NCBI GenBank assembly: GCA_002763895.1
Contig: NSLH01000017.1
Location: 1 to 58,650 of the forward strand
Reading direction: 5' to 3'
DNA: 58,650 nt
DNA from: [Chlorobium] sp. 445
Lineage (GTDB): Bacteria > Bacteroidota > Chlorobiia > Chlorobiales > Thermochlorobacteraceae
Below the pieces are notes generated by a model. It saw nothing but the letters and a program-made list of their open reading frames with translations, had not been told where the DNA came from and made no database searches. The position numbers and the translations under genes are program-made. Below, in pieces: positions 1 to 58,650 of this stretch (position 1 is its first letter; every line of letters begins with the position of its first letter).

Positions 1-174
1 AAGAAGTTAGCTTGTAAGGTAAAAATTGATCTGAGTTGTGCACTTACTCATTGGCCATCCTTTGCTTCAAGTCCGGCTTCAAGCAGACTTGCAACAGCGC
101 TGCCGCATACCGTGCCAATAACTCTGCTTCAGTGAAAATTTGCGTGCACATATTCTTTCAAAAGAAGATACACG
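1..174. other. Unassigned left edge
   Basis: No gene is recognised here. One plus-strand frame is open from base 1 to a stop at 133-135 (44 codons), so it could be the tail of a gene outside the window, but its Ser/Ala/Leu-rich translation resembles nothing I know. The rest should hold the leader of the kinase gene starting at 175; no convincing promoter or RNA structure is visible. Confidence 0.3.
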
Positions 175-2253
175 ATGAACATGCACGAGTCTGATTTACA
201 TTCGCTTATCTTCATTCAGCGTGCTTTGCTTAAAGACAGTGAGGGCTGCTTGAACGATGTGTCAGAGAAACTTGCTGAGAGGCTTTCCCTTAATGCGGTC
301 TCAATCTACGATGCTTCGCCTCATTCCGATAGCTCAGTGGCTTTTCATCGTGTTGGCAGCACGCAAAAGAGGTCTGCTTCGCTGCCTGCCGCTTGTCTTC
401 CTTCTACACTTAGTTCGGAGCTAAGCCAACGTCTTAGCAAAAGAGAGACCGTGGAAGCGTTCGAGGAACAGGCTTTCATGCTCTACATTCCTTTTTGCCA
501 TGAGCAAGACATTTTAGGGTGCCTGCTACTTTGTGGCACTGCCACGCATCGCAACACGCTGTCTACTTCACCTTTAGTGCGTGCTGTTATAGACTCGCTT
601 GGCGATTACGCTCAGCGCAAACGTGCAGAAAGGCTGCACCTGCGCTCACCCTCTGATGCACTCCCTTCGCATACATTAGCGCTCGATGCTTCGCTTGCTC
701 AATCCATCTTTCTTGCCAGCATTAGCCATGAGATTCGCACACCAATGAATATCATGCTAGGCATGAGTGAGCTTTTGCTTGAGACACCGCTTTTGCCCGA
801 ACAACTTCACTATATTGAAACTTTCCGCCACGCTGGCACTTCACTGCTTAAACTCTTGAACGACCTCATTGAACTCTCTAAAATCGAGCCAAACCCGCTC
901 GAGATTCAGGCATCTACCTTTTCTCTTTTCTGCACTTTGAAATCACTCACAGAAATGGCGTCGGCAAAAGCCAAAGGAAAAGGCCTCGACTTGCACATGC
1001 GACTTGAGCCCAATGTGCCCGATCTTCTTCTTGGCGATGCCAAACGTGTTCAGCAAGCGCTACACTATTTGCTCGAGCATGTTATTAAATCCACTAAGCA
1101 AGGCAATCTTGAACTTTGCGTAGCGTTAGAGGCTACTCAATCCGACAGCGCAACACTACGCTTTGAGATAGCAGACAGCACGATTGGTATTGCAGAGCAA
1201 AAATTCGGCATCATTTCTGATCACTTCGCGCAAGCTGATTCATCTCGTCTGCTTCAGCATGGTAGCGCTGGACTTGGATTAGCGATTTGTAAGCAACTTG
1301 TCGATTCAATGGGCGGCACACTCTGGACAGAAATCAAACCGAATCACAGCCGTTGTCTTTGTGTGCACCTTACCTTTCGCCTTCCTAACAAACAGGAAAG
1401 TGTCGCGCAAGCACTTGAAGATAAATTCTTTCTTTTTGCAGATAGCGACCGTACCAGTCGGAACTTGTTACACACTTATTTCAGCCACAAAGGGCTGCAC
1501 GCCGTTTTTGTCAATACCTCTGACGAAGTGCTGCAGACGCTGCAAACTCTTATGTCTCAAGGTCAAACTTGCGCCGCCATTCTTGTCAACTCTCATTTAC
1601 CTGAGAAAGAACTCTGCGCAATATGTGATACGCTGACTGCGATAGCATCGCATACTACTATCGTTTTTTACAATGCTCGTCGACAAAGCGACATCCTGCG
1701 TTTAGAGCGGTTTCCAAATGTCTATCTCTTGCATGCCACTCAGTTCAATGAATTTGACTTGATACTTCAAAAAATTCTTTCTGCTTATCAGACCCAAAAC
1801 ACCATGTCTTCTTCAGCATTATCTTCAATAAACACTGTTTTACCTACGCCAAAGCCGCTTAAAATTTTGGTCGTCGATGATGGGCACGACAATCAACTTT
1901 TAATCAAAGCTTTCTTCAGAAAATTGCCATTTGAACTCCATATGGCGGAAAATGGGCGTACGGCTCTCAAACTTTTCCAAGAACAGCAATTTGATCTTGT
2001 ACTGATGGATTTGCAAATGCCCGATCTTGATGGTTACGCTGCCACAGCTGCTATGCGCAAGTGGGAAATGCAGCATCAAAAAATGAAGACGCCGATTATT
2101 GCTCTTTCTGCCTTTGCGCTGCAAGAGGAAAAAGATCGCGCGCTCAAAGCAGGTTGCGATGCATACCTGACGAAACCTGTCAAAAAAGACGCCTTGCTTA
2201 AAACGATTTATGCGTATTGCTCAGGATATGAAGAAAATCACCGTGCATGTTGA
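175..2253 (+). CDS. Hybrid sensor histidine kinase/response regulator with degenerate kinase core
   Basis: A 692-residue cytoplasmic hybrid kinase with no membrane segment. Order of parts: GAF-like N-terminus (about 20-150), HisKA with an intact H-box (SISHEIRTPMN, His185), HATPase_c (about 285-405), a first receiver (about 415-535) and a second receiver (about 563-685). The second receiver is intact: acidic pair D568/D569, phospho-acceptor D612 in LMDLQMPD, and Lys in YLTKPV. The ATPase domain is not. The N-box reads LHYLLEHVIKST, so the Mg-binding Asn is replaced by His302, and the G1 box reads DSTIGI. The first receiver has Asn472 where the phosphorylated Asp should be. Family knowledge says the N-box Asn is needed for catalysis, so autophosphorylation is doubtful. 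The Hpt domain that follows overlaps in another frame and may originally be fused. Confidence 0.9.
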   Translation: MNMHESDLHSLIFIQRALLKDSEGCLNDVSEKLAERLSLNAVSIYDASPHSDSSVAFHRVGSTQKRSASLPAACLPSTLSSELSQRLSKRETVEAFEEQAFMLYIPFCHEQDILGCLLLCGTATHRNTLSTSPLVRAVIDSLGDYAQRKRAERLHLRSPSDALPSHTLALDASLAQSIFLASISHEIRTPMNIMLGMSELLLETPLLPEQLHYIETFRHAGTSLLKLLNDLIELSKIEPNPLEIQASTFSLFCTLKSLTEMASAKAKGKGLDLHMRLEPNVPDLLLGDAKRVQQALHYLLEHVIKSTKQGNLELCVALEATQSDSATLRFEIADSTIGIAEQKFGIISDHFAQADSSRLLQHGSAGLGLAICKQLVDSMGGTLWTEIKPNHSRCLCVHLTFRLPNKQESVAQALEDKFFLFADSDRTSRNLLHTYFSHKGLHAVFVNTSDEVLQTLQTLMSQGQTCAAILVNSHLPEKELCAICDTLTAIASHTTIVFYNARRQSDILRLERFPNVYLLHATQFNEFDLILQKILSAYQTQNTMSSSALSSINTVLPTPKPLKILVVDDGHDNQLLIKAFFRKLPFELHMAENGRTALKLFQEQQFDLVLMDLQMPDLDGYAATAAMRKWEMQHQKMKTPIIALSAFALQEEKDRALKAGCDAYLTKPVKKDALLKTIYAYCSGYEENHRAC

Positions 2254-2536
2254 TGCGGAGTTGCAAGACATTGTGCCCCTGTTTTTAGAAAACCGACGCG
2301 CGGATGTCGCAAAACTTACTCATGCCGTACAAAATGGCATGCTTACTGAAGTCTATTCTATTGCCCACAACCTTGCAGGCACAGGTGCAGGCTATGGCTT
2401 TGAGGAAATTAGCCTCATCGGGCGCGCCATGTGCGATGCACTTAAAATGAATTACCTCGACGCGCTTCCTCCGCTTATCTCTCGCTTGCAGACTTATCTT
2501 GACGCGGTTGAAGTTGTTTATAGACCCTCAGAATAA
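2228..2536 (+). CDS. Histidine phosphotransfer (Hpt) domain protein, probably the C-terminus of the preceding kinase
   Basis: About 100 residues with the Hpt signature: the phospho-accepting His sits in IAHNLAGTGAGYGF, followed by a second amphipathic helix. The start of the domain, VDAELQDIVPLFLENRR, resembles the Hpt domains fused to the C-terminus of hybrid kinases. The gene overlaps the kinase stop in a shifted frame. Starts at ATG 2210 or 2228 are both possible; 2228 gives the tighter domain boundary. Removing one A from the A4 run at 2234-2237 would join kinase and Hpt into one continuous protein, so the split may be an artefact. If separate, it would receive phosphate from the second receiver of the kinase or donate to it. 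Confidence 0.75.
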   Translation: MKKITVHVDAELQDIVPLFLENRRADVAKLTHAVQNGMLTEVYSIAHNLAGTGAGYGFEEISLIGRAMCDALKMNYLDALPPLISRLQTYLDAVEVVYRPSE

Positions 2537-2633
2537 ATTTTCTTCTACTTTGCAACGATTCGTGCACTTCTCTTGTTAAATCGTCCAAATCGACCAATGC
2601 AAAAAAACGGACATATAAAACGGACCTATTTTT

Positions 2634-3290
2634 ATGAAAGAGAGATTAGACAACTCCACACAACAGCACTCCTGCTACCGCACTTCATCACGCTCTCAGA
2701 GTACTTCTGCCACCGTTGCAAAGTCTGAACTCTTGAAAGAGTCAGTCTTTAATGCTACACTGTTTAGTGGGCTCTGTGCGTTTTTCTGTCTTATTTTTTC
2801 ATTTCACTGGCAAGGTGCAATTTATGGCGCAACCTTTGGGATGCTTTTTGGTACACTCTGCTTCTGGACTACACGCATACTCACTCGGCATCTCGGCGAT
2901 GTATTTGGTAGTATTCTCCTCTATGGGTTTGCAGGTACTGCCTCAGGTGCACTTGCTGGCGGACTTACAAAAGTTATCTGCACGCCAATTGCTTCCATCG
3001 TCCTTGATGCTATCTACGGCAATACAATTGGCGAACCCGAGCGCGCCTTCTACGCAATTGTCTATGCTGGCTTCTTGGGCGGATTCTTTGGTTTAGCGCA
3101 AGCCTTGTTCTTTGATGGTTCTCGTGCTATTGATGCTGCGGAAGGTAAACCTATTGTCATCAAAACAGAATTAGAGGAGAAAAAGCCGAGTGTAGAGCCT
3201 ACACCGCCGAAAAAGACTACACCATCACTCAAGCCACGCTACCGTGTGCCAAAAGAACTTGTCAGAGAAAGTTTTTTTAGTGAGAATTAA
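2634..3290 (+). CDS. Hypothetical membrane protein, about four transmembrane segments
   Basis: 218 residues, not assigned to a family. A polar Ser/Thr-rich N-terminus (1-40) is followed by about four hydrophobic, Gly/Ala-rich segments between residues 43 and 165, including a G-A-T-F-G-M-L-F-G-T type stretch that recalls glycine-zipper packing. The tail is soluble, rich in Lys, Pro and Thr (about 170-218). It lies 97 bases after the Hpt gene on the same strand and is followed by a good intrinsic terminator at 3369-3396, so it ends the first transcription unit. No catalytic motif is visible. Confidence 0.65.
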   Translation: MKERLDNSTQQHSCYRTSSRSQSTSATVAKSELLKESVFNATLFSGLCAFFCLIFSFHWQGAIYGATFGMLFGTLCFWTTRILTRHLGDVFGSILLYGFAGTASGALAGGLTKVICTPIASIVLDAIYGNTIGEPERAFYAIVYAGFLGGFFGLAQALFFDGSRAIDAAEGKPIVIKTELEEKKPSVEPTPPKKTTPSLKPRYRVPKELVRESFFSEN

Positions 3291-3368
3291 GGTCGCATCC
3301 GCCATGCTTTGAGTTGCAGCAGTTTGTTTTTGCGTGTCAGACATCACTGATGCTGCAAGTCTCAAGAT

Positions 3369-3396
3369 GCCCATGTCTATCTGCATGGGCTTTTTT
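3369..3396 (+). terminator. Intrinsic terminator after the membrane-protein gene
   Basis: A perfect 7-bp GC-rich stem (GCCCATG 3369-3375 with CATGGGC 3384-3390), an 8-base loop and a run of six T (3391-3396). It lies 79 bases after the stop at 3290. The der gene on the other strand ends at 3466, so this also separates the two convergent units. Confidence 0.85.
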
Positions 3397-3465
3397 CCTT
3401 TCACTTCAAATTGCTTTTTATCGGTTTTTACTTTGCTCTCGTGCCTGTCATCATGTTTCGCCACT

Positions 3466-4779
3466 TCACTTCTGTCTGAATTGCACCTCAATCGGCACCC
3501 CTCTGAAGCCGAACTTTTCTCTGATGAGGCGCTCAACAAACTTTCTGTAACTTTCTGGCACTAGCTTCGCATTGCCTGCATAAAAAGCAAAGAGTGGCGG
3601 CTCAACTGCAAGTTGTGTAATGTATTTGACTTTGATTTCCTTACCAGATTTTGACCATGGTGGTGAGCGCTGAATTTCTGGCAGCAGCATGCGGTTCAGG
3701 AGACTTGTCTCAATGCGTGTGCGACGTGCTTCCCAAATTTCCTTTGCAAGGTCAATGGCTTTGAAGACACGCTGCTTCGTTACTGCTGAAACCGTAAGGA
3801 CGGGCAAATAAGACAGCGACTTTAACTCTGCGGCGACAGCGTCTCTAAACACCTCTGCGGTTTTTGCGTCTTTTTCAATCAAATCCCATTTGTTGATAGC
3901 AATTAGCGCCCCACACTTGCGCTCCAACGCCATGTTGATAATACGCAGGTCTTGCTTTTCAATGCCTTGTGTGGCATCGATTATCACAATTGCCACATCA
4001 GCGCGTTCTAAGGCTTTCTCTGTGCGCGTGGTACTAAAAAATTCTACGTCTTCTTCTACCTTGGCACGTTTGCGCAGTCCTGCTGTATCAATCAAGATAA
4101 AGTCTTGTCCATTTCGTTTGAACGCGCTGTCAATAGAATCACGCGTTGTACCGGCAATCTGCGTTACAATCTGGCGCTCTTCGCCTAACACCGCATTGAC
4201 AAAACTTGACTTACCTACGTTTGGGCGCCCCACCACCGCTAACTTCACCACGCTAAATTGACTTTGCTCCTTTTCAGGCAGTGATGGAAAAGACTTTACG
4301 ATATCGTCTAAAAGTTCTGCGACCCCGAGCCCTTGCTCACCAGCAATAAAATATGGCTCGCCTAAGCCTAACTTTCGGAATGCTTCCGCATCGGCACGCA
4401 GCACATCGCTATCGACTTTGTTTACAGCAAGATAGACTTTCTTCTGGGCAGCTTTTTTGCGCAACAGGTCGGCAACTTCGACATCAACATCGGTGATTCC
4501 AGCGCGCACATCGCATACGAAGATAATCGCATCAGCTTCTTCTATTGCCAACATTGCTTGTGAAAGCACTGCACGGCTGATTGCATCTTCTTCTTTGGTA
4601 TAGCCACCTGTATCCACCAAAAGAAAGGTTCGCCCACACCAGTCTGCATCAAGCACATTACGATCACGTGTAACGCCCGGCTGATCATCGACAATCGCAT
4701 GCCTTTTCCCTATAATGCGGTTGAAGAGCGTCGATTTGCCGACATTTGGGCGACCGATTATCGCCACAGTTGGCTTCAT
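3466..4779 (-). CDS. der: Ribosome-assembly GTPase Der (EngA)
   Basis: 437 residues, the usual Der length, with the diagnostic tandem GTPase domains. Domain 1 (about 4-165) has GRPNVGKSTLFNR and DTGGY; domain 2 (about 178-345) has GRPNVGKSSFVNA and DTAGLRKR with an NKWD-type G4 motif. A KH-like domain fills the C-terminus (about 350-437). Der is essential in most bacteria and acts in 50S subunit maturation. It is the last gene of a minus-strand run, 16 bases after the sbcC-like gene, and is intact here. Confidence 0.97.
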   Translation of the reverse strand: MKPTVAIIGRPNVGKSTLFNRIIGKRHAIVDDQPGVTRDRNVLDADWCGRTFLLVDTGGYTKEEDAISRAVLSQAMLAIEEADAIIFVCDVRAGITDVDVEVADLLRKKAAQKKVYLAVNKVDSDVLRADAEAFRKLGLGEPYFIAGEQGLGVAELLDDIVKSFPSLPEKEQSQFSVVKLAVVGRPNVGKSSFVNAVLGEERQIVTQIAGTTRDSIDSAFKRNGQDFILIDTAGLRKRAKVEEDVEFFSTTRTEKALERADVAIVIIDATQGIEKQDLRIINMALERKCGALIAINKWDLIEKDAKTAEVFRDAVAAELKSLSYLPVLTVSAVTKQRVFKAIDLAKEIWEARRTRIETSLLNRMLLPEIQRSPPWSKSGKEIKVKYITQLAVEPPLFAFYAGNAKLVPESYRKFVERLIREKFGFRGVPIEVQFRQK

Positions 4780-4795
4780 GCTTCAAGACACCGCA

Positions 4796-7415
4796 TTAGT
4801 TGAATTCCACCTCAAAGCGAGAGCCGCTGGCAGCATCTTTGCTAACAAAAATTTTAGTCTCAAATTGTTCATGCAGTTTATCCAGATGGGTAACGATGAA
4901 CACTTTCTCGAAGTCGTCTTTGACAACATTAATCGCTTCAAGCATAGCATCTAAGCCCTCCTTATCTTGTGAGCCGAACCCTTCGTCAATCACAAGCATT
5001 TTAGGACCGAAACCATGCTGCGCTGTCAGAAGTTTGCAGATGGCTACACGTAAAGCAAAATCCATACGAAATCTTTCTCCGCCTGAAAATGTGTTGTAAT
5101 CGCGCACTGCTCCGCTTGCGTCACTGATATAAATATCCAGAGACTCCACAACTTTCTCGTTTTGCTGCTGGCGTCTTGTTTCAATGTTCAACGCAAGATG
5201 ATTGTTAGTTAGGTTCTGCAAAATGCGATTTGCTTCTTGCTCAATAAGGGGCACAGCTTCTTCAATCAAGACGCTTTGAATACCTCTTACGCCACAGACT
5301 TCTTCTATGTATTTGTAAAGCTCTATCTCTTCTGCATTTGCACTTTTTTCGCGCTTTTTTTGCTCGAGTTCTTCCCGCCTCTTTTCAAGCTCGTTCAGAC
5401 GCTCTTGTAGAGAATTTACTTTCACTGTTTTGTCTGTTATCTCTTTATTGCAGTCGTTGAGACTTTCTTGCAGTTTTAACTTTCTTTTTCTCTGAGATTT
5501 TGAGTGCTTCCACTTCTTTTCTCAAGTCTTCTACTTTTTTTTGCACCTTATCTTTTTTACTCTTGAGTTGCTCTAGTTCATCTCTGAGCTCAACAATTTT
5601 TTTGGTGCATTTCTCCAAATTTTGTGCGGCAGTTTTGATTTTCTCGAGCTCTACAGGTACTTTGGCTAATTTCTCCAATTGCTTTCGTAGTGCAGCATGC
5701 TGCTCTGCATTATAGCCCAGCGCACTGAGTTCATTTTGCAGACTGGTCTCTTGCTGCTTGAGTTCTGTAGCAAAACTTTCCGACTGCAATTGTTCGCGAA
5801 GCACTTTTATTTTCTGATCTGATTCTGCCAGCATCTGACACGTTTGCCGCAGATTTTCCTCGGAGTGCTCAAAATTTTCTAACACACTTGTAGCACGTGC
5901 AATTTTGTTTCCAATCTCTTTTGCATCTTTCTCATTTTTTTCTCTCTCAGCGATAGCTTTCCTTATGTCTGCAATTTTGAGCTCAATCTCACGCGCTCGC
6001 TGATTTAGCATGTCACTTTCAGTTTTGAGTGTGCGGTACTGTTCACGGTAATCTGTCAGCACTTTTTCTCGTCGCTCTGGGGTCAGCTCTGAATGACAAA
6101 CAGGGCAGTTCGTTTCCTTGAGTTCTTTGAATGCTTTACCTTTTTCTTCAATCTCGCTCATCTGTTGCTTACAGCTCTGCACTTTGGCAGCAATTGTACC
6201 GCTTTCTTTAGCAAGATTTTCTGCATCGCTGCGTAGCTTAGGCAAATCAGCAATCATACCTTGCAAAGTGTTGAGCTTTTCTCGAAGTTGCGCAAGTTCT
6301 GTTTGTGCTTCGTGCTTACGATTGATTTCGTTTTGGTATCGCGCTTCCTCTTTTCTCAACATCTCGAGGCGCTGCCACTCGCTTTTTATCTCTTGCTCGA
6401 GGTTTTGACGCGCAAGCTGAATCTGACTTTGCGTGTCTCGGAGTTTCTCTCTGAGTCTGCGATAGTGCTCAGCCACACCCTCGAGAGCATTTAATTCAGC
6501 TTTGAGTCGTTCATATTCTTTTACATCTTGTTCAACCTGCTCGCGCTTGGAGAGCTCTTCAGTTAGTATGCTTTTTTCTCGTTCCTGCTCTTCGATTTGC
6601 TTCTGGCGCTCCTCTGCCTGAGTCTCGATATAGCGTAAATGTGAGCTTTCAGTGGCTAAATCAATTTCTTTTTGTTTGATCTCTTCAAGTTCTTTTTCAC
6701 ACTGTGCAAGTTCATCATCCAGTTTTGCTTTTTGCTGCATAAGTTCTGATAAGCGTGCCTGTGCAGCATCAAAGTCTTGTCTTACTTTTGGCTCCTCTTC
6801 AAGTTCACGCCCTAATAGTTCAAGGTACGGTGTCAGTTGTTCATCTTTTTGCTCAAATTTTTTGCGTCTCTCTTTTGCAGCCTCTGCTATTTTTGCATAA
6901 CGCTCAATCTGCAGAATTTCCGCAAGAATTTCTTTGCGCTTTGTGGGACTTTGCACCGTAAATTCATTTGAACGCCCCTGCAGTAAAAACACAGAGTTGA
7001 TAAAGGTATCGTAAGACACGCCGACAACGCGCAAGATTTTCTCACTGGTTTCTCTAATATTATTTCCACTTAGCGGCATGAATTGTTCTCGTTCAGCATT
7101 CCAGCAAAAAAATTCTACGCTTTGTTGTGCAGTATTTCCTGAGCGTCTTGCAGTGCGCACAATTCGGTAGAGTTCTTCATCTTTTTCAAACTCCAATTCT
7201 ACTCTTGCTTGTTCTGCACCCTGTCGAATTACGTCTCTATTTCTGCCACGAGGGCTTTCGCCCCAGATACACCATGCAATAGATTCTAATAAACTTGACT
7301 TACCTGCACCATTTTTTCCTACAATACAAGCTACATGGAATTGGTCAAAGTGCAGTTCGCAAGGCTCTTCACCGTAAGAGAGAAAGTTTATTAGACGTAG
7401 TCGCTTTGGAGTCAT
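4796..7415 (-). CDS. sbcC: SbcC/Rad50-like SMC-type ATPase (one frameshift)
   Basis: Two adjacent frames make one protein of about 870 residues. The N-terminal part (7415-5445) has the ABC head with Walker A GKNGAGKSSLLES near residue 35, then long coiled coil broken by a zinc-hook motif CPVC (Cys437 and Cys440). The C-terminal part (to 4796) resumes coiled coil and ends with the signature TFSGGERFRMDFALRVA and Walker B MLVIDEGFGSQD. The frames meet at a T5 run at 5485-5489 (A5 in the mRNA). Losing one base there gives an uninterrupted reading frame. Rad50/SbcC proteins hold DNA ends together with the Mre11/SbcD nuclease. No sbcD is adjacent; the gene overlaps by an ATGA the unknown 565-residue gene upstream, so the two are probably translationally coupled. 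Confidence 0.92.
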
Positions 7416-9046
7416 GACTGTGAGGAATTTAGGGTTTTGTTGAAATGTCGGTCAAAGACTGTATCAGTAAGCTTCACAGCTTCCATAGAATATTCATCAA
7501 CGTCGTAACGACGAAACACTTCTTGGTCGAGATAGAGCGAGGCTTCGCGCCAAGTTTGTTTTTGATTGAGCGCCGCAATAGCTTTTTCATAATTTTCTTC
7601 ACTGCCTTTGAAGACGCGCTTGATGATTTTCTTGCGGTCGCTCAGGGTAATCATCATGCGCAAATCTTTGAGTTCACTTTTCGTGCTTGGTGGCGGCACC
7701 ACTTTCACAGGCAGCAGTGCGCCCTGCGCTCGATGAATGGATTTCGAGCTCTCTTTTGGACTTTCCTTTAGACTTTCAGGGCTGCTCTTAGTGCTGCTCT
7801 CTGGCGACACTTGAATTTGTGAGCTCGTTTGTTTAACAGGCTGGTGCTGCTCTTGTTGCAGGCTTGGTGGGCTTTGCAGTTTTGCACTGTCTGTTGGCGC
7901 TATCACCTTACTAGGCAGCGCTGCAAACTCTGCTGGTGTTGGAGCACTTTCTGCTTTTGCCGCAATAGGTGCTGGCACGGGGTCTTGTGTAGGCGGCGCC
8001 GGCAAAGCACCCTCTTTTGATGCTGGGTCTGCTGATAGCGTTGGTGCAGGTACAGCTGGCGGATTTGTTTCTGCGGTCTCTTTGAGCAAGGCTAAGCTTT
8101 GTAGATGCGTGCCCGACTTTGGGAGTGTAGCGTCAGCGAGAGTTTGCGGCGTGCTTTCTGAGACGTTTTGCGTCTCTGTGTCATCGATCTGTATCGCATT
8201 GAGCAGATTTTCATCTAAGAGATTGCGCGAGAGATGCGACATCAAGGTTTCTTCAAATTCAGGTGAGACTTTGATGGTCTTGCGCTTGCGCAGCAGCGGT
8301 GTAATGTCGCCTTCAAAGAGCCAAATCATATCATCTTTTGCAATTGCATCAATGCCATGCTCACGCAGTTGGGTCAACAGGCTCAGTGGGGCTAAGGCAT
8401 CTTTTTCTCTTAGGAAAAGCTGCAGCTCGCTGATAGGCACTTTTGCTTCGCCGCCCAGAAAGTAGAAATCGCAGAGCGGCTCCAAGAGATGCGCCCATTC
8501 TGCTGGAGAGTATGTTGCACATACTTTTTTGTCAATCTCACTAATGAGTTTTTCGAAGCGCTCTTCTGGTAGCGACTCGATTTGCTTTTTTGCAAGGTAC
8601 TTACGCAGCACTTCGGAGAGATAGGCATATTCCACAAATGGCTCTAACATTGCGCTGAGCGCCTCAACTTTGAGTTCATAACTCTCTGCGTAGAGATACT
8701 TTCCAAGAAAATGCTGTGGACGTACAAGATATTCTGCAGTCAAACGTGCGGTGCGTCTTAGTAGCTTTAGGCAATCTTCACGTGTCAGGACGGACAATTT
8801 TGCAGCATTATCTGCCAGCGCATTACGCAAGGCTTCTAGCGAACTATGACCAAAGAGAAATTTTTCGGATTTAAATCGGCGCAATTCTTCGCGCGCTTCA
8901 CGGCGCAGTTCGACAAAAAAGAGATTCTTGAACAGTGCAGGGAATGGCAAGAGTTGTAGCGCTGAATAGGAAATTTCGGAGAGCTCACCTAAGTGCAAAG
9001 CAAGTCTATCGGCCACTTTGTCGTAAATCGGCGTGGTGCTGTTCAT
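7412..9046 (-). CDS. Unknown protein coupled to the sbcC-like gene
   Basis: About 544 residues from the ATG at 9046 (an upstream start at 9109 adds an unlikely 21-residue extension). I do not recognise the family. The N-terminal 290 residues are charged and helical with repeated Leu/Phe-rich stretches. A low-complexity linker rich in Pro, Ala, Ser, Thr and Gln follows, with long Ser/Lys/Glu stretches. The last 100 residues form a compact conserved-looking segment with LRMMITLSDRKKIIKRVF and a YDVDEYS motif. No signal peptide or membrane segment is seen. Its TGA stop overlaps the ATG of the sbcC-like gene, the place where sbcD normally sits. No phosphodiesterase motif of Mre11/SbcD is present, so it is not a disguised SbcD. 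Confidence 0.7.
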   Translation of the reverse strand: MNSTTPIYDKVADRLALHLGELSEISYSALQLLPFPALFKNLFFVELRREAREELRRFKSEKFLFGHSSLEALRNALADNAAKLSVLTREDCLKLLRRTARLTAEYLVRPQHFLGKYLYAESYELKVEALSAMLEPFVEYAYLSEVLRKYLAKKQIESLPEERFEKLISEIDKKVCATYSPAEWAHLLEPLCDFYFLGGEAKVPISELQLFLREKDALAPLSLLTQLREHGIDAIAKDDMIWLFEGDITPLLRKRKTIKVSPEFEETLMSHLSRNLLDENLLNAIQIDDTETQNVSESTPQTLADATLPKSGTHLQSLALLKETAETNPPAVPAPTLSADPASKEGALPAPPTQDPVPAPIAAKAESAPTPAEFAALPSKVIAPTDSAKLQSPPSLQQEQHQPVKQTSSQIQVSPESSTKSSPESLKESPKESSKSIHRAQGALLPVKVVPPPSTKSELKDLRMMITLSDRKKIIKRVFKGSEENYEKAIAALNQKQTWREASLYLDQEVFRRYDVDEYSMEAVKLTDTVFDRHFNKTLNSSQS

Positions 9047-9155
9047 AGTCGATAAGGTTATTTTTTTAAAATACAGATCTGCACTAAAGCTGCATGATTG
9101 CAAGCTCATGCGCGTTAGTTGTGGGTACAGGAATCTTACGCTATTGCGTGACTTC

Positions 9156-10049
9156 TTATCCGAAGCGACCTAAAATGTAGTCTTCGGTAATTTTTTGTTC
9201 AGGTTTCGTGAAGATTTTTTCGGTCGAGTCATACTCGATCAATTCACCTTGCATCATAAACGCGGTACGGTCACTCACACGGGCAGCTTGTTGCATGTTG
9301 TGCGTTACAATCACAAAGGTATACTGACCTTTCAACATGTCAATCAAATCTTCAACTCTTTGCGTGGAGATAGGGTCTAAGGCAGAGCAGGGCTCATCCA
9401 TGAGAAGAATTTCGGGCTCAGTTGCTAATGCACGTGCGATACACAGACGCTGCTGCTGTCCTCCAGAGAGCCCCATTGCATTGCTTTGCAACCGATCTTT
9501 GACTTCATCCCAAAGCGCAGCTTGCTTAAGCGATCGCTCGACAATCTCATCGATTTGCGACTTTGTGTAGCCCCCAATAAGCCGTAAGCCAAAGGCAACA
9601 TTTTCATAGATTGATTTAGGGAACGGGTTTGGCTTTTGAAACACCATCCCGATACGACGCCTCAACATATTTACATCAACTTGTGGTGCATAGATATCCT
9701 CACCCTCAAAGAAAATTTTGCCCTCTATACGCGCTGGATATGAGACTTCATGAATGCGATTGATGGATTTAAGCAGCGTAGATTTGCCGCAGCCTGATGG
9801 ACCAATCAGTGCCACAACCTCGCCGCGCTTGACCTCCATCGTGATACCATGAAGTGCAGCCTTGACACTACTGCCGTAGAAGAACTTGAAGTCCTTGACA
9901 CTCAAAATTACTTTGTTCGACAGGCGATTAGTGTGCTTTACCTTATCAGATTCGGCACGGAAAACAGGCGTATTATCCACAGCTGGTGGATTGGTTTGGA
10001 ACACGGGCGTAACTTTGGGCTCCGAAGATTGTGAGTCGTTCTGCAGCAT
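9156..10049 (-). CDS. pstB: Phosphate ABC transporter ATP-binding protein PstB
   Basis: 297 residues: a poorly conserved 45-residue N-terminal extension, then a complete PstB ATPase with Walker [11 protein letters not shown]-loop, signature LSGGQQQR and Walker [14 protein letters not shown], plus the PstB-typical SINRIHE and YNVAFGLR-like regions. It energises high-affinity phosphate uptake through PstCA at the inner membrane. None of pstS, pstC, pstA or phoU is adjacent on either side, so this is an isolated copy or the rest lies elsewhere. It starts the minus-strand run that continues into the unknown 565-residue gene, sbcC and der. Confidence 0.95.
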
Positions 10050-10286
10050 AACATTTTTAACTTGGTGAGACTGAAGATAAACAAAAATTTGGCTTTTACA
10101 TGTAAAATTTGTGTTGCTGAATTATTCTTGCACTCACCCTGCTGTCTTTCTTTCTGGAAACGAACTCGACGCTCAAGACGTTAGCGCATGGTGATTTTTT
10201 AGCAAGCTGAGTTGTACCGAAAGTTTTTGAAACCACTAAAACCTAAAACAGACACTTAAACAAAAACTTCATCGCATATCACGCAT

Positions 10287-10607
10287 ATGGCTTGGCTTAT
10301 TCTTATTGTCGCAGGCTTGTTTGAAGTCGGCTTTACCACTTGTATGAAACTCTCCAATAATTTCTCCGACTGGCGCTGGACCGCAGGTTTTCTTATCTGT
10401 GCAACACTGAGCTTTGTTTTTCTTAGCAAAGCTGCACAAACCCTGCCGCTTGGTACAAGTTATGCGGTTTGGACGGGCGTTGGTGCTGCAGGTACTGCGC
10501 TTATCGGCATTGTCTTCTTCAAAGAATCGTCAGATTTCTGGCGGCTGTTTTTTCTCCTAACGCTTATTGCTTCTATCATCGGTCTGAAATTTGTCTCATC
10601 AGAGTAA
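10287..10607 (+). CDS. Small multidrug resistance family transporter, Gdx/SugE type
   Basis: 106 residues with four transmembrane helices, the normal SMR size. The essential proton/substrate-coupling Glu is Glu13 in helix 1 (VAGLFEVGF). The segment LPLGTSYAVWTGVGAAGTA is characteristic of the SugE/Gdx branch, whose characterised members export guanidinium by proton antiport as dual-topology dimers. The gene stands alone between pstB (divergent) and the AGCS symporter (convergent, 18 bases away). I looked for a guanidine riboswitch in the 237-base leader and saw none, so assignment to guanidinium rests on the protein only. Confidence 0.9.
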   Translation: MAWLILIVAGLFEVGFTTCMKLSNNFSDWRWTAGFLICATLSFVFLSKAAQTLPLGTSYAVWTGVGAAGTALIGIVFFKESSDFWRLFFLLTLIASIIGLKFVSSE

Positions 10608-10625
10608 TGCCGTTGCGACCTTGCT

Positions 10626-12134
10626 TTACTTGAAGCGCCTAATTTCTCCGCTCTTTAGACGCGCCAGATAAGACTCTAAATCGCGTTTAACTTCTGGCGC
10701 AAGAATATACAGCCCAATGATATTGGGGAAACTCATTGCAAAAATCATTGCGTCGGAAAAGTCTGTTACCTTGTCCAGACTCATCGTGGAGCCGATAACA
10801 ATAAAGACACAAAAGAGAATTTTGAAGGTCAGGCTTGTTGCTTTCTTTTCACCAAAGAGGTATGTCCAGGCTTTTAAGCCGTAGTAACTCCATGAGAGCA
10901 TGGTAGAGAAAGCAAAGAGGAAGACAATCAGTGCGAGCAGATACGGAAACCATGATAGCACGCTTGCAAATGCAGCGGAAGTCAGTGCCACACCGTTCAT
11001 ATCACTTGGCGCATTGAATCCTGTAACTACAATCACCAGTGCGGTACAAGTACAGACAACTACTGTGTCGATAAATGGTTCTAAGAGCGCCACAATCCCT
11101 TCCGTAATTGGCTCATCGGTTTTGACTGTTGAATGTGCAATGGCTGCTGACCCGATGCCAGCTTCATTGGAAAACGCAGCACGACGCACGCCTTGAATCA
11201 TTGTACCTAAGACGCCTCCTGCTACGGACTCTGGCGCAAACGCCCCCGAGATAATTAGCCATAACGCCCGTGGCACATCAGCAATATGCACTATCAAGAC
11301 CACAAGTGTTGCTAGTATGTAGATTCCACACATGATTGGTACGATTTTATCCGTCACGCGCACAATAGATTTGATACCCCCAATAATCACCAGTCCGACC
11401 AGCACGGCTGTTATCAAGCCAAAGAGCCATCCATAACCGAGTAAAACACTTTCTGATTCGCCCGTGATGACTACAAATTGCTTGAAGGCTTGATTGACTT
11501 GGAACATATTGCCTGCACCCAATGAACCGCCGACACACATGAGCGCAAAGAACGTCCCCAAAAACTTCCCGACCGCTGCTTGATTGCGCACAGCAAGCGC
11601 TTTGCTTAGGTAGTACATCGGACCGCCCGACACACTACCATCGTCGTTGATAGTGCGATACTTGACGCCCAGCGTGCACTCGACAAACTTAGAGGACATC
11701 CCCAGCAACCCCGCTAAAATCATCCAAAATGTTGCACCTGCACCACCTATGGACACAGCAATAGCTACGCCTGCAATGTTGCCCAGCCCAACTGTCCCTG
11801 ACAGCGCCGCTGCAAGTGCCTGAAAGTGCGAGACCTCACCTTTCTGCGTTGGATTGTCATAATCACCACGCACCAGTTCAATGGCATGTTTGAAACCACG
11901 AATGTTGATGAATCCCATGTAGAACGTGAAGATAGCAGCACCGCTAATTAGCCAAACAATGATGAGTGGCAAATTCACTTCACCCATCGGAACCGCATAA
12001 AACACGACACTTGAGACGGCATCCGTCAGCGGTGCTACAGCTTCATTGATGCGTTCATCTATGGATTTTTCAGCATAAAGTGTGGAGGCAAAAAACAAAA
12101 TGAAAGAGACGATGAAGCCTAAGCTTCGCATCAA
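10626..12134 (-). CDS. AGCS-family sodium:alanine/glycine symporter
   Basis: 502 residues with an N-terminal hydrophobic leader and about eleven to twelve transmembrane helices. The family motif region [15 protein letters not shown] is present, as are the [15 protein letters not shown] and [12 protein letters not shown] regions typical of AgcS/AlsT transporters that take up alanine or glycine with Na+. Length and motifs are complete. It is convergent with the Gdx gene and divergent from mltD at 12351; the 216-base gap upstream should contain its promoter. Substrate specificity cannot be read from sequence alone. Confidence 0.93.
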
Positions 12135-12350
12135 GTTTTTTTCGACATCCGTTTAGGTTGTTTTGCGATAGATTTTTTGTGTCCATCAATATAATTATCT
12201 TAGTTTTTATCTGCAGTCTTTTGTCGCCCTGATGCATTCCGACAGAGATTCGACACAAAAAAATTCTTTGTATTTTCAAGTTTTTGGCAATAAGCAATTA
12301 TATTCAGAGCAGTTTTAAATTTCAACAATCTACAAAAACCATTTGACCGT

Positions 12351-14027
12351 TTGATGAAACGTCCTATTGCGTTGTTTCAAGCCACTTTTAGTTTATTCTT
12401 GATCCTACTTTTGGTAGGATGCGCTACCCCAAGCGTCACTCTGAAACTTGCTCCACCAGAGGAGACTGATTTGGAACTTGTACCTGTTGATGCCGAGAAA
12501 ATCGCTTACCTTGATTCACTGAGCCGTGCAAACGCCCTGGCACGCCAGAAGCAAGTCAGTGCGCTTGCTCGAGCTGAAGAAAAAGAACAGCGCAAGACAA
12601 AGTCGTTGAAGCTGGCACGTGTCAAACTGCTTGCGGAACTTGCCGAAAAACAACATCAAGAAAAAAACGAAGAGATTGTTACCACACTTACTGAAGCCAT
12701 TGAACTTATCGCTGAACTGATAGAGTACGAAGAGTTGGAGCGTGATTTTAATTTTAGCTGGATGGCTTTTCGTTTGTTACAACTTTACGATGAACATGTT
12801 TTTCCGCTTTCGCAGTTAGATACTGATAATCCTGCACTTGCACTTCGGGAGCGACTGCTTGGCAATGCCGAACACATTGAGATTGATGAGCAACTTTTTT
12901 CTGGACTGCTTTTGCCCAAAACGCAAATTCCGCTCGAGATTAACGCGGAGGTCAAAAAATTCATTACATACTTCTCAAAGTCCCCAAAGATGAAAGAGAT
13001 TTTTCAGCGCTATTTAGAGCGAGCGGCACTTTACTTCCCGACAATGGAGCGCGTCATTGCCGAAGAAGGTGCACCACCTGAACTGATTTATCTTTCTATT
13101 GTGGAGAGCGGTGTAAATCCGCATGCACGTAGCCGCGCTAATGCGATTGGCACTTGGCAGTTTGTCAAAAGCACAGGTCGGCTCTATGGTTTGGAAGGCA
13201 ATAAGTGGTTTGATGAACGGCGCGACCTTATCAAATCCACGCGCAGTGCCATGCGGCATCTTAAAGATCTTTACCAAATCTATGGCGATTGGTATCTAGC
13301 ACTTGCAGCCTACAATGCTGGTCCTGGGCGAGTCAATAAAGCCTTACGCAAATCTCCTCAGAAACGTGATTTTTGGTCGCTACGCAAATACTTTCGCCGT
13401 GAAACCCAGCAGTATGTACCACGCTATATTGCAGCGACACTTATTGCGCTGAATCCAGAACGGTTCGGCTTTGAGCCGATGTATTATGCTAAGCCGATTG
13501 AATACGATGAAGTCTCCGTGCCCGACTGCATCGCACTCTCCACCATTGCTGAATATTCAGGCGTTTTTGCTCGATACACTTCAATTTTTGAATCCAGAGC
13601 TCTTCAAAGCTATCACGCCACCTGCTTACCGCGGCTACAAGCTCAAAGTGCCAAAAGGATATGCTGCAACTGTTGCCGCTGCAATTGAGAATATTCCTAT
13701 TAGCGAGCGACTCTATTTTATTGCGCACAAAGCCCAGCGCGAAGAATCTTTGATGACACTTGCTAAACAATATCACGTTTCTGCTGATGCCTTAAAGCAA
13801 TTCAACGAGCTCAAAAGCTGGTCTGTACCAAAAGGCAGTGTCGTGATGATTCCAACCACGTTTGATGTCTTTCAGACGGTTAGCTATTCCCTGCGCGACC
13901 TTTCTGACGATAGTCGAGAAGCGCGTTATCGTGTTCGCTATCGTAAGCGCTATGCCATGCGCAAACGCTACAAGAAACGCTCCACGCTGCGGTGCTCACG
14001 CCGCCCTCTGCCCCTTTGGTTCGCTAA
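12351..14027 (+). CDS. MltD-like membrane-bound lytic murein transglycosylase with LysM (frameshifted)
   Basis: A lipoprotein signal ends at the Cys in LLVGCATPS. A helical region is followed by a GH23 goose-lysozyme-like domain: the catalytic Glu is in LSIVESGVNPHA, with AIGTWQFVKSTGRLYG and ALAAYNAGPGRVNKAL. The frame breaks at the T5 run 13564-13568. Dropping one T restores the MltD continuation FLLDTLQFLNPEL and ITPPAYRGYKLKVP, then a LysM module (about 13710-13860) ending in VPKGSVVMIP. The 3' end is uncertain: the corrected frame has no stop before the next gene, while a stop at 14025-14027 lies in a neighbouring frame after the Arg/Lys-rich tail. The enzyme cleaves peptidoglycan glycan strands to 1,6-anhydro products at the inner face of the outer membrane. 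Confidence 0.85.
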
Positions 14028-14103
14028 CACATGGGAAAAATGTGCGCCTTTTCTGATTTACAGAAAAATTCGATTATGGAGTTTTAACTCAACTTGCTCT
14101 AGC

Positions 14104-16363
14104 GTGAGGCAATTTGCGGCGCACAAAGTCTTTTGGAAACCGTTTGTTTTCCTGCTACTCACGTTTTCATTCAGCGCATGCAGTCCTGACGACAAAAGCC
14201 CAATCGCCAATCTTTATCACGAGTTTACGGCTTACTTCAATGCGTATTACAACGCAACAGTTGAATATGAAAAAGGCTTGAAAGCCATGAAAGGCTCGGT
14301 CAGCTATGACCGCAATGCCCGCCTGCAGATTTTTGTCTCACTTGAAAATGCGGCGCAAGGCAAGCAGTTCTTTGATCGCGTCATTGAGAAAACTGCCCTG
14401 GTTATTAAAGCTCACCCGAATAGTTCAATTGCTGACAATGCTTTGCTCTTGATGGGTAGAGCGTATTACTACCAACGTGAGTTTGCTGCTGCAGAGCGCA
14501 AATTCAAGGAAGTGATTTCAAACTACACCGACAGCGATGTGTTAGATGCTGCCACGTTTTGGTACGGCAGATGCCTTGCACAGCAGCAACAGACCCTTCA
14601 AGCTAAAGAGATTTTAGGTTCAGTGATTGCTTCACCGAGAACGAGTGCAGCGGTGCGCGCTGATGCACATTTTGCCCTTGCCGAACTTGCCATACGTGAT
14701 GAAGCTTTTCAAGAAGCCATTAAGCAAATTGAGCTTGGCTTGCCACTTGCCGTTGATATTGAGCAAAAAGCACGGGCTGCCTTTGTGCTCGCACGCATCT
14801 ATGACCAGCTTGGAGATTTCAAGAGTGCGGCAACCTATTATCAAGCGGTGTTAAAGCTCAATCCCGACTTTGAGCTTCAATATGCGGCACTGCTTAGCTA
14901 TGCGCTCGACTTGCGCGAACAAAAAGAGTATGAAGCTGCAGAGCGCGTTCTTCTTCGCATCTTGGGCGATGATAAATATCTTGACAAATTTCCTGAAGTG
15001 CGTTACGAACTAGCACAGTGTTATGAGCTACAAGACCGCTTAGGTAAAGCGTTAGACCTTTATATCGAAATTATTCGTCGGCATAAAAAGACAGAATTTT
15101 CAGCGCGCAGTTATTTGCGCTTGGGGCTTATCAAGCAAGAGATTTCACGCGACTACGCTGCTGCACTTGCGTTTTTATGACAGTGCCAAAGTTGAGTTCA
15201 ATCAAGGTGAAGTCGGCAAACTCATTGAGGAATCCGTAAAGCGCATGGAGAAAATCTTAAAACTCTATGAAAGCCGCTCTGCTCTGGATAGTACCTTGCG
15301 CTTGGGTATTGTTAAGGGGGATACACGCACGGAGCGTAAGCGTGTTGATACCACGGCACTGCGTGAGCGTCGCACCATGCCGCGCACTCGACGTGACTAC
15401 CGCCGCAGCGTTTTTCTTGAACTTGGCGGCATTGAGAGTTTTAGTGATTCAGCAGAGGTACGCACAACCATCAAACGCCCAAAAATCACTTTTGCAGCGG
15501 CACGCGATAGCGCCACCTACCTGCGCTATAAGCTCGACTACATCGATTATTCAGCTGAAATTGCCAACTTCTATCAGATGATTTTACCCATTGCGGATTC
15601 TGCAAAAGCGTGGTACCATATCACACTTTCGTATATTGACGACAGTTTGCACACTTTTCCAGATTCCTTGCAGAAGAAACTCCTTGCTCAAAAAGCACCG
15701 CTTCTTTACGCGTTAGCCGAGGTTTATCGCGCCGAAGCGCAACGTGCACAGCAAGATTCGCTCTACAAGCTTATCTTAGAGAAATTCCCCCAAAGCAAGT
15801 ATGCCGAACGCATCCGTGAATATTTTGGATTGCCACCGCTTGTGGAAGAGACGGCTGATGACCGGCGTCTCTATGCACTGGCTCTCTCCAAATTCGAAGA
15901 TGGCGAAAAGACACTTGCGCTACGCACTTTGGATTCCTTGATGCACGTTTTTCCACGTTCTGCACTCTATCCCAAAATGCTGTTGCTCAAAGGCTTAATC
16001 TATGAAAAACAGGCTTTAGCCGATTCTGCTATATCGGCTTACTCTACCTTGGTAAAAAATTTTCCGAACTCCGAAGAAGCACGCTCCGTTCAAGCAAAAT
16101 TAGAGGTTGTGCAGCAAGCCAAAGCTACAAAACCTGACTCACTTTCATCACAGGTGAGGAGCAGCAACGACACAATAACCACCGATTTTATGAACATTAA
16201 GAAACCAGACACGACACTTGCACTGCCACGCGCGAAATCAACCGACAAGAAAGACTCGTTACTTGCATCGCCTTACTCACGAAGAAAAGAAAGACACGAT
16301 ACAACACTTTTGCGCCCCCGCTCAAAACGAACTATTTTGCGCGACACTTCAAACATCAAATAA
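14104..16363 (+). CDS. PorW/SprE-like TPR lipoprotein (frameshifted)
   Basis: About 752 residues after correction. Starting at GTG 14104 gives a clean lipoprotein signal: basic start, KPFVFLLLTFSFSAC, then CSPDDK. The region just after, NLYHEFTAYFNAYYNA, is the hallmark start of PorW/SprE proteins of the type IX secretion and gliding system. Multiple TPR units follow (about 14270-15170 and 15680-16130), and the C-terminus is rich in Ser, Thr, Lys and Arg. The frame breaks at the T5 run 15172-15176; dropping one T joins ALAF to YDSAKVEF. The same frame is open upstream into mltD, so start and gene boundary are inferred. It is two bases before pyrK. Confidence 0.75.
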
Positions 16364-16365
16364 TT

Positions 16366-17179
16366 ATGATGCATCACATGCCTAGCGCCTCACTTGTGCG
16401 CGATGAATACGTAGAAGTTGTAGAGAATCTCCGCCTTACCCCTAGCCTCAACATCCTTTCGCTACATGCACCGTATTTTGCTTCAGTTCTCAAGGCTGGG
16501 CAATTTCTTGAAATCAAGACCAGTGAGTCGCTTATACCGCTCTTACGTCGTCCATTTAGCATTCATCGCATTGATGGGGAACGCATTGAAATTATGGTCA
16601 AAGTCTTTGGCATTGGCTCACGCCAACTCTACGATGCCGAAAAGGGCACAAGGCTGCTTACACTGGCACCGCTTGGGAAGCCCTTCGGCTATGAACGCGA
16701 TGATTTTGATGTCGCGTTGCTGGTCTCCGGCGGCATTGGTGTTGCTCCGATGGCGCTACTTGAAGAAGCCTTACGTGCACGCAGCAAAGAAGTCTACAAT
16801 TTTGTTGGTGCTCGCACAGCTGAAGAGCTTGTTACGCGCTATCTCTCTAATGTAGAAGTTAGCCACAGACGACGGCTCCTTGGGCTACAAAGGTAATGTG
16901 GTTTCACTGCTCTCGACACGGCTCTCAGCGTTTAGTGGCAAACGGGTGCGCATCTTTGGGTGCGGCTCAAATCGCATGCTAGATGCACTTTGTACATTTT
17001 GCAACGCAAACGGTCTTGCTTGCGAAGTCTCAATTGAATCGATTATGGGCTGTGGGATTGGGATTTGTTATGGCTGCCCTATTCGAGTGCGTGATGAAAA
17101 CGGCACGGTGCATAACAAGTTGCTTTGTCAATACGGCAGTGTCGTCGATGCGCGCGAGATTGTTTTTGACGATTTTTAA
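16366..17179 (+). CDS. pyrK: Dihydroorotate dehydrogenase electron-transfer subunit PyrK (frameshifted)
   Basis: About 270 residues in two frames. The first part is an FAD/NAD-binding ferredoxin-reductase fold: LRRPFSIHRI binds FAD and VSGGIGVAPM is the NAD-binding Gly motif. The second part contains the PyrK [2Fe-2S] site, with Cys residues in MGCGIGICYGCP and LLCQYG. The frame changes at the CC pair 16863-16864; removing one base gives VSTDDGSLGYKGNV, the usual PyrK sequence. PyrK passes electrons from PyrD to NAD+ in pyrimidine synthesis. No pyrD is adjacent. It starts two bases after the PorW-like gene and ends five bases before the ArsA-like gene, so these genes are probably one operon. 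Confidence 0.92.
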
Positions 17180-17184
17180 CTCTA

Positions 17185-18150
17185 ATGAGAGGTCGTGCCA
17201 TGCAGCTGAGCGATCCTGAACTCAAACTAATTATCATTGGCGGTAAAGGTGGTGTTGGCAAAACCACCGTTGCCGCTTCGCTTGCCCTTGCACTCTCAAA
17301 GTCATTTAAGACAATTGTGGTCTCTACTGACCCTGCGCACTCACTTGCCGATAGTTTTGCACAAGTGATTGGCGACCGCATCACGAAGATTGATGCCACA
17401 GCAACTTGCTACGCTTACGAACTCAATGCTGAACGTGCCTTCAAGGATTTTATCGCTCAGCACGATGCTGAACTGCGCCTTATCATGGATACAGGCACTT
17501 ACTTCGATGAAGAAGATATTGACATGCTGATGAACCTTGCTTTGCCCGGCATGGACGAAGTGATGGGTCTTAAAGCGATTATCGATCTGATTGAACAAGG
17601 TGACTACGACAAATACATCATTGATACAGCACCAACTGGACACGCTTTACGCTTGCTGATGATGCCTGACCTTTTGGACAATTGGGTAAAAGTTTTTGCG
17701 AAGTTACGCTGGAAATACCGCACTGTTGTCTCCACATTCAAGGGCAACTATACGCCTGATGCTGGCGATGACCTTTTGCTTTCTCTTAAAAAGGCGGTCA
17801 AACGCATTGAGAGCACTTTGAAAAATAGCACTCGCTGTGAGTTTTTGCCTGTAACGATTCCGGCAGAAATGGCGATTGCAGAAACGCAGCGTTTGGTTCA
17901 GTCACTGCGTCAGTATGGCATTGCGGTGCGGCGCTTGATTTTGAATCAAGTTGTGATGCAGAAAGGCACGGATGCGCTGCTTGCCGCAAAGTATGACGAG
18001 CATCGTGCTCTCAGACAGCGAGCTTGTGAGTTATTTCATGACCTTGAACTTATTACGATAGGGCTGCAGCCCACGGAAGTGCGCGGAAAAGAAAAGCTGG
18101 AGCATTTTTCGCGATTTATTTTCCAGCTTCAGTGCTTTGACTTTGCTTAA
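17185..18150 (+). CDS. ArsA/Get3-family ATPase
   Basis: 321 residues, a single-domain ArsA/Get3 ATPase. The deviant Walker A is IGGKGGVGKTTVAAS, switch I is VVSTDPAHSLADSF and the DTAPTGHALRLL motif is complete. The C-terminal GLQPTEVRGKEKLEHF matches the end of bacterial ArsA-like proteins. No arsenic genes (arsB, arsC, arsR) are nearby, so a role in arsenite export is unlikely; bacterial homologues have been linked to protein targeting or remain unknown. The start could also be the second ATG at 17200. Its last 120 bases overlap, tail to tail, the end of the minus-strand TPR lipoprotein gene. Confidence 0.9.
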   Translation: MRGRAMQLSDPELKLIIIGGKGGVGKTTVAASLALALSKSFKTIVVSTDPAHSLADSFAQVIGDRITKIDATATCYAYELNAERAFKDFIAQHDAELRLIMDTGTYFDEEDIDMLMNLALPGMDEVMGLKAIIDLIEQGDYDKYIIDTAPTGHALRLLMMPDLLDNWVKVFAKLRWKYRTVVSTFKGNYTPDAGDDLLLSLKKAVKRIESTLKNSTRCEFLPVTIPAEMAIAETQRLVQSLRQYGIAVRRLILNQVVMQKGTDALLAAKYDEHRALRQRACELFHDLELITIGLQPTEVRGKEKLEHFSRFIFQLQCFDFA

Positions 18151-18976
18151 ACTGCGCTGCAAGTAAATGCGTGTGTCTTTGTAGTTTTCATCACCAATTG
18201 CCATGAAGTTTTTGTAGGCACTCAGAAAGTCTTTTCTATCAAATGCGGCTCTGGCAGTTTGATAGAGTTGCTCTTTTTCTGCAGCGGAAAGTTGCGGTGG
18301 CTGTTCTTTATCTTCTTTTTCACGTTGTGCAGCACGTGCTCGACGACGTGCGGCTTCTTCAGCAGCACGTCGTGCTGCCTCTTCAGCTTCTAATTTAGCC
18401 TCTTCATATCCCCTATTGGCTTCAGCTAGTCCCTGCTGCGCTTCTTGCGATTCTGGATAGGCACTGAGCACTGCGCTAAACGCCACTATGGCTTTCTGAA
18501 AGTTTTTTGCTGCTAGTGCGCTCCTACCAGCTGAAAGATTTTGTTCTACATGTTGTTGAATCTCGGCATTGTTACTCGACAGAAACTTTTTTGGCTTCGC
18601 TGTTTTCAGGCTCAAGGCGTTGGAGTTTGCGGTAGAAGCCCACTTGAGCAAGAAAATCATTTTTTGCTTTGGCATCTGCTACTGCACTTTGTAGCATTTG
18701 CTTTGTTTCACGATAAAATTGTGAGATTTCAAGTAGCTTGTCTTTTGCAGGTTGATACTTGTAGTTTTCAAGCAGAAACTCAAAGTCAGCTTTAGCTTTT
18801 TGGAGCGTTCGATGCTCAAAGGTTTCTTTGCCTTTCTCAAATGTACTTAGGGCACGGTTGTAGATAATCTGAATTTTTTCTTCTTCTGTAAATCGGCTCT
18901 CCCACTTTGAGATGGATGCACAGCCGATGGCGAAAGTGCCAAGCATAATCATTACCACTGCTCTAAGACACTTCAT
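18031..18976 (-). CDS. TPR-type lipoprotein with Ala/Glu/Arg coiled coil (frameshifted)
   Basis: About 314 residues after correction. The ATG at 18976 gives a lipoprotein signal, MKCLRAVVMIMLGTFAIGC. TPR-like helices follow, then a highly charged stretch of EEAARRAAEEAARRRAR type (about 18310-18400), then another TPR unit. The frame breaks at the T6 run 18587-18592 (A6 in the mRNA): losing one base joins EPENSEAKK to FLSSNNAEIQQHV. The start overlaps the end of the adenylate cyclase gene by 14 bases, so the two are coupled. The last 120 bases overlap arsA in the opposite direction, which is unusual and may hide another indel near the end. Function unknown; probably an envelope scaffold. Confidence 0.75.
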
Positions 18977-20450
18977 CGTACAGTACGCGATAGATTGTAA
19001 CAGCATAGAGTTTATTTTTGAGTAAGAGCGTAAAGGGTTCACTGAGCATCACACTGCCTTTTGGCAAATGGTTAGCTACCTCTTCAGCGATGAGAATTTC
19101 ATCAGCTTTTGCTACGCTGCAGAGGCGCGCCGCCGTATTGACCACATCGCCAATTGCCGTAAAATCCATCCGTTCCGCACTCCCAATATTTCCTGTTACA
19201 GCTACGCCTGAATTGATTCCGATACCAATGCGTAACCTACTGAAGGCTTCCTCTGCCTTGAAAATCGGCTGCAGTTTTTCTTGTATTGCAACTGCCGCAG
19301 CTACCGCACGCTGCTCTTTGGCACTGCCTCTAAAGACAGCCATCACTTCATCGCCCACGAATTTGTCAATGTCACCACCGTAACGCTTGATAATTTCTAC
19401 TTGCAAATTCAGCAGTCGATTTAGCCGTGCTATGACATACTGCGGTTCATTTACTTCCGCAAACGCTGTAAAGCCGCGCACATCAGAAAAGAGCACACAA
19501 ATCTCTTCCTTGAGTCCATCCTGCACTGCATCATCTACACCTGCCTTGCGAATCATTCCAAGTGTTGTCTGTGAGACATACCGGCTCATCATCAAGCGCT
19601 CTTTTACTGCAATCATCATTTTGTTGAACGAATCTGTTAGTTCGCTGATTTCATCATTGCCTTTCACAGGCAGAGGCTCAAAGATACCTTTGCTGACTTG
19701 CTTTGTTCCATTGTTGAGTATCTGCACGCGTTTTACAAAGAGCGCTGTAACGATACCTAAGATGACAAGCGCGACCAAAAAACCTGTTGAGCCGATAATG
19801 AGCACTTGGCGCTGTTTGCGCTCGACGAGTTCATTGATATGATCAATCGTGAAGAGCAATCGACTATAGCCCACAAAGATGTTCTGCCCGTTTGCTTCGT
19901 AGAAAAGTTTCTTGGTAAGGTAGATTTTATTGCCAATCTTGACTTTCTCATCTGCTTGCAACTCCAGCGCATTCCACAAGCTATCGGATGCTACGGCAGT
20001 ATCACTTATTTCTTCTCCACGCACATTTTGATAGACATAAAACTGACGCTGCGCATCAAGAAAGAAAATTTCTTCTAAGCCATCTAACTTAGAATTAAAG
20101 ACTTCTCGCACAAATGCACGCAAGACAAGTTTGTCTTGATCGCCTGTTGAGAGCGCCTCTGCCCCGATGCTGTTCATTGTCTGAAAGGTTGTCATAAAGT
20201 TCTTTTCGGAGAGGCGAATCAATTCCTCTTTTTCAGAAGCAAAGATTTCAAAAATGATATAAGAGAGTGCTGCAAGGAAAATAGAAGAGAAGGTCAATAG
20301 GTATTTCTTTTGCAAAGTAAGGCGTACAAAGCTTTCTTGCTGGCGTCGTAGCGCCGCATTTAGGTTGCTTTGCCATGCTCGCAGCAAGCCTATCTCAGCT
20401 TCTATTTGTTCTTCTTCAAGTTTTTGTCTGTCAAGTTGCTGTTGGGTCAT
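18963..20450 (-). CDS. Membrane-bound class III adenylate cyclase with HAMP domain
   Basis: 495 residues: an N-terminal coiled coil (1-45), TM1 (about 51-70), an extracytoplasmic sensor domain of about 140 residues, TM2 (about 215-238), a HAMP linker and a class III cyclase domain (about 315-490). The two metal-binding Asp residues are in LFSDVRGFTAF and FVGDEVMAVF. Substrate-selecting residues read IDKFVG and RMDFTAIGDVVNTAARL, the Lys/Asp pair that favours ATP over GTP, so cAMP is the likely product. The stop overlaps the start of the downstream lipoprotein. No cAMP receptor is seen in the window. Confidence 0.93.
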   Translation of the reverse strand: MTQQQLDRQKLEEEQIEAEIGLLRAWQSNLNAALRRQQESFVRLTLQKKYLLTFSSIFLAALSYIIFEIFASEKEELIRLSEKNFMTTFQTMNSIGAEALSTGDQDKLVLRAFVREVFNSKLDGLEEIFFLDAQRQFYVYQNVRGEEISDTAVASDSLWNALELQADEKVKIGNKIYLTKKLFYEANGQNIFVGYSRLLFTIDHINELVERKQRQVLIIGSTGFLVALVILGIVTALFVKRVQILNNGTKQVSKGIFEPLPVKGNDEISELTDSFNKMMIAVKERLMMSRYVSQTTLGMIRKAGVDDAVQDGLKEEICVLFSDVRGFTAFAEVNEPQYVIARLNRLLNLQVEIIKRYGGDIDKFVGDEVMAVFRGSAKEQRAVAAAVAIQEKLQPIFKAEEAFSRLRIGIGINSGVAVTGNIGSAERMDFTAIGDVVNTAARLCSVAKADEILIAEEVANHLPKGSVMLSEPFTLLLKNKLYAVTIYRVLYDEVS

Positions 20451-20705
20451 AGCACGCGGCGCAGATTAACGCGTTCTTAAGTTGCTGGTCTTTTCTCGTC
20501 ACTTAGTTTTCTACAATTAGAGCAGTTCCACAGCAATCAGATATTCGTTTTTTGAGCCCTGTTGCAGTGTCTTAACTGTTCAAAAAATATGAAGAAGGAA
20601 TAGCTTGTGTCGTTTGAAGATAATAAAAATAATTTGTGCCTTACTACTCTATTTCTTGAGGGCACACATTAAATTTGCTCAAAATTCAGTTCAACTTTTT
20701 TTGTT

Positions 20706-22834
20706 ATGGAAACCACCGAATCAGAAGTTGCCTTCAAAGTCAAGGAAGGTCTTGCTAAAGATGTTGGACGCAGCATTGCGCGTCTTGACCCTGAAGATAT
20801 GAAACGCCTCGGCATTTCTGGAGGCGATATTATTGTGCTGCTTGGCAGACGCCAGACCCTTGCCAAAGTCATGCCATGCTATGCTGAAGATCGGGGCAAA
20901 AAAATCATCCAAATTGACGGTGTGCTGCGTGAAAACGCACAGGTTGGACTTGATGAAAAAATCAAAGTCGAGAAAGCCACAGTTGTGCCTGCATCGCGCA
21001 TCATCCTGCAACCGCTCTCTGGTCCGATGCGCACCGATAAAGATGCGCGCTACATTGCCTCACTCCTTGACGGCACGCCTGTGATGAAAGGCGATCGCAT
21101 CAGAACTGTATTCTTCGGCATTAAGCCGTCAGAATTTCGTGTCTTAGCTACACAGCCTGAAGGCGCTGTCCTCATCACTACCAATACACAGATTCGCTTA
21201 GAACAAGAGAACGCTGCAAAAGAACCTTCACTGGGTGTTTCATATGAAGATATCGGCGGTTTGGGCAATCAGATTCAGCGCATTCGTGAGATGATTGAAC
21301 TGCCGCTGCGCTATCCTGAACTGTTCGAGCGCTTGGGCATTCGTGCGCCAAAAGGCGTTTTGCTCTTCGGTCCACCCGGCAGTGGCAAGACACTCATTGC
21401 CCGCGCTGTCGCCAACGAAACCGATGCTTACTTTACCAGCATCTCGGGTCCAGAAGTGATGGGCAAACTCTACGGTGAATCGGAAGCGCGTCTGCGTGCC
21501 ATTTTCGAAGACGCCTCTCGCAAAGCGCCTGCAATTATCTTCATTGATGAAATTGATGCGATTGCACCAAAGCGCGAAGATATTGGCAGCGAAAAGCAAG
21601 TCGAAAAGCGTGTGGTCGCCCAATTGCTCACACTGATGGATGGCTTGTCTGGACGCGGACAAGTGATTGTGATTGGGGCAACGAATTTGCCCAATGCACT
21701 CGATCCTGCCCTGCGTCGCCCCGGACGTTTGACCGAGAAATTTCTATCCCGATTCCTGACCAGCGTGGTCGATTGGAGATTCTCAGCATTCACACACGTG
21801 GCATGCCGCTTGCTGAGGATGTCTCACTTGAAAAATTAGCTGAACTCACACACGGTTTTGTCGGTGCAGATTTGGAAGCCTTAGCACGTGAAGCGGCTAT
21901 GTCTGCTATCCGCCGCATCTTGCCTGCAATTGATTTAGATAAAGCTGAAATTCCATATGAGACGTTAATGTCGCTAGAAGTTACCATGGACAACTTCCGT
22001 GATGCGTTGCGCGATGTGGAGCCTTCCGCAATTCGCGAGGTCTTCGTAGAAGTGCCAAATGTACGCTGGGAAGATGTCGGTGGCTTAGAGACGATCAAGC
22101 AGGAACTTATCGAGGCTATTGAATTTCCGCTGCGCTATCGTGAAGTCTATGATCAACTTCGCATCAAGCCACCCAAAGGCATTTTGCTCTACGGCGCACC
22201 TGGCACAGGCAAAACGCTGCTTGCAAAAGCTGTTGCCTCACAGACCAGCGTTAATTTCATCTCCGTCAAAGGTGCAGAACTGCTCTCGCGCTATGTCGGT
22301 GAATCGGAACGTGCGGTGCGTAACATTTTCAGAATTGCTAAGCAAGCTGCCCCTTCGATGATTTTCTTTGATGAAATCGATGCGCTTGCTCCGCGACGCA
22401 GTAGCGCCAATTCAGAGGTTGCTGATCGCGTCGTTAGCCAACTTCTTACTGAGATGGATGGCATTGAGGAACTCAGTGGTGTGGTCGTGCTTGCTGCCAC
22501 GAATCGCATTGAACTGATTGATAACGCACTTTTGCGCAGCGGACGGTTTGAATTGCAGTTGCAGTTACCTCTGCCTGACCAGAGCGCGCGACTTGCTATC
22601 TTCAAGGTTCATCTTAGAGACAAACCGCTTGAGTCCGAACTTTTGCCGATTGAACTTTCGCTGAAAACCGAAGGCTGCTCGGGAGCCGACATTGAATTTA
22701 TCTGCCGTAAAGCCACCATGCTTGCAGCCCGTGATTTTGTCTTGAATCAGTCTCAGGGCAAATTGCTCATCACCATGCGCCATTTTGAGCACGCGCTACA
22801 GGCTTTGCACTTGCCAGAACGTGCAGCAGGATAA
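20706..22834 (+). CDS. Cdc48/VCP-type double AAA+ ATPase (frameshifted)
   Basis: About 709 residues in two frames. The N-terminal 190 residues match the Cdc48 N-domain (double-psi barrel, with [14 protein letters not shown] and [10 protein letters not shown]). D1 has Walker A GPPGSGKT and Walker [17 protein letters not shown]2 has GAPGTGKT and [15 protein letters not shown]. The frame breaks at the TTT run 21728-21730 between D1 and D2; adding one T gives [17 protein letters not shown], the invariant Cdc48 sequence. Archaeal and eukaryotic relatives are hexameric unfoldases; bacterial copies are scattered and poorly studied. The C-terminus lacks the HbYX tail that would suggest proteasome docking. 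Confidence 0.93.
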
Positions 22835-22840
22835 CTTGGG

Positions 22841-23759
22841 TTATCCATCTTTCTTGATGCGCTCAATGATTTGCGCAATTTTTTTCATCGGCTTGAGCAT
22901 GCGGCAATTGACAAGTACCAGCGCCGCGGTGACCGCCGCCTCCAAAACTTGCCATCAAAGCCCCAACATCCGTTTTGGACGTGCGATTAAAGATGTTATG
23001 ACCGACTGCTACAGCGACAAACTCGCCTTGCTTGCCATCCATGATGAGCACTGAAATATTTGCTTCTGGAAACAGGGTGTAGATCAGGAAGCGATTGCCC
23101 ACCGGCGCTTGCACACCACGAAAATCCGTAATTACCACATTTGCTTCTTGACGCGAATGCTTAAGCAACGCTTCTTTGAAGGCTTGTTCATTTTCTTGGT
23201 ATCGCTTGATGCGTGCTTTCACATCGGGCATTTCCAAGATTTCTTCGACGGAATGTGTTGCTATCCAATCCACGAGCTTGTACATCAACTCCTTGTTGCT
23301 GATTTCATAATCATGCTGCTTGCCTAAGCCTGTTCGCGGATCCATAATGTAAGACAGAAGCATCCAGCCTTTGGGATTTGTTACATCTTCTGGTGAAAGT
23401 TGCGCAGCATCGGATTTATCGACTTCTACCAGCAACGGCTTGAAGCGTTCCAGTTTTTCACCCTTGCCTTGTGCAGTATAGTAGTCAAATACCACACGCG
23501 CCGCACTTGGCGCCACATCATACCGACCTCTAAAATACTGGTCTTCATTGCGAACCACTTCACTGCTGTGGTGATCGAACCACATTGCCGCATCAGGGTG
23601 ATAGGGCAGATTTGCTACAATATCCTGACTTGTTACTTTGATTTTGCCGTCTTGCATATCCTTGGGATGACAAAATTCAATCGAGTCAATAGGCTCTACT
23701 TGTTTGAGCAGCACCGCGCAGACCAGACCGTCAAAGTCTGACCGTGTAAGAAGTCGCAT
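22841..23759 (-). CDS. DHH-family phosphoesterase
   Basis: About 305 residues. The DHH motifs are present: SDFDGLVCAVLLK, the name-giving DHH in WFDHHSSEVV, and the DHHA1 motif SFGGGGHRGAGTCQLP. These bind Mn2+ and hydrolyse phosphodiesters; family members include nano-RNases, cyclic-dinucleotide phosphodiesterases and exopolyphosphatases, and I cannot choose among them. As read, the protein ends in NCANH at 22863. Dropping one base from the T7 run 22879-22885 (A7 in the mRNA) instead gives EKIAQIIERIKKDG and a stop at 22841, which looks more natural. It is convergent with the Cdc48 gene and last of the minus-strand panD run. Confidence 0.88.
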
Positions 23760-23827
23760 AAGTATTGGTTTGAGTTAAAATTGCCTTAACTCAGTAAGTT
23801 ACACACAGCAGTGAAGTTTTGAAAATT

Positions 23828-25273
23828 CTACGGTATTTCTACCGGCGCAGAGTGTGTGCTTTCAATGCCGAAGCGATCAATTGTTGTCAGAAAAAGTCGT
23901 CGCCCTGACGCGATATCTATCTGAATTTCTGGCACAAAAATGTGTTGCCTGATGAGTTTTAGAGTATTGCCTTGTTGTTCATAGAGATTATACCAGCGTG
24001 CATTAGGCTGTGCTTGCCAAGACAGTTGTACTACCCCATTTTGCTTTGTGATGCGAATATGCTGTGGGGCTTCAGGCAAAGTGCTTTTTTTCCATGTCAT
24101 GGGTGGAATGCACGCATAGTCTTCAAAGGCTTCGATACCAGCAGTTGCACTGTAAGGGTAGAATATCACGCCTTCGGCGCCAAACTGACGTGCAAGCGCA
24201 AGTTGCTCACGCCATTGTTTCTTGACGCTGGGTTTATAGACGCCTAACCCTACATAAAGATGACGGAAGTTTTTATTTGCACACCAATCTGCCAAGAGTT
24301 TTGCAAAGTCTGGATTGAATTGTTTTGCGCGCGCTTCTTCTTGTGTGGTTTTGCCAATGTGGAAGTACAACTGCGGTGCAAGATAATCACAGGCTTTGCG
24401 GCGCGTCCACTCGCGTGAATCTTGGTAGAGTGCATAGCTTTCCATCACAGGTTCATTGTCCAGGCGACGATAGACCCCAATTGGCGTTACACCAAATTTG
24501 AGATAGGGTTTGAGTTGCATGAGACTGTCGTAGAGCGTCTCGACGAACTGCGTAATCATGCCGCGTCGCCATTCGTCTAATGCAAGTTTGCGTGGATTGT
24601 AGCGCTGAAATTCTGCAGTATCGGGGAACGTTGTGGATGGATAGCGCAAATAGTCATCGAGTTGAATGCCATCAATATCGTAGCGGCGCGCGAAATTTAG
24701 GATAACTTTGAGAAGATGCGCTTGTACATGCGGGTTTGCGGGATTGAGATACGCTGTTGGTTCATCCGGGTTTAGCACCGCACGTGAGTCTATCCACTCC
24801 GGATGCCGCTCCCAAAGAGAGGGGACGCCAACTGACTTTTTCGTTGCATTTTTTCCGCGCAAAATCATCGTATTGAACCATGCGTGAAACTCCAATCCAT
24901 ACTTGCGCGAGCAATCAATCGCATATTGCACCACATCATAATCTGGTGCTTTGCCATAGACACCTGTTAAGTATTCGTGATAGGGTTCAAGGTCTGTTTC
25001 GAACAGCACATCAGCTCGAATACGCACTTGAAAGAACACCGCATTGAACTTACGCGCTTTGAGATCTTGAAAAATCGAGTCAAGGTGTTGCTTTTGCTGC
25101 TCGGCATTCGTGGTTTTGGGGAAATCAATTCCGAAGGCTGTCGCAATCCAGACGCCACGCAGCTCGTAGCGCGGCTCTAAGACAGCACTGCTCGAGTCTT
25201 GCGCCTTACTTTCTATGCCTTGAACTGCGATTGCTATCCACGCCAGGCATACCCTCCATGCACTGACTTTCAT
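23828..25273 (-). CDS. GHL10-family glycoside hydrolase-like secreted protein
   Basis: 481 residues from the ATG at 25273, which gives a plausible signal peptide ending near ESKAQ (an upstream ATG at 25345 would bury it). The body is a DUF187/GHL10 TIM barrel: ELRGVWIATAFGIDFP, FNAVFFQVRIRADVLFE, IDGIQLDDYLRYPS with paired Asp, and DYLAPQLYFHIG. A fibronectin-III-like domain ends the protein (from about residue 395, with VQLSWQAQPNARWYNLYE). Relatives are thought to act on cell-envelope glycans, but activity is rarely proven. It follows the GlmU-like gene by 43 bases, on the same strand. Confidence 0.88.
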   Translation of the reverse strand: MKVSAWRVCLAWIAIAVQGIESKAQDSSSAVLEPRYELRGVWIATAFGIDFPKTTNAEQQKQHLDSIFQDLKARKFNAVFFQVRIRADVLFETDLEPYHEYLTGVYGKAPDYDVVQYAIDCSRKYGLEFHAWFNTMILRGKNATKKSVGVPSLWERHPEWIDSRAVLNPDEPTAYLNPANPHVQAHLLKVILNFARRYDIDGIQLDDYLRYPSTTFPDTAEFQRYNPRKLALDEWRRGMITQFVETLYDSLMQLKPYLKFGVTPIGVYRRLDNEPVMESYALYQDSREWTRRKACDYLAPQLYFHIGKTTQEEARAKQFNPDFAKLLADWCANKNFRHLYVGLGVYKPSVKKQWREQLALARQFGAEGVIFYPYSATAGIEAFEDYACIPPMTWKKSTLPEAPQHIRITKQNGVVQLSWQAQPNARWYNLYEQQGNTLKLIRQHIFVPEIQIDIASGRRLFLTTIDRFGIESTHSAPVEIP

Positions 25274-25316
25274 CTCAAGCCATGCTGCACGTCTGTGGCT
25301 ACACATTTCCTCTGGT

Positions 25317-26129
25317 TCAACTCTCAACTGTCGGCTGCTGTGCAATGCGGCGCTTCAAAATCGCTTCGGCTTCGCATAGTTGCTCAGGTGTGTTTACGCC
25401 GCAGATTTCCTCAAATGTCTCGGTCATTAGAGCTACAACGGGCAACCCTTCGGCAAGAAAGATGTTGAAGACATCGGGCAAGTAATACTCCTGCTGTGCA
25501 TTATCGTTCTTGATGCGTTTGAGCGCATCAAAGAGTTCGCGTTTCTTAAAGACATAAATGCCTGAATTGATTTCATTGACTGCGCGCTCTTCAGGTGAAG
25601 CGTCTTTGTGTTCGACCATTTTTACGATGTGTTTGCCATCGGCACTGCGAATGACTCTGCCATAGCCTGTTGGGTTCTCGAGGCGCGCGGTGAGCACCGT
25701 TGCAACCGCCTGCTTTGTACGGTGCTGCAAAAGAAGTTTTTCGAGTGTTGATGTGGTGATGAGTGGCGCATCGCCTGAGAGCACCAGCACATTGCCGTTG
25801 AAGTTTGCTAATGCCGATTCGGTTTGCATCAGCGCATGACCTGTGCCAAGCTGCGGTGATTGTAGGGCATATTCTAGACCCGCTCCTTGTGTGCACGCTT
25901 TTACAGCATCAGCTTGATGACCAACAATGAGCACAATTTTTTCAGGCTGCAAGGATTTTGCCACATCAATCACATACTCAATCATGGGACGAGAAAGCAG
26001 TGGGTGCAGCACTTTGGCAAGTTCAGACTTCATTCGCGTGCCTTTGCCTGCAGCCATAATCACCACTGCCAGTGCATTTCTTTCAGTCAAGTTCTTTTCA
26101 GTCAAGATTTTCAAAAAAGGTTGGGGCAA
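25317..26129 (-). CDS. GlmU-like sugar-nucleotide uridylyltransferase lacking the acetyltransferase domain
   Basis: 270 residues. The N-terminal pyrophosphorylase motif AAGKGTRMKSELAKVLHPL, then SPQLGTGHAL, LSGDAPLI and NEINSGIYVF, match the GlmU uridylyltransferase domain, which makes UDP-GlcNAc from GlcNAc-1-P and UTP. The left-handed beta-helix acetyltransferase half (hexapeptide repeats, about 200 residues) is absent and the protein ends shortly after the Rossmann domain, so the acetylation step would need another enzyme. It lies five bases after panD. The first 15 residues precede the conserved fold and the start could be internal. Confidence 0.88.
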   Translation of the reverse strand: MPQPFLKILTEKNLTERNALAVVIMAAGKGTRMKSELAKVLHPLLSRPMIEYVIDVAKSLQPEKIVLIVGHQADAVKACTQGAGLEYALQSPQLGTGHALMQTESALANFNGNVLVLSGDAPLITTSTLEKLLLQHRTKQAVATVLTARLENPTGYGRVIRSADGKHIVKMVEHKDASPEERAVNEINSGIYVFKKRELFDALKRIKNDNAQQEYYLPDVFNIFLAEGLPVVALMTETFEEICGVNTPEQLCEAEAILKRRIAQQPTVES

Positions 26130-26134
26130 ATTTG

Positions 26135-26533
26135 TTAGGCAATATCGTAAGATGGTTCAGCCGCTGTTTCTCCGATACGATATCGATGCAACACTCGATT
26201 GTTTTTATCGACGAGCACTACAACAGGTTTATACTCACGCGCTTCTTTTGGCTCCATATCAGCATAGGTCATGATAATCACTTCATCACCGACGGCAGCC
26301 AGACGAGCACATGCACCATTGAGTTGCACTACACCTGAGCCGCGCTCACCAGCGATGATATAGGTTTCAAACCGCGCACCATTGCTGTTGTTGACAACTT
26401 GGACCTTCTCGTTTGGTATCATCTCTGCGGCATCAATCAGGTCTTGATCGATTGTAATGCTACCTTCATAGTACAAATCGGCATGCGTTACGCTTGCCCG
26501 ATGAATCTTAGATTTCAAAAGAAATATCCTCAT
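26135..26533 (-). CDS. panD: Aspartate 1-decarboxylase PanD
   Basis: 132 residues, full length. The self-cleavage site EGS is at residues 24-26 (YYEGSITID), where Ser becomes the pyruvoyl cofactor, and the N-terminus [16 protein letters not shown] and the motif [10 protein letters not shown] are those of PanD. It makes beta-alanine for coenzyme A synthesis. It is the first gene of the minus-strand unit panD-glmU-like-GHL10-DHH and is divergent from ridA. No other pantothenate gene is nearby. Confidence 0.97.
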
Positions 26534-26796
26534 TGCTTGCAGTTAAGAGTTGGAATAGCGCAGTTTAAGCCTTGCTTCAAAGCGCAAAATTAAAAAATGT
26601 TTGTGCAAGAAACAACTGTGGTGTTTGCTGTTGCAAAAGCCGTACAATTAGACTATGTTGCGCCAAAATCTGGAGCAAGTTTCAGTCAGAGATTTCAGAG
26701 CACTATGCGCTACATTTTATTTTTTTCTTCTCTTTTCATGCTGCTTTTGAGCGGTGCTATTGAGGCTTACTCACAAAAACAACACCTGAAAAACCC

Positions 26797-27267
26797 ATGT
26801 CATCCGTTGAGCAAAAACTTTCATCTTTGGGCATCACCTTGCCTGCGGTCTCAAAGCCGCTTGCAGCCTATACGCCTGCAGTGCAATCAGGCAATATGGT
26901 CTATGTGTCTGGTCAGTTGCCGCTTGTGAGTGGTGAGCTTGTCAAGCCTGGCGGCAAGGGAAAAGTTGGAACGATTGTAAGCAAAGAGGATGCTAAAGCT
27001 GCCGCTCGAGTGTGTGCTATCAACTCACTGGCTGCACTTAAATCGCTTATCGGTGATTTGGACCGAGTGACGCGTGTTGTCAAACTTACGGTCTTTGTTG
27101 CCAGCGAATCAGGTTTTACAGAACAACCTTTTGTGGGCAATGGCGCATCGGAACTCTTCAAAGAAGTTTTTGGTGAAAAAGGTGAGCATGCACGCAGTGC
27201 TGTAGGTGTTGCTGAACTGCCGCTTGGTGCCAGCGTGGAGGTCGAGGCTATTTACGAAGTGCGGTAG
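26797..27267 (+). CDS. RidA/YjgF-family enamine/imine deaminase
   Basis: 156 residues of the longer RidA subgroup that starts MSSVEQKLSSLGITLP. Conserved positions include VYVSGQLP, the Arg in HARSAVGVAELPLG and the final ASVEVEAI. These enzymes hydrolyse reactive enamines/imines from PLP enzymes. Immediately upstream, in another frame, ATG 26705 opens a strong signal peptide (MRYILFFSSLFMLLLSG) that runs straight into the RidA start. One extra base in the CCC at about 26795-26797 would fuse them. The native RidA-like start at 26797 argues for the cytoplasmic form, so I keep it. Confidence 0.9.
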   Translation: MSSVEQKLSSLGITLPAVSKPLAAYTPAVQSGNMVYVSGQLPLVSGELVKPGGKGKVGTIVSKEDAKAAARVCAINSLAALKSLIGDLDRVTRVVKLTVFVASESGFTEQPFVGNGASELFKEVFGEKGEHARSAVGVAELPLGASVEVEAIYEVR

Positions 27268-27373
27268 TTGCCTTACTTGGCTTTTTTAGGCACTTTGAAC
27301 GATTCATTGCGCGTTTTGATTGTTTTACTATAAGTACAATTGTTGTTACTTTTTCAACCCAACATGATGCACT

Positions 27374-27928
27374 ATGAAAACAGCTGCTTCTTCTGCCGTG
27401 AAATCGACTAAATCACGATCCTTATCTGAGCCTAAAGAACACCATACCAGCAAGCAAGACTTGACACAATCCGTTGAGCAGATTTTTCGTGACTTTCTGC
27501 GCAAAAAGGGCTACCGCGCTACTCCCGAACGCAGCGCTGTCTTGCATGAAATTTACTCGGATGCTGGACACTTCGATGCCGATGAACTCTACATCCGACT
27601 CCGGCAGAAAAAATATACCATTTCACGTGCCACGGTCTACAATACGCTGGAATTACTTGTAGAATGCAACCTTGTCAGTCCAAATAGTTTTGGACACAAG
27701 CATCTGCACTACGAGCGTACCTATGGCTACGAACACCATGATCATATCGTGTGCAATCAGTGCGGTGAAGTCTTTGAGTTTACTAACCCACAAATTGAAG
27801 AGCAACAGCAGCAGGTCTGCAACAGCCTCGGTTTTGAAATTAAACAGCATACCTTGCAAATTTTTGCTGACTGCACCAAGCCTGACTGTGAGCATAAAAA
27901 ACGCATGGGCACTGGGGCAAAAAGTTAA
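27374..27928 (+). CDS. fur: Fur-family metal-responsive repressor
   Basis: 184 residues. A 35-residue polar extension precedes a winged helix (DFLRKKGYRATPERSAVL, TISRATVYNTLELLVE) and a metal-binding domain with YEHHDHIVCNQCGE and a second Cys pair CTKPDC, the structural zinc site. The His-rich stretch fits Fur rather than PerR, but metal preference is not certain. The stop lies seven bases before the TonB receptor ATG, so regulator and receptor are probably co-transcribed, consistent with iron or metal uptake control. Confidence 0.9.
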   Translation: MKTAASSAVKSTKSRSLSEPKEHHTSKQDLTQSVEQIFRDFLRKKGYRATPERSAVLHEIYSDAGHFDADELYIRLRQKKYTISRATVYNTLELLVECNLVSPNSFGHKHLHYERTYGYEHHDHIVCNQCGEVFEFTNPQIEEQQQQVCNSLGFEIKQHTLQIFADCTKPDCEHKKRMGTGAKS

Positions 27929-27935
27929 TGCCAAG

Positions 27936-30232
27936 ATGCAATCTCGTGTGCTTTTGCCTGCAGCGTCTATTTTTACCGTCTGTTTAATCACTTTTCCGCT
28001 CTTTGCCCTGGCGCAACCGGCTTTGCGTGGTGGCACCCTGCGCGGCATTGTCTATGAAAGTCGCACCGCACTTGAGCGCATCACTCGGCTCGACTCTCTT
28101 GGCAATTTTGAGACCACGACGATTCGTAAGCGTGCTGAGGTTCCGATTATCGGTGCCCGAGTGCAACTGCGCGGCACATCTTACGGCGCTATTGCTGATA
28201 CTGCGGGCTTCTACCAAATTAAGAATATCCCCCGTGGCATCTATGATATTATCTACAGCGCACCCGGCTATCAGACTTTTATCTTCAAGTCTATTTCAAT
28301 CAAAAACGATACCATCACAGAAATCGATATGGCACTTTCGCCTGTCGTCTCCGAAGCCAGCGAAATCACCGTAACCGCCGACCGCTACGAAAGAAAACTT
28401 CAAGAGCTCTCACTCTCTGTTTCGATTCTTAAACCTGACTTCATTGTGGAGCGCAATAGCAACACCTTAGACGATGCCCTACGGCATATCTCTGGGGTGA
28501 GCTTTACGAATCAAACCCCAAATATCCGCGCCTCCAGCGGCGTCAGTTTCGGGGTTGGTAATCGTGTGCAACTTCTGCTCGATAATGTTCCCTTTCTTGC
28601 ACCTGACGATGGCTCGGCACGCTGGGACGCATTTCCTGTTGATTTCATTGAGCGTATTGAAGTCATCAAAGGCGCCTCATCGGCACTCTATGGCTCGGCT
28701 GGTCTGGGCGGCACCTTGAACATCGTAACCAAAAATGACTTCCAAACTCGCACCTCGCTGCTCACATATGCTGGCATTTTTGACAATCCTGCCTTCGATA
28801 TCTGGCGATGGTCAGAGCGTGCGCGCTTGCAATCTGGCTTTGAACTTTCACACGCCCAAAATTTTGTCCATTTTCCATTTACGGCTCGCTGACACGGCGC
28901 GTGAGCGACAGCTACCGCGAAAATGCAGACTTTCGTCGCTGGCGTTTCTTTACAAAAGCCGCTTATCAATTCTCTGATGCTGCCTCGCTCTCGCTTGTCG
29001 GAACCTACGCCGAAGAACAGCGCGGCAACGGCTTCTTCTGGCGCAGCATTGACGATGCACTCCGCGATGGCTCACAGACAAAACCGCGAATCGCTTCCGA
29101 TAACATCATCGTTGCACCAACGCTCAAAGTTAATCTCTCACGCCTTTTCGAACTCATCGTGCGCAGCCGTTACTACCGCTCCCGCTTTGAAGATACTGAC
29201 GGACTAAATTCACTTTCTTTGCAACTCGGCACCGAAGCACAACTCTTATTGGACTTCGGCAAAGGCTTTGTCATCACAGGTGGCTTAGAAGGCTCTTTTA
29301 CAGATGTCCAGTCGAATCTCTATGGCAATCACTCGGCAATAGGCGCCGCACTTTATCTGCAAAGCGATTTGCCGCTCTTCAAAACCTTCATTATGAGTTT
29401 TGGGGTCAGAGCTGATGGCTTAGCCGTTAATCGTGAATCGTTAGTCGGTCGCTTCAATCCTCGCTTTGGGCTTAATTGGACGCTTGGCGAGCATCACTCT
29501 CTGCGAGGCAATTTTGGCACAGGTTTCCGCAATCCGACCATTAGCGAACGCTTTGTTGCAACACAAACTGGTTTCATTCAAGTGCAACCGAATCCTGACC
29601 TGCGCCCTGAAAGTAGCCTTAGCTTTGAACTCGGTTACCTTTTTAGTTATAGCCGCCCCGTTGAACTCTTTCGCGATTTTGCACTCACCAATGTCTCTCT
29701 TGATATTGCCGCTTTCTCGAACGTCTATGATAATCTCATTGAGGTGCGCCCGACCGCCGCAGGGTCATTCTCGTTCCAAAACATCACTTCCGCTCACATC
29801 TTGGGCTATGAAATTTCAAGTACGCTGGCGTTTAATCAGCGCCTTCTTCTCCTTACGCTCTCTTACACGCATACCAACCCAATTGACTACACTGACGCTG
29901 CAAACCTTCGCTGGCTACGCTATCGCAATCGCCGTTTGTTTTATGTCAATGCTGAAGCCAACATCAGTTTCCTTATGCTTGAATGGAATTACCGTTTTCT
30001 AAGCCGCTTTGATGCCATCGACCCTGAACTTGCACTCATTGTACCTGATGGCAATCGTTTGGTTGATGCGCATGTCTCCGACGTGCGGCTTGGCACACGC
30101 TTCGCTCTTGGCACCGTGGGCTTTGTGGTAAATGTGATGGTGCGTAACCTGTTCAATTACAATTATGTGGAACAGCCGGGCAGTCTGGCGCCAATACGCC
30201 ATTTTATTTTGCAACTGCGTGCCAGCGTTTAG
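27936..30232 (+). CDS. TonB-dependent outer-membrane receptor (frameshifted)
   Basis: About 765 residues after correction. The ATG at 27936 gives a signal peptide ending ALAQP. A carboxypeptidase-regulatory-like domain (about 30-125, with GARVQLRGTSYGAIAD) precedes the plug (about 135-260, with VEVIKGASSALYGSAGLGG) and a beta-barrel that ends in an aromatic C-terminus (ILQLRASV). The frame breaks at the T4 run 28871-28874; adding one T links NFVHF to SIYGSLTRRVSDSYREN. It probably imports a metal chelate, inferred from the adjacent fur gene; substrate cannot be read. Confidence 0.92.
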
Positions 30233-30301
30233 CCTTGCTGAAACGTCTCACGTCTTACTTTCGTTGAACTCGGCAGTGTCGATCACCTAATTTTCTTGTC
30301 C

Positions 30302-30967
30302 ATGCGAGTACTTATATTCGCTCTTCTTTTTCTAACTTGTTGTTTTCTTCACAAGAAAGCTAAATCAGAACAGGAGGATTTACTTACCATGACCACCATG
30401 ACCCCGTCAGCACATAGCCAGACCGAAGTGATGACCGTCGGCGGCGGCTGCTTCTGGTGCGTCGAGGCGGTCTTTCAGCGCATAGAAGGCGTTCTGAAAG
30501 TCGAATCAGGCTACGCAGGTGGCACGGTGCCTAATCCAACTTATGAACAAGTTTGTATGGGAAATACAGGTCATGCTGAAGTGGTACAGGTTACTTACGA
30601 TCCCCAAAAAGTTAGCTACAAGGAACTCTTGGAAGTTTTCTTTCGCACACACGACCCCACAACACTGAATCGCCAAGGCAATGATGTCGGCACACAGTAT
30701 CGCTCAATTATTCTCTATCATAACGACGAGCAGCGCCGTATTGCCGAAGAAGTCATTTGCGAAACCAATGCTGCAAAGATTTGGAGCAATCCAATTGTTA
30801 CAGAAGTGGTACCGTTCACCGTCTTCTACAAAGCCGAAGCCTACCATCAGAATTATTACAACCAAAACCGTACGCGCAACCCCTATTGCATTTTCGTTAT
30901 CGACCCGAAAGTGGAGAAACTGCAAAAAGAGTACAAGAACAAGTTGAAGCAAGAGTACGTAAAGTAG
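30302..30967 (+). CDS. msrA: Peptide methionine sulfoxide reductase MsrA, exported form
   Basis: 221 residues. The catalytic motif [12 protein letters not shown] is present, with [14 protein letters not shown] and the C-terminal YHQNYY region. MsrA reduces methionine-S-sulfoxide in proteins with thioredoxin. The ATG at 30302 (TTG at 30296 also fits) opens a hydrophobic leader, [20 protein letters not shown], which suggests export or membrane anchoring; an internal start at ATG 30390 would give a cytoplasmic form. No msrB is fused or adjacent. Confidence 0.95.
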
Positions 30968-31023
30968 AAGATCTCTGTTGCTAAATTGCACCGCGTGATT
31001 CTCTGTTAAATCAACCTTTGTGC

Positions 31024-33774
31024 ATGATGCGCCAGACTTTTGCTCTTTTTTTGCTCTCGCTGCTGCTTTTCTCGGGTGGATTTGCGCAAACTGTGCCCGA
31101 CACAGCAGTTGTCATTAGCGAAATCATGTATGATCCGCCCTCTGATGCTAATTCCGCTGACGAGTTTGTCGAGGTCTTCAACACCAGCCCGACACAGTCG
31201 TTTAACTTACGCGGCTGGCGCATCGGCGATGCTGCAGTGTTGCGCACGATTGCTGATACCACAGCAACGAACACTGGCAATGCCACACTCGCCCCACGCA
31301 GTTTTGCCGTGATTTTCACGGGGACTGATTTTCGCCGCGCCTTTGCCTACTACCGCCCACTTATTCCTGCAGGTACGCTCATCTTGCGTACTACAGCCAG
31401 CATTGCCTTCAATAACACAGGCATCGAGAGCGTTCGCTTGCTTAACGAACGTGGTGATACACTTGCTAATTTTACTTACACAGGTGTTTCTTCAAATCGT
31501 GGTCGCTCACTTGAAAAAATCATACTCAATCGTGATGATACACCGACAAACTTTTCTCCAAGTTTGAACATTGGCGGCACACCTGGCAGTCAGAATTCTG
31601 TCTCGCCGCTGCGCTTTGACTTGCGCAATGTGCGCCTCTCGTTCTTACCTGCTGATTCTGTTGTGCAAGGTACGAGTGTTACGCTTCAAGCCGTGCTGCA
31701 AAATGCAGGCACTGAGCCGATTTCTTCTTTTAGCGTAGAGTTCTATGAAGATCTCGACAGCAATCACATTCTTTCGCCGAATGAGCGCTTCGAGACACGC
31801 TCTGTCAGCAGCACTCTTCAACCCAACGACTCTCTTCGTTTTGAGATTGCAATTTCTACACCTGCTCTTGGACTGCGCAGGTTTGCTACAGTTGCTGCAC
31901 TTGCAAATGATGAGCGGCGAACCAATGACACCTTGCGCCGCACTTTGCGTGTAGTCTCTACGCCTGTGCTCACACCTGCCGATACGTCTATCATCATCAG
32001 CGAAATCATGTACGATCCGCCTGAGGACGCAAATGCCACAGCTGATGAATTTGTGGAACTCTACAACACACATCCCTCACTTTCTATTGATCTGCGCGGA
32101 TGGCGCATCGGTGGCACAGTCAATCTCACACTTACCGATTCAGGTGCGACAGGCACAGGGAATACAGTTCTTCCTCCTCGCCGTTTTGCCGTTGTCTTTA
32201 GCCCGAGTTACTTCACCTCCGGACAATTTTACCGTAATCGTATTCCGCAGGGCGCCTTAGTCCTGCGTGCGTCTGGCTCACTGAGCCTTTCAAATACAGC
32301 TGATACGGTTACACTGCTCACACCACGCAATCTGGAAGTGGCTCGCACATCTTATGTTGGCAACGCGCGCAACAAAGGCTTTTCACTTGAGAAAATTATT
32401 CTCTCTCGTGATGATGCGTCCACGAACTTTGCACCAAGTTTGGTACAAGGTGGCACGCCCGGCTTTATCAACTCGGTTACGCCCAAAGAGCGCGATCTGG
32501 CTTTACGCATCGCTGAGCAATTTTCTACGCCGCCACAAACTGCTATCACTATTCCCTACACGGTTCAGAATCGTGGGTTGCTTGCTTTTGGTAACGGCGC
32601 CACCACACGTGTCTTTGAAGATCGCAATCGTAACGCAATTGGCGAGCCCACCGAGCAAATTAGTACGAGCACACTCATGCGTGACCTTGCTCCACGTGAC
32701 TCCATACGCCAATCTTTCACCTATACGCCCCGCACTGCTGAACCTGTTGAGTTCATTCTCACACTGAGCATTACTGGCGATGAAGACACCTCGAACAATG
32801 TAGCTCGCACGCGCCTTCTTTCTGGCGCACCGCGCACCTCTGTTATCATCAATGAAATCATGTATGCACCGATTCAAGACCCTAATGACTTTAAGCCCGA
32901 TCAGCCAGAGTATGTAGAGCTTTTTAATCGCAGCAATGCGCCTGTGGATTTGCGTGGATGGTTTATCACGGATGCGCCAAATGAACGTGGCGAGTTTAAC
33001 CAGTTTTTCTTTGCGCAAGATTCGTCGGAGAATTATGTCTTGCAGCCCAACGAATATGCTGTAGTTGCGCCCGACCGTGCTACCGTGCGCGACAGCACGC
33101 GCCTCGTTCAATTCTTTACTTATTTGCAAAGTGATCGTAATGCCAAGCTCTTTACTTCAGTGCGCTCAAGTCCCACCAGCCGCACAAACCTCTCCGATTT
33201 GAGTCTGAACAATGATGGCGATCTGGTCGCACTCTACGACAACACAGGTTTCTTAGTCGATTCAGTGCGCTACTCACCGCGCTGGCACAATCCGTTTTTT
33301 TCTTCCACGCGCGGGCTTTCTTTAGAGCGCATCAATCCGAATGGTGGCAGCAATGATGCACGCAACTGGACAACTTCAACCAATCGCGAATTTGGCGGCA
33401 CACCTGCACGGCAGAATAGCACCTTTGCCCCGTCACCAGAGATTTCAGGCACCGCTTCAACGCTTGCGCTTTCGCCCAATCCGTTTTCACCTGATGGTGA
33501 TGGACGTGATGATTTCCTTGTGATTCGCTATCAACTGCAAGGCACAGCCAATCGCATTCGCATTAAGATTTTTGACGCCAGAGGTCGACTTGTGCGCACA
33601 CTGGCTAATAGCGAACCCTCGGGCGCACAAGGCGAAGTTATTTGGGATGGCTTAGACGATAATCGCCAACCGCTCCGCATGGGCATCTATATCCTCTACC
33701 TTGAGGCGCTTGACGCATCTTCTGCTATTATCGAAACCTTGCGTCAAACCGCTGTGCTTGCTAAACCCATGTGA
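31024..33774 (+). CDS. Surface protein with three lamin-tail domains
   Basis: About 916 residues from ATG 31024 (TTG 31018 is less likely) with signal peptide FALFLLSLLLFSGGFAQ. Three lamin-tail (LTD) domains start near 31110, 31985 and 32845, each opening with a I-x-E-I-M-Y motif and containing DLRGW. CARDB/Ig-like linkers rich in R and T separate them. The C-terminal 110 residues resemble FlgD-Ig-like or gliding-type C-terminal domains (FSPNPFSPDGDGRDDF, FDARGRLVRTL, GIYILYLEA), a form often found on type IX secretion cargo. The exact sorting signal is not canonical. It is likely exported and anchored at the surface; function otherwise unknown. Confidence 0.85.
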   Translation: MMRQTFALFLLSLLLFSGGFAQTVPDTAVVISEIMYDPPSDANSADEFVEVFNTSPTQSFNLRGWRIGDAAVLRTIADTTATNTGNATLAPRSFAVIFTGTDFRRAFAYYRPLIPAGTLILRTTASIAFNNTGIESVRLLNERGDTLANFTYTGVSSNRGRSLEKIILNRDDTPTNFSPSLNIGGTPGSQNSVSPLRFDLRNVRLSFLPADSVVQGTSVTLQAVLQNAGTEPISSFSVEFYEDLDSNHILSPNERFETRSVSSTLQPNDSLRFEIAISTPALGLRRFATVAALANDERRTNDTLRRTLRVVSTPVLTPADTSIIISEIMYDPPEDANATADEFVELYNTHPSLSIDLRGWRIGGTVNLTLTDSGATGTGNTVLPPRRFAVVFSPSYFTSGQFYRNRIPQGALVLRASGSLSLSNTADTVTLLTPRNLEVARTSYVGNARNKGFSLEKIILSRDDASTNFAPSLVQGGTPGFINSVTPKERDLALRIAEQFSTPPQTAITIPYTVQNRGLLAFGNGATTRVFEDRNRNAIGEPTEQISTSTLMRDLAPRDSIRQSFTYTPRTAEPVEFILTLSITGDEDTSNNVARTRLLSGAPRTSVIINEIMYAPIQDPNDFKPDQPEYVELFNRSNAPVDLRGWFITDAPNERGEFNQFFFAQDSSENYVLQPNEYAVVAPDRATVRDSTRLVQFFTYLQSDRNAKLFTSVRSSPTSRTNLSDLSLNNDGDLVALYDNTGFLVDSVRYSPRWHNPFFSSTRGLSLERINPNGGSNDARNWTTSTNREFGGTPARQNSTFAPSPEISGTASTLALSPNPFSPDGDGRDDFLVIRYQLQGTANRIRIKIFDARGRLVRTLANSEPSGAQGEVIWDGLDDNRQPLRMGIYILYLEALDASSAIIETLRQTAVLAKPM

Positions 33775-33784
33775 AACTGAAACT

Positions 33785-33813
33785 TTGAAAAGTTACTTGC
33801 AGTTTGCTATATT
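33785..33813 (+). promoter_or_regulatory. Sigma70-like promoter of the M23 peptidase gene
   Basis: TTGAAA at 33785-33790 and TATATT at 33808-33813 with 17 bases between them, 87 bases before the ATG at 33901. Five of six bases match the -35 consensus roughly, and four to five match the -10. The upstream gene ends at 33774 and no gene overlaps. Moderate support; not proven. Confidence 0.55.
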
Positions 33814-33900
33814 GCTACAACAAACATTTGGCTGTCAATCAAATCAAGCTCTGACGTTTTTTTTCTGTTCTCAGTAAAAAACCAATTCAGAGAGAAGCAT

Positions 33901-34833
33901 ATGCCCAAAAACAGGTACTTCTATTACTCCGAGGAAGAGTGTCGGTATGTAGAGGTTCGGCGCAACTATACCACACTTCTCGGACAAGCTGCCTTAGTTC
34001 TACTTCTTACTGTGCTCTTTACGGTCGGATTTATGCATTTCTATGGCAATCAGATGGTTAAAGATAGGCAGTATCAGCAGCTTGAGGCGCAAGTAGTAGA
34101 GTTGACAGCCAAACTTAACCATGCGATGGGAATGCTTGAAAAACTCTCGGAAAGTGATAATTCTTTGCGTCGCGTCGTTAATTTGCCTTTGATGAGTGCA
34201 GAAGAAAAAGCGCTTGGTACTGGTGGTCTGCGCATGCCCCTAGATACGACAAACACCATAGCTTCTTTGATTTCTATTTCAAGTCAGATGATTAACCGTC
34301 TTGCGCATCAAGTTGAAATTCAAAGCGAAAGCTACGCAGAAATTTTGCAGAAGTATGAAGAAAACAAGCGTTTCTTTGCATCAGTACCTGCCATTAAGCC
34401 TATCGATGGGGTACGCACGAGTCCCTTTGGCATGCGGTTTCATCCGATTTACCGCATCATGAAGTTTCACTCTGGTCAAGATTTTCATGCAGCGATTGGT
34501 ACGCCAGTGTATGCCACAGGCGATGGCATTGTCGAAAGTGCGCAGTATAATGATGGCTATGGCAACTGCATTGTCATTGATCATGGTTTTGGCTTGAAGA
34601 CGCTTTATGCACATCTTTCAAAGCTTTTGGTAAAGCCAGGTCAAGCTGTGAAACGTGGTGACAACATCGCTCTCTCTGGCAATAGCGGCATCTCTGACGG
34701 ACCGCATTTGCACTATGAAGTTATCAAAGATGGTGTGAAGGTAAATCCAATTGCGTATATGCTTGATGAGATTTCACCGACTGAGCTTCAAGAAGCAGTA
34801 GTTTTAGCACCAGAAGAATTACACCACAATTGA
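33901..34833 (+). CDS. Membrane-anchored M23-family peptidase (LytM-type)
   Basis: 310 residues: cytoplasmic N-terminus (1-30), one transmembrane helix (about 31-51), a coiled coil (about 60-90 and 125-150) and a C-terminal LytM domain. The zinc ligands are in HSGQDFHAAIGTPVYA and the HLHYE motif; GFGLKTLYAHLSK lies between them as in Staphylococcus LytM. All ligands appear present, so it is a candidate active endopeptidase of the cell wall or a regulator of division and envelope assembly. A sigma70-like promoter precedes it. Confidence 0.93.
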   Translation: MPKNRYFYYSEEECRYVEVRRNYTTLLGQAALVLLLTVLFTVGFMHFYGNQMVKDRQYQQLEAQVVELTAKLNHAMGMLEKLSESDNSLRRVVNLPLMSAEEKALGTGGLRMPLDTTNTIASLISISSQMINRLAHQVEIQSESYAEILQKYEENKRFFASVPAIKPIDGVRTSPFGMRFHPIYRIMKFHSGQDFHAAIGTPVYATGDGIVESAQYNDGYGNCIVIDHGFGLKTLYAHLSKLLVKPGQAVKRGDNIALSGNSGISDGPHLHYEVIKDGVKVNPIAYMLDEISPTELQEAVVLAPEELHHN

Positions 34834-34916
34834 ACGAATTAGAGTTTCAAATTGTATCAATCCCTGAATAACAATTAGTCTCTGCTTTAACCCTTAAAAT
34901 TTCTGGTAGTTGAACT

Positions 34917-35144
34917 ATGTACTGGAACCTTGAACTTGCTCGTTATCTCGTTGACGCTCCTTGGCCTGCAACAAAAGACGAACTCATAGATTATGCCAAT
35001 CGTATAGGAGCACCTCAAGAGGTTATCGATAACCTTAACGAGCTTGATGGTGAAGAGCCCTACGAGAGTATCGAGGAAATCTGGCCAGATTTTCCTACGA
35101 ACGAGGACTTCTATTACAACGACGACGACGCCGATAACTATTGA
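34917..35144 (+). CDS. DUF2795-family small acidic protein
   Basis: 75 residues, strongly acidic at the C-terminus. The start MYWNLELARYLVDAPWPATKDEL and the helix LIDYANRIGAPQEVIDNL are the DUF2795 pattern. Its role is not established. It stands alone between the M23 peptidase gene and the BamA-like gene on the same strand, 84 and 31 bases away. No signal peptide. Confidence 0.8.
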   Translation: MYWNLELARYLVDAPWPATKDELIDYANRIGAPQEVIDNLNELDGEEPYESIEEIWPDFPTNEDFYYNDDDADNY

Positions 35145-35174
35145 TGTGCAGCTGGGCTCTAGCTTGTTTTTGCT

Positions 35175-37421
35175 TTGAACGTTTATCAGATATCTTTTGG
35201 AGCGCAACTGCGAACTGTTGCGCTTCTTTTTTATTTCTTATGCTTTCCCTTACTGCTCTTTGCCCAAGTCTCACCTTCTGTGCCCTCCAAGACCACCTAC
35301 ATTGACCGTCTGTTTATTCTGGGTAATAAAGCGCTGAAAGAAAAAGACCTTTTGGCGGAAATGAAGACGCATGAGAACACCGTGTATCTCTCGTTTTTTA
35401 GACCTTGGGTAGGACTCTATCAGTTTGGCAAAATTTTTCCTGACTCCTCGAGCTTTCGCAATTTCTTTCAGAACACCTTGGGCGAAGCCCCTGTGGAATA
35501 CGATTCTCTGCTTTTTCAGGACGATCTTGCACGCCTTTCAGAACTTTATGCTGCCAATGGCTACCTTGCAGCGACCTTTCACCCCGAGTTTGAATACAAT
35601 GCCGATAGTTCGCTTGTCATCATTCGCTTGAAGATTGATGAAGGTGCGCCGACGATTATTCAATCCATTCGCTATGTTGGTATTGATATCTTGGAGGAAA
35701 GCGAGCGCGATCTTTTTGAGCAAGAGTCTGCTATTCGCATTGGTGAAGTCTATACCATTCGCGACATGCTGCGTGAGCGTGCCCGCATTGTCTCGTTTTT
35801 TCAAGAGCGTGGCTATGCGTTTATGTCAACTGACAGCGTGCGTGCCGAAGTACGTCTTTCCAACCAAAACCGCAGTGCCGCTATTACCATCTTTATTCGC
35901 TTGCCCGAACAACTGCGCTTCGGCGATATTACCGCCATCGTGCATAACCCTGTGCAAAGTGATACCTCCAGCCAATTACGCCGCAGCATTCAAGATGGCA
36001 TTCAAGTCGATATTTATAGTGAGCAATACATTGAACCTTATTTGATACGACGCTCGATTGCTTACCGTCCTGACCAACTCTCAAGTCTTTCAGCAAAGCG
36101 TGAGACGCTGCAGCAATTAGGCTTGCTTGGCATCTTTGAAGGCGCCACCATACGCGACGACTCTGTGCGAGACGGTCGGCTTTACACCACAATTGACTTG
36201 CAACTGGCGCCGCGCCATCAAATCAAACCTGAACTTCGCATTGACAATCGTAACAACGCGCCGAATTTTTCCCCTGCAATTAGTTATCTCAACCGCAATT
36301 TGCTCGGTGGCGCACAATCTTTCACGGCTGCTGTCTCTGGGGGCTTTCAACCGAATCTTGGGGCGAGAACTCAAATTTTTGCTGGTGAAGAAATCACGCT
36401 CGATCCTATTGTCTATAACTTTGACGCACGCTTGGAATACAGCGTACCTTATTTTTTTAGTCCTCGCAATCGCCTTATCGCCTTGCTTCAATACAGCATT
36501 TTGCAGGATGCGCCTCGACGCCAGCAATCTGTACTCTTTCGGTTTCGTAGCCAAATTTTTCCAAACATCTTTCAGCAAATTACTTTAGACTTTTTGGAAG
36601 TAGAGTTTGTTGATATTCAACTGCCTAATGTCAGTGATGCGGTGCGTGAAGATCTGTTTAATCGTGGCGTGCCGCGCACATTTCCTCGCAATATTTCGAG
36701 CCGCCTTGATTTTTTCTTCTCAAATCTGCCTGAGGCACAGCGCACACTTGACGCTCGTTTGAACACAACCTTTGAGCTTTCAGGCGCCTTGCCTTATCTC
36801 TTCGGCGCCGGATTCGGCGAAGGTGACGCACAACTTTTTGGACTGCGTTACAATCAGTTCATACGCCTCAGTGCCTTGGGCAGCGTTGGCATTCCAATTA
36901 GCGGAAATAATCAACTGGCGTTCAAAGTCTTTGTAGGCTACCTTTTTCCTTACGCTAAAAGCGCGAACAATCCTACGCCACTTGAACGGCGCTTCTATGC
37001 CGGCGGTCCGAATAGTCTGCGTGGCTGGGGATTTAACTTGCTCGGTCCTGGCAACAATCCCGCAGATTCTGCTCTTGCCGTCTCTCGACTTGGCTCCGAT
37101 ATCAAACTTGAGTTTAGTGTTGAAGAGCGTATTTCTTTCTTTAGAACCTTCGGCTACCCTTCAGGTATTGTTATTTTTTTTGATGCGGGCAACATTTGGG
37201 CACGACAAGGCGAAAATGCACTTGTAGCCTCCACGTTCTTTGAGCAAGTTGGCTTGAATACCGGCTTAGGCTTTCGTTTCGGTACACCGATTGGTCCACT
37301 TCGTCTCGATTTTGCGTATCGTATCTATGATCCATCGCTGCCTTTGGCAGAGCGCTGGCAAATTCAAAAATGGCAACTCGGCAGTTTTCAATTTAACTTT
37401 GGCATTGGCGAAGCGTTTTAA
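35175..37421 (+). CDS. BamA/TamA-like outer-membrane assembly protein
   Basis: 748 residues from a TTG start at 35175, chosen because no ATG lies before the signal peptide LFYFLCFPLLLFAQ. POTRA-like repeats follow (about residues 40-330) and the C-terminal half is an Omp85/surface-antigen beta-barrel with FYAGGPNSLRGWGFN, FFDAGNIWA and GPLRLDFAYRI. Such proteins insert beta-barrels into the outer membrane or export lipids/proteins. Length is close to BamA; TamA-like is an alternative. It is 14 bases before rpe. Confidence 0.88.
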   Translation: MNVYQISFGAQLRTVALLFYFLCFPLLLFAQVSPSVPSKTTYIDRLFILGNKALKEKDLLAEMKTHENTVYLSFFRPWVGLYQFGKIFPDSSSFRNFFQNTLGEAPVEYDSLLFQDDLARLSELYAANGYLAATFHPEFEYNADSSLVIIRLKIDEGAPTIIQSIRYVGIDILEESERDLFEQESAIRIGEVYTIRDMLRERARIVSFFQERGYAFMSTDSVRAEVRLSNQNRSAAITIFIRLPEQLRFGDITAIVHNPVQSDTSSQLRRSIQDGIQVDIYSEQYIEPYLIRRSIAYRPDQLSSLSAKRETLQQLGLLGIFEGATIRDDSVRDGRLYTTIDLQLAPRHQIKPELRIDNRNNAPNFSPAISYLNRNLLGGAQSFTAAVSGGFQPNLGARTQIFAGEEITLDPIVYNFDARLEYSVPYFFSPRNRLIALLQYSILQDAPRRQQSVLFRFRSQIFPNIFQQITLDFLEVEFVDIQLPNVSDAVREDLFNRGVPRTFPRNISSRLDFFFSNLPEAQRTLDARLNTTFELSGALPYLFGAGFGEGDAQLFGLRYNQFIRLSALGSVGIPISGNNQLAFKVFVGYLFPYAKSANNPTPLERRFYAGGPNSLRGWGFNLLGPGNNPADSALAVSRLGSDIKLEFSVEERISFFRTFGYPSGIVIFFDAGNIWARQGENALVASTFFEQVGLNTGLGFRFGTPIGPLRLDFAYRIYDPSLPLAERWQIQKWQLGSFQFNFGIGEAF

Positions 37422-37435
37422 CAACACACTAATTT

Positions 37436-38101
37436 ATGCAGATACAACCACGCAACATTGTTGCTCCATCTATTCTTTCGGCTGACTTTACGCGCCTCTC
37501 TGAACAAATCAAGCAAATTGAGCAGGGCGGCGCTGATTGGGTTCACTGCGACATCATGGATGGTCGCTACGTCCCAAACATCACGTTTGGACCGTTCATT
37601 GTTGAAGCAGTTCGCCGCTGCACCTCCTTGCCGATTGATACACATCTCATGATTGTGGAACCCGAAAAGTATGTGAAAGCTTTCATTGATGCAGGGTCAA
37701 CTCATATTACGGTGCATCAAGAAGCCTGCTTGCATTTGCATCGCACGGTGGAGCTCATTCATTCGCTCGGCGCTAAAGCGGGTGTCTCACTTAATCCAGC
37801 AACGCCTGTTTCCACGCTCGAAGAAATTTTGCCGTTCCTTGATCTTGTACTGATTATGTCAGTTAATCCGGGATTTGGCGGACAAAAATTTATTTCATCG
37901 TCTATTGACAAGGTGCGCAAGTTGCATCGCTTGCGAGAAGCACTTAACCCGAACCTCATTATTGCTATCGATGGTGGCATTACACCCGAGAATGCACCAC
38001 TCGTGCGTTCTGCAGGCGCTGACGCACTCATTGCTGGCTCCGCTGTGTTCTGCGCCACAAATATATCTGAGGCAATTTTTCAACTTAGACAGTCAGACTA
38101 A
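37436..38101 (+). CDS. rpe: Ribulose-phosphate 3-epimerase
   Basis: 221 residues, intact TIM barrel. Diagnostic segments: APSILSADFTRL, DWVHCDIMDGRYVPN (metal-binding His and Asp), DTHLMIVEP, VNPGFGGQKF and AIDGGITPEN. It interconverts ribulose-5-phosphate and xylulose-5-phosphate in the pentose phosphate pathway. It begins 14 bases after the BamA-like gene. Confidence 0.97.
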   Translation: MQIQPRNIVAPSILSADFTRLSEQIKQIEQGGADWVHCDIMDGRYVPNITFGPFIVEAVRRCTSLPIDTHLMIVEPEKYVKAFIDAGSTHITVHQEACLHLHRTVELIHSLGAKAGVSLNPATPVSTLEEILPFLDLVLIMSVNPGFGGQKFISSSIDKVRKLHRLREALNPNLIIAIDGGITPENAPLVRSAGADALIAGSAVFCATNISEAIFQLRQSD

Positions 38102-38215
38102 TTTTTTTTGCCGCATCTTACTGAAATGCGAAGTAAACTTTTTACCTTTGAGTGCCGTCCACGCCTTTTTATTACTCAAGTAGATATGATAATGCCTCCT
38201 GCGAAATGTAGAGAT

Positions 38216-40408
38216 ATGAAAGTTATTGTGTTACTGCTGCTCATCTTTCCACAACTTGTTTATGCCTCCTTGTCCGGACGCACTAATTCAGATTTTGCAA
38301 TGCCTGCGCTGTATCGCTATGATGTCCTGCTCGAGCACCAATTTAGTCAGTTTGTTACAGGTGATTTTAATGGCGACCGCAACGCTGACATCGCCCTCAT
38401 TGAGCCTCAGTGTAACCGACTTGTTATTTTGTATGGCACCGCCGTCTTAGATGAGTTTAGTCCGAAGTTTTTCACACTTCCTGCATCTATTCAAGCTTTG
38501 CAAGCAGCAGACCTAAATCATGATGGGATTACCGATTTGGTTTTCCTTGCACGCTCGCCCACGCGATTGATATGCTACTACGGCAGTTCCGCTGAACGCC
38601 TTTTACTTAAAGCTGAAATTGAGATTGAGCCCGGCGCAGAAAAAATGTTGATTTTCCCTTCTCATTACCACACTTCCATTTTTTTCTATGGGCAGATGCA
38701 GGGCATTGGGCATGTGGAGTATTTTCCATCTTTTGGATTTACGCGCAAGTCTACGCTCTCCAGTCAGAGCATCTTTGCACAGGTTGCACTGTGCGAGCCA
38801 TCGGGGAGCAATATGCTCCCCAATTTTGTGGCATATAGCGCCGTAGAACGCACCATAAAGTATATTCGAAATGACCAAGATTCGCTCCTTGGTCCTCTTT
38901 CCTTTCGTCTTGAACGCACCCTTTCCAGTTTTCTTGTTGCTGACTTTAATCAGAATGGTGTGCCAGATATTGTGCTTGGGTTTGAAGTCTCACGCCTTGC
39001 TCCTGCCGAACTGCAAGTGCTTTACGATATCGGTATTCAAACGGGCAAACTGCCGCTGCAGCTCTCACTTTCGGCTTCGCCTATGCATCTCTTTGCACAA
39101 GATTTTAACAATGATGGTCTTACCGACATTTTCGTACTCAATTCATCGGCAGAGCAGCTTTCTCTTTTTTTTGGCAAGCCCGGTGGCGACTTTCAAGAAT
39201 GCTGCGCCCTCGGCATTGATCACGCCTCACAGTTCACACTCACAGATCTGAACGGCGATACCTTTTCTGAAATTCTTTTTCTTCAGCCCACTAAAAAGCG
39301 CATCGTGATTTTCTCCACAACCTCCATGCGCGAGCACAAAAAGACTTCTCTACTTATCGAACGCTTGGTCATCAGTCCACACCCAACATCCTTAGTTGCT
39401 ACAGCACGCAAACCGCAACCACTGATTGGTGTGTTAGGTCATGGACAATCGTCGCTTTCTTTGATTGCAGGTCCCAAACCTTGGCAAATCTATAAGTCTG
39501 CTCCACTCGGCAGCAAGATAAAATTTATCTGGCACCCTGATAGTAACTCTGATTTGTTTGCTATTTCCGAGCGGTCAGACAAACTTTTTGTCTTTTCATC
39601 CCAATTGCTTCCTTCTGTCGAAAAAGTCGCTGAACTACCTATTCTTGCCTTAAATATCACAGACTTTGAGCATTGGCGCATCTCTCCTTCTTCTTCATTT
39701 CTCTTTCTTATTGATCATAGCAATCATGAGATTTTACCACAACTGATTTCTTATCGCCTTACACGCACTGGTACAGCCCAACTCAGTGAGTTTACTTTTG
39801 CACCATTTGTTCCGATTGAACATCTTTTCTTTTTGCATCGTGCGCCGTTCTTCAAACAACATCTGATTGCTGCAATTGAGCGCGATCACACCCAGACCAT
39901 TACAGCGCACCTTTATGCCTTTGGCAAACAGCATCAGCAGCACGTTCAACTTGTCGAGAAACTGCAAATCCGCTTGTTGCGTACCAAACTGCCTATACAC
40001 ACTTGTCTTTGCAATGATTTCGACGGCGATCAGAAACCTGATTGGCTCCTTGCCTCTTCAAGCCAGACTTGGCTTTTGCTTTCCAGCAATCAATACAAGG
40101 CAGAATCTCTTAGCTCACTTGTTAGCCTACTTCCTTCTGACTTTGCACGAGTTATAGATATCAATGGCGATGGCTATCTTGATATTCTTATTGGCAAATC
40201 TGATAAAGAGCAACTTTGTGTTGCTTTCGGCAGCACAAAAGGTAAGTTTTCCACCCTGAAAATACTTGCCAATAATGTACGCGTCGCTGATGCGAAACTG
40301 CTCAAACTGGATTCTGAAACAGTGCTTCTTGTTGCTAATGCAAAACTCCACACGCTTGATGTCATCAAAACAGATCAGCTTTACACCCCTGCAACTGCGC
40401 GACAGTAA
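38216..40408 (+). CDS. FG-GAP/VCBS-repeat secreted protein
   Basis: About 730 residues from ATG 38216, which opens a signal peptide (MKVIVLLLLIFPQLVYAS); upstream in-frame ATGs would place it internally. At least seven FG-GAP calcium-binding repeats are visible as D-x-N-x-D-x-x-x-D patterns: DFNGDRNAD, DLNHDGITD, DFNQNGVPD, DFNNDGLTD, DLNGDTFSE, DFDGDQKPD and DINGDGYLD. This predicts a beta-propeller like integrin alpha subunits. Probably exported; ligand unknown. It is 114 bases after rpe. Confidence 0.82.
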   Translation: MKVIVLLLLIFPQLVYASLSGRTNSDFAMPALYRYDVLLEHQFSQFVTGDFNGDRNADIALIEPQCNRLVILYGTAVLDEFSPKFFTLPASIQALQAADLNHDGITDLVFLARSPTRLICYYGSSAERLLLKAEIEIEPGAEKMLIFPSHYHTSIFFYGQMQGIGHVEYFPSFGFTRKSTLSSQSIFAQVALCEPSGSNMLPNFVAYSAVERTIKYIRNDQDSLLGPLSFRLERTLSSFLVADFNQNGVPDIVLGFEVSRLAPAELQVLYDIGIQTGKLPLQLSLSASPMHLFAQDFNNDGLTDIFVLNSSAEQLSLFFGKPGGDFQECCALGIDHASQFTLTDLNGDTFSEILFLQPTKKRIVIFSTTSMREHKKTSLLIERLVISPHPTSLVATARKPQPLIGVLGHGQSSLSLIAGPKPWQIYKSAPLGSKIKFIWHPDSNSDLFAISERSDKLFVFSSQLLPSVEKVAELPILALNITDFEHWRISPSSSFLFLIDHSNHEILPQLISYRLTRTGTAQLSEFTFAPFVPIEHLFFLHRAPFFKQHLIAAIERDHTQTITAHLYAFGKQHQQHVQLVEKLQIRLLRTKLPIHTCLCNDFDGDQKPDWLLASSSQTWLLLSSNQYKAESLSSLVSLLPSDFARVIDINGDGYLDILIGKSDKEQLCVAFGSTKGKFSTLKILANNVRVADAKLLKLDSETVLLVANAKLHTLDVIKTDQLYTPATARQ

Positions 40409-40464
40409 CCCCGCACCTTTGCTTGCAAATTTAGTTTGTCTCATCAGTCACATTAGATTTCATC

Positions 40465-40500
40465 AAAAAATAAAAGGCAGCATTTGATGATGCTGCCTTT
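40465..40500 (-). terminator. Intrinsic terminator of the small lipoprotein gene
   Basis: An 11-bp perfect inverted repeat (AAAGGCAGCAT 40473-40483 with ATGCTGCCTTT 40490-40500) with a 6-base loop. On the minus strand it is followed by TATTTTTT, so it ends transcription of the lipoprotein gene that stops at 40541. On the plus strand there is no T-run, so it is poorer for the FG-GAP gene. Confidence 0.88.
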
Positions 40501-40540
40501 GGAGTTATGCTGCACACTTTTTTGCTGCGAGACTTAAAAC

Positions 40541-41077
40541 TTAATTTACGGTTGTCAGCGGCATCTCGAAGCGCCCGTCCGTGATATTTCTTCTTACGGT
40601 TGCGCTAGTTGGACTTGTGCATCTAAAGCTGAACGTACCTGCAACCACTCGTGCCTGCGTGTCAAATCGCGTGAGGGTTAGAGTTCCAGCATTTGCTTCT
40701 GTCGTTACAAAACTCTGTACCTGACCTGATGTGTTCGTGCCGTATGTTGCAAATCCTTGACCGCTGCTGCCGACTGTACCAACTGCAACGAGCGTAAATG
40801 TTCCTGTACCCTGCACATTGCGGAGCGAAATGGTGATAGCAGACGATGGCGATGCGTCTCCTCTTGCACCATTGAGTGTAAGGTCACGCGTACTTGATGA
40901 ATAAGCTGCTAAAGCTGTTGCTGCTGACCAGTCTTGTCCATCAACCTTTGCACTCATTGAACCAGTGCCAGTTTGTCCTGTGTTTCCACCAGAATTATCA
41001 CTGGGATTACTGTTTTGTCCGCAACTCATGAGTAGGACGGATATCAGTGCTGCGAAAAGAAATTTATTCGTTTTCAT
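40541..41077 (-). CDS. Small Ser/Thr/Gly-rich lipoprotein
   Basis: 178 residues. A lipoprotein signal (FLFAALISVLLMSC) precedes a Gly/Ser/Asn-rich linker and a beta-rich domain with KVDGQDWSA, typical of small Bacteroidota/Chlorobi lipoproteins of the DUF6252 type, though I cannot confirm the family. No catalytic residues are apparent. It lies between convergent and tandem terminators and is likely monocistronic. Confidence 0.7.
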   Translation of the reverse strand: MKTNKFLFAALISVLLMSCGQNSNPSDNSGGNTGQTGTGSMSAKVDGQDWSAATALAAYSSSTRDLTLNGARGDASPSSAITISLRNVQGTGTFTLVAVGTVGSSGQGFATYGTNTSGQVQSFVTTEANAGTLTLTRFDTQARVVAGTFSFRCTSPTSATVRRNITDGRFEMPLTTVN

Positions 41078-41216
41078 AGTAGTGGAGAGTTAGATGTTTA
41101 ATGGAAAATACCCGTTAAAAGTTCGGCACAAGGTTCAGCTAAAAACTGTTGCTAAAGAACTTCTATTGCCTATGTAGATGTGCAGCACTGGCAATCCTCC
41201 AATGAGTAAGAATAAG

Positions 41217-41246
41217 AAGGCGAGCGTTTAGACGCTCGCCTTTTTT
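41217..41246 (-). terminator. Terminator of the respiratory operon
   Basis: An 11-bp perfect stem (AAGGCGAGCGT 41217-41227 with ACGCTCGCCTT 41232-41242), loop TTAG. On the minus strand it lies 25 bases after the coxA stop and is followed by the T-rich CTTATTCTTA. The plus strand has a T-run at 41241-41246, so it may act in both directions. Confidence 0.85.
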
Positions 41247-41270
41247 GCAACGCATTTCAGCTTAATGGTA

Positions 41271-43046
41271 TCAGTTGAAAGAACGAGTTGTTTCGTAGCG
41301 TTTGCCTTCTTGCTTTTCTATTTTTTCGTGCTCATGTTCATCTTTGAAATCTGGGTTGAAGGTTACAAGTCCGTCTTTATCCATCATGACACGGTCATAG
41401 TCGTAGCAGCCCCAGAGCATACGCGGGTTGCCCACGAAATTTTCTGTTGGTGGCGGCGAGGGAATCGTCCACTCTAAGCCCAAGGCATACCATGGATTTT
41501 TGGGTGCTGGTTTGCCTGCAAAGAGTGAGTGAATAAGATAAATTGCCATGACAATAAATCCTAATGCGAGTATCCATGTGCCGAATGTGGAGAGCATGTG
41601 CATGGTTTGATACTGGTCGAGATACGCATAGTAGCGACGTGGCATACCTTGCAAGCCCATGATGAACTGCGGGAAGAAAGTTACATTGAAGCCGATGAAA
41701 ATCAATGCGGCTGAGACTGCAGCCCAGAATTCATCATACATTTTACCCCACATTTTTGGCCACCAGTAGTGCAAGCCTCCCAGAAATGCCATGACGGCAC
41801 CGCCCATCATCACATAGTGAAAGTGCGCAACAACGAAATATGTGTCATGCAAATGGATATCAACGGAGAGCGTGCCTAAGAAAATGCCAGTTAGACCGCC
41901 GATGGTGAAAAGTGAAAGAAAGGCATGTGTGTAAAGCATTGGTGCCTGAAACGTTAGCGAGCCTCGATACATAGTTGCTATCCAGTTAAACACTTTTATC
42001 CCAGAGGGGATCCCCACCAAAAAGGTGAGGAAAGAAAAGATTGTGGAAGTCAGTTCAGACTGTCCGCTGGTGAACATATGATGTCCCCACACAAGGAAAC
42101 TCACCAGTGCGATGGCGACGCTTGAAAATGCAATCGGTCTGTAGCCAAAAATTTTCTTATGCGAAAAGGTTGCAATCAGTTCGGAAATGATTGCCATCGC
42201 TGGCAAAATCATCACATAGACTACTGGATGCGAGTAGAACCAGAAGAAATGTTGATAGAGTACGGGGTCGCCGCCGAGAGCGGGGTCAAAGACGCCGATG
42301 CCAAATGCACGCTCAAAGATAAGTAAAAGCAGCGTAATGCCCAGTACAGGTGTTGCCATGACCTGAATTAGCGATGTGGCATACATGCCCCATACGAAGA
42401 GCGGCATATTGAACCATGTCATACCTGGGGCGCGCATCTTATGAATTGTCACGATGAAATTAATACCCGTAAAAATCGAAGAGAAGCCTAGAATAAACGC
42501 CCCCAGTGTCATTGAAATCACAGAGCCTTTTGTCTCTACGCTATATGGCGTATAAAATGTCCAGCCTGTATCGACACCGCCCGAGAGCAAGGAGTAGACG
42601 CAAAAGATTGCGCCGAAAAGATAGACGTAATAGCTTGCCAAGTTCAGTTTTGGGAACGCTAAATCTTTTGCGCCCAGCATCAGAGGCAACACAAAATTTC
42701 CGATGATTGCAGGAATGGATGGAACGATAAAGAGAAAGACCATAATTGCGCCGTGCAGCGTAAAGAGCTGATTATAGGTATCGGGTCCGACCAGCCCGCG
42801 CTTCATCACTTCAGCTTGCAAGCCTGCCCCGTGAAACCACAGCTCAAAGCGCAGTACAAGCGCATAGATACCGCCAACTAAGAAAAATGTCATCACTGTA
42901 AAGAGATACAGCAAGGCGATACGCTTGTGGTCGAGCGTGTAGATCCACGACCAAATCCCTTTCGGGGAGTTGAGATAATTTCTTGACACTTCACTTGATG
43001 TCGTTTTTACTGTACCTGCGACATCGGCTTGTTGCAATGCAGCCAT
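41271..43046 (-). CDS. coxA: Cytochrome c oxidase subunit I, A2-type
   Basis: 591 residues, twelve transmembrane helices. CuB and heme a3 ligands: WGHHMFTSG and the [11 protein letters not shown] region. The D-channel Glu of classical A1 oxidases (GHPEVY) is replaced: the sequence is [12 protein letters not shown], the YS pattern of the A2 subfamily, known from Rhodothermus caa3. The oxidase reduces O2 and pumps protons. It is the last gene of the operon, 54 bases after coxB. Confidence 0.95.
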
Positions 43047-43100
43047 TGTTTCCCTCCTTTATTGATTACTCCTTTTAATTTCAATAGCAAGCATATCTGC

Positions 43101-44045
43101 TTACTTAAGCGTCTTGATGAATTCAATAAGTGCATCAATTTGTTTGTCCTTCAATAAGCCTTGGTAGGTTGGCATTACAGGCTGATAGCCTGCGACCACT
43201 TTCGCATTTGGTTCAAGAATTGATTGGCGGATGTAGTTTTCATCGACCAAGACTTCTGAGCCATCTGCCATCTTATGCTTTTTGCCAAAAATGCCTTTCC
43301 AAGTCGGACCAGTATTTGCGCTGCCATCAATGCTGTGACAAGTCGCGCAGGCTTTGGACACATAGAGTTTTGCACCAAACTCCTCAGGTGCCATTTTGCC
43401 TCCGCTTTCAGCTTCTTCCAGCCATTTCCTGTATTCTGCTTCGGTCTTGACATGCACTTTGCCAATCATTCCAGAGTGGCTTGTGCCACAGTATTCGGCG
43501 CAGAAAATGTCGAACGATCCTTCCTGTGTCGGTGTGAAAGAAATGGTCGTGTAGCGGTTTGGCACAGCGTCCATCTTGATGCGAAATGCCGGCACATAGA
43601 AACTGTGAATTACATCTGTGGAAGAAATCAGTGCTTTGATGGGTTTGCCAACAGGCACAACAAGTTCATTGACACTATTTGTCCCGTTCGGGTAATCAAA
43701 CGCCCAGAACCATTTTTTTCCTGTTATTTTGATTTGCATGGAATTTGCAGGTATCACGCGCATATCCATATAGGAGCTGAATCCCCAGAAGAAAATCATA
43801 ATGACGAGCACTGTCGGAATCAGCGTCCAAATAATTTCTAAGCGACTGTTATGCGAAATCGAAGATGTGAAGGTAGGTTTTTCACTTTTACGTCGATATT
43901 TCCAGAGGTAATACAGTGAGACCAGCGTTACGGCAACGAAAAGAATTGCACTTGCATTGGCAATGAAGACAATCAGTGAGTCAACTTCACGTGCAACGGT
44001 TGAGGCTTCAGGCGGTACCCAACTGGTTGATACTTTTGGATTCAT
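43101..44045 (-). CDS. coxB: Cytochrome c oxidase subunit II with fused cytochrome c (caa3)
   Basis: 314 residues: two N-terminal transmembrane helices (about 23-50 and 70-95), a cupredoxin CuA domain with binding residues in FCAEYCGTSHSGM, and a C-terminal cytochrome c domain with one heme motif CATCHS and a Met ligand in PVMPTYQG. This is the caa3 layout, so electrons arrive from ACIII cytochromes directly. It starts 15 bases after sco. Confidence 0.96.
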   Translation of the reverse strand: MNPKVSTSWVPPEASTVAREVDSLIVFIANASAILFVAVTLVSLYYLWKYRRKSEKPTFTSSISHNSRLEIIWTLIPTVLVIMIFFWGFSSYMDMRVIPANSMQIKITGKKWFWAFDYPNGTNSVNELVVPVGKPIKALISSTDVIHSFYVPAFRIKMDAVPNRYTTISFTPTQEGSFDIFCAEYCGTSHSGMIGKVHVKTEAEYRKWLEEAESGGKMAPEEFGAKLYVSKACATCHSIDGSANTGPTWKGIFGKKHKMADGSEVLVDENYIRQSILEPNAKVVAGYQPVMPTYQGLLKDKQIDALIEFIKTLK

Positions 44046-44060
44046 AATGCTGCTTTCGGT

Positions 44061-44903
44061 TTAATTCGTTGGAAGATCTACACTCGGTTTTCCGTTGCGT
44101 GCATGCCTGCGGCTTTCACGCATCCAGAATGAGCCTACCACAATCGTTAAGACGATGATTGTCAAGACACCGCCCAGACGCATAATGTTCATAGCGACGG
44201 GCACATAACTTCCGGCACTTGCGTCGTAGTGGAAGCAAGAGAGAATCAGCCTATCTATCGTTGAGCCAATTTTCCCCTGCGCAGCTTCAATGAGACCTAG
44301 TTTCAAATCAAAATTTTTGTAATTGATGCCATAGACATAGCGCGTAATTTTGCCCTCAGGGGAAAGCAACATAATCACCGCAGGATGAGCATATTCATCG
44401 CGCTTGTTGTCATAGAAATACTTGAACCCCACGGCGTCCGCTAGCGCTCTTGAGTGCTCTGATGCACCTGTCAGGAAGAACCATCCTTCTTCTACGCCGG
44501 GCTTACCAAAGACTTCTTTGTAGCGCGTCTTTTTTGCCGCTGCAAGCTCTGCGGTCTCTCGGCTATCAATACTGACCGTGAGAATCATGTAATCTTTACC
44601 CAAAACAAGGTCAAGTGTTTTAGCAGATTCTGCCACGCTATTCAACACCATATTGCACAGCATTGGACAGCGGTAATACGCCATCACCAAAATAATTGGC
44701 TTACCTTTGTGCAGATAATCGCTGAGTTTGACAGCTTTGCCTGTCTCATCCTGAAAACTCAAGTCTTCTGGAATAGTCTCTCCTAGATGCTCAACAACAT
44801 CAATACCTTGTAAGGCTCTTGGCTTTTCCTCAATGAGTTGTGCTTGCGCGCTGCATGCGTAGCTTAAGCCCAAGAGCACCATGTAGAGCGTTCGTTTTAT
44901 CAT
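44061..44903 (-). CDS. SCO1/SenC-family copper chaperone
   Basis: 280 residues: signal peptide (about 1-22), thioredoxin-like SCO domain with the copper motif CPMLC (in YYRCPMLCNMV) and a downstream His in YAHPAVIML, then a C-terminal transmembrane helix (about 243-262) with a basic tail. SCO proteins deliver copper to the CuA site of subunit II, encoded next. The C-terminal helix anchors it in the inner membrane. Confidence 0.93.
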   Translation of the reverse strand: MIKRTLYMVLLGLSYACSAQAQLIEEKPRALQGIDVVEHLGETIPEDLSFQDETGKAVKLSDYLHKGKPIILVMAYYRCPMLCNMVLNSVAESAKTLDLVLGKDYMILTVSIDSRETAELAAAKKTRYKEVFGKPGVEEGWFFLTGASEHSRALADAVGFKYFYDNKRDEYAHPAVIMLLSPEGKITRYVYGINYKNFDLKLGLIEAAQGKIGSTIDRLILSCFHYDASAGSYVPVAMNIMRLGGVLTIIVLTIVVGSFWMRESRRHARNGKPSVDLPTN

Positions 44904-44928
44904 CTTATTCTTTTATTCTTGTTCTTTT

Positions 44929-45045
44929 TCAATCGCCTTCTTCATTTTCTGGCTTTGTGAACTTTCTTGCAATCGTAATGCCAAGCAGTCCGAGTCCTAG
45001 GACAACTGTAGTTAGCACGACCATAAAAAAGAGTGTCGATAACAT
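44929..45045 (-). CDS. 38-residue single-helix membrane miniprotein
   Basis: A complete small ORF, ATG at 45045 and TGA at 44929. The product starts MLSTLFFMVVLTTVV, has one hydrophobic helix of about 25 residues and a charged tail ending KPENEEGD. It lies between the 167-residue gene and sco in the operon, with intact frame in an otherwise unassigned gap. Similar small single-helix proteins act as subunits or assembly factors of oxidases, but its function is unknown. Confidence 0.65.
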   Translation of the reverse strand: MLSTLFFMVVLTTVVLGLGLLGITIARKFTKPENEEGD

Positions 45046-45127
45046 GCTTTGCTTTTTGTTCGCTGCCCTTCGGTTGTGGAACTTTGGTCTCTGTTACTTT
45101 GCAAGCGTTATTTTCTCTTAGCTTAAT

Positions 45128-45631
45128 TTATTTCTGGATTACTCTCTTGGTCTCACTTGTCGAGAAATTGACCTTAGGCACGTTGTCTTTTTCTTTGCTT
45201 TCTACGCTAGCCGACTGCGCCTCAAGCATGGCTTTCTTTTTCTGGTAGGCTTCATCGGTGAGAATTTTCATTGCTTCACTAATTGGAATTTGGTAAAGGC
45301 CTTTCTTTTCATCGATCACTTTGTAACTATTCAGTGCGCCTTCTTCGCGTTGACGCACATCGCGCAAGAGATTCGATTCAGGCTTTAGGGCGTTTTCTAA
45401 CATCTGCTGCTCACGGCTGATGATAAAGTATTGCGAGATTGCAAACATTATGATCCCCACGAGAATCGTACCGATGATAAAGGAGCCAATAATCCGCCCG
45501 CCATTGACGTCTTCACGCTCATAGTCGATTTCCAATTTTTCGAAAATTTCATCTGGGCGCAAAGGGGCGTTTTGTTGCGCTTCTTTGCTAAGATTTTCCG
45601 ACGCTTGCTTTCTTTCTTGCATTTCAATCAT
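45128..45631 (-). CDS. Conserved-looking single-pass membrane protein of the ACIII-oxidase operon
   Basis: 167 residues: a polar N-terminus, one transmembrane helix (about 46-68, RIIGSFIIGTILVGIIMFAI) and a soluble domain with GLYQIPISEAMKIL, then a charged tail. I do not know a characterised homologue. Proteins with a similar ...YQIPI.A motif occur in cyt oxidase gene clusters of this phylum, from memory and not checked. ATG at 45622 (fourth residue) is an alternative start. It follows actF by 51 bases. Confidence 0.65.
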   Translation of the reverse strand: MIEMQERKQASENLSKEAQQNAPLRPDEIFEKLEIDYEREDVNGGRIIGSFIIGTILVGIIMFAISQYFIISREQQMLENALKPESNLLRDVRQREEGALNSYKVIDEKKGLYQIPISEAMKILTDEAYQKKKAMLEAQSASVESKEKDNVPKVNFSTSETKRVIQK

Positions 45632-45682
45632 GCTTTGTTCTCCTTTGCGGCAAATTTTTCAATTAGTTAAACTTTTCATCTC

Positions 45683-46879
45683 CTATTGATGAAACTCCAG
45701 CGAAAGTTTGAGGCGTGCGTCACCAATTGGTAAAAGTGGCGTTGAGGTTAGGCGTTGCCAGAAGAACCAAAGGCAGACACCGCCAACACCGAGGAATGTC
45801 GCTAGGTGCATCCATGAGAGATGTACGCCATGCGCTGCATGTTCGCCACCGTGCGCACCGTAGTTTGGCATCACAAGCCAGAACAGATCGACAAACTGCA
45901 TAAAGAGCATCCATGCGGAAATAAGGCGCATAAAGGTAAGATTGCGCTTTGCTGCGCGTGGCAGCAGTGAAAAGAACGGAATGGCAAAGTGCCCAATCAC
46001 TAAGAACATGGAGACATACTCCCAGCCGTGTTCCCAGCGATGCTTGTAGAAAATGGTCTCTTCTTCAATGTTGCCATACCAGATGAGCATAAACTGCGAG
46101 AAAGCAATGTAAGCCCAAAAGACCGTGAAGCCGAACATCAATTTGCCCATATCGTGATAGTGCTCGACTTTGATTTCGCGTGCTAGCACACCATTTGCAC
46201 GCAGATAAAGTGAAAAGAACACGATGAAAGCCAGGGTCGACCACCATGCTCCAGCGAAGATATAGACACCGAAGATGGTCGAATACCAGTGCGGGTCTAA
46301 CGACATCACCCAATCCCATGCGGCAAAGGTTAGTGAGAGCGCAAAGAGCAGAATGCCGGGGGCGCTAATGGCTTTGAATGTGGCACGATGTTTTTCGTTG
46401 TAGCCTTTGTCTTGATCGAGCGATGTTTTGTAGAGTGAGTATGCCAGTGCGGTCCAGATAGCAAAATAGATGAAGGCGCGTGCAAGGAAAAATCCTGTGT
46501 TGAGCCAACCGGCTTTGTGCTGCAAGGTTTTGTCTGCTGCGACGGCTTCAGCATGCGACCAGTGATAGAGGTCATGAATTCCAAGCCCGATTGGGATGAA
46601 GAGAATCGCCATGACGGGAATGGTAATCATCAGTGATTCAGAGATGCGGCGGAACACCGTGCTCCAATCTGCACTGACAATATGATGCAGCATGGTGAAA
46701 AAGAGGCTACCGAGTGAAATGCCGAGCCAAAAACAATAGGCGACAAGATAAGCGTGGAAAAATTCGGTGCGGTTTATTGCAAAACCAACGGCACAGGCTG
46801 CAAGTCCTGCACAGCCTACACCCAGAGCAATTTTTCCAAAGCCGTTATCTTTGATAATTCTGAATTCTTGAACGCTCAT
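45683..46879 (-). CDS. actF: Alternative complex III subunit ActF (NrfD-like)
   Basis: 398 residues with about ten transmembrane helices, a member of the polysulfide-reductase/NrfD family. In ACIII, ActC and ActF form the quinol-interacting membrane core. It follows actE by nine bases and precedes the 167-residue gene. Strong similarity of layout to ActF of Bacteroidota; motifs are mainly hydrophobic with HDLYHWSHAEAV in a loop. Confidence 0.93.
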   Translation of the reverse strand: MSVQEFRIIKDNGFGKIALGVGCAGLAACAVGFAINRTEFFHAYLVAYCFWLGISLGSLFFTMLHHIVSADWSTVFRRISESLMITIPVMAILFIPIGLGIHDLYHWSHAEAVAADKTLQHKAGWLNTGFFLARAFIYFAIWTALAYSLYKTSLDQDKGYNEKHRATFKAISAPGILLFALSLTFAAWDWVMSLDPHWYSTIFGVYIFAGAWWSTLAFIVFFSLYLRANGVLAREIKVEHYHDMGKLMFGFTVFWAYIAFSQFMLIWYGNIEEETIFYKHRWEHGWEYVSMFLVIGHFAIPFFSLLPRAAKRNLTFMRLISAWMLFMQFVDLFWLVMPNYGAHGGEHAAHGVHLSWMHLATFLGVGGVCLWFFWQRLTSTPLLPIGDARLKLSLEFHQ

Positions 46880-46888
46880 AGGTTCTCC

Positions 46889-47536
46889 TTATTGCTTGAT
46901 AAGTTCTTTACGCACGTTTTCGGGCACATCGGCGATGTTAGCATGCTGCGCGCGTTGCAGAGCACGAATGTAAGCCACAATCGCCCAGCGATCTGCCACT
47001 GAAATCTGATGCTTGTAGCCTGCCATGTTTCTAATCCCATTTGAGGCTACAGCAAAGAGATGACCATCGGGCACGGTGAGCAAGCGTGGCTCATGCAAGT
47101 TTGTTGCCGGCACGATGTATCCGCCCTGTGTTGCACGTTCTACTACAATGCCTTTGCCATCACCTACGCGGCTATGGCAGGGCGCACAGTAGATGTTGTA
47201 ACGCTGCTGACCGCGCTGTAAAAGTTCCATTGTTAGGTCAACTGGCATTACTTTGACGGTATCGCCGGTTTTACTGATGCCTGTATAATAGACGCTGTTT
47301 TCACGCAAGCCACCGCGTGCGACTGTGCCTGCCACAGGAATACGCATCGCTAAACCATCTTCGAAAAACTCGCTCTTTCGAAATGGCTTCATTTTTTCTT
47401 GCGTATCCATATTTGGGTTTGGGTGAATCGGCGGGTTTTCACTGGGTAGACCGCGTACGCCGCAGCCCGCCACTGTCATCACTATAATCCACGCGCCGAC
47501 AAGCACCAGCACTGACAACTTATGCTTTGCAAACAT
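46889..47536 (-). CDS. actE: Alternative complex III monoheme cytochrome c, ActE
   Basis: 215 residues. A lipoprotein signal ends at VAGC. A single class I cytochrome c fold has the heme site CAPCHSR and the Met ligand in RNMAGYKHQI. ActE is the terminal heme carrier of ACIII, next to the pentaheme ActA. It lies three bases after actD. Confidence 0.95.
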   Translation of the reverse strand: MFAKHKLSVLVLVGAWIIVMTVAGCGVRGLPSENPPIHPNPNMDTQEKMKPFRKSEFFEDGLAMRIPVAGTVARGGLRENSVYYTGISKTGDTVKVMPVDLTMELLQRGQQRYNIYCAPCHSRVGDGKGIVVERATQGGYIVPATNLHEPRLLTVPDGHLFAVASNGIRNMAGYKHQISVADRWAIVAYIRALQRAQHANIADVPENVRKELIKQ

Positions 47537-47539
47537 TTT

Positions 47540-48238
47540 TCATTTTACTGCCTCCATCTTTTGGCTTGCCACTTTTTCGACTTCCGATTCTTCAATCGGA
47601 CGATGTACGATTTCTATGTTTTTGCCCCCAATGCTCTCAAAGAATGCCTTGATTTCTTTGACATTGAACTTTTTGTCCCACATAAAAATCGCAATAAAGA
47701 AACCATCGTCAGTTGCTTTTGCCGTAAAGCGCTCGGAGTAGAACATCGGATGGAAAAAGCGGGGCATTTTGTTGAGGTAGAACATACCGATAATTGCGGC
47801 AAAGGCTGAGGTGAGTACCATCAATTCAAACATGACCGGCACAAACGCAGGCAGACTGAAATACGGCTTACCTGAGAAGACCAGCGGATAATCCACTGCG
47901 TTTGTCCACCACTGCAGCCAAATCGCAAAAAGAAAGCCGCAGAATCCGACGCCAAAGACGATAAACCCAAGTGGCGAACGCTTTAGTCCCATGGCTTCAT
48001 CCATTCCATGGATTGGGAAAGGAGAATAGCACTCAAAGCGGTCATAGCCAGCCTCACGCACTTTTTCAGCGGCGCGCAAGAGTTCTGCAGGATTATCGAA
48101 CTCTGCTAGCACAGCTTCGGCTTCAGCTTCAATTAAAATCTGACGTGCTTCATCTTTGACTGATTCTGCTTTGCGCTTGAGTTCTTCGAGCGTTTGCACG
48201 CCACCGTTTTGCGTAGGTTGATTGTGAATTTCGTTCAT
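47540..48238 (-). CDS. actD: Alternative complex III subunit ActD (DUF3341)
   Basis: 232 residues from ATG 48238, one base after the actC stop; longer upstream starts would sit inside actC. An acidic N-terminus (AESVKDEARQILIEAEAEA) precedes a DUF3341 domain with CYSPFPIHGMDEAM and two transmembrane helices (about 90-115 and 138-160). ActD packs against ActC/F on the cytoplasmic side in solved ACIII structures. Followed three bases later by actE. Confidence 0.94.
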   Translation of the reverse strand: MNEIHNQPTQNGGVQTLEELKRKAESVKDEARQILIEAEAEAVLAEFDNPAELLRAAEKVREAGYDRFECYSPFPIHGMDEAMGLKRSPLGFIVFGVGFCGFLFAIWLQWWTNAVDYPLVFSGKPYFSLPAFVPVMFELMVLTSAFAAIIGMFYLNKMPRFFHPMFYSERFTAKATDDGFFIAIFMWDKKFNVKEIKAFFESIGGKNIEIVHRPIEESEVEKVASQKMEAVK

Positions 48239-48239
48239 C

Positions 48240-49726
48240 TTAGTGTCCTCCTTTCGCGGCAAGTTCGGCTTCTTGCTTGTGTGCCTTACTCTCTTGTCTA
48301 TGTGGTTCATGGTGTCCATCGTGGTGCTGTCCATATCCTTCCCAGTGTGGATTAGCTTGTGGCAAAACACCTTTCACTTCAAACATTGCGATCATGGGCA
48401 AGAAGCGCAGAAAGAGCAGAAACAGCGTCATAAACACACCCAGCGAACCGACAAAGGTCATCACATCAAAGATGGTTGGATTGTAGTATTTCCAGCTTGA
48501 GGGCAAAAAGTCTGTTGAGAGTGAGGTTACGGTAATGACGAACCGCTCAAACCACATTCCGATATTGATGAGAATGGAAGCAACGAACATGACGGGAATG
48601 TTCTGACGCAATTTCTTGAACCAGAAGACTTGCGGCACGACCACGTTGCAGAAAATCATAGACCAATACGCCCACGCATAAGGACCTGTTGCGCGTTTGA
48701 TGAAAATCGAGGCTTCATATTCGTTGCCGCTATACCATGCAATAAAGAACTCACAGCCGTACGCATAACCGACCATCATGCCAGTTACCAGCATAATGAT
48801 GTTCATTTTCTCCAGATGCTGCATGTTGATGATGGCTTGCATTTTGGGATAGACGATGCGTGCCAAGACAGCCAGTGTCATTACCATTGCAAAGCCGGAG
48901 AAAATGGCGCCTGCAACGAAGTAAGGCGGGAAGATTGTCGTGTGCCAGCCGGGCAAGATACTGGAAGCAAAGTCAAACGAGACGATGCTATGCACGGAGA
49001 GCACGAGCGGTGTCGACAACCCTGCTAAAATCAAATAGGCTTTTTCGTAGTGTTTCCACTGACGATTGCCGCCACGCCAGCCCATGGCAAAGAAACCCAG
49101 AATGTATTTACGCAGTCCGGGTTTTGCACGATCGCGTAGCGCTGCCAGGTCAGGAATTAAACCAACATACCAGAAAAGCAGCGAGACGGTAAAGTATGTC
49201 GACACGGCAAACACGTCCCACATGAGCGGTGAGCGGAAGTTGGTCCACATCTGCATCTGGTTGGGCACTGGAAAGAGCCAATAATCTAGCCACTGCCGTC
49301 CTGTATGCAGCGAGACAAACGTTGCGGCACAAATCACCGCAAAGATAGTCATTGCTTCAGAGAAGCGGTTGATCGATGTGCGCCATTTCTGACGAAACAG
49401 AAAGAGCACCGCAGAAATCAGCGTACCAGCATGACCGATACCGACCCACCAGACAAAGTTGGTGATATCCCACGCCCAGCCGACGGTTGTGTGATTACCC
49501 CAGATGCCGATGCCTTTGAAAATGAGATAGACAATTGTGCCTAACCACATCAGCGCCGCAGCAAAGGAAATCCCAAACGCAATCCACCATGCCTTCGCGC
49601 GGGATTTTCTGTCACTTCGCCCACATCTTGCGTAATCGTGTGGAAGGTCGGGTTGTTTTCAATCAGCGGCTTATCAAGAGCTTCTTGCCGCTTTCTTTCT
49701 TCCACTGCTGTAGTACTTGCTTGCAT
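48240..49726 (-). CDS. actC: Alternative complex III subunit ActC (NrfD-like, frameshifted)
   Basis: About 495 residues, ten transmembrane helices, NrfD family. The true N-terminus begins at ATG 49726 ([20 protein letters not shown]) and includes the conserved [11 protein letters not shown]. The frame breaks at TT 49594-49595 (AA in the mRNA): one more A restores [21 protein letters not shown]. The C-terminus is rich in His ([15 protein letters not shown]), typical of ActC. It is the first NrfD-like membrane core subunit, next to the small ORFs. Confidence 0.94.
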
Positions 49727-49804
49727 AACGCTTTTCGTTTGAACGGTTCAGTGAAACTTTGCTTTCTTGTTTGCTTGAATGTTCATTTGTCTCTCTGCCC
49801 TCAA

Positions 49805-49993
49805 TCAGTATTCATCTTTTGAGACTTTGACTGGGCGCGACGGCTTGGAATCTTTTGCTGGTTGCCTATCGCTCATATTCTCGAGCTTTGGATTGTCGTG
49901 CATGCGCTTAAATTCCAGCAGTGAAAAAACGATTCCACCAATGAGCAGAATGGTGATAATCGTCCCGAACACCACTAACGCTGTATCGCTCAT
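49805..49993 (-). CDS. 62-residue single-helix membrane protein in the ACIII operon
   Basis: 62 residues: one transmembrane helix (about 6-28, VVFGTIITILLIGGIVFSLL) with a hydrophilic tail of about 34 residues rich in Lys, Asp, Pro and Ser. It lies 24 bases after the 93-residue ORF and 79 bases before actC. It may be an ActG-like small ACIII subunit or an oxidase-assembly peptide; not recognised as a named family. Confidence 0.65.
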   Translation of the reverse strand: MSDTALVVFGTIITILLIGGIVFSLLEFKRMHDNPKLENMSDRQPAKDSKPSRPVKVSKDEY

Positions 49994-50017
49994 CTTGCCC
50001 GCCCTCCTTCGGTTTGG

Positions 50018-50299
50018 TTAATCTTGATTTATTGGTGTTCTCGTTACAATGCTTCGGAAATAAAGCCCGAGCGAGATGCTGCCTACGACCCAAATGCCGA
50101 CAATCTGTCCCGCATCTTGATTGTTTTCAATGAACCAGAGATAATTGCCAAACGCATAGGCAATGATGACCGCGCCAAGAAAGAAGTAGTCAAAGACGCG
50201 AATGCTCTTTGGGTTCATCTCTTGCAAGGCAAAGAAAATCCCGATGCAGGCAAGGAGCGTGACCACAAGACCAGCTATCAAAATCATCTGATTATCCAT
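50018..50299 (-). CDS. 93-residue small membrane protein, second of a tandem pair
   Basis: From ATG 50299: about three transmembrane helices (about 4-25, 36-55, 68-85) and the C-terminal motif IWVVGSISLGLYFRSIV. The preceding ORF ends with a similar motif (LWVPTNLVMGIYFRNIA), and the DNA CAATGCTTCGGAAATAAAG (50048-50066) matches CAATGTTTCGGAAATAAAT (50327-50345) in that gene, so the two are probably paralogous. Unknown function; embedded between actB and actC. Earlier start at 50329 is possible. Confidence 0.65.
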   Translation of the reverse strand: MDNQMILIAGLVVTLLACIGIFFALQEMNPKSIRVFDYFFLGAVIIAYAFGNYLWFIENNQDAGQIVGIWVVGSISLGLYFRSIVTRTPINQD

Positions 50300-50303
50300 A
50301 GCC

Positions 50304-50456
50304 CTACTCCTTTGGCATAGTGGTTGCAATGTTTCGGAAATAAATCCCCATCACGAGATTTGTTGGCACCCAGAGGCTGACAAAGAGCGCTTCATTGAAC
50401 TTACCACTCAGTAGCAATACATTTGCCAGCACAAATGCGACCAGTGCTGATAGCAT
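50304..50456 (-). CDS. 50-residue small membrane protein, first of a tandem pair
   Basis: ATG 50456, stop 50304. Two hydrophobic helices, with MLSALVAFVLANVLLLSG first and the motif LWVPTNLVMGIYFRNIATT at the end. Five bases separate it from the next small gene. Dropping one A from the A7 run 50457-50463 would join an upstream ATG at 50484, adding MLRRSDIFF, so the N-terminus may be slightly longer. Not a family I recognise; probably an accessory ACIII or oxidase subunit by position. Confidence 0.6.
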   Translation of the reverse strand: MLSALVAFVLANVLLLSGKFNEALFVSLWVPTNLVMGIYFRNIATTMPKE

Positions 50457-50500
50457 AAAAAAAGATGTCGGAACGGCGTAGCATACTTCTCTCCTTCTCT

Positions 50501-53500
50501 CTATGCTTTTTGTTGTTCAAGTTCGGGATTCGGATTGCGCAGTTTAGCCAGATAGGTCGTTCTCGGCTTGACATTCAACTCACCGAGAAGTGCATAGTTG
50601 CGGTTCTGCGCTTTGATTTGCGAGACCTTGCTGTTTGGATCTCTGATATCGCCAAAGACGACGGCTTGCGTTGGGCACACTTGCTGACAGGCTGTCATGA
50701 TTTCACCGTCGACTACTTCTCGACCTTCATTTTTAGCCATAATCTTCGTTGTCTGAATGCGATGTACACAGTAGGTACATTTTTCCATCACACCGCGCGA
50801 GCGTACAGTTACCTCCGGGTTCATCGCCATTTTCGTGATTTCAGGAATCTCACGGTTCCAGACCACATTATCATTTTGATAGTTGAAGTAATTGAAACGG
50901 CGCACTTTGTAGGGGCAGTTATTGGCGCAGTAACGCGTGCCGATGCAACGGTTATAGACCATCGTATTTAGCCCTTCTTGATCATGCACGGTTGCTATGA
51001 CTGGGCAGACTTGTTCGCATGGGGCATTTTCACAATGCTGACAAGCCACAGGTTGATAGACAATTTCAGGCATATCGCCTTCGCCCGAGAAATAGCGGTC
51101 AATGCGAATCCAGTGCATGTGCCGACCTTTCGCCGTTTGCTCTTTGCCGACTACCGGCACATTGTTTTCGCTCTGACAGGCTACCACGCACGCATTGCAA
51201 CCAATACACGCATTGAGGTCAATCGTCATGCCCCATTGATGCCCTTCATCAAATTTGTAAGGCGATTCGTAGAGCTTCGATGGGGGATATTTCGTCAGAT
51301 GCGCATCCACAAAGTCAGGCTTTTGCTGATACTCTGCAAGTGTGCCTTCAATGACAATCGTTCGTCCTTCCATGTAACCGTAATACTGCGTGGAAGCCAC
51401 CAGCATGGTTTTGCCTGTTTTTACAACTTCCACGCCTGAGCAAAAGTCCATAGCATCGCTGGTACGCACGGCATAGACATTTGCACCTACACCGTTACCG
51501 ACGCGCCCTACCCTTTCACGACCATAGCCTAAGGCGACGGTAATTGAGCCGTCAGCATGTCCAGGCACAATCCACACCGGCAGCTCAACTTCGCGCCCTC
51601 TCACACGCAGCTTAATGACTTCGCGCTGTGTTTCATCTAAATTGAACTTCCATTTCAAGCCAAGTTGTCGCGCGGTCTCTTGGCTCATGAGCGCGGCATT
51701 ATCCCAGCAGATTTTGGTAATGGCTTCGGGCATTTCATGTAGCCAAGCGTTGTTGGCATATCGCCCGTCAAAGGTCGCCGTTGAAGGCTGAAAGCAGAGT
51801 TCAAGCCCTTTGGTCTCAGCATCAAACGGCTTTTGTGAGAACATCTGAGCAAGCTCTGCCGTGTTCAGCGTTGGCACAATAGGTTGTGCAGCACTGTTTT
51901 CAATGATACCATCATGCAACGCCTTTCGCCAGAAGTCTTCAAAGGCAAGCCCACTTAGCCCAGTGTGTTTTTGCCATGTCTCCTGCGTGAGTGCATAACC
52001 TTTGGCATCGACACCTGTGGTAATTAGGTTTAAGACCTCAATGGGTGAGCGCGTATCAAAAAGTGGTGCAATAAGCGGCTGGATGAGGCTTGCTGTACCA
52101 TCTGCAGCGCGTGCATCACCCCAAATTTCCAAGAAGTGTGCTCTCGGCAAATGCCATGTGGTCAGTGCTGATGTTTCATCATTGTGATAACTAAGGTGAA
52201 TCGAAGTTTTGACTTTCTTTAAGGCACCCTTGAAGTCCAAATCGGCTGGGGCGTTGTAGACAGGATTGCCGCCTAATATGACTAATGTTTCAACTTGACC
52301 TTCATGGATTGACTTCACGAATTTTCCAAATTCACTTCGGCTCGGCAGTGCAGCGTCTTTGAAGGGGACAAATGACAGTGTCTTGCCCAAATTTTCCAGT
52401 CCTGCGTTAATTGCAATCGCCAGAGCGTGCACAGGTGCCGGTTGTTCTCTGCCCACCACAACGAGCGATTTACCTTTGTTTGCAATCAGGTCTTTTGCCA
52501 CAGCTGCAATCCACTTCTTGTCAAACTCCATTTGTGGTGCGCTCAGTGCAGCTGACCCGGCAATCGCCACACCTTGATTTTTGAGCTCTATCGCTAAGGC
52601 AGCTAAGAACGCCCCGATGTGTCTTGACTGCATGCGCAAGCGATGATCCGCCATCGCTCCTGTTGCACTGAAAGCGTTTTCAACGACATAGAGCCGATTC
52701 ATCGTATCTTTTTCCGAGCTTACCCGTCGTCCGTCAATGAACGCACGTGCATTTACAATGCTTTCGGATTCTTTAAGCAAGAAATCTGCATCGAGTGCCA
52801 AAATGACCTGCGCGTTGCGGAAGTTGTAAATTGGTCGTAGCCTTTCACCTGTTGCCACGCGCACACCTTCGAAGATGTTTTCATCGCTGATGGGTTCGTA
52901 CGCCACGACTTCTGCTTGTGGAAAGGCTTTGAGACACTCACTCATCAAGCGCGCCTGTGTTGGTGAGGCAAACGATTCAGTCAGAATCGCCAAGCCTTGT
53001 CCTTTGTTCTCGACATAGCGCAAGAGTTCATTGCGCCAAAATTCGGTGAAGGCTTCCCACGACTGCTTTTCACCTGCTTTGAGCACATACTGCGAGCGAT
53101 CTGGGTCATAGAGATTCAGGATTTCTGCTTGCGTAAACGCACTGCCTGCTCCCAAGCTGGCTGGATGTTTTTCATTGCCCTCGATTTTGTTAGGTCTGCC
53201 TTCGTAGCTGCGCACTAACAAGCCATAAGCGGAAAGCCCAAAGGGCATTGTAGTTGCATAGTACTGTGCAACACCGGGCGTGATATCTTCGGGAGCTTTG
53301 ACATAGGGCACAATTTTCTCAACAGGCGACGGCAACTGGCAAGCCCTGCTAAAAGCAACGACGCGCCCATAATGGTGAGAAACTTGCGACGCGAAATCGG
53401 ATCGCTCATCTCCACAGCACTCTCGGGGAATTCTCGCTCTACCCACTCTTGAAACTCTGGTGAATTAGCCTCTTCTTCAAGAGCGCGCCAATATCTTTTG

Positions 53501-53544
53501 CCTGTGTGCGGCGTCTCTATTTTAGGTCGTGGCGTGCGTTTCAT
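50501..53544 (-). CDS. actB: Alternative complex III iron-sulfur subunit ActB (frameshifted)
   Basis: About 1014 residues. The N-terminus has a Tat-like twin-Arg signal with a lipobox (SRRKFLTIMGASLLLAG then LASC). A long molybdopterin-oxidoreductase-like but cofactor-free domain follows, then a C-terminal ferredoxin domain with Cys clusters CIGCNACVVAC, CQHCENAPCEQVC, CIGTRYCANNC and CTYCVHRI plus CQQVCPTQ, giving three [4Fe-4S] and one [3Fe-4S] in known ActB. The frame breaks at GG 53325-53326; one more C in the mRNA joins SCRR to PVEKIVPYVKAPEDI. It conducts electrons from quinol oxidation sites to ActA. Confidence 0.96.
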
Positions 53545-53590
53545 ACTTCAAAACTTGGTTTGATTTTCTAACAACTTCCTATGTGCCTCT

Positions 53591-54247
53591 TTATCGATGG
53601 CATGCCGAACACTCCGTCGGCGGATTGATCTTGCGCTTAGCTTTAAGTTCCGAGACAAATTCTGTATGATTTGTTGGCACAACCCAATTCATATTCGTTA
53701 CTTCGTTGACTGGTCGCAGATGCGGATCAGGATTTCGATGACAATCCAAGCACCAGCCCATAGAGAGCGCTTCTACTTGCATCACACCACGCTCATCCAT
53801 CTGCGCGACATTGCCGTGGCAGCTCTGGCATCCGATACCGACATTGACATGCACACTGTGGTTGAAATACGCATAGTCTGGCACTTTGTGCACTTTGATC
53901 CATTCGATTGGCTTGCCTGTGGTCCAGCTCTCACGCACCTTCAAGAGCTTTTCACTGTTCGGCAGCACATGCTTTTCGTGGCAGTTCATGCAGGTCTGTG
54001 TCGATGGCACGCTGGCATTTGCGGCTTTTTCAACGGTTGTGTGGCAGTAGCGACAATCCATGCCCAAGTCACCTGCATGCAGTTTATGACTATACGGTAC
54101 TGGCTGTTTGGGACGGTAGCCTACATCCAGCGCTTTAGGCGACCAGTAATACCAAATCAACAGCACGACCAGCACCAAGCCCCCAACAGTTCCAATTGCA
54201 AAGACCGTTGGAAATTTGTTGAGCCATCGCGGAAATAACTGCGCCAT
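53591..54247 (-). CDS. actA: Alternative complex III pentaheme cytochrome c, ActA
   Basis: 218 residues with one N-terminal transmembrane helix (about 15-37) and five CXXCH heme motifs: CRYCH, CMNCH, CQSCH, CLDCH and CSACH, the last at the C-terminus. The pentaheme chain carries electrons from ActB to ActE. 46 bases before actB, 50 bases after ctaB, all on the minus strand. Confidence 0.96.
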   Translation of the reverse strand: MAQLFPRWLNKFPTVFAIGTVGGLVLVVLLIWYYWSPKALDVGYRPKQPVPYSHKLHAGDLGMDCRYCHTTVEKAANASVPSTQTCMNCHEKHVLPNSEKLLKVRESWTTGKPIEWIKVHKVPDYAYFNHSVHVNVGIGCQSCHGNVAQMDERGVMQVEALSMGWCLDCHRNPDPHLRPVNEVTNMNWVVPTNHTEFVSELKAKRKINPPTECSACHR

Positions 54248-54297
54248 ATGAAACTCCTCAGATAGGTTATTTCTAATTTGTTAGCGTCTTTAATACC

Positions 54298-55257
54298 TTA
54301 GCTCCAGAGCAAATGCGTTGCTGTGCTACTTGCAATCAGTGCTGCAAATAGCCCGAAGAGATAGACAATAGAATACCCAAACAGGGCACGCACTGCTTCT
54401 TTGGTGCGATGTCTTCGTGCACCAAGCGTTTTCTTAACATAGAGCACACCAAGCCCCAGCGCCACAGCACCGAAGACATAGCTCTCAATGACAATTGCTA
54501 AAGCTACTGTTACACCGATTGTAATGAAAGTGTAAATCAGAATTTGCCGCATGGTCTCGTCGTCGCCTTTTACCACGGGCATCATTGGATAATTGACTTT
54601 CAAGTAATCTTCTTTGCAAAAAATCGCTAATGCCCAGAAGTGCGGAGGTGTCCAAAAAAACACAATTGCAAACAGCAGATAGGCTTCTAGCGCAACATTA
54701 CCTGTTATAGCTGCCCACACCCCAATAGGCGCCATTGCGCCAGCCGCGCCACCGATGACGATGTTTTGTGGAGTTGTCGGTTTGAGCCAAAGCGTGTAGA
54801 AAAATCCGTAAAAAAGAATCGTCCCTGTCGTAATGAGCGCGCTAAGCCAATTAAAGGCAAGAGCGAAAATGCCGATACCCACCGTTGCAATAATGACAAT
54901 AAAGCCAAGGGCTTGATTTGGTGTGAGTTTGCCTTGCGGCAACGGACGGCGCAATTTGGTACGTGCCATCTGCGCATCGACATTGCGCTCAAAGTATTGA
55001 TTGAGCGCATTTGCTGCCCCACCTGTGAGATAGACTGCAAAGAGAATGAGCGCAAACTGCAGTGGATCGTGCAGCACACTGCCTTCCAAGCACAGTGCTA
55101 CAGCTGCCGATAAGACAACCAGCAGCATAATTGTTGGCTTTGTTAAGAGCAGCAGACTTTTCAGCACTTCACCAACTGATTGGTGCGGTCTGCTCTCTTT
55201 TTGTGCAACCTTTGCAACCTTATTTAATTCCTTTAATTCCATGTTTGCATTGCACAT
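54298..55257 (-). CDS. ctaB: Protoheme IX farnesyltransferase (heme O synthase) CtaB
   Basis: 319 residues, nine transmembrane helices of the UbiA family. Conserved prenyl-diphosphate/heme motifs: ALNQYFERNVDAQMARTKLR and YTLWLKPTTPQNIVIGG. It makes heme O for the oxidase. No heme A synthase (ctaA) is in the window, although a caa3 enzyme needs heme A unless heme O is used; it may lie elsewhere. ATG 55242 is an alternative start. First gene of the operon. Confidence 0.94.
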   Translation of the reverse strand: MCNANMELKELNKVAKVAQKESRPHQSVGEVLKSLLLLTKPTIMLLVVLSAAVALCLEGSVLHDPLQFALILFAVYLTGGAANALNQYFERNVDAQMARTKLRRPLPQGKLTPNQALGFIVIIATVGIGIFALAFNWLSALITTGTILFYGFFYTLWLKPTTPQNIVIGGAAGAMAPIGVWAAITGNVALEAYLLFAIVFFWTPPHFWALAIFCKEDYLKVNYPMMPVVKGDDETMRQILIYTFITIGVTVALAIVIESYVFGAVALGLGVLYVKKTLGARRHRTKEAVRALFGYSIVYLFGLFAALIASSTATHLLWS

Positions 55258-55695
55258 TACTTATCATCAGGCACTGCATCTTGATGATGATAGTCTCAAA
55301 CAGATTTATGTTTGAGTCTGCTTGTCTTGAAAAATGTAGGAAAGAGCAAATGTACTTGCTTTGCTTGGTGTGTAGAAAAATGTGCAATGTTAGCGCTTAG
55401 AGAAAGGTACTTTGGGATTTCAGATGTTGCGTGTCTTGGGGCTTGCACACACCCACTGTAGCGGGTTGCGCTTTCCCAGAAGCTAAAGCTAACTGGGTTG
55501 CCAAATTCAGCGTGAGTGTTGCAAAGAGACTTCATACTACTACAGTTCATTTTTACTGTGCTCACTTGCGTAAAGCGATACTTCTGCTTTAACCTGCGCG
55601 GTGCGCGTGTGTTCATTTTTATTTTAGAACTGATGAATAATAGCAAAAAGTCTTTAACGATACAAGAAAAAAATTAGGATGCCGTGTGTTAGCTA
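55258..55695. other. 438-base non-coding leader of the respiratory operon
   Basis: I see no credible gene. A minus-strand frame of 116 codons (55646-55296) has an unconvincing composition, and no tRNA fold is visible. Two inverted repeats lie near ctaB: ATCATCA 55263-55269 with TGATGAT 55282-55288, and CTCAAAC 55295-55301 with GTTTGAG 55310-55316. They could be leader hairpins or an operator. A promoter for the operon should also lie here but no strong match stands out. Confidence 0.5.
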
Positions 55696-56112
55696 TTACG
55701 ATTGCTCTTCATCATCCAATTCATCGAGCTGAAGTTTTTCGCGGTGCTTGCGTAGTTCGGTGCGTCGCAGCCGTGCCTTCGTCCAGTTCTGTGTTCTGAC
55801 AAAGCGATAGATGCCGTAGAGTGCCAGCACCGCTGCAAGCGTTGTGCCATACTGTTCTGTGATAGGATTACGTCCAAGTTGGAAGTAGACACCAATCGCC
55901 AGTGCAAAAAAGAGCACAGCAAAGCCATAGCCTGTAATTTCTGTGAAAGTCAGTCCGCCAAAGATGGTGCGACTTTTGTTGCGCTCACGAATCTTTGCAC
56001 CAATGCTGCCTTTTTCAGGCAAGTAAATTTTTTCATCATCTGAATCTGCTGCGCCGTTTTTTTGCGCGCTGCCATTTCGTGGATAGTCTTCTCTTTCTCT
56101 TTCCTCGTTCAT
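55696..56112 (-). CDS. Hypothetical two-helix membrane protein
   Basis: 138 residues: an acidic/polar N-terminus (about 1-55), two transmembrane helices (about 60-80 and 90-108, FAVLFFALAIGVYFQLG and AAVLALYGIYRFV) and a charged tail rich in Arg, Lys, Glu and Asp. Not recognised. It sits upstream of ctaB on the same strand, 438 bases away, so it is probably a separate unit. Confidence 0.6.
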   Translation of the reverse strand: MNEEREREDYPRNGSAQKNGAADSDDEKIYLPEKGSIGAKIRERNKSRTIFGGLTFTEITGYGFAVLFFALAIGVYFQLGRNPITEQYGTTLAAVLALYGIYRFVRTQNWTKARLRRTELRKHREKLQLDELDDEEQS

Positions 56113-56279
56113 AGCTTTTTTAATCGCTTCGGTTTGAGTTTAGCAAAGTGCCAATAAGTTAGTGCATTTCAAGAGCAATTTCTACCTGGCTGCGCGGGCG
56201 CTAAAACAATACAGACAAGGATTGTTGCCGTGTCTCTGAACAAAGGGCTTGCAAAGCATGTGCTTCTTCAAGGCGAAGC

Positions 56280-57128
56280 TTAGTTCTTTCCTTTCATTAA
56301 CGCAGGCAGGGCACGTTTTGGTGCTGGTGTAGGTTTGCGCAACAGCGATCGCAGTGAATCTTGCTGATTGCTTTGCGACACAAGAAAGGGCGAGCGAATG
56401 TCAGATTGCTTGATGCGCACGAGCACATAAAACAACTCATCTTTCACAGCATTCCATCGCTCTAACACCTCAAGGTTTTTTAGTTGAAACTTGAGTTTCA
56501 GTGCTGTTGCAGTCTCATAGAGTCGCTCACGCGCAATGTTGCTCTCTCGAGCCAGACGAATCGAGTAGAACTTGGCAACTGTATTGGTCATAATGGCAAA
56601 AAAGGCTTGCTCTTCAGCAGTTTTCCATGCGTCGTTTTTATTGCCTTGCGACGTATAAAACCCTACGCCATAAGCGTATCCATTTTCTATCCAAAACCGC
56701 TTTTTAATCCAGTCAGGCTCTGGCAACTTTGAAATATCTATGAAGTTTCTTGGCACATCGATAGCTGAATCCAGTGAGAACAGGCAAGCCATGTCACGCC
56801 GTGCTACACTTGTAATAAAGCAATCGACTCGCTGCAGTCTTTCTTGAACTGTTTGCAACAGACTATCAGGGAAGTAGTAGTAATAGTCGCTCTCGATTAA
56901 GAAGCGGTCGTCATTCTCATTGGTATAGACAATGTATTTGCCATCTGCAATACACTCTTGATAGACGCAATACATGCGTGCACCATCAATTTCAGCTGGG
57001 GTACGGTTGTATGTAAACCCTATAACATGATGAGGATATCGTGCTGGATAAAGAAACCACTCAGGATAGACTTGGGCTTGCAGCCCCAGAGGCAAGAGCC
57101 AAGCGGATAGCAGCAGCAGGTACTTCAT
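56280..57128 (-). CDS. Secreted or periplasmic protein of unknown family, LPP20-like
   Basis: 282 residues with signal peptide MKYLLLLSAWLLPLGLQAQ. The body has conserved aromatic and charged segments (ENGYAYGVGFYTSQG, AWKTAEEQAFFAIMTNTVAKFYS) of the type seen in LPP20-family envelope proteins, with a Pro/Arg-rich tail. Family assignment is weak. The stop of the next unit and the terminator at 57179-57209 lie just upstream, so it has its own start region; it may be related to the neighbouring lipoprotein gene. Confidence 0.6.
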   Translation of the reverse strand: MKYLLLLSAWLLPLGLQAQVYPEWFLYPARYPHHVIGFTYNRTPAEIDGARMYCVYQECIADGKYIVYTNENDDRFLIESDYYYYFPDSLLQTVQERLQRVDCFITSVARRDMACLFSLDSAIDVPRNFIDISKLPEPDWIKKRFWIENGYAYGVGFYTSQGNKNDAWKTAEEQAFFAIMTNTVAKFYSIRLARESNIARERLYETATALKLKFQLKNLEVLERWNAVKDELFYVLVRIKQSDIRSPFLVSQSNQQDSLRSLLRKPTPAPKRALPALMKGKN

Positions 57129-57178
57129 ACAACAACTGGTTAGAGAGATTGGCAGGAAGCGACTTGTTCATGCCCCTC

Positions 57179-57209
57179 AAAAAAGAAGGGCGAAGGTTTG
57201 CTTCGCCCT
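57179..57209 (-). terminator. Terminator of the LPP20-like lipoprotein gene
   Basis: A 9-bp stem (AGGGCGAAG 57187-57195 with CTTCGCCCT 57201-57209), loop GTTTG, followed on the minus strand by TCTTTTTTG (57179-57186). It lies 19 bases after the lipoprotein stop at 57228. Confidence 0.85.
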
Positions 57210-57227
57210 CCGACTTTGTGCCCTATC

Positions 57228-57822
57228 TTACTTACTATCGTATTCCGCCATTTCTTTTTCGAGTTCTTTGTAGGCTTGTGATGCGCGGAATCTCTCGTAG
57301 AGCTTAGGATTAGTTTTTGTTTGATCAATGATTGATTGATTAAGCATATCAGGATCCATTCCATAGACCACATAGACACGATATTGTCCGTCCTTCTTTT
57401 TGTAGGCTTTTTGGCGGAGCGAGCTTCGTTGCGCCTTGCAAAACATTCTTACTGCTGACTTTCATGACATTGGTAAAAGCTTCGTTGATTTCAGGACCAC
57501 CTGCTGAGGTATTGCCTTGAATTTCTTCCGCAAACTTTTTGGTCAGGGTTTGCACTTTGGCTTCATAGCGCTCTGAGATTTTGCGCTGGCACTCCATCAC
57601 AGCTTTTTGCTCTGCAAAATCTTGGCGTGGTGACTCAGAGTAAGCGACTTCTGCAATACCTCCCTTTTTGTTGATGGTTTCAGCGAGCGTATACAGTTCA
57701 GGCGCCATCTGCTTGACTTCAGTAAATTCGTCTTCGGCTTGCTTGGCTGCGCCACCGCCACCACAACCGATTACTGACACAGTAATTGACGAGACAAGAA
57801 GAAGCGAAAGAAACACTCTCAT
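57228..57822 (-). CDS. LPP20-like lipoprotein (frameshifted)
   Basis: About 197 residues after correction. The lipoprotein signal is MRVFLSLLLVSSITVSVIGC followed by GGGG. An LPP20-like segment follows (IAEVAYSESPRQDFAEQKAV) and the C-terminus ends YKELEKEMAEYDSK. The frame breaks at the T5 run 57408-57412; dropping one base joins TKLAPPK to AYKKKDGQYRVYVVYG. The mature part is probably periplasmic or on the outer membrane; function unknown. Terminator at 57179-57209. Confidence 0.75.
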
Positions 57823-58032
57823 TGGAAAATCCTCCTATGGAATTAGTTGCTAATTTTACAAAGACTACGATTACAAGCTTACAAAGACAATCCTGCTGTT
57901 TTAGCAGTTCGTTCAAATATACGCTCTTTCCGATGCGGAAAAAAGTAACTCCGCACAACCTTTCTCGACAAAACTTCGTAAAGTTCGTACTTATTCAGAT
58001 GTCGTTTGCAGTCGTATAGACACAGGTGGGGC

Positions 58033-58061
58033 TTGAAGAAAGCCTAAAAATTTGCTACTTT
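58033..58061 (+). promoter_or_regulatory. Sigma70-like promoter of the OmpH gene
   Basis: TTGAAG 58033-58038 and TACTTT 58056-58061, 17 bases apart, 22 bases before the ATG at 58084. The element TTTGCTACTTT resembles TTTGCTATATT in the promoter proposed at 33785-33813. The short distance to the start implies a very short leader. Moderate support only. Confidence 0.45.
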
Positions 58062-58083
58062 CACGGCTCAAAATTTATACGCA

Positions 58084-58640
58084 ATGCCTCGCATTACGCT
58101 TGCAATAGGGCTCTTAGGAATTTTGCATTTATGCGTTGCGTGCGACACGCTGCTTGCTCAACAAAAAATAGGATTTATTGACTCGCAAGTTATCATTGAT
58201 GCTCTGCCCGAAGCACAAGATGCAAAGCGCAAGTTAGAGGCACTCTCTAACGAGTGGCAGGCTGAGATTAAAAGAAACGCGAAAACTTGGAGAGACTTTT
58301 TCAAGACTACCGCACGCGCGAAATTCTTTACACTGATGAAATCAAGAAGCAAAAGCAGAATGAGCTGCTTGCTGCAGAGAGAGAAATTTCAGAGTATCAA
58401 AATCAAAAATTTGGCGTAGATGGAGAATACTTCCGCAAGCAATCGGAATTGATGCGACCCATTCAAGACCGAATTTTTGCTTCGCTCAAGGAAGTTGCAA
58501 CAGCGGAAGGATATGACTTCGTTTTTGATAGAGCTTCAGATACACTTCTGCTCTACGCTAACGAAGAACATAATTTGACCAAGAAAGTTTTGGAGAAAGT
58601 CTCAAGCACGTTTCGTCGCACTTCACAATCTAATCGCTAA
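58084..58640 (+). CDS. OmpH/Skp-family periplasmic chaperone (frameshifted)
   Basis: About 186 residues after correction: signal peptide (residues about 1-25, ending LLAQQ), then KIGFIDSQVIIDALPEAQDA and a long helical coiled coil of the Skp type, ending in a conserved AEGYDFVFDRASDTLLLY. The frame breaks at the A4 run 58270-58273; one more A joins EIKKKRENL to ERLFQDYRTREI. Skp-like proteins escort outer-membrane proteins through the periplasm. A BamA-like gene is at 35175 in this window, but not adjacent. Confidence 0.9.
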
Positions 58641-58650
58641 TGCGAAGTTC

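Follow-up and report, generated by a model that had tools for sequence, protein, structure and literature searches.

ACIII is known to carry variably encoded accessories: ActG is absent from some ACIII clusters, and ActH was detected only by mass spectrometry (PMC5928083). A literature search, mostly of papers open without subscription, returned no paper describing genes between actB and actC. Our window, by which we mean the whole analysed stretch of 58,650 nucleotides, has three genes in that place. It is part of a Candidatus Thermochlorobacter genome (contig C17 of a 2.81-Mb assembly), from a hot-spring relative of the green sulfur bacteria.

The operon lies on the minus strand, in the order ctaB, actA, actB, A, B, C, actC, actD, actE, actF and cox genes, and is headed by ctaB (55257-54298) before actA. 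Domain matches were obtained for ctaB, actA, actB, actC and actE. The upstream neighbour of the three genes, actB (50501-53544), has Fer4 and molybdopterin domains. The downstream neighbour, actC (48240-49726), matches NrfD (PF03916, E 4e-24) and, in a PDB sequence search, the solved ACIII subunit C (6f0k_C, E 1e-193). Two further single-helix ORFs follow actF, of 38 aa (44929-45045) and 167 aa (45128-45631); the longer could be an ActG-like gene.

Three small genes between actB and actC

As the initial annotation had reported, three small ORFs, each predicted to span the membrane, lie on the minus strand between the end of actB (50501) and the start of actC (49726). Gene A (50304-50484) encodes a protein with two transmembrane (TM) segments, about 59 aa long in congeners; gene B (50018-50299) one of 93 aa with three; and gene C (49805-49993) one of 62 aa with a single TM segment and a charged C-terminal tail, conserved in the genomes of family f1 and in G097, a genome from another family of the order. 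The same cassette, in the same order and place, is found in five other Thermochlorobacteraceae genomes (G002, G004, G006, G007 and G008), so that ACIII loci of relatives do hold homologues, with A and C also in G097. A relative of B with 90% identity is in a record named ‘Candidatus Thermochlorobacter aerophilum’; searched against genome contigs, B matched a single congener.

All three genes are shown to be under purifying selection. Comparison of close relatives gives dN/dS values of 0.03-0.16 for A and 0.02-0.06 for B, and the corresponding value for C is about 0.16-0.31, taken as pN/pS for two pairs in which dS was saturated. Ribosome-binding sites precede all three in the window's genus. 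That of A (AAGGAG, 50491-50496) serves a start codon at 50484 and is conserved in position in congeners; that of C is AAGGAGGG (50002-50009). The tight spacing first remarked between A and B is real: 4 nt separate the stop of A from the start of B, and the Shine-Dalgarno sequence of B (AAAGGAG, 50307-50313) overlaps the last codons of A. Terminator-like and promoter-like matches across the region are no better than shuffle level, which makes a shared transcript plausible.

In the window, gene A carries a frameshift caused by one T too many in a run at about 50464, as judged against two congeners; of the reading frame that these place from 50484, only 50456-50304 is open. The comparison with two congeners likewise shows a single base missing from actB (near 53327) and from actC (near 49598). 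The three frameshifts fall inside 4 kb, in genes that relatives have intact, and are probably sequence or assembly errors of the metagenome assembly.

Anatomy and origin of the cassette

Proteins A and B have in common the motif W-V-x(6)-[GA]-[ILV]-Y-F-R-[NS]-[IA]. The likeness goes beyond chance, since the A family aligns with the second part of B by hhalign (98.5%, E 1e-15) and tblastn with B as query retrieves A. Both the C-terminal motif and a 19-base near-repeat had been pointed out in the initial annotation. The repeat exists (17/19 identical), with its first copy beginning at 50047 rather than 50048, and it consists of the codons for the conserved YFR[SN]I; over the 24 codons shared by A and B, DNA identity is 47/72. 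We accordingly rejected it as a functional DNA element. B retains the W, Y, F and R of the family and has lost the proline of W-x-P.

The remainder of B resembles C, whose signature is M.D...G...T.....G..F...EF..M. The C family aligns with the first helix of B by hhalign (95.7%). When the N-terminus of B was set against C, ungapped from the first Met, the score exceeded column permutation for all B rows (z 4.6-6.5), and z was 2.5-3.5 when the test was confined to the two genera outside Thermochlorobacter. An HMM of C also matches B, in G008 at E 5e-7 and in the window at E 2e-6. The AlphaFold2 model of B, made from eight sequences, has helices at residues 2-27, 35-57 and 61-86 (mean pLDDT 82, pTM 0.71). 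Judged from its sequence, then, B is a C-like TM helix (residues 1-28; 50216-50299) fused to an A-like two-helix domain (residues 34-89; 50033-50200), and the array is A-[C'A']-C. This composite nature was missed in the initial annotation of a tandem pair at 50018-50484, and C (49993-49805), which falls outside those coordinates, has to be added to the unit.

In a tree of the two-helix domains all B sequences group together (100/99), with the A of A-B arrays as their sister (94/84 for the joint group), and the A from the act operon of G097 falls outside both (91/84); the tree was built on 62 columns, which leaves its fine branching unsure. G097 has A and C between actB and actC, about 160 bases apart, and no B. 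A and C are adjacent there, as they are in f18 (another Bacteroidota family), and B intervenes between them in Thermochlorobacteraceae. The simplest history would be that an A-C pair was duplicated and its inner C and A were then fused, from which an A-[C'A']-C array is the expected product; the A-C of G097 is a preserved intermediate of this build-up. The suggestion that A and B arose by tandem duplication therefore survives in part: hhalign and the tree agree that the two are homologous and come from a duplication, but B, with its additional C-like N-terminal helix, is more than a copy of A. What is new here is the A-[C'A']-C arrangement, together with the intermediate that G097 preserves and the recurrent A-C pair described below.

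The genes at ACIII loci and away from them

The cassette lies between actB and actC in six genomes, that of the window (G000) and the five named above, and is thus encoded inside the act cluster there. It does not extend to the ACIII clusters of other lineages: all 40 of the other Bacteroidota ACIII loci sampled, from some 30 families, lack any such gene, their actB-actC gap being 8-279 bp (the longer gaps were inspected by eye). The initial claim that other ACIII operons have no genes at this point holds in this sample. Nearer at hand, G003, a congener of the carriers G004 and G006, has an ACIII operon with an actB-actC gap of 53 bp and no cassette; the rest of its assembly, 84% complete, yielded no A or B either. 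With ACIII present in G003 and in 40 other loci without it, the cassette is dispensable.

Two more genomes were considered as cassette-lacking and proved unusable. In G005 neither ActC nor ActB was found. In G001 the assembly breaks at precisely the point in question, with one contig running out within actB and another beginning within actC (G001:C42:2-787 and G001:C15:1), as if the interval were hard to assemble.

PDB sequence searches with A, with a profile of B and with C gave nothing relevant at E<=10 among chains that include several ACIII structures, so that a sequence relation to any solved ACIII chain was not found; Foldseek with the model of B gave no match at E<=0.001 and nothing below E 3. 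Scanned against Pfam and NCBIfam, A, B, C and their relatives gave matches below threshold only.

Of 392 genomes searched by profile across the phylum, 125 have A at E<=0.01, in most cases well away from ACIII. Members from f17, f18 and f19 align with A and share invariant D, F, W, P, G and Y; they have its two helices and the F-[VI]-x-[LI]-W-x-P and G-x-Y signature. In f18 a C-like gene directly follows A in 19 of the 19 loci fetched, usually with a 4-nt overlap. These genes were scored with an HMM made from act-located C genes only, and they have the one N-terminal helix, the G/T/G/F spacing and the E-F at the helix end that mark C; among 224 small ORFs scored with this HMM, almost none matched besides those following A. 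Another single-helix gene overlaps A likewise in f17 and f19. A-C outside ACIII is thereby shown to be a conserved, translationally coupled and recurrent gene pair, widespread and hitherto undescribed, and it adds a pair of small membrane proteins for which no Pfam or NCBIfam entry reached its cut-off.

Six f18 A-C loci adjoin bacteriorhodopsin-like and Blh-type genes, the rhodopsin being called by Pfam Bac_rhodopsin at one locus and by tblastn at the rest and the Blh type by eye; others adjoin aldo/keto reductase genes. The six are L096:6176-7589, L097:4124-6607, L101:5275-6369 and, likewise, L078, L081 and L082. With neighbourhoods so different, no fixed genomic partner outside Chlorobi can be named. 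Further A-like proteins were met in passing. One, of about 80 aa and in single copy, is present in nearly all Chlorobiales genomes searched (for example G000:C8:32638-32778, at L091:5549-5788), and weaker ones, annotated as hypothetical, are on plasmids of haloarchaea and Rubrobacter (L109:4944-5228, L110:4917-5216 and L111:4980-5141).

A second situation away from ACIII is that of G095, presumably Chloroherpeton thalassium, a complete genome of 3,293,456 bases. It retains A-B (L089:9559-10035), and neither an ActC match nor a heme-copper oxidase (COX1) was found in it; its best ActB-like matches have 36-37% identity only and are located elsewhere in the genome. A-B thus persists in G095 in the absence of detected ACIII, and the genes are not confined to where ACIII is found, either here or in f18, whose A-C loci lie away from act genes. 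The pair stands next to ctaA (COX15-CtaA, E 6e-34) and to a gene homologous (39%, E 3e-16) to window gene 55696-56112, which lies just upstream of ctaB-actA. These two neighbours suggest either the remnant of a former respiratory locus, in which A-B was kept after ACIII had gone, or a place where the pair resided earlier. By eye, an ExbB/ExbD/TonB-like cluster is also nearby. A heme-A synthase gene with no heme-copper oxidase detected is odd in its own right.

Possible roles and comparison with known systems

The cassette is most likely a dispensable module that the act operon recruited, rather than a core ACIII subunit: A-C occurs mostly elsewhere, A-B is kept in G095, and G003 does without. 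A pre-existing two-gene membrane module, with two helices from A and one from C, would have been taken up into the act operon and would have become A-[C'A']-C in Thermochlorobacteraceae. The fusion of a C-like helix with an A-like domain in B predicts a contact between A and C, two proteins that probably bind one another; they would form a three-helix A·C bundle, to which B would be the single-chain equivalent. No cofactor ligands are visible in A, B or C, and since ACIII works elsewhere without these proteins, catalysis does not depend on them. The bundles, if translated from the ACIII transcript, may sit on the membrane face of ACIII or of the neighbouring caa3-type oxidase as supernumerary or assembly and stability proteins. 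Operon position points, more weakly, to such an accessory role at ACIII or the adjoining oxidase.

The whole of this reading, in which a recruited A-C module was duplicated and partly fused and its A·C and B bundles became lineage-specific ACIII accessories, is the one we prefer, and we hold our confidence in it to be evenly balanced. It is weighed down by the A-B of G095, the absence from G003, the failure to find a PDB homologue or a significant fold match for B, and the unrelated neighbourhoods outside Chlorobi.

Several of the same observations are what a passenger would leave, that is, a module transcribed with ACIII but acting elsewhere in the membrane, as is presumed of the A-C pairs in other bacteria, and for which operon position means co-expression only. 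The f18 pairs sit beside rhodopsin and Blh, aldo/keto reductase and other genes, A-B is retained in G095 where neither an ActC match nor a heme-copper oxidase was found, and the cassette is missing both from G003's ACIII and from that of every other family sampled. We regard this as almost as probable as the preferred reading, if somewhat on the doubtful side, because a random passenger need not have kept the actB-actC position, with purifying selection, across several genera and a second family; the G095 locus, moreover, may be a respiratory remnant, given the adjoining ctaA and 39% homologue.

A broader proposal is speculative and unlikely to hold as it is put: that in Bacteroidota the two A-C proteins are a general helper of membrane systems that transduce energy (rhodopsin pumps, ACIII and haem-A/oxidase loci), of which Chlorobi have fixed a doubled, single-chain version in the ACIII operon.

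The initial annotation favoured candidate new ACIII subunits, and this we do not retain as the leading reading, as the families lie mostly away from ACIII, G095 has A-B but gave no match to ActC or to a heme-copper oxidase, and G003 lacks the cassette. In its strict form, that A, B and C are stoichiometric structural subunits and counterparts of accessory or unassigned helices such as ActG and ActH, it can appeal to operon position and to the variably encoded accessories already known for ACIII (PMC5928083). Loss in the congener G003, occurrence where ACIII was not found and the want of a sequence match to any PDB chain make it improbable. That the ORFs are spurious, or an assembly artefact, is scarcely credible: the one-base frameshifts of A, actB and actC in the window might suggest it, but the frames are intact in relatives, and conservation across independent genomes, at dN/dS values much lower than 1, already refutes it.

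The locus shows an ACIII operon caught in the act of acquiring membrane proteins from outside. The intermediate states are preserved: an empty actB-actC interval, A-C, then A-[C'A']-C, and also A-B off ACIII.

Among known systems, ActG, ActH and the unassigned helices of the Rhodothermus marinus ACIII (PMC5928083) resemble the cassette proteins in being small, tied to ACIII, variably encoded and non-essential for catalysis. The differences are that ActG spans the membrane with a single helix and ActH is periplasmic with three helices, whereas A has two TM segments and B three, and that A, B and C lack a sequence match to any PDB chain, deposited ACIII chains included. The Chlorobiales gene of about 80 aa has the two-helix profile of A and a FIGLWAPT motif, but it stands in another neighbourhood with no C partner, on a separate branch of the tree (100/99). 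Also comparable is the unnamed A-C pair of other Bacteroidota, composed of a two-TM G-[LI]-W-x-P-[ST] protein and a one-TM EF-motif protein, to which the window's A and C belong by profile and gene order. That pair is plain and lies outside ACIII; the cassette is its expanded form, A-[C'A']-C, placed within the act operon and with a B that has given up the W-x-P proline.
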